Below are positions 1-64,000 of a DNA stretch of 64,000 nucleotides, in pieces; within the stretch, counting starts at the first letter, position 1, and the number at the start of each line of letters is the position of its first letter. The DNA comes from Blepharisma japonicum (taxonomy: Eukaryota; Ciliophora; Heterotrichea; Heterotrichida; Blepharismidae), in the NCBI GenBank assembly GCA_949751835.1, contig CATKHK010000061.1:62001-126000 (forward strand), read 5' to 3'. The notes beneath the pieces are model-generated. The model was not told the DNA's origin, made no database searches, and saw only the letters and a list, made by a program, of their open reading frames with translations. Made by a program: the position numbers and the translations under genes.

Positions 1-483
1 AGGATTGACTGTCATTTTTACCTGCCCAGTCCCTGTTGTATTGGTAACAGCAAAAGTCATTTCAACCTTAAAAGTGGTCCCAACAGACCCTGAAGTAGGG
101 ACTACATAAGTATTTGAGATGCTTGCAGCTCCTCCTACTATTGTTGGACATGAGTTTAATAATTCACAAAAGTAAATGGGATCTGGGTTGGCCTTTTGGA
201 CATCTAAAATAAATGGGTTAAGTCCTGCCCCAGAACATAAATAAAGACAGATTTGGTATGTTAAGGAGTCTGCAAGGTCTTTGCATAAAATAGTGCAATT
301 TGAAGGGATTGTTGGACCTGTTACATTTTGGTATAACTGGCTTAAATTTTCATTGCCAAATGTCACGCATGTAGAGCACATGTCAACTCCTTTCAAATAT
401 TTGCTTAGTTTTAATTGAGTTACTGACTTTGAGGTTATTGCTGCCAATAACATAACTAAAGCTGCAAGTTTTATCAAAGACAT
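1..483 (-). CDS. secreted saposin-B-like cysteine-rich protein, 3' part cut by window edge
   Basis: The start is the ATG at 483-481; 161 codons are open to the window edge with no stop, so the C-terminus is missing. Residues 1-19 form a hydrophobic signal peptide (SLIKLAALVMLLAAIT). Eight cysteines follow at about residues 36, 39, 63, 67, 79, 83, 106 and 112. The spacing C-x2-C, C-x3-C, C-x3-C with hydrophobic helices between them, plus NPDPIYFCELLNSCP, resembles saposin-B/countin-type domains of secreted protist proteins. Such domains bind lipids or act extracellularly, so export or delivery to lysosomes is inferred. After the Cys region comes a Ser/Thr/Val-rich, probably beta-type segment. 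No intron or TGA codon was seen. The saposin assignment rests on the cysteine pattern only. Confidence 0.7.
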   Translation of the reverse strand, partial: MSLIKLAALVMLLAAITSKSVTQLKLSKYLKGVDMCSTCVTFGNENLSQLYQNVTGPTIPSNCTILCKDLADSLTYQICLYLCSGAGLNPFILDVQKANPDPIYFCELLNSCPTIVGGAASISNTYVVPTSGSVGTTFKVEMTFAVTNTTGTGQVKMTVNP

Positions 484-813
484 TTATTATAATTTAGTGC
501 TAAAATAAGGGAGAATTATAATTTTAGCTGAAATTATTATTCTTAGAGTCTAGAAATTCATAAAATTACATAAATTTTTATAATTTAAGATAAACCTTTA
601 AATAATGGCTAATAAAACTTAGATAAAGAAAGATTATATCAATTATCAATTACAAATTAAAGGTTTAAATATTTTAAAGCATAATCAACATAGTCTAAAT
701 ACTTCACCATTTTTCTATCTCCTTTATTCAATCCCTTATTATCTCTCTTGAGCAATTAGACCTATAATTATAAACATTTTATATTTATTATGTGTAAATT
801 TTCACTTATGCTT
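484..813. other. intergenic, AT-rich
   Basis: This gap lies between two minus-strand genes, upstream of the saposin-like gene and downstream of the TPR gene. It is AT-rich, has stops in all frames, and holds no recognisable RNA gene. Presumably it carries the promoter of the first gene and the 3' end of the second. Confidence 0.5.
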
Positions 814-3800
814 TTATGTAGGAGTCAAAGAACTTTTAAGTGGAGTCATTGATTTAATTTTTCTTGGATTGAGTTCTGTCGCTTCAAGCTCTGTCACATT
901 TGTAACATTCGCTGCTGTTTCTTCTTCTGACCCATCGCTTGGTTCGTTTTCCAAAGTAATAACTTCGTCTGTAAACTGTATTGATCCATGGACCCTATTG
1001 AGCCAAGGTGCTTCTAATTTTAGCTTGAGCTTTTCAACGCTCAGAAGTTGCTTTGCCTTTTCTTCCACTTCAAATTTCATTACCGGCACTTTAATTCTCG
1101 GCAATGATATTGAAGGTCTTATCTGGATTTTCGGCAAATTTTGAAACGGTAAATCAATTAAAGGAAATAATAGAGCAAATGGATTGCTGGTATTTAAAGG
1201 AAGGACAATAGACGGTTCATTGCTACTGAAATTACTATACAAAGATGGGTCGCATAATAAAGACTCGTTGAAATATTTCTCACTGGACTCTGTATTATTC
1301 AAAGACTTCTCTACAGCGCCTGCTAAAAATAGCATGCTTCCTCGATGCTGATTGTTAAGAATTTCAGATAAATCTTGAAAAATCAGCAAAGCGTGATTGG
1401 GGTTTAACTAAATTTGCTTTACACTAATATTACAAACTGCGATGTTATAGAGGACTTCACAATTCTCTTCTTCAATGGAGATTGCGTCTTCAGGAGGGAG
1501 ATTTTCGATGTTGTCGACTTGGATTGTGTCTAAAATCGTTTGGAACTCATAGATAGCTTGATCATATAGCTCAGAGTACATAAGAAAAACGCCTTTAAAA
1601 AGCCGTAAACTTTTATTATCAAATATTTCTCTCGTACCGTCTTCTAGTAACTCGGACATATAAGTGTTGGCTCTTTGGAAATTTGCTTTATCAAATGGCT
1701 TTTCAAGAAGCTCTTTTAGGTACTTTAATATGGTAATATCTTGTAGCAAGGATTTACTTGGCTTGAGATTTGATACTTTAATTAATTCATTGTAAGCTTC
1801 TTCTAAATTGTTGAGGATTATTTGGCACATTCCGATCTGGTAGCTTGTTTCATAGCTAAAGCTAAGACTATTCGCAAAATTAAAAGCATTTATTGCGTCT
1901 TGGACTGAGCCAATAATCATAAAAATATTTCCTGCTTGTATATGAGTTTGAGGATCATCATTATTTTCGTTAATATACTTTTGAAAATCTTCAAAAGCTT
2001 TATTAGAATCTCCACTGAGAAAGAGGCATCTAGCCCTGTAATAATATGCATCTTTAAAAGATTCATCTATTTGACAGCAAACAGAAAAGTCGTCAATAGC
2101 TTCTTTATAAAGCCCTAAGCTTGCATAGATCAACCCTCTTAAAAGGTAATGCTCAGCATCGTTATTTTCTGACTCTGAAATTGCGTTATTAACACTATCA
2201 AGCCCGGCAGATCAGTCTTTATTTAAATATTTTATTACTGCTCGATAATATAGAATCTCATAATCATGCTCACGGCCTTTTAGTGCTTTTTCTACAAGAT
2301 CATTAACCATCTTCAAAGTTTTCATATGATCAGTGTTCTCACTTTTTACATGGCAAAGCAGCAATGATGCATTTAAAATATAAGGGTCTGGATTTCTAGG
2401 AAATAACTTATGGGCCTTTTTAAATTGCTGAGCAGCCTGCTTAACATCATCTTCAATAATTAATTTCATTCCTAAGCAGAGACATTGATTGAACTTTGAA
2501 GGCTTGTCAAGCTTGGCAATTAAGCAGGATTTTCTGAAATCTTTTAAAGCTTTGTCATAATTTCTCTGCATAATGTACCCGTATGCTCGACAATTATAGC
2601 AGCTGCTCAAATACTCATTTATGACGCTGTCATTTCTCTTAATCAGCTTTGAAAATGATTTTATTCCTACTTCAAAATTTCGCTTTATCAGTTCTATTAC
2701 TGACTCTGCATAAATTCTTAAGCTTTTTTGGTTCTGATCTTCATCTTCTGAACTTATTCTTTTAAATGTATGCAATGCTCCGTAAAAATCTTTTTCCTTG
2801 ATCTTGATAGTGCCAAGGTGGAATATTGCCTGGCTTAAAAATGATCTCTCTTTATCAAATTTTATGCATTGCTCAAAACATAAGGTTGCGTCAGATATTT
2901 TGTTTATTTTTAGCATCATTAGTCCTTTTTCAAAGTTTGCTTCAGAGCTGTCAGGCTTTAATGAAAGAAAAAGGTCTATATCTTCAATAGATTCAGTAAA
3001 ATTGCCTATTGAATTATAAATTTTGGCTCTTTTTAAAGCTGCTTCTGGCGGACAATCTTCAAGGGCTAGAGCTTTTGTTAAAATCTTTATTGCAGATTCA
3101 TTGTCGCCGATTCCAGAAAAGCAATCTGCCATTCCGAGAAATGCTTGAGCTCTATCAAAATTTTGCTTCAAAGCTTGGGCAAAATCTTTCAAAGCTTTTT
3201 CATGTCTTCCTTGCTTCAAAAAAAGATAGCCTCTATCTATATAGCCTTCAGAGAACTTAGGAAATTTCAAAATTCCATTCGAAATTCACTTCAGAGCAGA
3301 ATTTATATCATTAAATGCTGCATAGCACTTGCTTAGTTCCAAATACGCATTTTTGGAATATTTCGGGTTCAACTTGAACATTGTAAGAAAATCTGAAATT
3401 GCAGACTCATATTCATGTAAATTTGCATGGCAAATAGCTTTATTATAAAGTGCAGCTACATTTTCATGATCAATCATGAGTATTTCTTTTAAATATTCTT
3501 TCGCCTTTAAGAACTCCTTATCCCTTATCGCATCTTTTGCAGTTTCAATCTGAGAATCAAAAGTGTTGAATAAATCTTCAACGACTTCTGATTTAAATTT
3601 TTGTTTTCTAGATCTAAAAGATTTCATTTCACATACAGAGCTATTATTTTGTCTCCGAAGAGAATTATTTCTAATTCTTGAAAGAGGTGAAACATCTTCA
3701 TAAGCTGCGAATGATTTGTTGATTTTTGGACTTGAATTTTTTCTTGACCGAATTGAATGAGAAGGACTGCGAGATTTTTTCCCTGAAGTTCTGACACGGA

Positions 3801-3864
3801 TTCTGTTGATTATTGGTATTAATGAGAGCTGTTGGCTATGTGGAGATGGGGTTTTAAGCAACAT
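814..3864 (-). CDS. large tetratricopeptide-repeat (TPR) protein, 1011 aa
   Basis: Four open segments join into one frame when TGA is read as Trp (after NSALK and after YLNKD) and one 15-nt intron is removed at 1408-1422 (GTAAAG...TTTAG, containing the in-frame TAG). That gives 1012 codons, ATG at 3864 and TAA at 814. Residues 1-95 are basic and Ser/Arg-rich (RSPSHSIRSRKNSSP) and probably disordered. From about residue 105 to 830 there are tandem degenerate 34-residue TPR helices, for example AKEYLKEILMIDHENVAALYNKAICHA and FDRAQAFLGMADCFSGIGD. The C-terminal about 180 residues lack TPRs and end acidic, then Lys/Pro/Thr-rich. TPR arrays are protein-protein scaffolds; in ciliates many serve cilia or chaperone complexes, but the partner cannot be told here. 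Confidence 0.88.
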
Positions 3865-4241
3865 ATTTTTTCTCTACTCAAATCTTATAAATAATTTTGG
3901 AGTGAGTGTATATATTTTAGAATTAATAGCAAATGCATATGAGAAAATCACCAAAAGAATCTTATAAAAGTTGTTTGTTAATAAGAGCATTTTTAGAGTT
4001 TAATATATCAAGAAAGCCAAGAAATTTTTGAATGAAAAGCCATTTTACCGATTTTAAAATTCAATGAATAATTCAAAGTTTACAATACTCTTATTTTGCT
4101 GTATACGGCAAGTATAAGAAATATATTTCATATCATCTATTGAAGTTAAGAAATAAGAGATTGTCTCAAAGAATTGGAAAATTATTAATAGAGCTATGAT
4201 GATCAGATTAATAATATATATATTTATATTATACCCAGAGT
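3865..4241. other. intergenic, AT-rich
   Basis: This region of about 377 bp is AT-rich, lies between two minus-strand genes and precedes the TPR gene ATG. No coding signal, tRNA or structured repeat was recognised. Confidence 0.5.
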
Positions 4242-5699
4242 TTACACATGACTAATTATAATTTTTTGGAATTCATTAAAATCAATTTCTCCATCCATAT
4301 TCTCGTCTACTTCGCCAATAATTGCAGCCCAAACTTTATTTTCTGAAGAAGCTTTTCCTTCTAGCATTCTCTTTACTTCTTGCGCAGAAATGGATTGATT
4401 TCCATCTTTATCAAATGCATCAAATGCAAGCTTCATATTTTCTGATGATTCCAAAATTTTCCTATCCATTGTCGCTTTTAAAAATTCAGAATAATCTATA
4501 AATCCACTGTGATCAGTATCGACCTCTGCCATAATTTTTTTTACTTCTTCATCAGCTGCTTCATCGCCCATAATTGTCATGAATTGGGTCATTAACTCTT
4601 CTCTGCTTAACTTTCCATCATGATTTGTATCGATGGCTTGAAAAATGTCACGTAACATTTTTATGTCTTTCAGAGAAATGCACTGAGTTGTTATAAAAGC
4701 ATCTATTGCATCTTTTAACTTACTTGAAGCGTGAAACTGCTGAAGACTTATTAGCGCTGACTGAATTAATTCAGGATCAAGAGATGATATTGAAGCATTT
4801 CTTGTCATTCAAGGATGAGCAAGCGCTTGAGAAGCTGATAATCTTATCGAAGCTGGGCACAATAATTCAGAAATCATATTTTTTCCTGCGTTAGAAATTG
4901 ATCTCCATATTTCTCCTTTAAAAGTAAATTTGCCTCTCTTTACACATTCAATGATTTCTTCATCATTTTTCCCATCAAAAGGAGGATGCCCACACAATAG
5001 AATATAAAGAATCACTCCACAGCTTCACATGTCACATTTCTCATTATATGTTCCAGAAAGAACTTCTGGAGAAATATAATATGTTGTCCCCAATGTTCCT
5101 TTTATTGATTGGCCTTTCACAAACCGTGTGCTTGCTCCAAAATCAATTAGTTTTATGTTAGAAATGTCACCCTCTTCCTCAAGCAAAATATTTTCTGGCT
5201 TTATATCTCTGTGAACAATCCCAGTTTCATGAAGATATAAAACTGCAGAAAATAACTGGCACATTATTTGTGCAGCTTGAAGCTCATTAAAGTTTTGCCT
5301 CTTAATAATTTCAGCAAATAATTCACCGCCTTTACAATTTTCCATTACAATATAAAATCTCATTGAATCTCCAAAAAATTCATATATTCTGATTATATTG
5401 GGGTGATCCAATATTTTAAGAGTGTCAAGTTCATTTATAAGGATTCTTTGTTTATCAGGCTCTACTGCTAGATCTTTTCGAAATATTTTAACAGCACGCT
5501 CAGCACCTGTTATTAAGTGAGAGCATAGCTTGACATCCCCAAAAGCCCCAGATCCTAATTTTTTGCCTAATTTATAAACATCTTGAAATCTGTGCTCATT
5601 TTCAACTAAAAAGATTGAAGGCTGAATTCTGAGATCAGCAACAGTAGAAATTCTCAATGCTTGAGAATTTGCTTCCTTTTTACTTGTTCCACAACCCAT
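4242..5699 (-). CDS. calcium-dependent protein kinase (CDPK), 485 aa
   Basis: A Ser/Thr kinase fused to a calmodulin-like domain, so Ca2+ activates the kinase directly. It begins MGCGTSKKE, a Gly2 myristoylation plus Cys3 palmitoylation signature implying membrane attachment. Kinase landmarks are LGSGAFGDV (P-loop), AERAVKIF (Lys), IVHRDIKPENILL (catalytic loop), KLIDFGAS (DFG) and YYISPEVL. Conserved tryptophans after EKCDM and after ALAHP are both TGA codons. The junction helix follows at about residues 300-350. Four canonical EF loops come next: DTNHDGKLSREE, DTDHSGFIDYSE, DKDGNQSISAQE and DENMDGEIDFNE. There is no intron; the stop is TAA. It is head to head with the calcineurin A gene across 307 bp. 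A second CDPK lies at 12358-13863. Confidence 0.95.
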
Positions 5700-6006
5700 T
5701 TATCTCAATAAAAAAAAGTATATATAATAGGATGCACTTTTGATAGCAAGAAGACTCGTGTAGGCTTAGAAATTATTATTTCTTCTAACTAGTAAATACT
5801 ATATATAAAAATGCTATAAAACTATTGCAAGATTGAATAAATGCAATTTGCAGATAATATGTCATGATGCAATTTACTCTTATATGCATCAAACTGGAAT
5901 ATAAAATATAATAGTTATGACTTGAAAATAAGATAATAATAGGTGCTTAATCATACACATTTTATTTTAAATTAAAGCACATAACCTTATTATAAAAACG
6001 CTTAAA
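5700..6006. promoter_or_regulatory. divergent promoter region between CDPK and calcineurin A
   Basis: 307 bp separate the two start codons of divergently transcribed genes. The region is AT-rich with no open frame, and has TATA-like stretches (for example ACTATATATAAA near 5800). It must hold both promoters, by position only; no specific element can be assigned. Confidence 0.45.
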
Positions 6007-7419
6007 ATGGAACCTCTTTTAAATCCTTTACATGACAGAATTGTATCGGATTTAGATCCTCCTCCGCACAGACCTCTAGAACGATCTCAATTATATCCAA
6101 GAGGTATTGCTTATCCTCCAGACTGAACTAAATTACGAAACCATTTAGCTTCAGAAGGAAGATTATCTAAGCAAGACTGTCTTTTATTAATAAGGCAAGC
6201 AACTGACACATTTAGAAGAGAAAGTAACGTTCTCGAGCTCAAAGAGCCAATTAATGTAATTGGTGATATTCACGGTCAATTTTATGATCTTTTACAGCTT
6301 CTTGAATCAGAAGGAGACTTTTCTCGCTTCAAACATCTTTTTCTAGGCGACTACGTCGATCGAGGCTATTTCTCAATAGAAGTTGTGCTGCTACTATACG
6401 CCCTCAAGCTAAATTTCAAGCAAAATGTATATCTCCTTCGCGGAAATCATGAATCAAGGCAAATTACAAGCCATTTCAACTTTAGAAGTGAATGTCTACA
6501 CAAATTTGATATAGAAATCTACAACGCATTCATGGAAAGCTTTGATGCTCTTCCAATCGCATGCATTGTTAACAATAAGTTTTTAGCTGTCCATGGAGGA
6601 TTGTCACCCGATCTTGTAAATATCCAAGATTTATCAAAATTCAATAGATTTACAGAGCCACCCAAAACAGGATTATTTTGCGATATCTTGTGGAGTGACC
6701 CTATTGATCATGAGCAAGGAGTTTGTCCTGAAATATATGCAGGAAATGGTGTAAGAGGTTGTGCTTATTATTTTGGGATAACTGCACTGAACTCTTTTTT
6801 GCAAAAATCCCGTCTTATTGCTGTTCTTAGAGCACATGAAGTCCAGAAAGAAGGATTTAAAATGCATAGATGGCATGGGGCTAATGAATTTCCTTCAGTT
6901 ATCACAATATTTTCAGCTCCGAATTATTGTGATGTTTATAACAACAAGGCTGCTATTTTGAAATTTGAAAATAATCAACTAAATATACAGCAGTTTAATT
7001 ATACAGCGCACCCTTATATTTTGCCCGATTTTATGCTGGGTTTTGAGTGGAGTTTGCCTTTTATAATTGAGAAAGTGATGGAAATAATGGAAAATGTTCT
7101 GAAAAATACTTGCGATTCTGAACCCTTGATAAAAAGAACTTCAATGGCAGGAGATAGGGTTAAGCAGTTTAAAGAGGACTTTAAGGATAACAGAGAAGAA
7201 GTCATGCGGGCTAAAGTAACAGCAGTTAACAAAATGATAAGAATTTTCAGAACTGTGAGAGAAGAACAAGAAGTTATTTTAAGGCTTAAAGGACTGTGCC
7301 CTGATAATAAAATTCCTGTTGGGCTTATTAGACAAGGAAGAGAAGCGATGCTGAGTGCAATTGACTCATTTTCGAAAGCGAAATCATATGATTTGATAAA
7401 TGAAAAAAGGCCAGATTAA
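6007..7419 (+). CDS. PPP3C: calcineurin A (Ca2+/calmodulin-dependent protein phosphatase catalytic subunit), 470 aa
   Basis: A metal-dependent Ser/Thr phosphatase (PP2B). The start is the ATG at 6007, with one TGA-coded Trp in the N-terminal PPDW motif; without this code the N-terminal 126 residues would be lost. Metal-site motifs are GDIHGQ (residues 86-91), GDYVDRG, RGNHES, then the histidine in AVHGGLSPD and FSAPNYCDVY. The segment FMLGFEWSLPFIIEKVMEI is the calcineurin-B-binding helix. Residues around 395-420 (VMRAKVTAVNKMIRIF) match the calmodulin-binding helix, and VREEQEVILRLKGL with following residues fits the autoinhibitory region. It is therefore full length, with both regulatory segments intact. 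No intron; TAA stop. It sits divergently beside a CDPK gene. Confidence 0.96.
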
Positions 7420-7640
7420 GTTCTCCTATCTTGAAAACAAATTTAATATAAAAATAACTAAAACATTCATTAATAATATTAGCTATATTACCTGCTTGAA
7501 TAAGATTTTCTAATAGAGATTAGATAAATATTAATGCAATTTTAAAGCATCTTAAAATAAAAAATCTGGGTATATATACGAATTATTTTGTTTAAATAGT
7601 TTTCATGATAATTTAAATTAATTAAATTATACAGAACTTA

Positions 7641-8465
7641 ATGATTTGTACACATAGCAAGAACTACCACAAAGGAATAAAATTTTGCACAATTTGCGGA
7701 GCATTTTTATCTTCATCTGAATCTAAAGCTATAAGAGAGCAAGAATTTCATTCAGAATTACATTTTTCCCCAAAAGATGTGCTGAATGAACTTCGCGATT
7801 TGCAAAGATTCAACAGATTTTCAATGTCTTCTCCTTATTTACTATATCGAAAAATTCTCATTGAATGGATATTTGAAATAGGAGAAAGCCTCAATGTCAA
7901 AGTTATAACTATCCATAGCGCAATATATATAATGGATAGTAGCTTATCAACAATTGATATTCCTGTAGTTCAATACCAAGGGGTTGCACTTATATCGCTT
8001 GTAATAGCATCAAAGTGTGAAGAATTAATAGATGATGCATTAGAAATTAAAGATATCGCAAGGTTTACAAAAATCCCATATAATCGGCTAAAACAAATAG
8101 AGCTGGAAGTTTTAGATAGCATCGATTGAAGAGCTCATAGAGCGACCCCTTTGCATTTTTTAGAGTTTTATTTATCAGTTGGATGCGTTTTTGATTCAGA
8201 TACTATTAAAACAAAAGATAAAAGTAAAGCTGTTAGAAATATGAGAAAATATAGTCAATTTTTTGCAGACTTATGCCTTCAAGAATCTAGTTTTTTAGTA
8301 TATTCAGCTGAAGAGTTGGCATTGAGCTTTATTGCTTCTGGTAGAAAAGTATTAAATATTGAGCCTTTGTGAAGTTCAGAGTTAATTGAACTCACCCAAG
8401 TGAATTTAAATTTAGAGTGCTGCCAAAAAATGTATTCGCTATATTCTCAGCAATTTCTAGGATAA
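7641..8465 (+). CDS. cyclin-box protein with an N-terminal zinc-knuckle-like motif, 274 aa
   Basis: ATG at 7641, TAA at 8463, with two TGA-coded Trp (LDSIDW and EPLW). Residues 3-19 carry C-x-H-x10-C-x2-C (CTHSKNYHKGIKFCTICG), which could bind zinc. The cyclin box follows from about residue 50: LLYRKILIEWIFEIGESLNV, then IHSAIYIMDSSLSTI, then YQGVALISLVIASKCEEL, matching helices 1-3 of cyclins. The second fold begins near ATPLHFLEFYL. The sequence ALEIKDIARFTKIPYNRLKQIELEVLDSIDWRAHRATPLHFL follows the A/B-type cyclin arrangement, here cited only in part order. Role: presumably activates a cyclin-dependent kinase. No destruction box was recognised. The subtype (A/B-like or other) is uncertain. 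Confidence 0.85.
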
Positions 8466-8652
8466 TGTGAATACTCGAAATATGCTAAATTAATTTTAAT
8501 TATTTTATTAATTTTTGCTTTAGGAATCAATATTTTATTACCTTAATATTTTTAATTCATTTTAGATTCAGCATTATTTGCTATAATAGCTGAAATTATT
8601 CGGCATTTTAATTGCTTTACTCATTTCATTTATATAATTCATAAATAAAATA

Positions 8653-9498
8653 TTATATTGGTATTAAAGGCATTGCTTCTCTATTAGCTCTCAAATCTCT
8701 TTTGCAGTTTGGGCAATTGCTCTGTCTCATAAGCCACACATCAATGCATTGCAGATGAAATCTGTGTCCGCACGGCATGATTCTTACCTTTTCCCTCGCC
8801 CTAAAATCTTCCAGACACACTGTGCATTGATTAATATTTGCTTCAGGTGTTTTAATAGTTTCAACATTGAACCTCAAGATCGATCCTGGTGACAGTCCTT
8901 GCATGTGAGGACTGAGCCTTGGGGCTGGGTCATCTCCATATTGTTCTGTTAATCTTACATATTGCCCTCTTATGTCTCTATTTCTGAAATAAACCATTGC
9001 TGAAATCATAATAGAAGTCGTATAAGCAATTATCCATACATAAAAAATCATAAGCCATAATACAAAATACCAGCTTTGCTGCTGATCTTTAAAGCATCGT
9101 TGATTTGCATCTTCAGTTGACATTAAATCTGCATCTTTTGATTCAACTTCTGCATACCAAAATGTTCCTAAAAGTATCCAGCATAAGAAAAATGGATAGA
9201 GAATTCCTACAACAATGCATGATCTGAAGCCAGAATTGCTGGTAAATAGCTTAAAACATCATGGCTCATTCATTTCGTCAGCATCAGGATCTCCCAAAGC
9301 ATGAGCAAGTCTAAATAAGCCGAGAATCAAGCATGATATGAGAAGTCAAATGTGAATTGGCTTGGAACAGTATCTAAATGAAGCTTACTGGAAGTCGCTT
9401 CATGCAATCACCAGTTCAGCTCCTGCATAAAAAATAGCTAGTCCTATAAATACGTCGTTGCTGAGTGAATTTTACCATGATAATCGAATTGTGGGCAT
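8653..9498 (-). CDS. multi-pass membrane RING-H2 E3 ubiquitin ligase, 271 aa
   Basis: The gene is recovered only after removing two 15-nt introns, 9461-9475 (GTAAAATTCACTCAG) and 9374-9388 (GTAAGCTTCATTTAG), giving 272 codons from the ATG at 9498 (MPTIRLSC). TGA-coded Trp occurs in three places. Four hydrophobic segments are seen: VFIGLAIFYAGAELVIAW, IWLLISCLILGLFRLA, CIVVGILYPFFLCWILLG and WYFVLWLMIFYVWIIAYTTS. The C-terminal RING-H2 runs CTVCLEDF...MPCGHRFHLQCIDVW...CPNC, with the C3-H2-C3 ligand order. It probably ubiquitinates membrane or secretory-pathway substrates; the topology places the RING in the cytosol. Upstream in-frame sequence is open for another 30 codons but has no ATG, which fixes the start. 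Confidence 0.88.
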
Positions 9499-9646
9499 TT
9501 CGGCTTGGAATTTAATCGATAATAAAACTCATTTTAAGTTTCCGAATTCATTGCATAATGTATAATTAATTAAAAACAGTTTAACTTATGCGACCTACAA
9601 TATCAAGGTCAAGTAATATTATTGTTAAATGCAAAGAAAAACATCT

Positions 9647-12112
9647 TTAAGTCATTGACATTAAATATGAATCCTTTCCCTTTATTTTCATGAGCGAAAT
9701 CTTCCTTCGCTGCGATATTGGGCTTTTCTTTTTATTGTGCTCAAATTCATCTCTCATTGTTTGTAGCTTATCAATTGGAGAAAGTGATCTATCTCTATCA
9801 ATTTGAAGAATTCTCCTCTTTACTGAAGCATCTGCACAGTTATAAAATCTCATCCCTTTTTTCATGTTTAAACTTAGCTTATTTTGAGTCTCAAAGCAGC
9901 TGCTTAAATTATTTTCTTCGCTTTTTTTCTTTTCCAATATATCTGCAGAAAATTTTTCTCCGTAAAGAGTTTTTTTAATCTTCCTGATAACTTCTTGGGC
10001 TGAGAATTTATTATTCCTAAGTGCTAATGGAGGTGTTTTATTTGGCTTTATGATTCTTCTAATTCTACTAGGTGTTTCTTCTTCAAGCAAATGTGGTAAG
10101 CAAGTTGGCTGAGGGGTTGTGGAAAGTATTGATTCTCTTGCTGTGAATTGAGCTTGGAGCTGAATAAACTTTGGGATTTTTGGAGTTGTAGACCTACGCA
10201 TTGTCAATAACTTTGAGGGCCTTTCTTTGACTAGATTAGCATTAGAAACTCTTTGCAATAAATGCATCTTTGTTGCTGGAACAAACTCATTTTTGGATTC
10301 AGTATTATTTAAATCTTTGAGCCGCTTTTTTCAGCCACCAACTCCATTGGAGTGAATTTTTTTTACTTCTTTATTTAATATATTCACAAGATAATCAAGC
10401 GTTTCAGAATCAATTTGGCTTTTCCCCAATGGTTTATAATTCATCTTATTTTTATCAAAAGGCTGAGTTGATGACTTATCTTTATTGATTTCAGTATCAG
10501 AGAGTAAGCTTTCCGCATATATGCTTGATGACGAAATGCTATCAGAGCTATGGCTTTGACTGTCAATTGAATTATTTTTGCAAGGTTTGTGAAGGCTCTC
10601 ATCTTCATTAATACATTGCAGATCCCAACTTGAATTATACGAGTGATAGCCAGCTATATTTATTCCTTCAGAGTGGTGTATTTTGCTCTCTATTCCTTCA
10701 AAATTAAACTTCTTAATTGTTAGGATTTTTATTTTCTTTTCTCATGATTTGGCGTCGATTCCTTTCTTTTTAATAAATTTTTTCATACTTATTACAAGTT
10801 GTGTCCTGCTATTGCTCAACTCTACTACTAACAAGTGTATTTGAATTTTCTTTAAAATTGAAGCTTTCATGTGAAAAAGAGCATATAAAATATTGTTATG
10901 CATTCTACCATGAAGAGCTTGGGAAACTATAGTACTAGTTCTTCTTAATATGCTGAATCTATGAAAAGTATCATCGTTAAAGCTATCACTATCTCTGAGT
11001 TGATTTAACTTAGAATCTTTTATTATTCCTTTGATAACTTGAGTATTTTCATTCTGCTCAGATAGAATTTTCATTAAATCAGAGATTTTACTTCCATTAT
11101 TATATATTAATTTCAGCTTATCAAGAATGGTTCTTTTCCCAATGAGATAAGAGAATAGGTCCTTGACTGGAATTAACGACATTCGAGAGATTGTAAACTG
11201 GTTTCCAAAATTCAAAATGTAAGAGTTAAGCTTTGAGAGTTCTTCAACGCATCGATTGTAATTTTCAGTTATTTCTGCTAGAAATGATGAATATTGATCT
11301 TCGTTATATATTTTATCTTTCATATAGGGGTGAATATTACCTTTGTGGCTGTATGCCTCATGCTTCAAATAAGTTTGCTCAATTATAGTTTTTATGTGTT
11401 TTTCTGTATTTTCCAATATGATTTTTAAATAAAGTAGCACTTTTTGCATATTATTTGCATTCGCTAAAATCTGAGCATTGTAGTTAAATACTTCAGCTAT
11501 TAAATTGGGATTCTTTTTATATATTTTAGTATCTGTCATTTGAAGATTCAAGTGTATTTGCTCTAATTGCTGCGGTATTTTGCACTCATGCGAATTTATC
11601 GAATGAGAGAAAGTTATTTTCGGGATTTTTTTTGAATAGCAATCTTCTTCAGCCGATATATCTTCTTTTCAATTAAAATTATCAAAATTCACTCTAGTCT
11701 CTGAAATCATATCTTTGACAGCACTAATTAAACTAGCAGATTCTTCTGATATAAAATCATTGAGAAAAAAATAAATCTGGCTAATTTCAGTTTGACAAAT
11801 CCTTATGTGTTTTAAAGATTTTTCTATTTGATTATCTATTTCTCTTGTGAGAACAGAAAATATATCTAATATTTTAGAAGTTTTTATTTCGCAGTGGTCA
11901 ACTTTTGCTAGCGCTGCCTTAGATTGATTAATTACATCTTTACAATTTGTGGAAAATGTTATATCATTTTCAGCTATAGATACCAAGAATGTAAGTTCTT
12001 CAGCAAAATGCTGAATTTGGAGTAGAAAATCTTCGAATTCAAATGATAAGTAGTTTAAGATTTTAGCAAAGCTTGGGCATGCTCCTGGACTTTGAGGGTC
12101 ATCTTGCGACAT
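9647..12112 (-). CDS. unrecognised helical protein, 821 aa
   Basis: One uninterrupted frame of 822 codons when TGA is Trp (DNFNW, DAKSW, GVGGW); TAA stop. The N-terminal about 430 residues are predominantly helical with leucine/isoleucine heptads (for example LSFEFEDFLLQIQHFAEELTFL and SNARE- or dynein-tail-like bundles), suggesting a helical bundle. Residues about 440-620 are Ser/Asn-rich and acidic, probably disordered. The last about 200 residues are strongly basic (SPIDKLQTMRDEFEHNKKKS), with KERPSKLLTMRRSTTPK. There is no signal peptide or membrane segment. I do not recognise a family. A cytoskeleton-associated or scaffolding role would be a guess. Confidence 0.8.
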
Positions 12113-12357
12113 ATTTATAATTTAAACTATAAAGCAAGCTTAAGTTATTTAAGGCACAGTTATCTCTAGTATAGAGATGCATAATGATGCTTTGCATATT
12201 TATTATTTACTGATAGTATTTATAAAAATTCTTGATTTATTTTAACGATTCTTTTCTTAAATTATCGATTAAATTTATCTTTACCTTAACAGAAATAGGT
12301 TCTAACTGGATATGAGATTTATCCTTAAATTGTTTATATTTTTAAATACTCCTTATA

Positions 12358-13863
12358 TTAAGCATTCAAAATCTTATCGGTAAGATATTGCTTAAACTCT
12401 TCTAAACTGATGACTCCATTTCCATCTTTATCAGCTTCTGAAAGAAACTTGCTCCATTCAGAGTCTTCAATCCCAGGTATGCATTCTCTAAGCTCACTTA
12501 GCGAAAGCTGTCCATCTCCTCCTTCATCATATAATTTAAAAGCTCTCTGAAGCTCTTCTTTCTGAATGACTTTATTCCAAGTTGTAGCAGCAGTCAAAAA
12601 CTCAGTATAATCAATAAATCCACTGCCATCGCTATCACAGTTCTTCATAATCTCCATCACATCTAGCTGTGAGCCTAGTCCAAGAATTGAAGAGCCATCA
12701 GAAATTTCTTTAGTGCTTAATCTTCCATCTCCATTTTTGTCTAGTTGCTTAAAAAGGTTGACTAAATCTGACTCTTCAGAAGGACTTGATACTTGTGCAG
12801 TAATAAAAGTAAGAATTGATTTTTCCAGTTTGGATTGAGCCTATATAAGCTTTACTCTAAACTTGTTTAATTGTTCGAATGCTTGAGTATTAATTGGGTT
12901 ATCTTCAACTTCTCCATTGATATGCTGCTTTATCCATCTATGATTCAAAACATCACTAGCACTAAATCTTGAAGCAGGATCCACACAAATCATTTTACTA
13001 ATCAAATCTTTGGCATCTTCAGAAATACTTGGTCATATTCCTTTTGCCATATCAGGCTGGCCAGCTCTTATTTTTTTTAGAACTTCAACTTCAGTGTTTC
13101 CTACAAAAGGTGGTCGTCCGCCTGCGTAAAAATTACATATCATTAAGTATAAAATCACTCCTGAGCTCCATATGTCACATTTTTCATCATAAGTCCCAGA
13201 AAATACTTCAGGAGCCATATAATAAAGCGTTCCTATAGCAGTTGTGAGCTTGGATCCAGGCGATAATTTTTGGGATATTCCAAAATCAATGACTTTTAAA
13301 GGAGCATTTGGGTTGTTATTCACAAGAAGAAGGTTTTCTGGCTTTAAATCTCTATGGACAATATTCTTTTGATGGCAGTAGTTAATCGCTGTAACGATGT
13401 CGTGAATATACTTCGCAGCTATTTTTTCACTAAACCTCATATCTTTTAAGACTTTGTCAAAGAGTTCACCACCAGTCAGGAGCTCTGATACAATATAATA
13501 GCATAAATCTGACTCAATTACTTCAAAAACTTTCAAAATATTGGGGTGGTCCTAATTATTTTTTACCATTTCTTTTAGGAGTTCTACTTCCAAAAGCATT
13601 TGCTTTTCAGAGCTAGGGTCTAGTTTGGACTTTGGAATTTCTTTAATTGCGCGTTCAAGACCAGTCCTCTTGTCGATGACTTTGAAAACTGTTCCGAATC
13701 CTCCACTTCCAATGGTTTTAACAATGTCGAAATGGTCTCTAACCAAACCTTTTGTGGTCCTGACGAAATTTCCTTTGCTAATGTTTGAGGAGTCTGCTCG
13801 AAGTCTTCCTTGAGCGCTTTTGCTTACTGGTGGATTCACAGGGTGAGAATTACAGCAACCCAT
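12358..13863 (-). CDS. calcium-dependent protein kinase (CDPK), second copy, 486 aa, three introns
   Basis: A kinase fused to a calmodulin-like domain, starting MGCCNSHP (myristoylation and double palmitoylation signature). Three 15-nt introns are placed. At 13552-13566 splicing restores LKEMDHPNIL. At 13122-13136 (GTAATTTTTACGCAG) the intron is in frame and stop-free, and its removal turns MICNFYAGGRPPF into the family-typical MICGRPPF. At 12841-12855 the intron lies between the kinase C-lobe and the junction helix. Kinase motifs are GSGGFGTVF, ERAIKEI, IVHRDLKPENLLL, KVIDFGIS and YYMAPEVFSG. The EF loops are DKNGDGRLSTKE, DSDGSGFIDYTE, DEGGDGQLSLSE and DKDGNGVISLEE. A Trp after AKGI is TGA. 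It is diverged from the CDPK at 4242-5699, so not a recent tandem duplicate. Confidence 0.95.
13122..13136 (-). other. cryptic in-frame 15-nt intron in CDPK gene
   Basis: GTAATTTTTACGCAG has length 15 and no stop in the reading frame, so translation would pass through it and insert five residues (in NFYAGG). Its removal gives the normal spacing of the kinase segment before PPF. GT...AG ends and length match the other introns of the window. Confidence 0.85.
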
Positions 13864-14170
13864 TAAATATGATTTATAAGTGTTTTATTAGTAATAAATT
13901 ATTGACAAAAAAAACTGGAATTTTAAATAATCTAAAATTTATATGAAACTGATGAAGAATATTAAAATAGAGTAAACAAATATTTTTTTGGAAGCAAATT
14001 TCTTGTAAAAATCATTATATTTGAAAATAAAAGACTCCTTTCTGGTATGGTAGGCTTAAATAGCCCTATTAATATTTTTATAAAAAATGTGTAATCAAAT
14101 TTGACTTTTTTAAAGAATAAAATTTTCATGTAAAAATTTTATAGAGAAGAAATCTTTATTATAAAAGAAT
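13864..14170. other. intergenic region between divergent genes
   Basis: 307 AT-rich bp lie between the start codons of the second CDPK (minus) and the B-box-like gene (plus). They must contain both promoters by position. No specific element is recognised. Confidence 0.45.
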
Positions 14171-14848
14171 ATGGCAACAAAGTGTCAATGGTTTAATTGC
14201 GGCAATGATGCTGAAGGTTTCTGTAGATGTATACCAGAGACGTTTAATTTATGCAAGCATCATGTGTCAGACCATTTAGAGCAGGTTGGATTCAATCATA
14301 GGTACGAATCAATGTACATGAGAATTGATCCTATAAGTTTAGCAGAATTGAAAGAGGTAATCAGGTCTGCCAAAGAAAAGATTGACAAGGAATATGCCAA
14401 TGTTTTAAGAGCCGTCCAAGGCATCATAAATTCATTAAACGAAAAAGTGGAGGTCGAGTTAAAAAGGGTAATGATTATGCAACAAAATTATTTGGCAGCT
14501 TTAGAGACTGTAGTCACGCAAGAGAGAGTTAAGAAAAATACCAATATTCCTGTATTTCAAGAAATTTTAACCGATTTCCAAAAATTCAAGCAAATTACTA
14601 AAGAATCAAATTGGTTTACTATTACTTTGAAAGTAAATGAGGTTCAAGCAGCAATAGAAAATTTTATAAAGCTTAAAATTACAAGGCCAGACCTTTATAG
14701 GATTGCTGGAAATGTTGAAGGACTTGGCCAAGTGATTATTGAGAATTTTAACGAAGAAAGAAAAGAAAATGCAAAGAATCCAATGGACATAGAAGGTTCA
14801 GATTCATGTGACTCAGATATGATGGAGGATTTCGATCCAAATTTTTAA
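14171..14848 (+). CDS. B-box-like zinc-binding coiled-coil protein, 225 aa
   Basis: ATG at 14171, TAA stop, no intron or TGA. The first 35 residues hold a metal-binding pattern: C5, C10, C18, C20, C28, H30/H31 and H35 (CQWFNCGNDAEGFCRC...CKHHVSDH), close to a B-box zinc finger. A long helical, coiled-coil-like segment follows (about residues 55-165). After a short region comes an acidic tail (MDIEGSDSCDSDMMEDFD). B-box plus coiled coil is the core of TRIM-type proteins, but no RING is present. It may act in protein-protein interaction; the exact function is unknown. It is divergent from the second CDPK. Confidence 0.75.
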   Translation: MATKCQWFNCGNDAEGFCRCIPETFNLCKHHVSDHLEQVGFNHRYESMYMRIDPISLAELKEVIRSAKEKIDKEYANVLRAVQGIINSLNEKVEVELKRVMIMQQNYLAALETVVTQERVKKNTNIPVFQEILTDFQKFKQITKESNWFTITLKVNEVQAAIENFIKLKITRPDLYRIAGNVEGLGQVIIENFNEERKENAKNPMDIEGSDSCDSDMMEDFDPNF

Positions 14849-15229
14849 TAATCATGATTAAGCATCCTTTATCAGCTATGGTGCCATTTATCAAATTCTA
14901 TAAATATCATATTGTCTAAGTTTTCTTTTGCTTTTCGAGAGAAGTGAGTAAAGTAAGAATATTAGATGAAAGTATTCTGAATAAAATCACTTTTGGAGCT
15001 TTATCTTACATTTATTACAATTTGTAATATTTAATAGCTCTATTCAGTTTTAGTCTTAATTTTCTATCTTATGCTAAAGAAATATATTAAAAATATCAAA
15101 TCAACAATAAAAAGAATTTGAATTCTATCCCATCAAGCTTATCAGCTTGATTTTCTAATTTTTCTCGGCAGCGTATCTGCGTATCCTAAGTCATATCGAT
15201 ATTTTGGAAAGTAAAAGTTCGACACAATA
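14849..15229. other. intergenic, AT-rich
   Basis: About 380 bp separate two same-strand genes, with stops in all frames. A short GC-richer patch near 15160-15180 (TCTCGGCAGCGTATCTGCGTATCC) was inspected and does not fold into a recognisable tRNA. No feature is assigned. Confidence 0.45.
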
Positions 15230-18200
15230 ATGTTATTTTTTTGCTTCATTTCTCTTGTCCTCGCTCAAGTCCCTAACCAAAAAGCCCTTCTTTTGAATAT
15301 CACATTTGCTGTTGACAATTCCCAAGTCTCTAATCCCATTTATCCTCCCTTTGCAACATGAGACTTTGGCAGCTACAGTTTTTTGAAGGTTCTCACTGGC
15401 AATGAGACCATTCAATTCATTGCAACCTCAATTTTTACATATCCTTCTATTACTGCCAGCTTGAATAATCAAGAAAAGATAGCTTTGATTTCGAACGTCA
15501 CTCAAAATTTATCAACACTTGGATCTCTTCAGCCAGGTCCAAATACACTAGAAATTACTTCTTCCTACAAGTCTTATGTCTACACTTATCAAATAGACAT
15601 CTTTGTAAAGTGCTTGAACTGTGAGCTCCTCAATATAAAATTTTATGCAAATGGAACAAGCTTAAGCTACAGTCCAAGTTTATCTTCAAACATCATGGAC
15701 TACAACTGTTCCAGCACCCTATCCCAAGCTATTTCAGACTTAGCAGTAATTCCAACAGCTTCTAGTAACTCTTTGATTTCTATTCAGCATCTTTCAATTG
15801 TCCAATTTTCGCCTAATATTTATAATCTCACATCAGATTCAAACTTTACTATCACTGGCTTCTTTGAAAATTTCCTAGAAAATATTGCAAGAATAAAAGT
15901 TTCATCATCTCAAGACCCAAATTTATACCAATATTATTACTTCAGATTTAATAAAGATGTATCTAATAATCTCCCATTATCAGCTACAGCCAAGCTTACA
16001 AATCAAGAAGCTCCTCTTCCTTACTACTGAGACTTAAAGCCTAGATTTCACCCAAACACTTATAATTATACTCTAGTCCCCCCACTTGCCTCGGATGCAG
16101 ACCGAAATACTCTGCTTTTATTTACAGCGAAAATTCCTACTATATGTGCAGTCTATCCAACCCTTGGACCTTTTCAGCATTTTTATTGGTCTACAGGCAC
16201 ATATTCTCCTGGATTTGACTTGGACTTAAAGTGGGCATATTACACTTGTAATTTTTTTGACTGGACTGGCTCAACTGTGTCAAATATGTATAACTTCACC
16301 TTTTATCGAATGTCAAGAAACGTTAATATAGGCTCTTTAAGGTTCTTTTTAAACCCAATATCCTTGGTTGACTCAGTCAATCACTCTTCTAATTCTTCAT
16401 TGCTTGAATTAGGGTACAATTACCAATATAATGCAACAAATCTTTCATCGACTACTGATGTATATGATGCTTCCCCAGATTTGGTACAAGTCTTAACAGT
16501 TCAATCATTTGCTTCAACGAGAAGATATTGGAATCTTGAGGATATTAATTTCGACCCTAACTCTCCAGGACTTATGATACTAGCTACTGGTGAAGATTCA
16601 GGAGCTACAGTTAAGTATAGTCTAAATGATGCTGCAAATGAGACTGACTATTTTAATTCACCAAAAACAGTGTCTCCTTTAAAAGTTGGCCAAAATAACT
16701 TAAATTTCTATATCGTTTCTGAAGATGAAGCATATGAATATATATATTACGTCCAATTCAATTATCTTTCTGGAGACACATCACTAATGTATCTAAATTT
16801 TGAAAACTCATTAGATCAATCCCCAAGCTTTTCTTCTGCAAATAATTTTTACTCTGTTACTATTCCGGATAATTTGGAGAATTTCACAATCCTTTGTCAA
16901 ACTACTGACTCAAATGCATCCTTATACTTAAGTTCTCCTTATAATATTACCAATTATGGTACTTTGAGCTTGATGAATTCAACATTATTATTGCCTATCA
17001 CAGAAGTTTTTGGGCTAAATTTTACCATCAAAATCATCGCTGAAAGCACAAATATTCATAGAGAAATATCAGTCACTATGAATAGGCAGGATACTTGTGG
17101 AAATGGAAGAAGATGATCAACAGCAGAAGAATGCGATATAGGAGTAGAAAGTGAAAGCAATAAAGGTTGCACAAACTGTAAAATAGATCAAGGATATGCT
17201 TGCTCTGGGGGAGGTATAAATTCTCCAGATGTTTGCTCGCTGATTCCTCAAGACAATAATACTTCCTCAAATTCATCAACAGGTAATAACAGCACATCTA
17301 GTGGTGACAATAATTCTACGAATTCTTCGAACTCAACAGATTCAAATAGCACTACCTCAAATAATAATACATCATCTAACTCAACTGATCCAGGGAATTC
17401 AAACAATAATACGAATCCTGTCAATAATACAACACCGCCAGATAATGCGGGTGGCTCAAATAACTCTAATGGGACTGATACTGGTTCCGGTTCAAATGGA
17501 AACTCCAACAACAATAATAATGGAACATCAAATAACAATAATAATGGAAACTCTAATTCTAGCTCAGGTGGAAATAGCACAAATTCAGATGGTGGCCAAT
17601 CAAGTGGAAACAATACAGACTCAGGTGGAAACCAGACTGATCCATCTAGCAATTCAACTTGCAGCCAAACCAAATGTGATAATTCGACGACAGTGTGCAC
17701 CAATGGGACAATTTATAATGAAACATTAAATAAATGCATTGATTATCCTCCTAAACACCCTAGCAAGTCCACTTCTTCCTCCTCATTTTTTTTCAACATT
17801 GGAAAATACACAGGCTTGCTGACTCTTTTTATGGCTGGAGCTTCAATTATCTACGGCTCAATTTCCAAAATAAGACTTGAAAAAGCAATTGGAAACTTCT
17901 TAGGCGGTATAATTACATTAATCAGTACATATCAAATTATGTATTTTACTTATTCATTTTCTGAGACAGAAATATTATCAAAGTTCCTTAAATCCTTAGA
18001 ATGGAGCATGTTTAGACTATTTGAAGCCCGTATTAAAGGACGGCAGCTGCTTGATGATGGTATTTTTCCTTCAGGAAATTCTGATGTTTCTAATATTTGG
18101 TTCAATGCTGGCCAGGTCATGATCTACTTTGCTGGAATTATTCTCCTAAACCTCTTAATTTTTGGTGTCTGCATTTTTATCCCCAAAAATATTTCAGAAC

Positions 18201-19342
18201 TCTTCAAAAACTTTTTTTTATTCAAAATTTATATTTATTATGCTTTTATTACTTATCAAATTATTGTGGGGTATTTCTTCATGCAGCTAACGGATATGGA
18301 ACAATGCGATTCAGCAGGAGCAGTCATATTTTTTATCTGCTGCTTAGTATATACCATTGCTTTACCAATAATACTTGCAATTATTTCGAAAAAAATAAGA
18401 AATGAGGGAAAAGATACAAGCCGAATTGAGCCATTGATGATTGGGCTGCGTTTTAAGCAGCAAGTGGCACCTAAAGAAGAATCTTTTGATGATTTTGAAT
18501 TGTCGAGTAGTGATTATGATAGCGAAGGACAAAGAAATCATGATTCTGCTAGAGTTGAAAGTATGACTGTTAAACATGACATTTCGCAGAATAAGGCTGA
18601 AAGATCATTTATTCTTGAAAAGAAAGAAAATAGGCCTGTTTTCTTTTCAACTCCTTGAAAAAAGCTTGAAAGTATTTCTGATGCCTCAGTTTCTGATTTC
18701 ACTCCACAAAATCATGAAGAAATTACTTTTGCTGCTCTTCCAGAGCAAAGCCCTGCAAAAATTGCTCTACATTATTATCCTATTTTACTGCTGCAGAAAG
18801 TCTTGTATTTGTTCTTTATTGTAGTTTTTCCTGATGTTTGAAGCAAAACACTTCCTTGCTTTTTCATTGGCATACTCTTTTCAACTCTTGTAGTCCTAAA
18901 GCAACCTTTCGATAACTTTTACTACAATTTATTGCATTTTATTTATCACTCATTTACAGCATTCTTTTTCTTAGCTCTCGGCATAACAGAAGAATATAAG
19001 CAAATTGGGCTCGAGTACTTCGCTATCACTATAGCATGCTTAATTATTTTATGCTTCGTAGTATGCACTATAGCAGAAATGACGCTATTTACGATTAAGA
19101 TTGCAAAATCCTGTAAAAAGAAAAAGAAGAGCTATGCTATCAACTTAGACAAGCTGAATAACTGTGATAATACTTATGCTCCAGAGTCAACAACTCGAAT
19201 AATATCTACCTATAGAGCAAATGAAGAAGAAGCAAACACTGAAAAGCCTGAAAAAAGGCTGAACACTGAACCTTTAAAAGACTGTGGAAAAGAAGAAGCC
19301 AAGTTTTTTAGTTTTTTTCAAGAAGCAGAGTCGTTTGCGTAA
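15230..19342 (+). CDS. giant secreted/multi-pass membrane protein with cysteine-rich repeat, 1370 aa
   Basis: The start is the ATG at 15230, chosen because it gives a signal peptide (MLFFCFISLVLAQ). The frame is continuous for 1371 codons with TGA as Trp at five or more places. Residues about 14-620 form a large extracellular part with many N-glycosylation sequons. Around residue 625 is a Myxococcus-type cysteine-rich repeat (CGNGRRW...EECDIG...GCTNCKIDQGYACSGG). Residues about 675-820 are a low-complexity Asn/Ser/Gly/Thr tract. From about 855 there are roughly nine hydrophobic spans (for example VMIYFAGIILLNLLIFGVCIF and YYPILLLQKVLYLFFIVVF), separated by a charged cytosolic loop near 1040-1170. 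The C-terminus is cytosolic. The layout resembles ciliate surface proteins with TRP-like membrane domains; a channel or receptor role is inference. Confidence 0.85.
17253..17690 (+). repeat. low-complexity Asn/Ser/Gly/Thr-coding tract
   Basis: About 145 codons code almost only Asn, Ser, Gly, Thr and Asp with repeated NNNNG, NSSNS and SSGGN words, inside the 1370-residue membrane protein. It links the cysteine-rich ectodomain to the membrane region and is dense in N-glycosylation sequons, so it is probably a glycosylated extracellular stalk. Confidence 0.8.
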
Positions 19343-19363
19343 TGTTAACTTTAATTTATTATC

Positions 19364-22300
19364 TTAAACAGTCCATAAACTAAGTTCTGTTCCTGAGCAG
19401 CTAACTAAAGAATTTGCTGTAAACACCAAAGCGCCAACAGAGTCTGAAATTCCTTTATAATCTTGAATTTTTCCATCTTCATACACAATTATCCTCTTAT
19501 CACACAGGCCAACTGCAATTTTCGTTCCATTTACAGCCAAAGTCAGCGGAAATCCTGACAAGTTCACCCTTCTAATTATTTGATGTGTAGCATAATTTCT
19601 GAAAAGCAAATACTGCAATCCCCTTACAGTAATCAGCATAATTTTATCATTTAGCAAGTCAAATCTTGCTTTACATTCCAAAGACTCAGGTTGCGGGTAA
19701 TAATTTTTTGTTTTCTCATTCGGCTCTAGAACATTATATATGTCAATTAAATTAAATTCGCTTTGTTCACTTTCAAACAGTTTTTTATCTAGTAAGCTTT
19801 GAGCTGTGAATTTCTTTTCCCAGACACTAACTTTTCCTTCAACTGTAGACGCTAATAGAGATCTCTCTTTTATATCAATATTAATAATTCGGCCTCCTGC
19901 CTTTCCAAAGTCAATCAGTCTTATGTTTAATGGGTTCCATCTTTCTATAAAGACGACAGTAATTATCCCAGTTTCTGTCCCGACAAGAATATTGTCACCA
20001 TCTTTACTGAAAATCAGTGAGGTTATAAGTCCAAGACAAGCTTTGGTAGTCCCTATACATTTAGTTGAAGATATATCGAAAATTCTGATACTCCCATCAT
20101 TAAACCCTCCACATAGATAAGGAAGTGATGGGTGGAAAGCTAATGATAGACAGTAATAACTTGCAGATAGGAATTGAATGTCTTGCTCAAATATTTCTTC
20201 ATTTCAAATCCTGATAGTTTGGTCTTTGCTTGCTGAAGCTATAAAATTTCTACAAGCAATTGAGGTAATTTCTTGTGAATGGCTACTGATGATGCGCAGA
20301 GTGGCATGCTCGTTTCAATCAATGTACCAAATATTGCAATGACGGGTTCCCACAAGACCTTCGTTCCCAGATGTGTCAAAAGCAAATGATTCTGGGAAAC
20401 TTTCTAACAAAATTGCATCAGGCTGACCAGAAAACATGCCATCTGCCCACTTTCAGCTATAAATTTCAGGATGCTCGCCGCCAACTATAACTCTATCTTC
20501 TCTTGAAGAAATGCATGATATCTTAAAATCAGCTATTCTCTTGCTTGATGCCAGAGTATTAGTCCTAGCATTGAATATTAAGACCATCCCTGACTCAGTT
20601 CCTGCAAATAATAGATGAGATGAGATCTTTTCGAAAAATTTAGAAAATTCAACGCAGGTCAGAGTTTCACTAGCTTCAATTCCTTCAGCCTGCTGAAATT
20701 CTAGCTGATTATATTGGTTTAATCTCCAAAATATCATATCATGGCTGGATTGCGTCACAAATTCTAACGTCGAGAGCTGCGGAACCCAAATAATCTGATT
20801 TGCATAATTTTCTAATATAGAAGTAGCAAGTAATTTGCCTGATTTTATATCTCATACCGCAATTAAGCATTCATCAATATTTCCTATTGAAATTAAATAG
20901 TTATTGCATGGAGAAAAAGCCAAGCATTTTATTGAACGGTCATGATACTCAAGTGACCTAACAATTTCTCCTTCATCTGAATCCCAAATTAAAATCCTAG
21001 TTAAGCCTTCTATATTTAAATTGCTTTCTGCTGAAGCAATAAACTGATAATTCGGACTTACAGCAATCACTTCAACATCATTTATATGCTCATGAAGCAG
21101 TTTTTGCTTTTTGCTTCCATGAAGAAGCATTTTAATGATATTTGAGCAATGGCTGTATAAAAACCATCCTTTTTCTGGAGCCCAGTGAAGGTTAAATCTG
21201 CGAGGAGTGTATCCAAAGATATACTTCAATGATGGTTTTTTATAAGGCTGGCTTTGAGTTTGCACTAATTCTACTTGTTTAAGGTACTCTTCTGTTTCTT
21301 TTTCTAAATTCAATATTTTTTCTTCGACTTCTTCATTTATTTCTAAAATCGGCTCAACTTCTTCTATATACTCATTCTGCTCTACAGCTGGTGGTGAAAA
21401 CATTGATTTGCTGCCTAAAAATTCTCATATAAAAATCCCATCTTTAGCTGAAAATGTAAATAAATAATCACAATTTTGACCCCAGAGCAATTCAGTGATA
21501 TCGTCAGTATGTCCTAAAAACGCTTGTGGAGGTTTTTCTAAAAAGAAATCCCATATTCTGATAATTTTATCATGACCTAGTGAGGCAATATATCTGTTAT
21601 TTTTGGATATTTTGAATTTTTTTATTCCTAGAGGGATTGAAACTTCCCTTTCAAGAGAAACTTTTTCTTCGGAAACAACGTAATATAGGAACTTATCAGT
21701 CTCTGTCTTTGTTAAAGTTACAAGATGGCGGCAATCTTCTGCAAATTCTAGCTGATTAATAGTAGTAAGCAAATTAATTTTGAACCTCTGAGTCAAAGTT
21801 TTAGTATCCCAAATGCAAATTGAGTTTCCATAGCATCCTACAATTGCAAAAAAGCGAGAATCACCGCTAAAACTTCCTGTGACAGCCCCTGGGTAATCAT
21901 TCGCAATATCTTTGACAGGCTGAAACTCTCTATTTCCGTCATATAGGCTAGTAGATCCGTCCTCTCCTAAAGAAATTAGCCAAAATCCATCTTTACTAAA
22001 AATACAGGTTTCAACTCCACAGTTATGCTGATGGTGCTCATCTTTTACTTTTGAGTTATCTAGATCAAATATCCTTACTGCTCCTGACGAAAATCCGCAA
22101 GCTAAAATATTAATTGATGGGCTAAAAGCTGAACATAGAGGATCATCTAAGGGAGAACTAAACTCATAAAGGAGCTCAGTTGATATAGGATTTCAGATTT
22201 TTATTGTTCTGTCATCTGAAATGGTAGAAATTTGTGATTTGGAAGGATGGATTGAAATACATAAGATTGAGTTTAAGTGGCTTCTGAATAAAGTTGCATA

Positions 22301-23584
22301 GTCATTTGTATCTAAATTAAGGATCCCTAAGGTCCGATTTTCGGTTGCACATGCGACCTGAGTTCCTAGGACATCTAAAGATAATACTGGGGAGTTATGC
22401 TGGACTTCTAGATAAGACTCTGTAAAAGACTTAGGCCAAACCCTTAAGGTTTTGTCAGCACTTGAAGTTATTATGACATCTCCTTTGGTTTTAATACAAT
22501 AAATTGCCCCTTGATGCAAACTATAGGAAGCTTCAAGCTCTTTTGCAACTAAACTTATTTGTATAAGAACCCCAGATGATCCTCCAACAATTAATTTATG
22601 AAAACTTCCAGTTTGCACACATTCTAAAGCCATTCATTCTTCTTTTGAGTGTGGACCAAGAGATACAGTAGTTCCTGGCATGCAGCCATTTTTGATTCTT
22701 CAAAATCTGATATTTCCTTTGCCACAACTAATAACCCTATTGTCATCTTTAGGATAAAAAATAGCTGCATTTATAGGAAAATCACTTAGTTGCTGTCCAA
22801 TTATAGCAGCTTCTTTGGACTTGTTAATTGAAGAAATGTCATAAACTAATAAGACATCACGGTTAAGATCATCGAGTCCAGATAATAGCAGTTTCTGTCC
22901 TGAAGGATTAAAGACCAAACTTTTTATTCGAGTCATCCTTTTGACTTCTATTTTTTTTGGCGGTTTTCTAGTTCTTAAAGATCATATAAAAATTGTGCAA
23001 GGCTCATTCTGGGTTGATAAAAGGAGTTTTTGGTCATCGGAAAGCACTAATAATTCAACTGTATTTGTGTGGCCGAAGAAAAAAAATTGATTTGAGTTTG
23101 AAGGATTTAAAGCAATAATAACGCAACCCGATGCAAATAGAAGTATTTTTGAAGTGCTTTCTTTTAGATAAGATGGGTAGCTTGCGAAAGAATCAGCATG
23201 GGCCCAAACTAAGCATTGCCGGGAAGTGTTTATATACAGAAGCTTAGATAAGTGTAAAATAGGATCTGGAAAATATATTTCTTGATCTTCTGTTGTTTCT
23301 GAATTATTTCTTATATTTTCATAATTTTGAATTACCTTTACTTCTTCAATTTTGTTAACTTTTATCTCGATTTGTTTTTTCTCAGTCTTTTTAATTTCTT
23401 CTTCTGCTAATTTTTTCATATTATCTTTGCTTTGTTTCATTTTAACTTGCTCAATCATTGTTTTAGCTCTTTTTTCTAGTTCTTCTGGTTTTGGGGGATT
23501 TTTATTTTTGATGGGTAGTTTGGCTAGCTTTTTAGTCACTTTAGGTTTCCCATTTTGATTTTTCAATGTCATCATTTCCGCCAT
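19364..23584 (-). CDS. large WD40-repeat protein, probably ciliary, 1406 aa
   Basis: One frame of 1407 codons without introns; at least eight TGA codons stand at Trp positions, repeatedly at the end of WD blades (CTIFIW, DRTIKIW, KDGIFIW, DECLIAVW). Residues 1-100 are Lys/Glu-rich and probably coiled (RAKTMIEQVKMKQSKDNMKK). Many WD40 blades follow over nearly the full length, for example IASLGHDKIIRIWDF, FIASASKDQTIRIW and YLISIGNIDECLIAVWD, interrupted by a Glu-rich helical insert at about 735-790. Stacked WD40 propellers of this size are typical of cilium-associated scaffolds (WDR90/POC16-like or CFAP-type), which is an inference from architecture; I could not choose a specific orthologue. 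The 3' end is only 21 bp from the stop of the convergent gene. Confidence 0.9.
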
Positions 23585-23607
23585 TTTGAGTTTAATATAA
23601 ATAATTA

Positions 23608-24420
23608 ATGGTAGAAGAATCTATTTCATTGCCTTTATTAGAAGAGGAGAAGTCAACATTTAGCTCGATCTCTAATATTCTTTATATGTTTGCACAATAT
23701 CGACTTATTCAAAAGAATTCCTTGCGTGCAATGTTAAAAATAATACAATTTGTACCAAAATTCAAAAACTTTTACTATTTGATATGAAGATTAAAGGACT
23801 TATATGTGAGTTAAATGAACCTCAGCTCTTTTAATTTGGCAGCACCGCTAAAAGTTGCAAAGCTGTAGGGCTTTGTCTTCTTATAGATATAAGAACCCAG
23901 ATCATTCAAATTTTGCCTTCTGGGACCTCGATATTTTACAAATCCAGTTTACTATGAAAATTTTGCTTTTATTTTTGGGGGATCTAAAAACTTAAGGGGA
24001 TATCATACTGAAAATGATAAATTTAGTTTGAGAAAAATAAATGAAAAAGCATTGCTGATTTACCTTACCGAGCTCGTCAAGCATCAGCAATTGTCTATAA
24101 CCACAAAATACTTATCTCAGGCGGTGATCTTGAAATATATGAAAATATGATCCAGTTGCAGACTCTTATGAAAGCCTTTTTGAAATTGACAGAGAAAATG
24201 AAAATCTTTTTTATTTATAAGAAGCAATGCTATACTGCGACAAGCGAACGCTTATGCTATTCGTCAGAAGTCGATGATTGTGAAATCTGAAATAATTTTG
24301 GACAGATCAAGGGCCTAAAATGGCCAGTATCGAATGTTTGCTAGCTTTATATTTTTTGAACAATATTCAAAAATCAGCAAATTTGGCATTCAGAAATATG
24401 TATTTGCTTATAAGGCAAAA
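23608..24420 (+). pseudogene. kelch-like gene relic
   Basis: An ATG at 23608 opens 68 codons (one TGA) and stops at 23812. Downstream, kelch-type strands appear in more than one frame: VYYENFAFIFGGSKN near 23950, then IADLPYRARQASAIVYNHKI and ILISGGDLEIYEN near 24050-24150 in a different frame. The two frames meet in an A-run at about 24044-24049, as if one A were lost. Further shifts and stops follow to about 24420. No 15/16-nt intron explains the shifts. I read this as a decayed kelch-repeat gene, starting 23 bp from the ATG of the WD40 gene. A sequencing error or an undetected splice would be alternatives. Confidence 0.4.
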
Positions 24421-25171
24421 ATTTCTTTAGATTTAAATAGTAAAAATAATTTTAAATCAGGATAATGAATCGAAAAAAAATAAAAAATAAATGAATTAAT
24501 AGAATTGGATTTAATATATCACCAGGATAGTTTATAGTTTCATAATTAGAAAAGATTAAAGTGAAGATATTAATGCTCCATGTATTAAATCTTATATACT
24601 CTTGATGGACTGCATTTTGAGTGTCTAATTAAGAATATGCTATCTGCACTGAATAGCTTAAAAACACCAATGGAAATTATAATGAAGGATTACGGAATTT
24701 TTCTAAAAATACCATATAATAGTAAATTTTGCTTGCATCATTTAGAATTTTTCAGTTCTTAAGTATGATTTTTAATAATATTTCAAACTTTTCAGATATT
24801 CTGCACAAAGATTCTTATTACCAAACTCTCTCATTTTCAACAAAATCTAAATTCGCTGGATTCATAGATAAAATTTTCTACAATCCCTGAATTCTTTTTT
24901 GTATAAAAACTTAAGACTTTTAATTGTTTACTCTATTATAAATGAGCATTCTTTTTCATCTATTTATTAATCCTCCCTAAATCTTAATTTCATAGATATT
25001 TTCATAAAATTGTGTTTTATGAGCAAAAAGATGCTGCCAAACTTATCATATCATATTTATATCCGCAGTGTTTTATTTAAATATGATTAAAATTGTTTAA
25101 AGCAGCCTGCATTTTTCTCTTTAGAAAATTTTTACGAAGAAGCGTCTAGAAGTGCTTTTTATTTATTATTT
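24421..25171. other. intergenic, AT-rich
   Basis: About 750 bp lie between the kelch-like relic and the pseudokinase start. The region is very AT-rich with short frames only. Nothing coding, no tRNA and no repeat were recognised; some could be further relic sequence. Confidence 0.4.
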
Positions 25172-26870
25172 ATGGGAAACTGCTGTCCACATAAGTAAGT
25201 GATATATTAGAAATCTAAAGTCAATAGCAACAATCCCAGTGAATTCATCTATTATAAACGAAATCCAGCCTAAAAAAATTATTACACAGCCAGTCAAAAA
25301 AAGTGTGAAATTTGTAAATCACTTCGGAAAAAATTCAGGATCAGAAGAAAGTCCATATGAAGATTGAAATAAAAACGCAAAGAATGCAAGAAAAGAGCCT
25401 AAATATTTAGAAATAAATACATATTCTTCTGGAGCCAATATATATGAAAGTGAAGAAAACCTTAGGCATGACTTATATAAAGATAGTGAGATGGCATCAG
25501 ATATGCAAACTGCTGCGATTGAAGATTTTATAAGATCTCGAAAAGGAACCACAATCATTCATTCTGCGATTGAAGATCCTCCAGAGGACACAAGTAAAGT
25601 CCAAAGAATCACAAGTATATCGCTGACTTATTCTGAATCAGAAAATTTTCAAAACCAATCAGATGTTTCTAAGAAAGATTCATTTGAGAAAGGTCTGAAT
25701 GATTCAAGAAGCAAAGAATTTCCTTCTTCATCATTTGGGTCAATAAAGATTTCTGAGCCTTCATCAATTGATGAAAAAATCAAGAAAAAAGAGGAGGATC
25801 CCAATCTTTCATATTCAAGCGAAAGTAGCAGCGATTTATCTCCTCCACCTCTTCACAGAAGTTTGGAACGGAATTCAGAATCCTCTGAAGAATTCGTCCC
25901 AAATTCAATTGAAACTGTTCTCGCAAACTTCAAACTATCAAGTATTAGTCCAGATAAAAATCAGAGCAAGCATCAAAAGCAGAATTCTTGTGAGTTGCCA
26001 ACTTACAAGAAAAAATTCGATAGTGAGAGCAGTTTCCCTGAAAATTCTGCTTCAAAGAGAAACACAGATTTTGTTGTCAATTTTGAAGACGGCTCAAAGC
26101 AAATCAATCAGTATAAGCTAACAAAGCGTCTTTCATCAGATTCATTTTATAAGACATATTTAGCAATTGATAAAGAATTTAACCAATTTATAGTGAAATG
26201 CTATGATAAAAAGCTTCTCCAAACAAAAAGTATGGGAAATGGGAAAAATGCTCTTGATAAAACTATTGAAGAAATCAATTTGGCTCGTCGACTTAACCAT
26301 ATATACATACAAAAATTAGTAGAAGTCATAGACTCAAAAATCAATGGAAAGCTCATTTTAGTACTAGAATTTGCATCAAATGACAAATTTAAGAGAAAAC
26401 TACCAATTATTGAAGCAAGAGCAAGGAGATATTATAGGCAACTTATAAGTGCTGTGGATTATCTTCATAATGAAGCATTTATAGCTCATTTAAATATAAT
26501 TCCTGAGTCTGTATTAGTTGATACTAATGAAAATATCAAATTAACTGATTTTAGCCTTGCACAGCCGATAATAAATGGTAATGACGACGCTTGCTGGATT
26601 CATAAGCATGACTTGCGAGCTCCAGAAATAAAATCAAGCCGACGAACTTTTAAAGGCCGAGCTGCTGATGTTTGAGGAACAGGACTTTGCTTATATTTTT
26701 GGGTTAATGAAAAATACCCAGAGAGACAGCATAAGTTTGATAATGATGAGCAAAATGATCTAACCGACTTGCTAAGCAAGCTTCTGGAGGAAGATCCAGA
26801 AAGAAGAATTTCAGTGAATTCAATAAAAACACACCCGTGATTAACTTGTAATGGACGCAATCCTTTGTAA
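25172..26870 (+). CDS. CaMKK-like pseudokinase, 560 aa
   Basis: ATG at 25172 gives MGNCCPH, a myristoylation/palmitoylation-type N-terminus. A 16-nt intron (25195-25210, GTAAGTGATATATTAG) splits codon 8; removal leaves 561 codons to TAA at 26868. TGA-coded Trp appears at YEDW, AADVW and THPW. Residues about 25-300 are Ser/Glu-rich and disordered. The kinase-like domain (about 305-545) retains the VAIK-type Lys (FIVKCYDKK) and the ALDK...EINLARRLNH stretch typical of CaMKK/LKB1-upstream kinases. The glycine loop is replaced by LSSDSF, the HRDxKPEN loop reads AHLNIIPES (Asp and Lys lost), and DFG reads DFS. It is thus probably catalytically dead, acting as a membrane-tethered scaffold or allosteric partner. 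The CaMKK relation is from memory of the family. Confidence 0.85.
25195..25210 (+). other. 16-nt intron in pseudokinase gene
   Basis: GTAAGTGATATATTAG, length 16; it splits a Lys codon (CAT AA|A). Removal joins the MGNCC leader to the long downstream frame, which otherwise has no ATG for 100 codons. Confidence 0.85.
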
Positions 26871-27012
26871 TAAATTAGCGCATTTGGTAAATTAAGATTT
26901 ATAAATCTTAATTTATTTAGAATTGCATTGATATGTTAATCATCAATTGTTAAATATAAAGCCAAATATCATTTTCATTATCTATGAAGTTACCATTTAA
27001 TAAATAAAATTA

Positions 27013-27993
27013 ATGGAATCTTTACCGCTATTTGATTTACAAACAAGGGAGCCTTTGAATTTTTCACTCCCTGAAGACACTTTTTGCTTATTGGTTTTTT
27101 TTGAAATTAAGCAGTTTCAGGCTATTAAAGAAATATATAAAGAAATAAAAGACAATTCCATGCTACAATTAGGAATTTTCTTAGGAGATTCCATAATAAA
27201 TGTAACTACCTGAGCAAAAAAAGAGTCAAAATTAATGAAAGTTTATTCAACATCTTCTATTTCAGAATGACAAAAATTCGGAGTTGTAAAAACACCTTGA
27301 ATTTTGGTATTGAAAAACATGGAAGTTGCATTATCAACATCAATGAATGAAATTCATAAGCCGTTTATGATAAATCTTAAAAAAAAATTAGGAATTGAGC
27401 CTGGAAGTCCTGGAAAATCTTCAACTCCTTTGTCTGATATTGGAGGATCCGTTATAAGCCCCGATTCATCTCCAAGTCGATTTGGAGAAGCAACTAAGCT
27501 TGCGCAACAAAAACCTACCTTAGAAACTCTGTGCTTGAGGCTTGAGGATATGGAAAAAGTATCTGCAAAAAACCAAGAGGATATATCGATTTTAAAAGAA
27601 AGTTTGGCAGAAAAAGATAAAATTTTAAAAGAAATTATAGAAAAGCTGTAAATTTCACTTAGAAACTCATTTCAAGGTACCGTTAAACTAAGAAAACCAC
27701 TGGTAAGATATGATATTAAAAAAATTACTGAAAGCAGCAATGATTGGAATAAGCAAGATAGCGCGTCTAACGCAAGCAGCGACTTATGCAAAGACCTATG
27801 AATCTATTCCATTGGAAGTGAGCAAGAAAGTCTCCCAGCTATTGCAAATCCTGAAACACTAAGAGCAGAGTATCGAAGAGATATCAAAAGTGTAAGTCCT
27901 GCAAGGAAAAGTTTGCAGATGAATAGAAGACAGCTCTCTCAAAGCACAAAAAATGATTCAAAGCCTTATTTGCAATATGGAAAAAGATATTAG
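27013..27993 (+). CDS. redoxin-fold-like protein with coiled coil, 321 aa
   Basis: The frame continues through three TGA-coded Trp (VTTW, SISEW, KTPW) and a 15-nt intron at 27648-27662 (GTAAATTTCACTTAG), to TAG at 27991; 322 codons. Residues 1-105 resemble a thioredoxin/peroxiredoxin-like fold: a strand DTFCLLVFFEI, a helix, then FGVVKTPWILVL, which has the shape of the cis-proline loop. The expected active-site CxxC is absent, so redox catalysis is unlikely. A coiled coil follows at about 175-215 (LRLEDMEKVSAKNQEDISIL). The last 110 residues are polar and basic. It may be a non-catalytic, structural member. Its stop is 29 bp from that of the convergent cyclin gene. Confidence 0.8.
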
Positions 27994-28022
27994 TTTGAAC
28001 CTATTATAAATTATAATCAACC

Positions 28023-28796
28023 TTAACTGTTCGCTATATCCAAAATCCCAGCTTTTGCAGCAGTTTCAACCCTTCTTGATACTATCTCTAAAGCTTCATT
28101 TAATTGTTGTTCATTGAACCCAAAATCTTTCCATCAATTATTTTGAATATTTTTCACCATTTCTCATCTAATCTTAAGCTCATTTATATTAGTTAAATCA
28201 CTGCTTTCATCACACCCAATGCCTATAAAAGATTGATGAGTTTTATAACATTCCTCAACTTTTAATTCTTTAATAGCAGTAATTGCAAGGTCTAAAACTG
28301 CTCCAACCATATCTGGATAAAATCCTAGATCAATTTCAGGAATCATGAAGCTAAATTAATCACACCTTTCATTTAATAAACTTCATGCAAGCTGAAGAGC
28401 TTGAGGAGGCAGTTTTAAGGCATATGCCAGGTTTATGAGTAAAATATAATGTTCTTGAGCCCGATATTTGTAAATTTCAAAGCGAATTGCTGAAAGTAAA
28501 GATTCTTCAGCTGCTACACCAAAATCGCGTTTGTCAAAGTAGGCATCAATATTATAGTGAATTGTATGTTCAATGTAATAGCAGACACAGTTTATTATAT
28601 CTCTGATTCTTGCTCCGCATTCACATAATTTTGTTCCGGCTATTAAGCTTCCATAAAATGAAATATTTAATGGTAAAGCTTTTCGTGCGTCTTTATAAAG
28701 TTGTAAAATAGAACTTATTGCATGCTGTTCTCTATGTTAAGATTACAAATTTAGGCTAAGACATGCTTTTCTTACTACTATCAACTCTTCCTCCAT
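28023..28796 (-). CDS. cyclin-like protein of transcription-cyclin type, 247 aa
   Basis: Start ATG at 28796; two 15-nt introns at 28732-28746 (GTAATCTTAACATAG) and 28351-28365 (GTGTGATTAATTTAG, unusual donor GTGTG) give 248 codons ending TAA at 28023. TGA-coded Trp appears at QLAW, IRW and NNW. Cyclin-box helices can be followed: FYGSLIAGTKLCECGARIRDI (helix 3 and following), ESLLSAIRFEIYKYRAQEH (helix 4-5), then second-fold segments LPPQALQLAWSLLNE and YPDMVGAVLDLAITAIKEL. The order fits L/T/Q-type cyclins, which pair with transcription- or splicing-related CDKs; a specific subtype is not safe. This is the second cyclin of the window. Confidence 0.75.
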
Positions 28797-29115
28797 ATTA
28801 AATCTAATTATTTAATATCCAATTTTAATGCATATGATGATTGAAAAATGTATTTTTATATCTGTATGGCGTTCTGTTCTCATTATAGACAAATTTTATG
28901 ACATTATGGCCCTAGGAATTTTAATTTTAGGCTCATCCGTGAAAATAATTTTTAAGTATATATTATTAGCTGCACTAGTTTTCGAAGATTTGCATAATTA
29001 AAAAAGCCTTATCTTAAGGGTGTTCTTCCTTACAATCATCAATATTTATATCTGAAAAATTTTCCTTATTAAAAAATATAATATTTATATTAAAAATCAT
29101 AAATTCAAAATTTCA
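28797..29115. other. intergenic region between divergent genes
   Basis: About 320 bp of AT-rich sequence lie between the start codons of the cyclin-like gene (minus) and the coiled-coil gene (plus). Promoters are expected by position; nothing specific is recognised. Confidence 0.45.
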
Positions 29116-30642
29116 ATGAGCGTAATAATGAAACACAATGACATTTATGAATACTTCAACAATAGATTTCAAGCTTTAAATTCTCCTGATCTACTAGATG
29201 TAATCAAAACATAGCTGATTAAAGAGAAAATAGAGGCTTCGCTTGTGAAAACAAAAGAAAAGTTTCTTAATAAACAAAATACTTTTCCACAAAAATGTGA
29301 TAATATCAGCCTTATTATCCAGCAAACATTGCAATCTGTTGATAGAACTATTGAAGCTTCTTCAAAGAAACGAATCAGCATATCACCAATAAAAGAATCT
29401 TGTACAAATGGATGAAAAACCTCAAAACCTCCAAGTGATTTCGTTAGCTCAAGCCAGAAGATCTCACTTAACACAGACAAAGAAATTAAAAGAAGAAGAA
29501 AAGAATTCAAAGATTTACTTAAAAAAATAAATAAAGATAAAGAAGAAAGAAGAATTTTGACGGAAAAAGAAGAAGCCAAGCATCAATTGAAAATTAGTGA
29601 AGAAATCGAGCAAATGAAAAGGTCTAAAACTGAGCATGACAATTTAATAAGATTTACTAAGCAACAACAGCTAGAAGAATTACACTTAAAAAGCCAGCAG
29701 CGAAAAGAATCAATGCGTTTGCAGATGGAACTTTTAAAAGAAAGAACCCCAAGTCATGAAAGGCCGAGATTTGTAATTATGCAAGAAAAATTCAGGCATG
29801 AGTTTGAAATGCCTGAGCTAGAAAAACGTAAATTAATTTTAGCTAAAAAAAGATTTCAAAATCAGCCAATAAATCAAGAAGATTTTAAAGAGCACTTAAA
29901 GAAGTATAAAGAGTATATAAAAGATTCTCAAGAAAGAAGAGCTCGAAAACTAAAGGCAAAATCTTTAGAAAGAAACCTTAATTCTTATTCAAGCGTAAGA
30001 TCCCTTAAACATTTTGAAGATAAACCTGAGGGTTATATACAAAAAGAATTTTTCGAAAGACAGTGCAAAATGAAAAAGCAAAAAAAATATGGCGAAATGG
30101 TTAAAGAATTTTTTGCACCTAAACTTACAGAAAAGATTCGGTCAGAATCAAGCTTAAATATAAGAGATAATCAATTTGCAACGCCTATAAGAATCAAAAA
30201 ACGACAAAATATTAGAACTGCGACTGAAGTAAGTTCGGTAAGCATAAGTCCAATCCCGTCTCCATTCACAGAACGAATTAAAAAAATCAAACCGAAATTA
30301 AAAATAAAAAGCCAAGAAAGTATTACCCCCAAAATAAAAGAAACACATAATTATCTATCTGAACAACGCAAAAAAAGAGAAGAATTTTCCACACTAAAAA
30401 ACTCTTTTGAGTATGAACACATTGATTGAGATAGCATTGGGCTTGCAAAGGGACTAAGGCAAGACAGAGCAAAACTCATAAGAGAAATGGCACAAGATCT
30501 TGAAAGAGAAGTGAGACGACAAGAAATAATATCAAAATCTATATCTCCTATGAGTGATAAAAGCTTGAAAATAGAAGAATATATGAACCACCTTCTGATC
30601 CAATCTGTCAAAGCTAAAATGAAATTAGTAAGAAATAGCTAA
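29116..30642 (+). CDS. charged coiled-coil protein, 503 aa
   Basis: ATG at 29116 (a second in-frame ATG lies at 29128). The 15-nt intron 29200-29214 (GTAATCAAAACATAG) holds an in-frame TAG and is removed; TGA-coded Trp at TNGW and EHIDW. The protein is rich in Lys, Glu and Arg, with long heptad-like helices at about 135-240 (RRILTEKEEAKHQLKISEEI) and about 260-350. No catalytic motif, signal peptide or membrane segment is seen. The basic tail near 350-400 contains SPIPSPF-type phosphorylation-like sites. A cytoskeletal or centrosome/basal-body role would fit but is not shown. Its stop is 18 bp from that of the convergent polo-like kinase gene. Confidence 0.82.
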
Positions 30643-30660
30643 TTTTGTGTTAAATTTTAT

Positions 30661-32379
30661 TTATTCGTTTTCTAACGGTCTCCCATTATTCATATGATTT
30701 AAAATATCTTTTGTATACTTTATTCTTTTGCACAGATCAAGATCGCCACTTTCGTAAGCTTGACCTAGTGGCATTGATTGTTTAGCACCTGATTTATTTA
30801 CAAAAATAATGGTTTTTGTCGATATAATTAGTTCAGAATGGTCTTGAAAAACAACTTGCACAACTTTATTCGACATCCTAAATAGAATGGCCCTTTTTGT
30901 CCTCATTCATTTCTTTACATATGGAGCTTCGTCAGACTGAAAATATTCAGGATTTTCTTTATCGGTATCTAAGTAGCCTTTGAAATGGTGCAAAAGGGTA
31001 ACTTTTTTATGAAGAGACTGAGGATAATCAATTAAAGTATGTCAGTTCATGATGTCTTTTTTTTCTTCATCTCTATAAATATACCGAAATGAGTCTGAAA
31101 CAGGGTCTAAAACGATTTTTGTAGCATCATTAAAGTAGACTCCAATTGCCCCAGTTGATAAGGTGTAGCCTAGACCATATTTGCTGCTGTAATCCACCCA
31201 CCTATTTATGAAAGGAGTTTTGATTTCTCCATTGAGAGCAGATAGGCTTGGAGTTTTGTGCGTAGAAGATGGAGTTCTTTGAGTGTTTGACGCATTTCTG
31301 TATGAGCTTAAAGCGTGAGTGTTTGATGCATTTCTACATGCGCTGAAAGCGTTCCTTTCATGCATAATTGGGACTGTATCAGAGCTTATTTTCCGAAATA
31401 TTAATTTAGCCTTAGGCATGTATTGGCTTAGAAAGGACTCTGAAGGAGGGATTGCAAGAGTGCTTGGAGGTAAAAATTTAGGTATTTCAAAACCCATATT
31501 GAAAAAGGCATGTTTATACATATCTTGTATGGATAGTCTTGACTCTGGATCAGCTTGCAATATTTTTTCTATTAGATCTTTGGCTTGGTTCGATATTTGC
31601 ACGTGCTCTGGAAATGAATATGAGCAATTTCTAATTTTTTTGTAAGTAGTTTTTACATCATTTGTTTCAAATGGAGGCTTTCCTATTAATAAAGTATATA
31701 AAATCACCCCAAATGACCAAATATCAACTTCATAAGAATGGCCTTCTCGGCTTTCTAAAATTTCTGGAGCGATATAATTTGGTGTTCCACAGACAGTCTT
31801 TCTTTTTTGTCCTTCAAATTCTAGCTTTGAAGCCAATCCGAAATCCCCCAGCTTTATTTCCAATTTTTCATTTAAAAACATATTTCCCAGCTTCAGATCT
31901 CTATGAATAACTCTATGATTATGCAAATATTCTACTGCTGACAGCGTTTGAACCATATAAACCATCGCTTCAAGCTCAGTAAGTCTTTTTCTTCTTCTTA
32001 AAAGTTCATTTAATGTTTGATTTATACAAATTTCAAGCAAAATATAAACATTTTCATGATCCTCAAAAAAATGCTCAAATCCAACGATGTTTGGATGCTT
32101 TAAACTTTTGTGTATTTTTATTTCTGACATCAATTTTTGCCTTGTCCTTGACTTGGTAAGGTTTGACTTGGGAATTACCTTTGCTGCGTAGTTCTTTTTA
32201 GATTCTAAATCTTGGAGTTCATACACACGAGCAAATCCACCTTTTCCTAAAAATCGGCCCTTACTGTAGCGTTTTATAGATACACTACCTCTAGGGCTGA
32301 TTACTTTTTCTTCAATTACTCCTTCAAATATTGCAGCTTCTTGTAAGCTGGCGGCTGAAGATCTAGATGTTAGTGACAT
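30661..32379 (-). CDS. PLK: polo-like kinase, 572 aa
   Basis: A Ser/Thr kinase of the polo family, controlling mitotic and basal-body events. The kinase domain occupies about residues 37-291: FLGKGGFARVYEL, NYAAKVIPK, VIHRDLKLGNMFLN, KLGDFGLAS and CGTPNYIAPEI. The link after it is Ser/Asn/Thr-rich with a repeated RNASNT unit (SACRNASNTHALSSYRNASNT). Two polo boxes follow: INRWVDYSSKYGLGYTLS (about 393 on) and VKKWMRTKRAILFRMSNK (about 490 on). TGA codes Trp at IMNW and VKKW. It is typical in length and domain order, so it should be active and phosphopeptide-directed. No intron; the TAA stop is 18 bp from the convergent gene. Confidence 0.95.
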
Positions 32380-33273
32380 TGTTTATGAATATTAAACTTT
32401 TAACGGAAAAGTTATAACAGTTGTCTTTAAGAGAATTTAAAAATGGATAGTAGAGATATTTGAGGTGTGGGAAGCAGTGAGATGTTAAAGTTTAATTGCA
32501 TTTTTTAATGAAAAAAATAATAAAACTAAAAGAGGTAACTTAATATTGCATAGAATTTTAACTATTCACAATTTAAGGATTATTCCAATTAGATTTAGGA
32601 TATATGCACGAATCAAAAGTTAAATTTCAAAATTTTAATATTTTATATCGATTTCATTCTTTCTTTGTTGTGCTAAGAGTTGAGAGCACTTTCAGCCAGA
32701 AGAAGATAATGCTCAATGGCTGGAGCAAAAGTTTGAGTGTGAAAATATGATGCTATATTATTCTATATCATTCAAATCAGACACAGCATAGCATTCGTAT
32801 AGATATTTCAGATTAGGAGTGCTCTTGTTGGCTTTTATTTGTTGCCAATGTGGAGCTCTATTTCTCCAGGTGATGAGGGCAACCTATAGTGTTTTTGAAT
32901 TAAAGATTTTGGAGATTTATCATCAACCATACCAGCTTTAATAGTATAGAAACTGTTATCAATTGTAGTAGCTTGTACATTCCAATCAACAATATTATAA
33001 TTGACAGATTTAATTGAGTTATTTTATAATCATCTATATACACAATCTATTAAAAACAACACAGGCATTATTATAGCTTCTAATAATTCAAATATATCTC
33101 TAATATAGTTATTTGAATTAATCAATATTAATGATTGAAATAATTTTTAGAATAAATACCACTTTCTGCAAAAAAATCAGCTCATTCGATCTCTTATACA
33201 TAACTTGATTTTTCAAGATCATTGGATTGGACCTTCATCCCAACTCAATAAGTATCATTAAGGAATTTTAAAA
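32380..33273. other. intergenic, AT-rich, with a possible ORF relic
   Basis: About 890 bp lie between the divergent polo kinase and MTHFD genes. On the minus strand from about 33023 to 32849 there is an open stretch of some 60 codons (VDWNVQATTIDNSFYTIKAG), ending in TAA and without a family I recognise. It may be decayed coding sequence. The rest shows no feature. Confidence 0.4.
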
Positions 33274-34182
33274 ATGATGATTGAAGATGAGGTACCAAAT
33301 GAGCGTGTCATTATGGATGGGGTTCAAATCGCTAAAGACATCACAGAAGGGCTTAAAACTGAAATCGAACGGCTACAAAATCGATTTTCTACAACTTCAA
33401 AACCAAAGCTACTATGTATAAACGTTGGAAATCGAATTGAGAGCCTTACTTATATTTCAAACAAACAAAAAGCTTGTGAAAAAATTGGCGCATTACTAGA
33501 AGTCATTAATTTCGAAGAAACAGTGACATATGAGCAAATAGCTCAAACTATTGAACAAGCTAATAAGGATGATTCTATAAATGGAATTTTGATACAGTTG
33601 CCACTGCCTAAAAGTTTGGATGAATGCTCTATAATTGATCTTATATCTGAGGCAAAAGATATAGACGGATTAACAAGTATAAATATAGGAAGACTAGCAA
33701 CCAAAGGCAGAAGTACAACATTTTACCCTTGTGCATCTTTAGCAGCAGTTCTACTTTTGAAGCATTATGGAATAGAAATAAGTGGAAAGCATGCAGTTGT
33801 TATAGGAAGAAGCAATTTGATAGGGATTCCTTTACTTATGATGCTGCAGAAAGAAAATGCAACAGTAACTCTTTGCCATACTTATACTCATAACTTGAGA
33901 GAATTTACAAGAAATGCAGATATTATTGCAGTTGCTGTCGGAAAGCCAGGATTTCTCAAAGAAGATATGGTAAAAGAAGGCTGCACTGTAATAGACTTCG
34001 GAATAAATGTAGTGCCAGATAACAGTGAAAAAGGATTTCATTTGACTGGAGATGTTGACTATAATTCAGTAAGCCAAACAGCTAACTATGTTTCTCCAGT
34101 TCCTGGAGGAGTCGGCCCAATGACAATTGCTATACTTTTGAGTAATTTAGTCTTAAGCTGAAAACAGACCATAAGGTTATAA
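33274..34182 (+). CDS. folD: bifunctional methylenetetrahydrofolate dehydrogenase/cyclohydrolase, 302 aa
   Basis: It interconverts 5,10-methylene- and 10-formyl-tetrahydrofolate with NAD(P), feeding purine, thymidylate and formyl-Met metabolism. Seen: Y60 and K64 in YISNKQKACEKIG (catalytic Lys), QLPLP at 108-112, the folate-site D131 in KDIDGLT, the Rossmann strand HAVVIGRSNLIGIP, and PVPGGVGPMT near the C-terminus. The last codons continue through a TGA Trp (SWKQTIRL) to TAA at 34180, beyond the shorter frame a standard code would give. Length matches FolD/MTHFD2-type single-module enzymes without the synthetase domain. No targeting peptide is evident. The next gene begins only 14 bp after the stop. 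Confidence 0.96.
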
Positions 34183-34196
34183 TTAGCTAAAATATT

Positions 34197-35111
34197 ATGT
34201 CTTTATCGCAAAGAAGTTTTAGAGATAGTCCTTTTGCTAGCCAGTACAATTATTTGACTCACAGTATTAATAACACTTTAAGCAAAAGCAGAAAAATCTT
34301 AGATGAAAGTAAAAAACTAACTCAGCTTCACCATCAAAGAAAACTTTTTCTCAATGGCCACAATTCTCTATTTCCTGAACATACTAACAGAATAGGAGAA
34401 GGACCATTATTTAAAACTTTTGATTCTACTATCGATGATCCACCATCTTCCAAAAGAGAAAAATATAGCAATATAAATATCCAAGACAACTATCAGAGCT
34501 ATGACAATCAAACTTTCTCTACTCTTGGCGAGTCTCCAAGCCTATCAGATTCTCGGTCTCTACAAAGGATGGTTGCAGAACTTAGACAAGAAAATTTAAA
34601 TTTAAAGCGAGAACTTCAATACTCGCAAAATATTTCTGAAGATTTTGAAAAATTAAAAGACCTTTATAATAAGCTTTATGACTCAAAAAACCAAATTGAA
34701 CAAAAATTCGAAGAAGGGTTAATGTCTAGTAGAAGTGCAGGGAATTTGGAAGAGAAATATAAAGAAATTGAAGAAAAATATTTATATGAAATGAGGGTAA
34801 ACGAAAGACTGAGAGATGAAATTAGAGATATAAATCAAAAAGAGAATGGGGAGATTAAGGCAGAAGATTGCTTGAAGAAAATTAATACAGTTGAAGATAA
34901 GTTGAGGGAGAGCTTCAAAAGTTGTGAAGATTTGAAGGAAAAAATAGGGGTTTGCAATAAAGCATGCTTGAGGCCGAAGAGGAAAACTTCAAAAAAATCA
35001 AAATCTCTTTTAAAGCCAAGCACGAAAAAAGTGAGCATAAAAACAGGAGGAAAAGTGGCAAAACCTTCTAGGCTTATAAAAACCGTCAAAAGAAAAACAA
35101 ATGCAAAATAA
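34197..35111 (+). CDS. coiled-coil protein with basic tail, 304 aa
   Basis: ATG at 34197; stop TAA at 35109; no intron or TGA. Residues 1-120 are Ser/Asn-rich and polar with scattered phosphorylatable sites. Residues about 120-260 are helical with heptads (RMVAELRQENLNLKRELQYS, LYNKLYDSKNQIEQKFEEGL). The C-terminal 45 residues are Lys-rich (RKTSKKSKSLLKPSTKKV), suggesting binding to nucleic acid or microtubules. No known family is recognised. It is co-oriented with and only 14 bp downstream of the MTHFD gene. Confidence 0.75.
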   Translation: MSLSQRSFRDSPFASQYNYLTHSINNTLSKSRKILDESKKLTQLHHQRKLFLNGHNSLFPEHTNRIGEGPLFKTFDSTIDDPPSSKREKYSNINIQDNYQSYDNQTFSTLGESPSLSDSRSLQRMVAELRQENLNLKRELQYSQNISEDFEKLKDLYNKLYDSKNQIEQKFEEGLMSSRSAGNLEEKYKEIEEKYLYEMRVNERLRDEIRDINQKENGEIKAEDCLKKINTVEDKLRESFKSCEDLKEKIGVCNKACLRPKRKTSKKSKSLLKPSTKKVSIKTGGKVAKPSRLIKTVKRKTNAK

Positions 35112-35899
35112 GGCAATATTTATTTAATTTTTGGGAGGAGGTTAATATAAATAGTTTGAATGAGTAAATATATATATTACTATTTATTAAAGATGCTGAT
35201 CACATAAGATATTGTTATAATTTTAAAGGCTAAAATTTGGCTGGAAAATCTGGATTTCGATTTGATATGATGTTGCATCATTAAAATATATTCAAATATT
35301 AGCGCTTAATGAGAATCTCTATTCAGTTTAAATTATCACCAGTTTAGCTTACTGCTTAAGTGGATGAACTTCTATATTTTAAGCTGTAAATTAAAAATAC
35401 TAGCAATAGGTGCTTACTTAGATTTAACTTAATGAAATCTGTAATAATTGTGTTGCATTTCTGGGCTCGTAATGTAAGGCAATTTTTTATCTAAATGGCT
35501 CTATTTTAAATAAAAAAATATAGCATGACAGCATTGATAATCATATAATGTTTTAGCTTAATGAAACTTCTAAATAAATTATATTTGAGCCCTAATATTT
35601 TTACTTCCCTGTAAAATTAATCCTAAATAATTAGCAGCATCTTAATAAATAAGTTATTATTCCAACAAATCAATTTATACCCAAATAAATGGGTTTTATT
35701 GCTCATTATTTATTTCTGATATATAAGCACCAATATCAAATTCTAAACCATTTCTCCTAAATCTTTCTTGAGCAAAACATTAGACCCACTATTTTTTATT
35801 AATTTTGCTTACGTTATTTTTATTATCAAGAGTTAAATCAACTTTTAGGCCGAAGTTTTTTCAGTCTAAACTTTAATAATTGCAACATGTATCAATAAT
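35112..35899. other. intergenic, AT-rich
   Basis: About 790 bp lie upstream of the ubiquitin-protease gene. It is highly AT-rich with only short frames; no coding, RNA or repeat feature is recognised. Confidence 0.45.
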
Positions 35900-37255
35900 A
35901 TGGGAAGTTTATGCTGCGGACCTAATGCAGTTGAACCAGTAGGCCGTTCAATATCATCTTCTAGGCCCAAAGAAAGCCAAAAGTCACCTTCATTACCCCA
36001 AGAAAGCCCAAAAAAATGATGAAACAAAGAAAAACGCCCAAAATGTGGAAAAACAGCAAATAATCCTGTTGGGCCACCAGGTCTTCAAAATCTAGGAAAT
36101 ACTTGCTTTATAAATGCTGTCTTACAGTGCATGTTTAATACTCAACCTTTACAGGAATATTTTTTAGGAGGAATCTACCAAAATGATATAAGCCAAAACG
36201 CAAGTAGCCAAGGAGAATATGCTAGAGCTCTCGCAACACTCCTTACAGAGCATTGGTTAAGAGCAAATAAATATATCAGACCTCAAGAATTCGTAAACTT
36301 GGTTTGGCAGAGTTCTCTACTTTTCCGTAAAGGTCTTCCTCAAGATGCCCATGAATTTCTTTCGTTTTTTTTAGACAAATTGCATGAGGATTTAAATAGA
36401 GCACCAAAATCCAGTAAAAAACTGGCAACAATAAAAGGGAAAAGATCCGAGAGGTATGCTGCGAAAAGCTGGAGAAGTTACTTAGAGACCAATTGTTCAA
36501 TAATAATTGATCTATTTCAAGGGCAACTCCGGTCAACATTAAAATGCTTGAACTGTAAAGGAGCCAAAGTTAAATTTGAAAACTTTTTACATTTAAGCTT
36601 GCCAATACCATCAAATATGCAAAATCCATGCCTTGATGACTGTATGAGAGAATTTACAAAAGCAGAATTTTTAGTTGATAAATGATTTTGCCCAAAATGC
36701 CAGACACTTGTATCAGCTGCTAAAAAATATGATATTTGAAAGGCACCACCAATATTAATCATTCACCTTAAAAGATTTATTTTTAATAGAGACAAAAGGG
36801 GTAAAGTTGAAGGCCTTGTAAATTATCCTCTCGAAGGATTTGATTTAACAAAATATACAGCAAGTACCCAAAGAGAAGTTCCGCTTTATGAAGCATTTGC
36901 AAGAATAGACCATTCAGGATCATTAGAAAATGGTCATTACAGCGCAGCTGTGAAGAATAAAAATGCACAAGAATGATACTCTTATGATGACTCTTTAGTA
37001 GACAAGTTAGATGAAACTGATTTGGTTTCCCCTGAAGCTTATGTACTGTTTTATCAAAAAACGTCTATTAGAGAATTTAAACGCCAGCAATTTGATCTTC
37101 CTGAGCTATGGCCACATATAGTGAAAGCAACACTAGCAAGAAGGCCAAGCGAAGTTTCAGATCAAGATGTGTCTTTTATGTCAAATGATTCTCATATGTC
37201 CAATGAAAGTTATCAAAATTACTTCTCGGATTTATCAGTCAAAGATTCTTACTAA
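35900..37255 (+). CDS. ubiquitin carboxyl-terminal hydrolase (USP family), 451 aa
   Basis: A cysteine protease that removes ubiquitin from substrates. ATG at 35900 gives MGSLCCGP, a lipidation-type leader suggesting membrane attachment. Two adjacent TGA codons (36017-36022) code WW. The Cys box is GLQNLGNTCFINA (catalytic Cys69). The QDAHEFLSFFLDKLHEDLN region follows the QQDAHEF motif. The zinc-ribbon CxxC pairs are KCLNCKG and FCPKCQT. The His box is ENGHYSAAVKN (catalytic His346), followed by WYSYDDS. The minimal size (about 300-residue catalytic core plus tail) fits USP12/46-like enzymes. Two further TGA-coded Trp occur. No intron; stop TAA. Confidence 0.93.
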
Positions 37256-37344
37256 AAAAATTGAAATTTTATTAAATAAATTAAATTATAAATAGGTAAT
37301 TTAATTTTTCCTGTATAATGAGCGAATAATTACTTAGCCTAAAT

Positions 37345-37863
37345 ATGGAATTGCAACAAGCAAGATTACTTTTAGAGCAAAAAGAAAAATACTTAAAAGA
37401 TCTCGCATTAACACTTTCCACACATATTCAAGACTTAAGCCAAGTCAATGAAAAAATTTCATCACTCGAAAGTGCAATCCAACTTAAGGAAAAAAAATTC
37501 AAACGCAAATCAGCACAGCTTGATCAAGAAATCAAAGACAAAGAAATAATTCTTGCCCGAATAAAAGGACTCGAAGGGTTATTAGGGTCTTCCAATGATC
37601 CTTCATTCCATAAGCGATCCAAAACATTTTCGAAAGGGAAAACAGACACAACTGCAAATTACCTTGAGTTTTATTCTAAATTGAAAAACCAAAAAGAAAT
37701 AAATCCTGTAGTTGAAACAGCTACAAAAGTGGAAGAAGAGAAAAAGGATGTCTTCGAAATTGAGATGGGGAATAAAAGTGCTATCACAGATATCACAGAA
37801 GAAGAAATTTTGCAAGAACTCAAAATCTTAGGACTGGAGAAAATTGTTAACAAGTATAATTAA
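37345..37863 (+). CDS. small coiled-coil protein, 172 aa
   Basis: Residues 1-85 form a long amphipathic helix with heptads (QARLLLEQKEKYLKDLALTL, LSQVNEKISSLESAIQLKEK). The C-terminal half is polar, ending in an Ile/Leu/Glu-rich helix (TEEEILQELKILGLEKIVNK). There is no intron or TGA, and no family is recognised. It lies in a co-directional pair with the next membrane-protein gene, 51 bp apart. Confidence 0.7.
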   Translation: MELQQARLLLEQKEKYLKDLALTLSTHIQDLSQVNEKISSLESAIQLKEKKFKRKSAQLDQEIKDKEIILARIKGLEGLLGSSNDPSFHKRSKTFSKGKTDTTANYLEFYSKLKNQKEINPVVETATKVEEEKKDVFEIEMGNKSAITDITEEEILQELKILGLEKIVNKYN

Positions 37864-37914
37864 TAATTTTATGGATTTATAACTTTATATAGATTCTACC
37901 TTATAAAAACCAAT

Positions 37915-38892
37915 ATGACTGAATTAAGTGCACAAACAGCTATACCATCCGAAGGTGAAGAGATTGGCTTGCATGTAATCTTAGGAGGTTACCTAATTCT
38001 TTTTGGAATTTCTATTTATAAAACTGCCAAAAGCTTCAAATCCTTAGGAGACGCTGGCTTTGTAGGGCTGAAACTCTATTATTTTATCATCATATTCATC
38101 CTCTTTCGTAAGCTTTAATCAGTGAGGATCCTTTCCCTATTACGTCTAGATTTTGCTTATTCTGCATTTATTTACTCTCTTTTCGACTGTTTAAGTTGTG
38201 CAACTTTAACCCTTTTAGGTACAACATTTTGCTTATTGTGGGTCGAAATGTACGTCAGCACAAACATGGTGCTCACAGACCAACAGAAAAATTTTGGAAA
38301 TAGAGCAGCCTTGGTAGGATATGTAACTATCAATTTCATAAATTATTTGACTCATATCTATGTTGTGGTAGATTCTTATTTCAAGGTGCATGCACTTATA
38401 TACGATACGATATGGCAAAATCTTATGATACCTAATATTATTTTTTCATTTATCACTGTTATAGGGCTCTCATTGTCAGGAAGATATTTATCTAATCACA
38501 TTATTGATGTGTATCCATCTTCAATGGGAGAAAAAATATCCTCAAGAATTAGGTTTGTATCTTTGCTATTGTGTATTGCTTTCTTTGTCAAATCAATAGC
38601 TCCATTTGCTTTATTGCTATATTATGATGGTCCTTTTGCAAATTCTCAGGTTTTTTGGTAAAGATTATATAGGATGATTTTGGTAATATTATATTACGGA
38701 GCGGTTGAAATATCACCTATATGTGTTGTTTTGTTTACACTTAATAATAAAACAGCCAACGATGAGGACGATCAAGAATCACTTCCTGACGGACTTTTGT
38801 TTAATTCAGATAATTCTCATGATATATTCGATTCAAAAGTTCAAATGTCAGAACATCTACTTAAAAAAGGATCAAGTAGTTATACAGCTTAA
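37915..38892 (+). CDS. seven-pass membrane protein, 315 aa
   Basis: Three open segments join by two 15-nt introns, 38108-38122 (GTAAGCTTTAATCAG) and 38658-38672 (GTAAAGATTATATAG); 316 codons to TAA at 38890. The first splice joins IILFL-RILSLL within a membrane span. Hydrophobic segments: HVILGGYLILFGISIY, LKLYYFIIIFILFLRI, SLFDCLSCATLTLLGTTFCLLW, ALVGYVTINFINYLTHIYVV, NLMIPNIIFSFITVIGLSL, FVSLLLCIAFFVKSIAPFAL and VFWMILVILYYGAVEISPICVV. Seven spans, a short N-terminus and an acidic tail fit the THH1/TOM1/TOM3 or GPCR-like group; the assignment is tentative. It converges with the minus-strand gene at 38940-39791, which ends in a similar helix. Confidence 0.8.
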
Positions 38893-38939
38893 AAGATAAT
38901 TTATTACAATTATTTATTTTAATAAGTAATAAATAAACT

Positions 38940-39791
38940 TTATAAAGTAAGGCAAAATTCTTCACACTTTTTATTATATCTTGAGAAACCTAATCCAATA
39001 TATTTCAAGCATGTTCTGAAAGGCTCTATAATAAATAATTCCAAAAATATTAAAATGACCCAAAAATATGGCAAGCCTTCATCATTAATCTATCTATAAA
39101 ATACATCTATAGTAAAGCTATAATATTCAATCAATACTATTACTGAAAAACCAAAAACATGAAAAATGCTCATGAGGATCTTGGTTGATTTGCTTTGCTA
39201 ATTATTTATTACAGAAGATCTGTACCCTAGAGTCCATAAAATTGATACTGGGAGGCAGATCAAACATGAAATAAAAGGATATACAAAATATCTTCCATTT
39301 TTCTTAAATAGCTCCTGGTCTGCCATTGTAAATAAAATCAGGCACTCTATAGAATATGTCATGTATCATACTGCAAGTCTAGAGGATTTTATAAAAGTCT
39401 CTTTTTCTTTTTGAAAAATAGACATAGGAAAACATTGCTCCTAAGTAATTTATACAGAAAAATACTGTGAAAATAAAGATCATAGCGTTGGCAAGATTCT
39501 TACTTGTGCTGTCGTTTCTTCATCATCAGCAGGAATTTCAATTGTCAGAGTTTTTTTCCCTTTATACTTGGGCTTTCGTTGAGAGGAATTATCAGCAGAA
39601 CCCTCATCAACGAAAGTAGGAATAGTTTCTTCTCCTCTTGCTGTAGCTTCACTTGATAGAGTAACTTCAATTTGTTTCTCCTTTTTTAAATTTTTAAGTT
39701 TCTGCTCCCTCTTACGCTTAAGGATCAGAGAGATCAGAAAAAGATAGTAGATAATGCTTGAGCCTAAAAATAAATATCCACAAATTGTCAT
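38940..39791 (-). CDS. multi-pass membrane protein, intron-rich model, 268 aa
   Basis: Modelled from ATG at 39791 to TAA at 38940 with three 15-nt introns: 39441-39455 (GTATAAATTACTTAG), 39198-39212 (GTAATAAATAATTAG) and 39090-39104 (GTATTTTATAGATAG), giving 269 codons. The N-terminus has one span (GYLFLGSSIIYYLFLISLIL), then a charged loop. The later spans are MTYSIECLILFTM, YPFISCLICLPVSILWTL, SIFHVFGFSVIVLIEYYSF and YFWVILIFLELFIIEPF. Around 39395-39485 another frame encodes a strong membrane-type stretch (MIFIFTVFFCINYLGAMFSY), so the first junction is doubtful. The final helix resembles the last helix of the convergent seven-pass gene, so this may be a relative. Function unknown. Confidence 0.6.
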
Positions 39792-40166
39792 GATTTATAT
39801 ATTTTGTTATATTTTATATAATAAAAAGATGGACTCTGATTAAATAAAGCTGTTCTTTCAACCCATTAGAGTTAAATTTTGCATTGATTTTCAATCAAGA
39901 ATATTTTGTTTGTGATAATTAATTAAGAAAATCTAATAAATTAAAATATTATGCTTATATATACTGAATAAAGTACCTACCTTATTATAAAAGGCAATTC
40001 TCAATTAATTTAAGTAAAATTAAATTTGCTAAGCTTTTTTAAAAGTTTTGATAAATTGATCATTTGTTTTTTTATTCTTTTCATAGTCTAAAACTTATGA
40101 AGGCATTGGCATGAAATTTCTTATCTCGAAGCAAAATTCCAGCCATTTTAATAATAAATAAGCTTG
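39792..40166. other. intergenic between divergent genes, upstream of chaperonin 10
   Basis: About 375 bp of AT-rich sequence separate the ATGs of the membrane-protein gene (minus) and the chaperonin 10 gene (plus). It has a GAAATTTC element at 40113-40120, which fits half of a heat-shock element; in AT-rich DNA this may be chance. No coding sequence. Confidence 0.4.
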
Positions 40167-40460
40167 ATGTCTAGAAGAATTATCCCTCTTCTCAATAGAA
40201 TTATTATCCAGAAAGTAGAAGCTCCTAATAAAACAGCAGGAGGCATTCTTTTGCCTGAAAAGAAGGATAACGACACTCAAATTGGGACTGTAATTGCAGC
40301 TGGACCTGGAGCTATGTTCGAAAATGGAAGAACACGTGAGACTGTTGTCAGACAAGGCCAAAGCGTTTTGCTCCCATCATACAGTGGCCAAGAAGTCGAT
40401 ATTGATAATGAGAAGTTTTACATCTACAAGGACACAGAAATTCTAGCAATCCTCGATTAA
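40167..40460 (+). CDS. HSPE1: chaperonin 10 (mitochondrial Hsp10/GroES), 97 aa
   Basis: The co-chaperonin that caps Hsp60 in protein folding. The start is the ATG at 40167 (MSRRIIPLLNRIII). Signature segments: IPLLNRIIIQKV, KTAGGILLPEK (the mobile-loop region) and IGTVIAAGPG, then VLLPSYSGQEVDID and EILAILD at the end. The length (97) is that of the family. Cpn10 commonly enters mitochondria with an uncleaved N-terminal signal, so the lack of a presequence is not a problem. No intron or TGA. Confidence 0.95.
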   Translation: MSRRIIPLLNRIIIQKVEAPNKTAGGILLPEKKDNDTQIGTVIAAGPGAMFENGRTRETVVRQGQSVLLPSYSGQEVDIDNEKFYIYKDTEILAILD

Positions 40461-40701
40461 ATAAATAATAGAAAATTCTATAGAAGTGCCCAATTTTTTT
40501 AATAATCCAGCAGCCTATATTATCTTTTTAATATCTTTTTAGTCACGTAAATGCTTTGCTCTCTATTGCTCTTAATCTATAAACTCTTTAGAAAGAAATT
40601 TTATTACTTTTAGTTGTTTAATATTCTCAATCTAATATAATTTTATCTGATTATGTCCTTTAAATCAAAAATAAAAAATTGAAGAACCAGATTTATGGTT
40701 A

Positions 40702-41823
40702 TTAGGCTGACGGTTTTTCTTTAAGGGCCTCAATTTTTGTCCTCAAAGAATCCACATAATCCTGTGATAGCAAAGGCTTAATTCGCTTAGGCAGAATTTT
40801 GCAAGTTTCCAAACGCTGTTTAAAGCTCTCAATTTCTCGGTCAAAGCTTGTGTTTGCACTTGTTTCACTATTTGGCGACCTTGAATTTGCTGCTGTCGAT
40901 GCTTTCGATTTTCTATTTTTTCGAGGCTTTTTTTCAGTATTTTTGTTTGTTTCTCCGTTTATATAATTAACAAGCTCATCAAGTGACATATTATGTAATG
41001 GCTCTGTCTGGCATTCCTCTTCATAGCTACTAAATGAGTCATCTGAAGGCATGTTACACAATGAGTTTGACTCACTCACAGAAATAGATGAAAATGTTGC
41101 TGATGTCAGCGCACTTGCTGCACATTTGGACTCTCTCTCCATTTTTTGGATCAGAGGGACCACAAAGTGCCTTTGGTCTCGGCCTTTTACATAATCAATA
41201 AGTGACATAGAGTTTTTCACAATTTTTTCATAAAAGACCAGCTTATTTACATTTTGAAAAGTAATTTCTGTGTCTTCAAACATGTAGCTGACGATTTTTT
41301 CAATTTCTATTGATGCGTTTTGGAGTGTGTGATAAGCTTCGGCTAGGCAAATTGCTTGTAACATTTTACTCTTCTCCATGAGCTTAGCAAGTTGGTCATT
41401 TAAGGAATCGACAAAAGTGTGAACTGATTCATATAAGGAATTGTGTAATTCGTGAGTCCCCTCAGAGTGTATCAATTGGTAAAGCTCTTCTCTAAGCTTT
41501 CTTTTAAAAGCTTTATCAACAACAAGGTTATAACTTTGTTGTTGTTCAAGTGGATTTTTGGATGAAATTCGTTTTTTCTTGCGGGAAATATAGTCGTTGA
41601 GGTATTCGTTGTAAATTTGATTGATTGACCCAATGATTTCTTCTCTAAGGGTTTCTATGCTTTCTGGGTTAAAGGATTTGAGGGTTTCCATTGGCTGATC
41701 TAAAACTCTGAGTAAAGAGAAGTCATTAGGACTTTCTGGGGATATTAAGCTTTGCCTAGTTGAACGCTTATTTGAAACTAAGTTTTTTGATGCCTTTGCT
41801 TTTTGCTTATTCCTCTTTGCCAT
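40702..41823 (-). CDS. unrecognised basic, helical protein, 373 aa
   Basis: ATG at 41823 (MAKRNKQKAKASKNL), TAA stop, no intron or TGA. The N-terminal 35 residues are strongly basic, as in nucleolar or RNA-binding proteins. Residues about 55-225 are alpha-helical (LREEIIGSINQIYNEYLND, LHNSLYESVHTFVDSLNDQL). Residues about 235-345 are Ser-rich and acidic then basic (KKPRKNRKSKAS), probably disordered with a nuclear signal. I do not recognise the family; a nuclear function is an inference. Confidence 0.7.
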   Translation of the reverse strand: MAKRNKQKAKASKNLVSNKRSTRQSLISPESPNDFSLLRVLDQPMETLKSFNPESIETLREEIIGSINQIYNEYLNDYISRKKKRISSKNPLEQQQSYNLVVDKAFKRKLREELYQLIHSEGTHELHNSLYESVHTFVDSLNDQLAKLMEKSKMLQAICLAEAYHTLQNASIEIEKIVSYMFEDTEITFQNVNKLVFYEKIVKNSMSLIDYVKGRDQRHFVVPLIQKMERESKCAASALTSATFSSISVSESNSLCNMPSDDSFSSYEEECQTEPLHNMSLDELVNYINGETNKNTEKKPRKNRKSKASTAANSRSPNSETSANTSFDREIESFKQRLETCKILPKRIKPLLSQDYVDSLRTKIEALKEKPSA

Positions 41824-42680
41824 CTTTTATTGCACGGATAGCTGATGCATTCAATTATTCAGATTTTAGATGTATTTACTGTTTAAGTGCATTTTAGCTT
41901 TGATTGAAGAGGCATATGTATTTTGGTGAAAAGTATTAAAATTATATTTTAACCAAAAGAGAAGAGCAACCACCATATTATTACTTAATGAAACTTAGTC
42001 TCTTAAATGAAAATAGTTTTAATTAATAATAGAATGAATCTTATAAGCTATATAAATAGATAATAAGTTTCCAAATACGACATATCTTTTAAATTATATT
42101 CAGCTTTTAAAGATACAAAAGCAATGGATTAAATAAATTTATCAATATTCAATTCTGGTGCAATTTAAAAGAAAAGAAAGAAGTTTTAAATTTTATTGAT
42201 ATTTAAATTATAGCCTTTATATTCAAAAATATTTAGCAAATCCATATATACTGGCATTAACCAGATAATGCTTTCCTAATAAAAATTGTCATATTTAAAT
42301 GCTAATTTTAACATAAATACATTAAATTGGCCATTTAGCATTCAAAAAGCATGACTAAATTAATATTTCCCCATTTCCTTAAAAAAATATGTAATTAATG
42401 ATTTTTAAAAATTACTAGTACATTTTTATCAGATAAATATAACTTCTTTTAAGAACTCAGCGACAAGAAAAAAGCAAAGGTCTACAAATTAAATTTTTCA
42501 TAAAATCTTAAAATGGCTGAATTATGCTACTCTTAATTTTCAGAATATGTGGTGAATTATTTTTTTTTAATGTTACCAAAAATTTCAGCATCTTATCACC
42601 AATTCATTGATATAAATAAAAATAATAATCTTTCTTGTCATGATTAAAGAAAAAAAAATTGGTTTATAGAAGAATATAAA
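41824..42680. other. intergenic, AT-rich
   Basis: About 860 bp, extremely AT-rich, between divergent genes. No open frame of note, no tRNA, no repeat. It presumably includes two promoters. Confidence 0.5.
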
Positions 42681-43370
42681 ATGAAAATGGATTCATATAA
42701 GAGCTTAGCACTGCTCTTGCTCAGCAATACTAATAATTGGAGTTCCAAAAATATTAAATGCAGTTTTGATAGTCTTATAAGAGAAAACTTCCAATGTAAA
42801 AGAGGCAAATTCAAAAAGGATTACTTAAGATGCAAGCTTATCAGAGGCCATAAGAGATTAATGAGACAGCTTAAAGTTGGAAAATCTCCTGATAAAGGAC
42901 TAAACTGCTACAATGAGACGCTATCTTTATCTAAAGATTTATTCCAGCGCCTGAAAGACTGCTACAACGAGAACAAGTTAATATTTAATCAAATAAGTAA
43001 GATAGAAAACGGACCAACAGCATGTAAAAATGTAAAAAACTCAAACTCAAGGTCAGCAAATAGCTTTAATAAAGGCTTTTGCAAGGGTTATTTCGAAGAT
43101 ATAATTGTTAGAAGATCATATTACTATTATGCTGAGTATCTTTTTTCAAATTTCGATGCAAAAGCTTTATGTGAGAAATTTGAAATTAATTGTTGCAATA
43201 ATAAATATCATAGTGATGACTGTTGCTTGAAGTGGACAGTTATGAAAACTTATATCAGTGAATATTTAATTGAGGAAATTGGTCTTACACCTTGGAAACC
43301 TGAAAATCCATGCTCCGATGTAATTCCAGATATCTTCGGGATGAATTCACCTTTTTTACTTTTGCCTTAA
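42681..43370 (+). CDS. cysteine-rich orphan protein, 229 aa
   Basis: One frame of 230 codons starting ATG at 42681 (MKMDSYKSLALLLLSN) with TAA stop; no TGA or intron seen. It has over ten cysteines spread over the length, including INCC...DDCC at about residues 170-183. There is no clear signal peptide: the hydrophobic stretch LALLLL is short. The basic N-terminal half (KRGKFKKDYLRCKLIRGHKR) and the aromatic YYYYAEYLFSNF stretch are unusual. No family is recognised. It stands isolated between two long AT-rich gaps, so it might be a ciliate-specific gene. Confidence 0.6.
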   Translation: MKMDSYKSLALLLLSNTNNWSSKNIKCSFDSLIRENFQCKRGKFKKDYLRCKLIRGHKRLMRQLKVGKSPDKGLNCYNETLSLSKDLFQRLKDCYNENKLIFNQISKIENGPTACKNVKNSNSRSANSFNKGFCKGYFEDIIVRRSYYYYAEYLFSNFDAKALCEKFEINCCNNKYHSDDCCLKWTVMKTYISEYLIEEIGLTPWKPENPCSDVIPDIFGMNSPFLLLP

Positions 43371-44050
43371 TTAATTAAATAAAGGCCATTAATCAAATTA
43401 TTTAAAAAAATATAGAAATGAAATGAAAACAACTTTTAATAAAATATGGAGTACTTGAAAACTCTATTGATAATAAATCATAAGCATTTAATTTTAAGCT
43501 TTTGTGCGCAGTTAATATAAATTGAAGATTAAATTAGCTTCTTTAGCTTATCGCTATGCTTTGTATGAAAAATCAAATTTTGTAATTTTTTGTAGAATCA
43601 CCAAACTAGATAATTCATAATAAAATAAATATAGGCCAAAGTTTAAACTACTCTTTAAAGATAAATTAAAAAGATTTGGCTACTTTTAATTGATATATGA
43701 GTGTTATATAGTAACGAATTTAAGATTTTATTTATAATTTCATGAATTTCATAGTAAGTATAATTTAATTTCAAGCAGATAGATAGTGTTATTGATAGAA
43801 TTTATAAATTAAATTAATTTCTCACTTTTTTATAATATTCCTAGAAAACTAATCCAAGTAAAATGAGAAGAAATCTGTTCATTTTGCTAATAGACATTTA
43901 AATCCATTATAACCCTGCACAAACTTATCATCTAACCTGTGATTATGTTTTTTTTTATCGTCCAAAACCATTTTTAAATTTATAAAATTGCTAAGAATCC
44001 TTTATTTTTTCCTGAATCTTAAATTTAACACAATTAAGGTCAACACCATA
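43371..44050. other. intergenic, AT-rich
   Basis: About 680 bp between two convergent genes; very AT-rich, no recognisable frame, RNA gene or repeat. Confidence 0.5.
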
Positions 44051-44887
44051 TTACTTAATAGGGTTTGCCACATTAAACACTTTAGCACCTTCACTATAAT
44101 CCTTAGTAGGATCTCTTTCGCACTCTGGTGGGAATAATCTTCTTTTTTCTTCATAATATTTATCTCTCCAAGACCCCTGTGATAGTGGACTATAGGTCAA
44201 GTATAAGTTTCTCCTAGTAAATGTACTTGTGTTTACATCACTTCTATGTGGAGCATAACTGTCAAAAAAGACGCAATCCCCAGCTGAAGCATCAAGTGGT
44301 ATCCAATTAAGCTTTGCTTCGATATCAGTACGAATTGACCCATCAGAATTTTGAGGAAGAATTTCTTTATGGGTATGATGCTGTCTTACGAAATCAAGAC
44401 CTCCAGATTGCCTTGTGTTTGCATCAATAGGGAGTAAAACTGTCAAGAGTTTGCTTACCCCGAAGCTAACAAAGGCTGGCTGATCTTGGTGGGCAGCAAA
44501 ACCGTTGCCTTGAGGAAACTTGAAGTTTATCTTCTCTTTGTAGATAACTGCTTGTTCACCAAACAAGTCAGAGCTCATATCGGTGATCATACCATAGGAA
44601 ATTTCCCTAAGCTCCTGGAAGAATGGAAGGAAGTTTTCGACACGGCATAAAAGTCTTTGGTTTTTGCTGATCTCGAAGTATTTCATCCATTTTCCTGGAG
44701 TCTCTGGGAGATCTTCCATTTGCTTCGCCCAGTTCTGTAGGTTGTCTGTAACTAGCTTTGGTAGGACGTTTTTGGCTACCACAAAACCTTCTCTGTTATA
44801 GAAATCTATTTGCTCTTGAGTGAAGAATCTCGGTGTGTATGATGATGCCTGACTAGAAGCAAAGTTTCTAAGCGTCCTCGACAGCAT
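44051..44887 (-). CDS. phytanoyl-CoA dioxygenase family protein, 278 aa
   Basis: An Fe(II)/2-oxoglutarate-dependent oxygenase. The 2-His-1-Asp metal triad is visible as H133-x-D135 in AAHQDQPAF and H214 in YAPHRSD. Arg225 or Arg226 (TFTRRNLYL) should bind the 2-oxoglutarate carboxylate. The N-terminus MLSRTLRNFASSQ looks like a mitochondrial presequence. Members hydroxylate phytanoyl-CoA or other small substrates, so the real substrate is open. Length is typical. No intron or TGA. Confidence 0.9.
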   Translation of the reverse strand: MLSRTLRNFASSQASSYTPRFFTQEQIDFYNREGFVVAKNVLPKLVTDNLQNWAKQMEDLPETPGKWMKYFEISKNQRLLCRVENFLPFFQELREISYGMITDMSSDLFGEQAVIYKEKINFKFPQGNGFAAHQDQPAFVSFGVSKLLTVLLPIDANTRQSGGLDFVRQHHTHKEILPQNSDGSIRTDIEAKLNWIPLDASAGDCVFFDSYAPHRSDVNTSTFTRRNLYLTYSPLSQGSWRDKYYEEKRRLFPPECERDPTKDYSEGAKVFNVANPIK

Positions 44888-45074
44888 TGATTTAATTATA
44901 ATCCATTAATCACCATACTGAACAGACGTTCTAATTGTTTAAATTTGAATAACGGATAATTTCACCAGATAATTATTTTTTAAAAATTCTCTTAAGGTGA
45001 AAATATGACAACAATATTGACTTATTAAAATTCCAAAAATAAATGGATTAATAAGAATAATCTAAGTTAAATGA

Positions 45075-46382
45075 CTATAATTCTTCAACATACGTTTTCC
45101 CGTTTTCATAGTAGCTTTGCTCCTTTTTGCTTGATTTTTGATACTTATTCAGAACTTTCAGTCTATTTTCAATAATTCTTGAAATTATATGTTTTGTCTC
45201 CAGTTCGCTTTCACTTTGCACTTCTTGGTAAATTCCTAGAGCTTTCGGCAACGAATACGGGTCATCTTCTTCATCATTATACTCCAGGCTTTGCTTTCTT
45301 CTCTGGCTATGCTCTACATCAAGTTTTGAAATAGAACCCTGCACTACCATCTGAATATTCAATGATTTCAGCAGATCTTCCGTAATAGTCCAAGGAGCAG
45401 CTATGACTACTTCATCGACATATTTCACTGCAAGAACATTTAAGACTCTTTCATACAAATTCATTATAGGATAATTCGAGCCTTTATGCTGATTTACAGT
45501 CAAGTCATCATGAACTCCCACAATCAAAAAATCGCCTAGCTCTTTAGCTTTTTTCAGTGTCTCTACATGGCCAATATGAAACAAATCAAAAGAACCGTCC
45601 ACATAAATTATTTTTCCTTCAGGCCTTCTGGTTCTATTTGCAAATTCTGATATTCTCCTGGTGGTGGCGATGAAATTCGATTTATAGTTAATGTCAGTTG
45701 CTATCATGGGCTCAGAATAAGATGCTTTATTTTCGACTGTCATAAGAAGAAGCTTACCGACGATCATTGTTGTCGATATTCCTTCAGTCCTTTTAATTAT
45801 TTTAAACCTGCCAGCATTTTTCAGCTGACCATAAGCATCTACGCCTTCTGAGTTTATAGCGATGTCATCTCCATGGGCGATGTAGCGACAGTTTAATGAA
45901 TCAAGCCATCCTTCTGTGGCGCTATAAGGGGCATTTTCTACTACTTCGTCTACCCATTTGCAAGCTCTTACCATAGATAAACGTTCTTGGTTAGTCATTA
46001 CTGGCATTCCTTTGTTTCTGACAATTTCTTCGTCGTTGTGAACTCCTACAACGAGAATCTTGCCTAGCATTTTGGCTTGACGAATAGCATTGAAATGACC
46101 ACTGTGCATGATATCCCAGCACCCATCGATGTATATTCTATCGGGATCTGCCCTAACTCTTGATAAAGTTAAGATTTCACTAGAATTGTAGCTGCTTACA
46201 AAACTTAGTAATTCTTCAGTATTTTGATTGAATTCGGTAGTAACTTGCTGAGCCAGTAAATGATTTGTCGTGAACATATCTTGCATCATTGGGATGAATT
46301 GAGAGTTCTGATTAAAAAACAACGCTGCTTTGCATAGTGTCATGAAGAAATGACGCTTGTCCTCGAAAGCAATTTCTGGCAT
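45075..46382 (-). CDS. PCYT2: ethanolamine-phosphate cytidylyltransferase, 435 aa
   Basis: It makes CDP-ethanolamine for phosphatidylethanolamine synthesis (Kennedy pathway). Two nucleotidyltransferase domains are in tandem, as only this family has: domain 1 at about 83-215 with DGCWDIMHSGHFNAIRQAK (HSGH 93-96) and KRTEGISTT; domain 2 at about 255-385 with DGSFDLFHIGHVETLKKAK. Domain 2 keeps HIGH but lacks the RTEGxSTT signature, as in known family members where it is inactive. About 80 N-terminal residues precede domain 1, longer than usual. No intron or TGA; a standard ATG start. Confidence 0.95.
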   Translation of the reverse strand: MPEIAFEDKRHFFMTLCKAALFFNQNSQFIPMMQDMFTTNHLLAQQVTTEFNQNTEELLSFVSSYNSSEILTLSRVRADPDRIYIDGCWDIMHSGHFNAIRQAKMLGKILVVGVHNDEEIVRNKGMPVMTNQERLSMVRACKWVDEVVENAPYSATEGWLDSLNCRYIAHGDDIAINSEGVDAYGQLKNAGRFKIIKRTEGISTTMIVGKLLLMTVENKASYSEPMIATDINYKSNFIATTRRISEFANRTRRPEGKIIYVDGSFDLFHIGHVETLKKAKELGDFLIVGVHDDLTVNQHKGSNYPIMNLYERVLNVLAVKYVDEVVIAAPWTITEDLLKSLNIQMVVQGSISKLDVEHSQRRKQSLEYNDEEDDPYSLPKALGIYQEVQSESELETKHIISRIIENRLKVLNKYQKSSKKEQSYYENGKTYVEEL

Positions 46383-46899
46383 CGGAGTTATAAAGTTTAT
46401 TGAAATTATGGATAAGAAAAGAAATGGATATATGGCTTATCATTTCCAACAAAATCACAACTTGAAATTTAACAAAAATTTTAAAGAAATTGGGGCTGAA
46501 TCGATAAATAATTTTTTTTAAAAATAAGTTTCATCAAGAGACAGAAAAACTGAGAATATGCTGGACTACAGTAGAAACTCATATTTGGTGCCTAAAGTAT
46601 TTTATAGAATTATAGGTGCCAAATTATAATAAATTATGATTTAGAGAGTAAATTATGTTTCAATTCCAATTAAAATTATCATAATTGATTTTAGTCAACA
46701 GCAGTAATTAGAGATGATGTCATCGAAATCCTACCATTTTGATATCATTTGGGTCTTATTAAATTCTGTTTAACTTAAAATCAAAACAAGTTTCATAAGT
46801 TTATATTCTTTTAAATTAAAAAGTGAGAAAACTTGTGGCTTTATATAAAAACTGCTCCCCATTTAATTTTTTATAATTATTAGTATTGTTGATATAATT
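46383..46899. other. intergenic, AT-rich
   Basis: About 517 bp between two minus-strand genes. Nothing coding, no RNA gene and no repeat recognised. Confidence 0.45.
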
Positions 46900-49800
46900 T
46901 TATTCCCAATCTTCTTGTGATTTAAGTCTATTGATCTGCTCTTTAGAAGGCTTCTTATCCTTAAGCTGCGCTTTCTTAAACAATTCTTTTCTTCTTTTGA
47001 TTTCAGCTTCAGTCAATTCAGGTCGTTCAGGGACTATAAGTGTTATCTTTATTCCTTTCTTTTCGCTCCCTTCTTGCTTTAAAATTCCTTTTATTTCAGG
47101 CTCAGGGCTAGCCTCATAATTTGGTAAATCACGCACAGTAATTAAAGGAGAAGGCTCTTCAGATTGATTTCGAGATTTTGGACTAGGTGATAACTCAGCT
47201 TGGCCTTGGCTTTCTATATTTAATGGAGAAATTCTACCATCAGAATTTAATTGTAATGAATTTATTTGAATTTTGTCGCGAGCTTGAATGTCTTGCGAAG
47301 TCTTTCTCTGTGCTGGAGATTGAAGATCTTGCGAAAATTTTCGTTGAACTGGAGCTTGAAGGTCTTGCGAAAATTTTCTCTGAGTTGGGGCTTGAGCGCC
47401 CTGAGTGAATTTACGCTGAATATCATTAAAGTATGGAGATTTATCTGGGTCATCAGAAAATGAGACTAAGCTTTCTTGTTTTTTTGTTTCTTCTTCGCTT
47501 TCTCCATTGTCTTTTTTCTTAGGTATTCCATAGTATTTTCCTTCAAAAGGTTTAGTATCGATTGGTGGCTTTACCTTTTTTATCTTTGGTTTAGAAAATG
47601 GGCTATGAATTGGAGGCTTAACTGAAGTGGTTTCGTCCTCGCTGCTTTCTTCTTCATCTTCTGGTAGTTTTGACTTAATAATTGAAGTTTTCCCTTTAGT
47701 TTCTTCATGCAGCTCTTTTGCAAAATAATTTGGAATTTTGATACCTTTTGTACCTTTGATTTCTCCATGAATGAAAATTCCAGCATATGCGCTGCCATTT
47801 GGCCATGTTAAAACACCATATCCATGAGGTTCATCTTCAAAAAATTCTCCATTATAAATGCTTCCATCTTCAAGTTCCAGCCTCCCTTTCCCATGCCGAA
47901 CTCCCGACTGAAAATCTCCTTCATAAGTCCACTTTCCTGTTACCTCAGTTCCTTTTCCGTGGTATAAGTCATATTCCCAGTCTCCAACATAGCCAACTCC
48001 ATTCGTTTTCCAGAGTGAGCCAAAGCCAAGCTTCATATCAAGCACCCATCTTCCCTCAAATACATCTCCTCTGATTGTTATAACTCTGCCAAGTCCACAT
48101 CGCTTATTATCTCTCCAGAATCCTTCATATAAATGGTTTAAGGTCAGTTCCATTCCTATGCCATGTCTTTTTCCCTTTCTAGTTAATTGACCTTTATAAT
48201 AAAGCCCTTTTTTGCTCTCAATTCAGTCAGTGTAATATTTTGATCTTTTAGTTTTTTTAGTATCTTTATCGTAATAAACGAATTTTCCTAATGATTCTCT
48301 CATTCCAGCAAGCACCATGTAATAGCTTTCACTTATATCAGATATTTTAGGGATATCAAAAAAATCAAACTCTTCTAAAACATCCTCAATAGTCATCTGC
48401 TTATAATTTGTTGTTGGGCAATTATTTCTTTTAATTGGTGATACTAATCCCTCTAATTTTCGCTCTGCTGTATATAAATCAACTAACTGATCTTCAACAA
48501 ATGAATTTTCTCCGCTTTCATCAGAACTGTCGACCATAATCTTATCAAGCCTTCCTTTATGTCGCTCTTTACTAATATTGATATAGCTTGGCTCTTTAGC
48601 TGCTATATTAAATGACATACTTTCGCTTAGTTCACTCACAGATCTCTGTTCTTCTTTACTTTCTTCTAATTCGTCTACATCTCTAGATATAGACGATCTA
48701 GAAGCGGATATCTGAGATGAATTTAAGCTTTGATTAGAAGGCAAGTCTTTTTTCCTAGCTAGCTGCTCTAGCAGCTTATCTAGGTCAACTGGTTGCTCCT
48801 CTCCTGCACTTTTATATTTCTTTACATTTATACTGCTAAATGTATTTTTTGGAAGATTTAAAGATGGCATGTACTGCGGGTAATCTTTTTCAGAATCAAA
48901 TTCAATACTAATTTGTAGAGCTTCTTTATTTTTTGTGTCAATTATTTCAGTTTCTCTAACCTTCTTTTTGGTTTTCTTAAGATCAGGCTGTGTAAAGCTT
49001 TCACTTTGAACGCTTGATGATGTATCTACTCTTATTTGTGGCCCAATAATCTTTTGATCTTTCTTTTTAGCTGGGGATTTTTCTATTTCTGCTGCTTCTT
49101 TTTTAGAAGACGCCACGCTTCCTTTATCTAGTTTATTGTCTGATGCTTCTTCTCTAAATGATTGTTGAATGCTGCTTCTTTTACTGTCTATTTCCGCTTT
49201 GATATCTTTAGGTTTTATAGGTGTGCGAACATTTACCTTGCTATCATTAACTGACGATCTTTGCGACTGGTTTATGGATGAATTTGGAAGTTCAATTTCA
49301 GCTTTAGGCTTGATAAGGAGTTCTGGGGCTTTAGTTTTTGTAGCTTTTAGGCTATCAAAATCTCTTGGATGCAATACCTGAGGGATTTTTATTTCAAAAC
49401 TTGAAGAGTCACCATCTAACGTTTGCATTCTCACTTCTGGTTGTGGCTTGCGTTTTTCTTCGGGGTCAAAAATGCTGTCTTCTTTTTTATTTGTTAAAAA
49501 ATCTGTTATGCCTGGCCCTCGAAATGAGTCTCCTCCTTTGATATCTTCAGAGTGAAAAGATATAGATTCTTCACCTTCTTTTTGTTGAAATTCTCCAATT
49601 GAAATCCTAGGCTTTGAGTCACTTGAGCTTGTATCTTGAAAGACTCCTTTTGCTTTAGAAGTTATACTTTTTTTAGGTTTAGACTGACTAAGAGAGACCA
49701 AAAGCTCTTCATCACTTTCTGATAACGCTTTACTTTTTTCTTCAGAAACCTTACTAACTGAAAGTGAGCTTTTTTCACTTTTGATTTCATTGATTAATTT

Positions 49801-50652
49801 TCCATCTCTCCATATTCCAACTATTGATGGCTTTCCTGGCTGAGCAAGCTCTCCTTTTCCATGCATTTTGTCGTTTTCCCACAACCCTTTATAGATTTTT
49901 CCATCTACCCATTCCATAGTCCCAAAACCATGGATTTTTCCTTTTGAAAAATTTCCTCTATAAGTTTTTTCTTTTGGCCATATCAAATGCCCAGTACCAT
50001 TCATCATCTCATTAAGCCATTCTCCTTCATATTGTCTTCCGTCTGGCCATATAAATAATCCTTTATCAGATCTATTATCATTTTTAAAGTTCCCTTTATA
50101 AAAAGAGCCATCAGCATATGTAAATTCTCCGTAGCCTTTTTTTACTCCATTGCTGAATTCCCCTACATATTTGCCTCTACTAGAAATTTCCGTTCCTCTG
50201 CCATGAGGAATTTTATCTTTAACGTTGCCTTCATATGATTTCCCATTACTTCAATTTATTTTTGCGTGGCCAACTAATATTTTTCCATTTCATTCGCCTT
50301 CATAGGCAGTCCCATTGCTGTCGATAAACCTCCCGTGTCCCATTGGGATCATTTGTCTGAAAAATCCTTCAAAAATTTCACCAGTTTTATACAGCATAAC
50401 TCCAAATCCAGTTTCTGTGTCCGGATCAATAGCCCCAGAAAAGACCCCATCAAAGGTTTCGCCAGTCTTACAAGATGGTCCTAAGCCTATTTGATCGGCA
50501 GAAAATGGACCTAAAGTCGAATAAGTTTTTCTGACAGTTTTTGATATATAGAGAGGATATTTCTGGAATAGCTCTAGCATAATATCGCCTGGTGGCTGTA
50601 AGGTTGGAGTGATTTGATGTTTCGGGTCTGAATTTTCAACTTTAATAGACAT
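46900..50652 (-). CDS. large MORN-repeat protein, 1250 aa
   Basis: One uninterrupted frame of 1251 codons; TGA-coded Trp at YEGEW, YYTDW and others. Two MORN arrays: at about residues 65-280 (for example GRQYEGEWLNEMMNGTGHLI, GKIYKGLWENDKMHGKGEL) and at about 810-985 (GSIYNGEFFEDEPHGYGVLTW). Between them lie about 520 disordered Ser/Lys/Glu residues. The C-terminal third is also disordered and contains four 12-residue units based on RKFSQDLQAPVQ. MORN arrays bind phosphoinositides or build membrane and cortex scaffolds. In ciliates a cortical or basal-body function is plausible, by inference. No catalytic domain is seen. Confidence 0.9.
47279..47418 (-). repeat. four-unit 36-bp tandem repeat in MORN gene
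   Basis: The encoded units are RKFTQGAQAPTQ, RKFSQDLQAPVQ, RKFSQDLQSPAQ and RKTSQDIQARD, differing by point changes. It sits in the disordered C-terminal part of the protein and each unit has an Arg-Lys-x-Ser type phosphorylation site. Confidence 0.85.
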
Positions 50653-50737
50653 TTAATAACTAACCAAACTAGCTGTTTTAATATTTTAATATAAATTTAT
50701 AATAGAAAGCATTGATATTGGAAAGGAAATCGTTAAA

Positions 50738-52237
50738 TTATCTGCCAAACCAACCTTTGACTGATGAAAAGAATCCTTTTGGTTTTGCTTTTTCTTGCAG
50801 ATTCGGATACTCGATGGTGTCAATTGCCAAATCATAAAAGACAGATTTACAGCTGATAGGCTGCAATACAGGAGGAAAATCTTCTTTCTTCGCAACTAAC
50901 TTAAGTGCAGAAATATCAGGAACTTCATCTCTAAGCGCTAAAGCTGCTTCTAGTTTGGCTTCTAGCACCTTCACCTCATCAGTCTTCCCACCTAGCTCAT
51001 CGCATCTCTGTAAAAGTGCATAAGCTTCCAATAATCTATCACTATACAAATTGACCAAACTCATATAATAAGCTCTCTTAGCCCTGATTTCGTTTTCCCT
51101 CGTGTCATCTTCTAAAGCTTTTAAGCTTGCTAATATGGTATCATAAATTTTCACAATTTCTTGAGGCTTTCCTTTGACTCTTCCTCCTTTTATTGCAATA
51201 TCAATTTCGTCTTCGAATTTTTCTTCAGCCTGTCGTGCCAGTTCTAAATTTCTTTCAACAACCCTTCCTTTTTTGATTTGTTGGATTGCTTCTAAGAGCT
51301 GTCCCCAAATTGCAGCTTCTCCCACGTCGCCTGATGCTTGGCTTTCATCTTTGTCTTTTTTAATATATCTGCAAGCTTCATCATAATATCCAAAGGCTTC
51401 TGTATATAAATCCAATTTATTGCTTGCTCTTTCTAAAGCCATAAATACTTCTTCTGCTTTCTGCAACGCAAGTCTTGCTTTTTCATTCCTAACTGTGTAG
51501 TTTTTTCCTTTAATATTTATCTCTCCTGCATTTTGTACTCTTTGCTGCCTGGATTCTGCTAATAAACTTTCTATTTGTGCATTGAGGAGTTCAGATTCGG
51601 GAGACTGCGAAAATTTCAAGTCAAGCAGCTCTTGGGTGGAGACTGAGTTTCCCAGTTGATGCTGGCAGTACCTGATCATTGGCTCCAAGCTTGATAATTT
51701 CTGCTGGATTGCGACCACTTCAATAGTGTCAGCGACTTCTGATAATCTTTGATATACAGCTTGAGAGGCTAAAAATGAATCTCGAGCTTTTTCCCACTGC
51801 TGCTGCTCTAGATCTAGATATCCAGTCATTAAGGACTTATAAGCTTGAGCTTCAAGAGTACTTTTTACGTCTCCAACGGCATTTACAGCATGCTCTAATG
51901 CTTCACTCCATTTGACGGCTTTACGAAGTCTGGTTAATAGATGCCTTTTTGCTTTGGCTGATGATGATAAGGATAGATGCTGCCTTAGCTGCATAGCATA
52001 GCTCCATGATCTTTCTGCATTATACAGAAGCATTAAGATATACCTAGGGTCTTGGCACAGGTCTGTTGTGATTTGTTTTTGCTGGAATTTTCCTCTTCCA
52101 AAAGTAAATTTAGCGGATTTTCGGAGCCGACGGAGTTTTTGAGCACAGTATCTGCGATATCTTAAGTAATCAGAGTGCCTGAGCCCGTTTTGGGTCTGTG
52201 AAGCTTTTACAGTCTCAATAATCTCTACTTTGACCAT
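50738..52237 (-). CDS. SRP68: signal recognition particle subunit SRP68, 499 aa
   Basis: It binds SRP RNA with SRP72 in the ribonucleoprotein that targets nascent secretory proteins to the ER. The signature at residues 15-40 (QNGLRHSDYLRYRRYCAQKLRRL) is the SRP68 RNA-binding start. ERSWSYAMQLRQHLS and RLRKAVKWSEALE follow in the expected order. The rest is TPR-like helical, ending in a basic GFFSSVKGWFGR. It is shorter than the animal protein (about 620). ATG at 52237 (MVKVEIIET), TAA stop, no TGA or intron. Confidence 0.93.
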   Translation of the reverse strand: MVKVEIIETVKASQTQNGLRHSDYLRYRRYCAQKLRRLRKSAKFTFGRGKFQQKQITTDLCQDPRYILMLLYNAERSWSYAMQLRQHLSLSSSAKAKRHLLTRLRKAVKWSEALEHAVNAVGDVKSTLEAQAYKSLMTGYLDLEQQQWEKARDSFLASQAVYQRLSEVADTIEVVAIQQKLSSLEPMIRYCQHQLGNSVSTQELLDLKFSQSPESELLNAQIESLLAESRQQRVQNAGEINIKGKNYTVRNEKARLALQKAEEVFMALERASNKLDLYTEAFGYYDEACRYIKKDKDESQASGDVGEAAIWGQLLEAIQQIKKGRVVERNLELARQAEEKFEDEIDIAIKGGRVKGKPQEIVKIYDTILASLKALEDDTRENEIRAKRAYYMSLVNLYSDRLLEAYALLQRCDELGGKTDEVKVLEAKLEAALALRDEVPDISALKLVAKKEDFPPVLQPISCKSVFYDLAIDTIEYPNLQEKAKPKGFFSSVKGWFGR

Positions 52238-52526
52238 TTTTAGTTAGCTAATCATATAACTATCTTTAATGCCCCAGATTTGATTATGCACTCTGTGTAG
52301 TTTTGTAAATATTTTAAGTGTATATTATAAGCAATATGAGGAAATTAATTTTTATTTTACTTAAAAACCTCAGTCCGTAATAAGCCAAATTAACTATATT
52401 TCTTCAATCTTCTGCTTAAAGCCATAGAAAATTGTCTCATGATCCTTTAGTGTTGATTTATAATACTATGAATAATAATAATAATAATATTTTTCCCCAT
52501 AAAAAGCATAATCGTTAAATTTAAAA

Positions 52527-53630
52527 ATGTTATCACAAGTTGAATGCTTAAACAGAAGAAAATTCAGCAAAACTCAAAACAAAACTCGCATAAAAGAGCT
52601 CTCCATAAGCAACCAGGATTCTTCGAACGAAGCAATTCAACTTGGCAGCTTTACCCCTTCTATTAATGTTCAGTCACGAATAAGACCGAAATACATACAA
52701 AGGCCTTTAACACAGAAGAATATAAATTCTCCAAAATGCTCGTCAAGCTTTAAATTCAAATTTGAAGATAATGACGAAGTTTCTCGCTCTTTCAATAATA
52801 CCTTACGATTCTCCAATTCCAAAAAGGAAAATTTTAAATCCCCAATCATCAACTCCCCTCGATCCCTTAATTCTTCAATGAAGCTCAACCAAATCGTAAA
52901 ACAAGTCAAGCCTGTCGGACTTTCTGGGGAACTCGCATACAAAGAGCATCTGTTCCAAACTTTTCAAGCTATGAAATTTATAAAAAACATTAAACCTATA
53001 GACCCAGAAGCTCTACAGCTAAAAACAGTCAATCTTCCAAGGAGAAAGGGATATGAAAACGCGAAAACTGTTATTTTTGACCTAGACGAAACATTGGTGC
53101 ATTGCTGTGAAAATCCGTTAGACGCGGATATTCCACTAGCAGTAACTTTTCCCAATGGAGATAGGCTTGATGTAGGGATAAATGTCAGGCCTTATGCTAG
53201 AGAATGTTTGCTTGCAGCTTGCCAACAATTTGAAGTAATTGTATATACTGCATCCCAACAGTGCTATGCTGACGAAGTCCTCGATTATTTAGATCCAAGT
53301 AGAGAAATTATCCATCATAGACTTTATAGAGAAAAATGTGTAGTTAACGAAGGGATGTATATAAAAGATTTAAGAGTCATAGGCAATAGAAGACTAAAAG
53401 ATATGTTGATTATTGATAACTCAGCTTATAGCTTTGCTCATCAGATTGATAATGGAATTCCGATAATTTCATGATATAATGATAGCAATGACAGGGAGCT
53501 TTATAAGTTGATAGATTACTTAAAAGTGGTTGCGAAAAGTAATGATGTGAGGAGTGTAAATAGGCAGACGTTCCATTTGGAATCATTTTATGATGATTAT
53601 ATGCATGATTTTATGCGAAAGGAAAATTAA
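52527..53630 (+). CDS. SCP/FCP-type HAD phosphatase, 367 aa
   Basis: A small CTD-phosphatase-family member (SCP/Dullard type), a Mg2+-dependent Ser phosphatase. The catalytic motif is DLDETL at about residues 185-190. VRPYARECL, VIVYTASQQCYADEVLDYLD and MLIIDNSAYSFAHQIDNGIPI follow as in CTDSP proteins. A TGA-coded Trp (IISW) reaches YNDSNDRELYKLIDYL, the family ending. The N-terminal 140 residues are basic, Ser/Asn-rich and disordered. Stop TAA at 53628. No intron. Confidence 0.94.
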
Positions 53631-53857
53631 GGGAAATGTTTTGATGCACTTATAAGCTTAATGATATACCTATAAAGATAATTTCTACTTTAAATATAAA
53701 ATTAATATCTACTTTGCAAATTGTTATGATATTTTGAGAAATACTAATATTAATTTCCTACATCTTCGATGTATTTCAGAGCGAGCAAATATTACTTAGC
53801 TTTATCTATTTTAAAACATTTTTCCAAAATGCTTAATTATCATAAATAACGTATAGC

Positions 53858-54580
53858 ATGTCATCTTTTACTTTAAACTCTATAACAAAACTTGACAGTC
53901 TCCCTACACCTGACCAATATGCTCTAGTCCTCAATTCAATCCGACAAAAAATTTCTCTTATCAAGTCTTCTCTACCTTCCCTCAAAAAGCTTCCCAAAGA
54001 AAAGCGAGTCCAAGTCCATTTCAATCTTCAATCTGCCAATGAGCTAGCAGGAAAGCTACAAACCAGCATTTTAAAACTTAGTGACAAGGAAAAACCTCAG
54101 TACTCTAAATGGAAACGAGAACTCGAAAAAGAAGTCAAAGAAATCAAAAAAATTGCCGAAGAAATCGTTAAAATAGAAGAAGTGCTTCATCCTGATGCAG
54201 CAGAACCTACAGAAGAGGACACACTATTAGACAGCCCACAACAACAGAACATGAATTTCGAGCTCCAGCTGCATCATGATATTTTGCAAGAAAGAGATGA
54301 GAAAATAAGTAGGATTTCTCAAGCTATTCGGACTGTTAATGGATTATTAAAAGATGTAAGTGAAATGGTGCTGGAGCAAGGAGAAGTCTTAGACTTAATA
54401 GAAACTAATGTTGAAAAATCAGTGGATAGAAGCAAAAAAGCAATAAATGAGCTTTCTAAAGCCGAAAAACAAAATAAAGTAGGAAGGATGAGATATTGTC
54501 TGGTTGCGATACTGGCTGTATGTCTAGTATTTTTTAGCTCACTGTTGACGTTGAATTATTATAAAAGCACTAATCAATAA
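53858..54580 (+). CDS. Q-SNARE (syntaxin-like), 240 aa
   Basis: A membrane fusion protein. The SNARE helix runs about residues 150-213, ILQERDEKISRISQAIRTVNGLLKD...VLEQGEVLDLIETNVEK, with the zero-layer Gln in VLEQGEVLD. The C-terminal span RYCLVAILAVCLVFFSSLLTL anchors it, leaving a short luminal tail. The N-terminal helices (about 15-115) form a three-helix regulatory bundle. The order fits a Qa syntaxin of the endosomal/TGN type; the subtype is uncertain. It is followed by a four-pass protein 22 bp downstream. Confidence 0.92.
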   Translation: MSSFTLNSITKLDSLPTPDQYALVLNSIRQKISLIKSSLPSLKKLPKEKRVQVHFNLQSANELAGKLQTSILKLSDKEKPQYSKWKRELEKEVKEIKKIAEEIVKIEEVLHPDAAEPTEEDTLLDSPQQQNMNFELQLHHDILQERDEKISRISQAIRTVNGLLKDVSEMVLEQGEVLDLIETNVEKSVDRSKKAINELSKAEKQNKVGRMRYCLVAILAVCLVFFSSLLTLNYYKSTNQ

Positions 54581-54602
54581 AATATGATAAGATTGATTAT
54601 AA

Positions 54603-55097
54603 ATGGTAGACAAAAAAGTTACTTGGCTCGGAAGATATAGAGTGGCCACAGCATTGACATTAGGAGTCTTAGAGCTTGGATATGTGATTGCATTGACGTT
54701 AATTTTATTATCAAATGAAAATGATTGTGATATGCCGATACGACTTTGGCTGCAAGTTTTACTATCTGTCTTCTGCTTCCATTTGATTTTATTGGTCATT
54801 TCTGAAATCAGCACTCCACATTGTCCTTATTATTTATCAAGCTTTCTAAGTGTATTCTCAGCTTCTTTAAATGCAATATTAGGGACTTTTATGGTTGTCT
54901 GGCTTATTTTAGGGAACATTTGATATTATAGTGTCAATGATTCTTGTAAAACAGATTTTTATGAAGGGTATATGGCTACTTTTGTGATTTTAGTTGTTTA
55001 TTATGTATTTCTTGCATCTGCATGCTGTATGGGATGTTTGTTGATAATAATGATTAGCCTTGGGAGTGGAATCACTAATAAAGCTGCTGATTATTAA
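54603..55097 (+). CDS. four-pass membrane protein, 164 aa
   Basis: ATG at 54603 through a TGA Trp (GNIW) to TAA at 55095. Four spans: ALTLGVLELGYVIALTLILL, LWLQVLLSVFCFHLILLVIS, LSVFSASLNAILGTFMVVWLIL and ATFVILVVYYVFLASACC. Between spans 3 and 4 is a short extracellular-type loop with Cys. Small proteins of this shape are common in ciliates and unassigned. It is co-directional with the SNARE and starts 22 bp after its stop. Confidence 0.78.
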
Positions 55098-55232
55098 TGA
55101 TAAAGAACCATACTTATTTTTAGGATTAAAACACACATATATTAGAATTATTCTTATAGCTAATAATCCTTAAAATAAGTTTACATTGGTACACTTCATT
55201 TTATAATATATTGGTTAAGGTTAAATAAAATA

Positions 55233-57089
55233 TTATCTTCTGGTGCGAGATCTCGCTCTTACTTCAGGGATTTCAGCCAATTGGCTATTATTTGTAGGTT
55301 CTTCATATCTGTAAGTAACTGTTCTAGCAAATTTAACACTGGATCGTTTCGTGTCTCTTGAATTTCTTCGACTTTTTTCCATTACAGGAAGTTGTGTTTC
55401 TGCTTTTTGTATACTTTTTCTATTAGCAAAACTCGCCAAAGAACTACTAATTGCACTATTGCTTGAGCTGCTTCTTTTTCTGCCTGGATCTCTTGGTTTT
55501 TTATGTTTTTTTCGTCCATCTCTAATATTGGTTTTATTTTCTTTAAAAAAGCTTGGGTCTACACCTAAAATTAAATGCCAATTTTTCCTATTGTTTTCAG
55601 CAGCTTTCATTATATCTTTTAGCTCGTTTGAAAAAGAATAGAGTAAAAAAACAGGCCTTTTAGGCATGACATCGCTCATATCAACTTTTTTACCTGTTAG
55701 TGCTTGCTCAATTTCTTTAAAATTTCTCTGCATTGCTAGCTCTATTTCCATTTCTTTGCACAGCTGCTTATGTTTTATCATGGCTCTTGCATAAGCTTTT
55801 AGTTTTTTCTTTAAAAACTGCTTTACATAAATGGTTTTAATTATTTCAGGAATTGCGTTATCCTTACTTTCTGTAATAAAGCTCTTATTCCGATCATCCA
55901 TGTCTATCTTATCTCACTGCTTTTTAAGCACTCTTACCCTAGATAAATAAATTTTTGCTAGAGATTTCATTGTTTTCTTTAAGAAATTAATTTTTAGTTT
56001 CCATTTGTGAGCACTTATAGGTAAACTTCTGGCAGTAAGCACTCTGTCTATCAAATCTAATATTACACTTCCCTTTTCAAAGCGCTTTTTTTCTACTCAT
56101 CTTCTCAAAAATGGAGTAAAAATAATTTTTAATTTGTCATTAGTTTTGGATTTTCTTATTCTTTTTAAACATTGAAGAAATTTTCCTAGTACTCTGCAAA
56201 ATCCTCAAAGACGTTTTATATATAAAGCAATTTTTCTTTTTACTATTCTTCTCTTTCTAAGTCGCACTTTTAATATGGATAAAACTCCAAGATTTATTAT
56301 TAAAAAGCTCCAAGTCTTTTGCAATGCAATAAATTCTTTTCTATGGATTCTCTGCTCATATTTCCTAAATTTTTCTTCTAGCTGTTTTTCCCTATGCTCA
56401 TGAATGCATTCTACAATGTTATTTTTTGTCTGTTTTGTTAAGCACTCTTGAATATTCTTTTCTTTCGCCTTTTTTTGAAGAATTTCTTTTTTATTCTTTG
56501 GACTATATTGTGATAAATTTTTCTCCACTAATTTTTTGATTTTTTCATCAGCTTCTTTTTTCCTCTCTGTAGAAATAAATCGGCTTTGTATACTACTTAA
56601 TATGTGCTCTTTTGTTTGCACAAAAGGTCGAGGAGTTGATGAAAATTGAAAAGAAGGGCCAGATTTCTGGCTTGGAGAATTGTAGGAGCCTGGTCCTAGT
56701 CGTTTTCCTACATCATTTTCATTGTATATGACTTTTGGTGTTGACGATTTTTCTCTTGTAGAGATTTTAAACTTTGTAGGGGTAAATGAAGAGATTATTT
56801 TTAAAGGGTTCTCTGGGATTAAGATTTTGGTTGAATTTTGATTAAACATGCAATCTGTATTGGAGTCAGAAGCTAAGAGGCTTATGTCAGTTTGGTAGTT
56901 ATTTTGAGTACTCAATAATTTTGATATGATTTTCATTTGAGCTCGGCTTTTTTCAGCGAATTTTCCAATGCTTGATTGAAGTTTATCTTGCTCATCCATC
57001 GTTTTGTTTAGCTTTCTAGATGAGCTGTCAAAATCAGGGGTTTTTGAACGATAAACAGATTTTAAAACATTTCTTTCTGAAAAATTCAT
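55233..57089 (-). CDS. SHIPPO-repeat-containing cytoskeletal protein, 618 aa
   Basis: One continuous frame of 619 codons with TGA-coded Trp at IKRLW, RRW and KKQW. A SHIPPO/STPGR motif is seen at about residues 130-155 (RLGPGSYNSPSQK, followed by FQFSSTPRPF), a signature of axonemal and cortical microtubule proteins. Residues about 175-280 are a charged coiled coil. The region 290-410 is Lys/Arg-rich with several Trp and resembles an IQ-like helical segment. The C-terminal 150 residues are basic and Ser-rich. By analogy it binds ciliary or cortical microtubules; nothing catalytic is visible. Confidence 0.8.
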
Positions 57090-57359
57090 TAAAAATTATC
57101 ACAGCTTTTGAAGTTTTTTAACAATAAATCAAATTTATTAAGTATTATAAAGAGCTAAACTATGAAGCATATTTAAGATTTATCTATTATTATAATAGAC
57201 AACTCTTAAATATGATAAAAATGACTAATTTTAAGAAAAGATTTATTATTTAATGAGAAAATCTCAAAACCAAATCAATTTTTCAAAAAATTTAAAGGCA
57301 TTTTTATTGCATTACTTTAGATATACAAAGTTTGCTTCTAATTTAAAACATTAACATTT

Positions 57360-58943
57360 TTAAGAAAATTCAAATATTTCTGGCATAGAGGAATCTTCCA
57401 TATTGCATTCAATTTCTTCCAAATCGAAATATTTTTTTAGTATTTGTTCAACAATCGTTCGGATCTTGAGATTCATGTGATTATACAAATTTTCAATTCT
57501 CTCAATACAATTAGCTAAATGCAAAGCTCCAATTGTAATATTTAATTGTGGGTCTGAGCTTCCAGCTTTTATTCTCCCGCAATCTAAAGCTCTTTCAATA
57601 AATTCTAATAAATTGATTATTATTTTTGGATCAATTGCATTTAATGTTTCTCTAAAGTAAATAAACACGTTTTGTTCAACCAAAAATAAAATATTATTAT
57701 CAGTGCCAACATTTGCTATATTTCTTATAATAAATGAAGCTTCTCTTATTACTTCAAAATGCTTATCAACTAATAGCTTCATTATTCTCTGGCAGACTGG
57801 ATGATGAATAAGGCAGTCAAGTTGTTCTTTTGTGCCTCCAGCGATATTACTGAGTGTGTAAGCTACCTCTTTTCTAATTGATAAAATATTACTGCCTCCT
57901 TGTGAAGCAAGGACATCTAATATATTTGAGTCAAGTAATAATTGTGTATGGTGTTCATCTCCAGATGATATATTTCCAATTATCTTAATTGCGGAAATGC
58001 ACAAAGATTTATTATTGGAAGTCAATACTGAAATTATTTTCAGTAAAAATCCAGCATTGATCACTAATTGAATCCGCTTATTATCTCCATCTGTAATAGT
58101 GCTTAATCCTTCAAGAATATATTTTTGTATCGAAGCATTTTCGATTTTTATTAAATATTTGAAGATTGTGATGATTTTTTCGTAAATTGAATAAGGCATA
58201 GGAGTTTTATATGCAATCAAGTTAGAGCTGCATCATGCTAGGCTTTCTAATGTGGCCATAGGAAGTGAATTTCAATGCTTCACAAGATAATCTAGTAAAA
58301 TTTCTTGCAAATAATAAACATTTACTAAAATATCCCGATATTTGTTTTGATCAATACATATATTTCCAATAGCCAAAATTGCATTTTCATTTGATAATGG
58401 TTTAAATTCTTGTAGAGAGTCTATCAAAATTGGTATCAGATTTGAACTAACTAGCCTATCTACTATAGGTTTTTCCATAGAAGCAAGATTGCTTATAGTC
58501 CAAACTGCCTCAGACTCTAAAGAATCTGGATATCCAGTCCCTATAAAGCTTTTCAGCTTGTCAATATATTCTTCTCGTAGCTCTGGCAGCAATTCAGTAG
58601 GTTTTGAAAACTGTTTTAAAGTTCTGCGAAATGACTTCAAGGAATAAACAATTTTTTCATGTGTATCTGCAGTAATTCAGTATGAATATATTGCTAAGAG
58701 CTTTTCCTTGGGATTTAGCAAAGAAAAGTTGGGCATTTCATTTTCATCTTCTGTTTCTTCAGCTCTATCATCAATTCTAAGCCTTTTCTTTTGGAAAAAA
58801 TCTTTTCTCTGGTCTTTTCTTAGCTTCACACTAAAATTTTCGTTTCTTTTCATAAGATTCATTGGATCTAAGGCCATGAAATTGGAATTTCTTTGCTCAA
58901 ATCTGCTGGAATTGTCTATTTTATTGTCTGTGCAGTCAATCAT
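57360..58943 (-). CDS. KPNA: importin alpha (karyopherin alpha), 527 aa
   Basis: A nuclear-import adaptor for basic NLS cargo. The start is ATG at 58943 (MIDCTDNKI). The importin-beta-binding domain at residues 25-65 is basic (MKRNENFSVKLRKDQRKD, KKRLRIDD). Armadillo repeats follow, with typical ANALIAIGNI-type and WTISNLAS helices (ESEAVWTISNLAS, AILAIGNICID, AISAIKIIGNISSGD, VAYTLSNIAGG and similar). TGA supplies three Trp, including AWCSSN, the usual W/N array ladder. Length is standard. The C-terminal acidic tail EIECNMEDSSMPEI resembles the CAS-binding end. Confidence 0.94.
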
Positions 58944-59000
58944 TTTAATATAAAATAAAGCGGGCAATATGCGCTTATATCATATCTTAATTTATATATA

Positions 59001-60858
59001 TTAAATAGCTTTTTTTTGCTCTTTAAGCACCTTAATTTGCCGCTGCATTCTTGCCATATTAGATCTACACAGTTCCAGCTCATCTTTCAATACTGAAATC
59101 TGGTTATCTTTCTCCTTTAGCATCTCTTCCATGTCTGAAATAAGAATATCTTGCTCATCAACTATAAGAACTAGGCTTGATTTATTTAAATCTTCAATAT
59201 TTTCTTGACCTTTATTGTTTAACTCTATTGCTCTTTGAGCCTCCTGAAACTCTAAAAATTCATCAACACTATCAAGCAGATATGTTTCTTTTCTACCCAC
59301 TTCAAAAGAAATATCTGGAACTTTTGTGTCTGCTTCTAAGGTGTTTTTCCTTGATTTTATAACAATAGAGTTTTCGTGTCTATGGCGGCATCTCGCAACT
59401 TTTTCCTGAAATTTTGAATCTTCGCTTATTATTGGGCTAGAGTCTTTGATAATCGATAGTCGTGTTCTTCTTCTTTCCTGGTTTTTTATGCTTATCTCAG
59501 CATAATCATTAATATCGTTAATCTCATCTTTATTGCTAGCAGTCAATTTTTCAGAGTTTATGATCATAGATGATAGTCTTTCTAAACTACTTTGAAGCTG
59601 AAGTTTTTCTTTAATTATACTTTCAACTCCAGAATGTTGTCTTCTCACAGGACTGTGCTCTCTTAGAGGCGAATCTTCTTCCACATCATTTATGACAGGA
59701 ATCGATGATATTTTGGTTTCTATGTCACACAATTTTAGAGTTATTGCTCTGATGTCTTTATAAATTTCAAGAATTAAAGAGTCTTCTTCTGCAAAGCTGT
59801 TCTTTGATAAAACTTGATTTATTTTTTTCGCTCTTTGTGCAAATTTGAGTGTGGATAAACTTTCATCATAATTTTGTGAACATGGTGCAATGTTACAAAT
59901 TAATAAAATTTTTGCACTTCCTTCTAGAGATGATCTTAAAAGCCTTGTTAATTTACTGTCTCTAAAAGGAACATGTACAGTATTTGCTTTATCACTTAGT
60001 CTCATTATAACTGTCCCTAGAGTAATTAAGCTCTATATATGTCTTACTTTATTGATATGCTTCATTTCTCTATTTTTACTTGCAAGTGTAGATTGAATAT
60101 TCATTCCACTTCCTTCACTCCCTGCTAAATCTATTAAATTAAGTGTAGAAATAGCGAAAATTTCAGATTCAGAGCTTCTTAACTTTGATTCTATTATGAT
60201 ACTGAATCTGTGATAATGTTTACATGCAATGAGAACTAGAGCCATTTGGGTTTATTTTCGTCCCTGAAAATTGCTTATGAGCTTCTCCTAAAGCAAGCAA
60301 AGAATGTATTTGTGCTACAGAGTGGCAAACTTCTTCAGTTGCATTGGCTATTTTGACACCATTCTGTATAAGTTTTACCTTTTTGTCTTCTTTTATTTGG
60401 AGATTTAAGGCTTTTGGATTCAATAAATCATTTATGCTTTCATTATAAATTTCTACATAAGAACACCGAATTATAAATTCTTTTGTAGCTGCATATTGCA
60501 TATATGCAAAAATTGTATCAATGCTTAAATATACGAGACCAGGGTCTTTGCGATTACCTTGCATGGTAAATGATTTGCCACTTCCTGTTTCTCCATAACA
60601 AAGCAAGCAATTATTATAGCCTTCCATTGCAGTTCATATCATGATTTCACAAAGGTCTTCAAAGATAAGGTTGTTACTTGTAGTCTCATCGTAGACCTTG
60701 TCAAAAATATACAGCCGACTACCATTACTTTCTTTTATTGTTGTAGGGCCAGTGACATCTCATGAAATTGTGGAATCTGAGGAAAGTTCAAGTTGGCTGA
60801 TAGGCCTTATTCTTACAGCAACTGTAATGCTTTCTTCCTTTTGATTTATATTTTCCAT
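59001..60858 (-). CDS. kinesin motor protein, 608 aa
   Basis: An ATP-driven microtubule motor, N-terminal motor type. ATG at 60858 (MENINQKEESITVAVRIRP). Introns at 60208-60223 (16 nt, GTAAACATTATCACAG) and 60033-60047 (15 nt, GTAAGACATATATAG); removal gives 609 codons. Motor motifs: YGETGSGKSFTM (P-loop), NPNGSSSHCIFS (switch I, split by the first intron), LIDLAGSEGSG (switch II), MKHINKSLITLGTVIMRLSD (split by the second intron) and VPFRDSKLTRLL. A coiled-coil stalk of about 230 residues follows and ends at AI. Two TGA-coded Trp occur near the start. The subfamily is not evident. Confidence 0.94.
60208..60223 (-). other. 16-nt intron inside kinesin switch I
   Basis: GTAAACATTATCACAG, length 16. 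Removal joins SSSHC to IFSIII, restoring the conserved SxxSHxIF motif. Confidence 0.88.
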
Positions 60859-61214
60859 TTTGGACTTTATTTTAAAAATTTAATTCTCAGTATGGCAAAT
60901 TTAAATTATCCACAAAGACAGAGCTCATTTAAAAAGTCTCATTTCAAAAATTGACTATTATTATTCTCTTTTTTGATTGAATAAATCGCTAAGACAATTA
61001 TTTATATTTCATTTAATAAAATAAGCAGTTAATTTAATATAATATTATAGCTTAGTATGCATCAAGTAAGATTCAAAGCATATGTTAAAATTAAAATAAA
61101 TCTAGAGGATAATAAAAATTAAATAAAAAAAATTGACTTGAGAAGTACTGATAAACTGTTTTGAAATCGATTTCAAAATTTTATTTAGTATTTGTAAATA
61201 GTTATAAAAACAAT

Positions 61215-61913
61215 ATGAACCTACAAAGTTTTGACTATTTTCCAGCATCATACTCTCCAACCTCTTCTTATCTTGCAAAATCTTCAAAGTGCAGATCTTT
61301 CATCAATAGATTTTACTTCTCAAAAGCAGCCAGAATTTTTTTTGCTTTTCAAATTCTCCTGTGCCTATTCAGTATGATATGAGTTCTAGCTCACATAGGG
61401 TCATTTCCCGGTAATTTATAATCAGAGGAAATATGATTCATAGCCCTCGAAGTCATAATCGGTTTCACAATAATCTCAGAGGTAATGATAAGAATGTACT
61501 TATTAGGATTCAAAAAATTCTTTTTAGGCTGTAATAACATATGTGATATAGCTCTATCATTGATTTGTGTAACCGAAATTATTATAGCTTTTACATCAAG
61601 ATCCCTACTAGATGATATAGAAGGAGCTATCGGGATCATGATCTTGATATTAAGAAATATTGTGATAATATGAAGGGTTTTTATGGTAATCAACAGACAA
61701 AGAAGGACACGCATTAATAGTGTCCATTTAGAAGTTATTGGAGTTAGTGAAGATGAAGAAAGACTCGATAAAATGCATGAAAATTTAATCCTAAATAAAG
61801 AGTCTATACAGTATATATATAGACCAAAGCTGGAATCTCTAAAAGAAGAAGATGAGGCAAATGAAAGCAGTGTAAAGACAGGCTCAATTTGGGAAGGAAG
61901 ATTCGGGAAATAA
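61215..61913 (+). CDS. voltage-sensor-domain protein without pore, 227 aa
   Basis: ATG at 61215 (MNLQSFDYFPASYS); 15-nt intron at 61411-61425 (GTAATTTATAATCAG); TGA-coded Trp at SMIW and others; TAA stop at 61911. Four membrane spans: S1 IFFAFQILLCLFSMIWVL (about 40-60), S2 IALEVIIGFTIISEVMIRMY (about 70-90, with acid SEV), S3 ICDIALSLICVTEIIIAF and S4 IGIMILILRNIVIIWRVFMV with Arg at i, i+7 and R-Q-R-R-T-R at the end. The S2-S3 signature (E...R-Y..G..FF....N..D) is that of cation-channel voltage sensors. No S5/S6 or pore follows; the tail is acidic and cytosolic. It may be a proton-channel-like or regulatory sensor protein. Confidence 0.72.
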
Positions 61914-61969
61914 ATGAATTATGCTATATTATAAATCTGAATATATATAATAAATCATATTTTCCTTAG

Positions 61970-62656
61970 ATGGAGAGTACGGTGATCCCTATGCTACAGC
62001 GAAGAGTAGATAAAGCCATCATCGACGTTATCTTCGAAATGCAACATGCCGCTTATTATCTCTTTGATGAAGGCGAAAAAAACTGGAAAAAAGGTGATAT
62101 CGAAGGCCCATTACTCCTCGTGAAGCGTAGCCAAGAGCCTTACTTCTACGTAACGATCTTAAATAAGCAAACATTGTCAAATTTTCATCAACCGATCTCC
62201 ATGGATGCACAGTTCGACAAAAAAATGCCACAATTGCTGTATATCAAAGATAAAAATAAAGGAGTTTACGGAATTTGGTCGCCTTCTGCAGAACAGCTTG
62301 ACAGTCTTTTAATTAAGCTCGGAGAAATTCAGCATATAGATTCACAGTCAAGGATGCTAAAAAGCTTACTTGATATTGGTGGAGAAAGTAATCTTATGGT
62401 AAATTCAAGATCCCCAGATTCAATTTCAGAGCCAAAACAGCAAGAATATAGGGAAACAAAAACTGCGCCTGCTATCAGAGCCCTAGAAGAAAATGTGATG
62501 AAGCCTGAATTTTTTCAAAAAGGTATACAATTTGAAGATGAAGAAGTTTCAAATTCAGGGAAGGAGAGAATAAGGGAAGCTATTATTGCTTTGGCAAATT
62601 CTGATGAATTTTTAGATTTGGTTATGCAAGCACTAAGATCCAAAGGATTTAACTAA
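61970..62656 (+). CDS. DCP1: mRNA-decapping protein Dcp1, 228 aa
   Basis: It activates Dcp2 to remove the 5' cap before mRNA decay. The EVH1-like domain spans residues 1-125: HAAYYLFDEGEKNWKKGDIEGPLLLVKRS matches the family core, YFYVTILNKQTLSNFHQPI and KNKGVYGIWSPSAEQLD follow as in Dcp1 (GIWF motif here GIWS). The C-terminal half is a polar region plus a short helix (ERIREAIIALANSDEFLDLV), which could be the trimerisation helix. ATG start at 61970 after a 56-bp gap. No intron or TGA. Confidence 0.92.
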   Translation: MESTVIPMLQRRVDKAIIDVIFEMQHAAYYLFDEGEKNWKKGDIEGPLLLVKRSQEPYFYVTILNKQTLSNFHQPISMDAQFDKKMPQLLYIKDKNKGVYGIWSPSAEQLDSLLIKLGEIQHIDSQSRMLKSLLDIGGESNLMVNSRSPDSISEPKQQEYRETKTAPAIRALEENVMKPEFFQKGIQFEDEEVSNSGKERIREAIIALANSDEFLDLVMQALRSKGFN

Positions 62657-62805
62657 AGACTTGAAAGATTTAGCATTATTAAATAGTTCTGTTTTGAGCT
62701 GATAAATAATGGATTTATAGCATAAAAAATTAGTTTGTACATGCTTTGAAAGTTAGTTAGGAATTATTGTGAGAAAAGAGATACAATTAGGATAAAATAA
62801 AAAAA

Positions 62806-62886
62806 CGACATCAGCAGGATTCGAACCTGCGCGGGAAATCCCAATAGATTTCTAGTCTATCGCCTTAACCACTCGGCCATGATGTC
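62806..62886 (-). tRNA. tRNA-Ser (anticodon AGA)
   Basis: The minus strand folds as a type II tRNA: acceptor GACATCA/TGATGTC, D-arm GCCGAGTGGTTAAGGC, anticodon arm ATAGA-CTAGAAA-TCTAT with anticodon AGA (reads UCU/UCC by A34 to I34), long variable arm, and T-arm GCAGG-TTCGAAT-CCTGC. The discriminator is G (62806). No intron and no encoded CCA. It lies after Dcp1, with no other tRNA seen in the window. Confidence 0.97.
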
Positions 62887-63300
62887 AACTGATTTACCCT
62901 GAATTGTTTATGTATTTATACCAAAGCTTTAATTGAGCTTCTTTTTTTTGAAAATAATTTTAAAAATATTAAATATTTAAGATTAGGTTGAATTTTAATT
63001 GAAAATTTTTGGATTTATATTTAAGTATGCTATTCATTTATTTATTAACAAAGAAAAATAAATTTATGCTTATATAATAAACAAAATATTTAATTTATTT
63101 CAATTATTTTACAATCTGAGTATTATTTACTGCTCAATAAGCTTACCTATTTGCCGATCTAACCCTCAATCCATTACAAACCTTTAATCATCATTTTCTT
63201 CATCTTAAAACCATCAGCAATTCATAAATGCATCATTCAATATTAATTGACATGTTTTTATTAATAAAATTTTAGGTGTGAGGCGTTTGAACTTTCTTAA
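62887..63300. other. intergenic, AT-rich
   Basis: About 410 bp between the tRNA and the glycine-decarboxylase remnant. Very AT-rich; no feature recognised. A CTAACCCT-like string near 63165 is single and not a telomere. Confidence 0.45.
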
Positions 63301-63726
63301 GAAGATATTCGTAGAATTCCAAGAGAATCATTGGGGTTACTGTATATATCGCAAAAAGACTGATGGACTATAGCTTCCATAGCCCTACTATGTCATCCTA
63401 TACATGGAACACTTATAATAGAGCCAACAGAATTAGAACTTGACATATTAATCAAGGCTTTAATAAAAATAAGAGAAGAAATCTATGAAATTGAAACAGG
63501 AAGCGCTGATAAACTAACAAAGTCTTGAAAGCGCACTAATTCATTATATGAAGTAATTTCTGCTGATTGGGAAAAGTCTTCTTCAAGAGAAAAAGCAGCT
63601 TTCCCACTACCATGAGTTAGGACTAGAGACAAATTCTGATCAACTCTAGGCAGAGTTGATAACGTGTGGGTTGATAAGCATCTTCTACTGTACTCCGGAA
63701 ATTGATTACCATCTTTAATAAGCTAA
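63301..63726 (+). pseudogene. GLDC: C-terminal remnant of glycine decarboxylase (P protein)
   Basis: An open stretch of 141 sense codons ends with TAA at 63724 but begins right after TAA at 63298 and has no ATG in its first part. From about residue 33 it reads CHPIHGTLIIEPTELELD, REEIYEIETG, then SREKAAFPLPW and KFWSTLGRVDN, which match the end of glycine dehydrogenase (decarboxylating). The full enzyme has about 950 residues with a PLP lysine that is not here. TGA codes Trp (KSW, PLPW, FW). The upstream 32 residues do not fit the family. I read it as a truncated relic; a missed 5' exon is possible, as no 15/16-nt intron was found. Confidence 0.6.
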
Positions 63727-63745
63727 AATTCTAATAATTTTCCAT

Positions 63746-64000
63746 ATGAGGAAAAGCTGTTTGTGGGTACTCTTGTGCCTTGGAGCTTGGGGCTTGACCA
63801 CGTCTGAAATAGCAAATGAGTTAGAAAAACTGAAAAATATAAAGCAAGTAGTAGAAGTGATGATTTTTAATTTGGATTCTTATAAGATCTCTTGGGAGTA
63901 TGAAAAACCAGAAGATTATTTAGAAAAAATAGGACAGCTAGTATTGGAGTATCATTTTGTCAACCAAACGAACTTTAATGAGCAATACTGGGAATTTTGA
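63746..64000 (+). CDS. secreted protein, N-terminal part cut by window edge
   Basis: ATG at 63746, 85 codons to the window end; the last codon is TGA (Trp), so it continues. Residues 1-20 are a signal peptide (MRKSCLWVLLCLGAWGLTTS). The mature part is helical and acidic (ANELEKLKNIKQVVEVMIFN), with an N-glycosylation sequon NQTN. No family is recognised on this short piece. Confidence 0.65.
   Translation: MRKSCLWVLLCLGAWGLTTSEIANELEKLKNIKQVVEVMIFNLDSYKISWEYEKPEDYLEKIGQLVLEYHFVNQTNFNEQYWEF

Follow-up and report, generated by a model that had tools for sequence, protein, structure and literature searches.

An intact CaMKK-clade pseudokinase with a candidate lipid anchor in the ciliate Blepharisma japonicum

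A 64,000-nt stretch of the Blepharisma japonicum genome (hereafter “the window”) contains an intact, coding gene at positions 25172–26870 (+ strand) whose product has 560 aa. Sequence, tree and predicted fold all place its kinase domain in the CaMKK clade. The nucleotide site and catalytic machinery of this domain are dismantled, and much of the kinase scaffold is kept. The best explanation as a whole, to which we give an even chance, is that the protein is an intact CaMKK-clade pseudokinase, nucleotide-free and acylated, that acts as a non-catalytic partner in a CaMKK to SNF1/AMPK-like branch. A functional link to neighboring calcium genes is not supported.

A kinase domain without its catalytic residues

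The protein matches PF00069 (2.5e-30, residues 319–552; Pfam) and has the bilobal domain of a eukaryotic protein kinase. The features of this domain are:

26085–26867 (+): pseudokinase domain as modeled, residues 300–560 (AlphaFold2, pLDDT 86.5, pTM 0.87)
26133–26150 (+): degenerate Gly loop S-S-D-S-F-Y, residues 316–321 (alignment)
26487–26510 (+): degenerate catalytic loop HLNIIPES, residues 434–441 (alignment)
26547–26555 (+): DFS replacing DFG, residues 454–456 (alignment)
26709–26756 (+): short linker where alphaG is missing (alignment and model)

Residues were compared in an alignment (A2) of 32 rows, namely the pseudokinase and 31 rows of comparison kinases, all taken from its own genome, that represent 28 distinct places, with second fetches of one gene in L001/L023, L003/L029 and L006/L021. 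The alignment left out L017, L018, L020, L031, L032 and L038, which have TAA/TAG within the match, and L009, which is the window gene itself. The comparison kinases come from top-scoring hits, obtained with either PF00069 or the query, and are no random sample of the kinome; 30 of the 75 query matches were retrieved.

Five residues, the R, D, K and N of the catalytic loop and the G of DFG, are present in 31/31 comparison rows, and the pseudokinase has none of them. HRD has become H434-L435-N436, the catalytic Lys is I438, the Asn is S441, and DFG reads D454-F455-S456. The Gly-loop glycines are replaced by S316, D318 and Y321; in the 24 comparison rows that reach this loop, the first two are always Gly, and the third is Gly (18/24) or Ala (6/24). 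Further changes affect the beta2 Val (T323), the VAIK Ala (I335) and the Gly of the activation loop (H472). Beyond alphaF, a Gly (508) and a Phe (512) have both become Glu (E508 and E512). The alphaG segment has 0 residues, versus 14–15 in the 26 comparison rows reaching past it, and in the predicted structure the stretch from alphaF to alphaH (between residues 208 and 225 of the modeled piece) contains no helix. Kept are the VAIK Lys337, the alphaC Glu362, His434, Asp454, Phe455, the APE Glu480, the alphaF Asp494 and the alphaI Arg540. The initial annotation had described a kinase fold with the VAIK lysine and APE segment in place and with the Gly loop, the HRD Asp/Lys and the DFG Gly replaced, and the alignment confirms each of these points. 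A pseudokinase has been defined by loss of the VAIK Lys, the HRD Asp or the DFG Asp (PMC4718504). Here it is the HRD Asp that has changed, to Asn436, in addition to the Lys, the Asn and the DFG Gly, so the protein counts as a pseudokinase by this definition; the Gly loop, HRD Asp, catalytic Lys/Asn and DFG that mark a functional CaMKK are all altered in it.

Have the losses been selective? Of 38 positions that are near-invariant (≥90% of comparison rows), 26 are kept. Losses fall on 9/13 ATP-binding or catalytic positions versus 3/25 others (Fisher p = 6e-4, for a division into classes made with the list already in view). On the other hand, 38/85 columns that are identical in four intact CaMKK-clade paralogs are changed, most of them not catalytic, which speaks against a purely selective loss.

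Kinship with CaMKK1 and CaMKK2

CaMKK2 is the best solved relative of the pseudokinase by sequence (6e-30), and a Foldseek search with the predicted model returned CaMKK1/2 at all of ranks 1–17. A tree was built from 30/32 rows of A2, the pseudokinase included, plus two human fragments, with the short L019 and L036 dropped. It separates the pseudokinase, human CaMKK1/2 and four paralogs with intact motifs, as a group of seven with support of 100/99, from 25 other rows. The call of a CaMKK-like pseudokinase in the initial annotation is thus borne out. The pseudokinase branch is the longest in the tree (2.29). Its place within the clade is loosely defined: grouping with L012/L014 has support of only 56/73, and three alternative arrangements are not rejected (p-AU 0.25–0.52).

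The four intact paralogs found in the genome form two kinds. L010 (on C138) starts with MGICC and L011 (on C27) with MGTCC, both with intact catalytic motifs. L012 and L014 also have intact catalytic motifs, followed by a C-terminal tail, which we take to resemble the CaMKK regulatory tail, then a 15-nt intron and a basic segment. The putative tail introns (GTAATTGTTATTTAG and GTAAGAGTTATATAG, at ~1340–1410, − strand) precede a shared basic KLYGRKWK, possibly a calmodulin-binding end.

L010 and L011 lie in a duplicated chromosomal block (C138 ~34.7–45.1 kb, L039/L040; C27 ~262–278.5 kb, L042/L044). Identities between the copies are 65% for the CaMKK pair, 69% for a 1390-aa protein and 57% for a 270-aa protein, which suggests a segmental or whole-genome duplication. 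A triplicated block, proposed for the kinase genes adjoining L010 and L011, was considered and rejected: in a gene-order comparison of one 84-kb stretch (C61) and two 30-kb stretches, C138 and C27 share the block, with no sign that the window’s neighbors belong to it. Scans for orthologs in viral contigs and in prokaryote genome contigs gave 5 and 58 stretches, respectively, that matched a pattern, none of them a relative.

An intact, coding gene

The gene is read in two exons:

25172–25194 (+): exon 1, 23 nt, MGNCCPHK with the last codon split; candidate myristoyl/palmitoyl N-terminus
25195–25210 (+): intron GTAAGTGATATATTAG, 16 nt; retention leads to a stop after 8 codons
25211–26867 (+): exon 2, Ser-rich N-terminal region (residues 9 to ~304) and pseudokinase domain

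Translation starts at the ATG at 25172 and ends at the TAA at 26868–26870, with 3 in-frame TGA codons, all in exon 2, read as Trp. In Blepharisma stoltei, introns are described as predominantly 15 and 16 bp, and UGA as reassigned to tryptophan (PMC9942806). Unspliced, exon 1 reads into a TAA directly after MGNCCPHK; spliced, the frame joins exactly across the 16-nt intron. The exon-2 frame is open back to 25125, with no ATG upstream in that stretch (by eye). The MGNCC leader is therefore reached only through the 16-nt intron, as first annotated. At 16 nt, the window shows no excess of a loose GTAA..AG pattern (8 occurrences, vs 18, 16, 10 and 13 for lengths 15, 14, 17 and 18), and the intron is called because of the frame, the MGNCC motif and the known introns of the organism, rather than from the pattern alone. 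Short introns also occur nearby: a CDPK gene at ~12361–13884 (−) has two of 15 nt, GTAAAAAATAATTAG and GTAAAGCTTATATAG, both ending in an in-frame TAG.

At the gene’s base composition, a run of 560 codons with neither TAA nor TAG would arise with a probability of ~8e-16. A codon-usage score was trained on 11 neighboring genes with Pfam matches, which themselves score 0.09–0.20 in leave-one-out. In frame, the N-terminal region of the pseudokinase gene reaches 0.19 and its kinase region 0.14, whereas the upstream spacer stays <0 in every one of its six frames. The score is not fully specific, since one frame antisense to the N-terminal region reaches 0.146. Since its codon usage looks as coding as that of its neighbors, the gene is not obviously a decaying copy. 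A lone decaying copy is what the initial annotation had set against its own reading, and the open frame and codon usage give no visible sign of one. In a search of the genome (45 Mb, 224 contigs), the pseudokinase has no close copy, and the next match is 35% identical.

The N-terminus as a candidate membrane anchor

A Ser-rich N-terminus of ~300 residues precedes the pseudokinase domain. Its MGNCC start has the Met-Gly and nearby Cys of N-myristoylated/palmitoylated proteins, with an atypical Pro at position 6. On this sequence pattern, N-terminal acylation is plausible, and the genome has an N-myristoyltransferase (NMT) gene (235 bits). The 45-Mb genome has 22 MGNCC-coding starts and 0 instances of the reversed pattern; at this frequency, the chance of an MGNCC within ~100 nt upstream in the right orientation is ~2e-5. 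There are 21 other MGNCC sites, of which 20 were read. Pro6 is seen in 0/20; it does not fit the PS00008 pattern, and neither do 10/20 of the other sites at that position. In 4/20, there is an in-frame stop within 30 codons, so these may not be simple gene starts. The 22 starts (e.g., L057, L065, L068 and L069) are candidate dually acylated proteins in their own right, and at least L057 lies directly upstream of a kinase match.

The N-terminus includes one further feature:

25272–25331 (+): residues 29–48, KKIITQPVKKSVKFVNHFGK, the most basic 20-residue stretch of the N-terminus, net charge +6

From its charge, this stretch is a possible membrane-binding patch. Its likeness to L010 is not significant (65/2000 shuffles as good). 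For the whole N-terminus against L010 and L011, 63 and 92 of 500 shuffles were as good in local alignment, and 4 and 12 of 500 in global alignment; for the first 70 residues, the counts were 137 and 28 of 2000 with MGxCC and 65 and 981 of 2000 without it. Once MGxCC is set aside, these shuffle tests point to weak homology at best between the N-terminus and those of L010/L011, and none is claimed.

Neighboring genes

The genes that bear on a possible calcium connection are:

4245–5699: CDPK with EF hands, 11–20 kb from the pseudokinase gene
5971–7416: calcineurin-like phosphoesterase, likewise 11–20 kb away
~12361–13884 (−): second CDPK, starting MGCCNSH, also 11–20 kb away; two 15-nt introns; split in three by naive ORF calling
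30664–32382 (−): Polo-like kinase carrying POLO boxes; of the kinase genes found, the one closest to the pseudokinase

The gene directly downstream of the pseudokinase (27013 onward, +) starts MESLPLFDLQTREPLNFSLPEDTFCLLVFFEIKQF, which by eye we take to be a thioredoxin/peroxiredoxin-like opening.

A proposed role as a non-catalytic partner

What could such a protein do? With its ATP site and catalytic residues gone, it probably holds or regulates partners; it would not phosphorylate and probably would not bind ATP. An Asp in place of the second glycine, a Tyr for the third and an Ile for the Ala of the adenine pocket would block or fill the pocket, and residue comparison at the G50, G52, G55 and A70 positions predicts that it is occluded. 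These residues would also keep the lobes joined when no nucleotide is bound. VRK3 is described as such a case, with Thr at Gly50, Asp at Gly52, the Lys72-Glu91 pair kept, a filled pocket and no nucleotide binding (PMC4718504). With Ser, Asp and Tyr at the glycines and the Lys-Glu pair kept, much as in VRK3, a closed, nucleotide-free pseudokinase would be expected. According to PMC12721161, the catalytic spine includes Val57 and Ala70 (PKA numbers), two residues that also line the adenine pocket, and a Phe in that pocket blocks ATP and preserves scaffolding, whereas a Val at the Ala position did not block ATP in KSR1. By residue type, Ile335 falls between the blocking Phe and the non-blocking KSR1 Val.

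An acylated N-terminus would keep the pseudokinase at the membrane, as is guessed for the two intact MGxCC paralogs. There it would bind either an active acylated CaMKK, as a STRAD-like helper or competitor, or an SNF1-like substrate of CaMKK. Nine distinct comparison kinases have, by eye, activation loops (LxTxCGxPxYxAPE) that we take to be AMPK-type, making them candidate CaMKK substrates, and a MO25 gene is present in the genome. Together with L010 and L011, which have all motifs, these genes provide plausible kin and substrates for the pseudokinase, and a partner role in the CaMKK to SNF1/AMPK-like branch, inferred from kinship, is the most likely one. A more ambitious version is that an arrangement like that of STRAD evolved independently in ciliates, but on the other branch that activates AMPK: a lipid-anchored, nucleotide-free pseudokinase with an Ile-filled spine would allosterically control acylated CaMKKs at the cell cortex. 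We consider this distinctly unlikely; if it is true, loss of alphaG would make the partner surface of the pseudokinase one-sided.

Alternative explanations

The gene could instead be an inactivated paralog under relaxed constraint, with its frame still open and no needed function. The longest branch in the tree, the lack of a close copy, the many changed columns that are not catalytic, and four intact paralogs that could cover the job are all consistent with this. We nevertheless think it unlikely: the frame runs for 560 codons with no TAA/TAG, codon usage is normal in the N-terminal and the kinase half alike, and among family-wide invariant residues the losses hit catalytic positions, sparing the APE Glu, the alphaF Asp, the DFG Asp/Phe and the alphaI Arg. 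Moreover, ~35% identity indicates an old divergence, and an unconstrained frame would be expected to be broken by now. Some of the kept residues also bear on a second possibility, an unorthodox enzyme, weakly active or a transferase other than a kinase, that still binds nucleotide via Lys337, Glu362 and Asp454. All three residues are there, and some pseudokinases, such as STRADalpha, are described as binding ATP without a cation (PMC4718504). Even so, three glycines, the HRD Asp, the Lys, the Asn and the DFG Gly are gone together, the adenine-pocket Val/Ala are replaced, and alphaG is missing, which makes such an enzyme highly unlikely.

Two alternatives concern the ends of the protein. The initial annotation had proposed a scaffold or sensor for calcium signals beside the CDPKs and calcineurin of the window. 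Read as a calcium sensor or calmodulin-binding scaffold, this proposal is not supported, and we see only a very slim chance for it. CaMKK ancestry, the two CDPKs and the calcineurin-like phosphoesterase, and the basic stretch at residues 29–48 made it attractive. However, a functional CaMKK carries a C-terminal autoinhibitory/calmodulin-binding segment, and the pseudokinase stops directly after HPWLTCNGRNPL at the end of its kinase domain, where a reading by eye shows no 15/16-nt GT..AG intron, whereas L012/L014 do have a CaMKK-like tail. Pfam finds no EF hand or second domain beside the kinase, the nearest kinase gene is Polo-like, and gene neighborhood is weak evidence in a gene-dense eukaryotic genome. 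At the other end, the protein may have no lipid anchor, either because it starts at an internal Met (e.g., residue 102) or because the MGNCC end is not acylated. The singular Pro6 and the lack of enrichment of the loose intron pattern would fit this; the low chance of an MGNCC so close upstream, the exactly joined spliced frame, and the MGxCC starts of two paralogs with intact motifs argue against it, and overall we find it doubtful. An acylated, nucleotide-free partner of CaMKK-branch kinases is the reading that we prefer.

Implications

Pseudokinases are already known from many kinase families. They are expected in ciliate kinomes too, where 38 ungrouped kinase-domain genes of Ichthyophthirius have been called likely pseudokinases (PMC3341644). 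Among the titles and abstract openings listed, in several cases the best matches of longer lists, none describes a CaMKK-clade pseudokinase. If the role as a partner of its own kin is true, the protein would be a test case for a kinase family controlled by a member without chemistry, in a group, the ciliates, with greatly enlarged kinase families. This one protist has at least five genes of the CaMKK clade, and three of them start with MGxCC and end without a tail. Speculatively, some members of the CaMKK family may have exchanged calmodulin control for anchoring to a membrane.

Comparison with known systems

The closest known systems are CaMKK1 and CaMKK2, with which we group yeast Sak1/Tos3/Elm1 and plant GRIK/SnAK. 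The pseudokinase has CaMKK1/CaMKK2 as its best sequence and Foldseek match and as its tree group, and the kinase domain of CaMKK2 ends HPWVTRHGAEPL where that of the pseudokinase ends HPWLTCNGRNPL. Unlike CaMKK1/CaMKK2, the pseudokinase lacks a catalytic loop, ATP site, alphaG and C-terminal tail, and it has the MGNCC start. The L010/L011 pair shares its overall layout (MGxCC start, a Ser-rich N-terminus of ~300 residues, and a kinase domain that closes the chain), but has HRD, DFG and Gly loop intact and is only ~35% identical to it in the kinase domain.

Other parallels come from outside the family. LKB1, the partner of STRADalpha, activates AMPK. STRADalpha is thus a pseudokinase that serves an AMPK-activating kinase, and the MO25 gene exists in this genome; however, STRADalpha is of another family and is described as binding ATP (PMC4718504). 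VRK3 resembles the pseudokinase in its substituted Gly50, Asp at Gly52, kept Lys72-Glu91 and adenine-pocket changes (PMC4718504). It also belongs to another kinase family, and its structure is solved, whereas that of the ciliate protein, with its candidate lipid anchor, is predicted. KSR and CASK, although of other families and with other domain make-up, are likewise signaling pseudokinases, CASK being treated in PMC4718504 and KSR1 described as a scaffold (PMC12721161).
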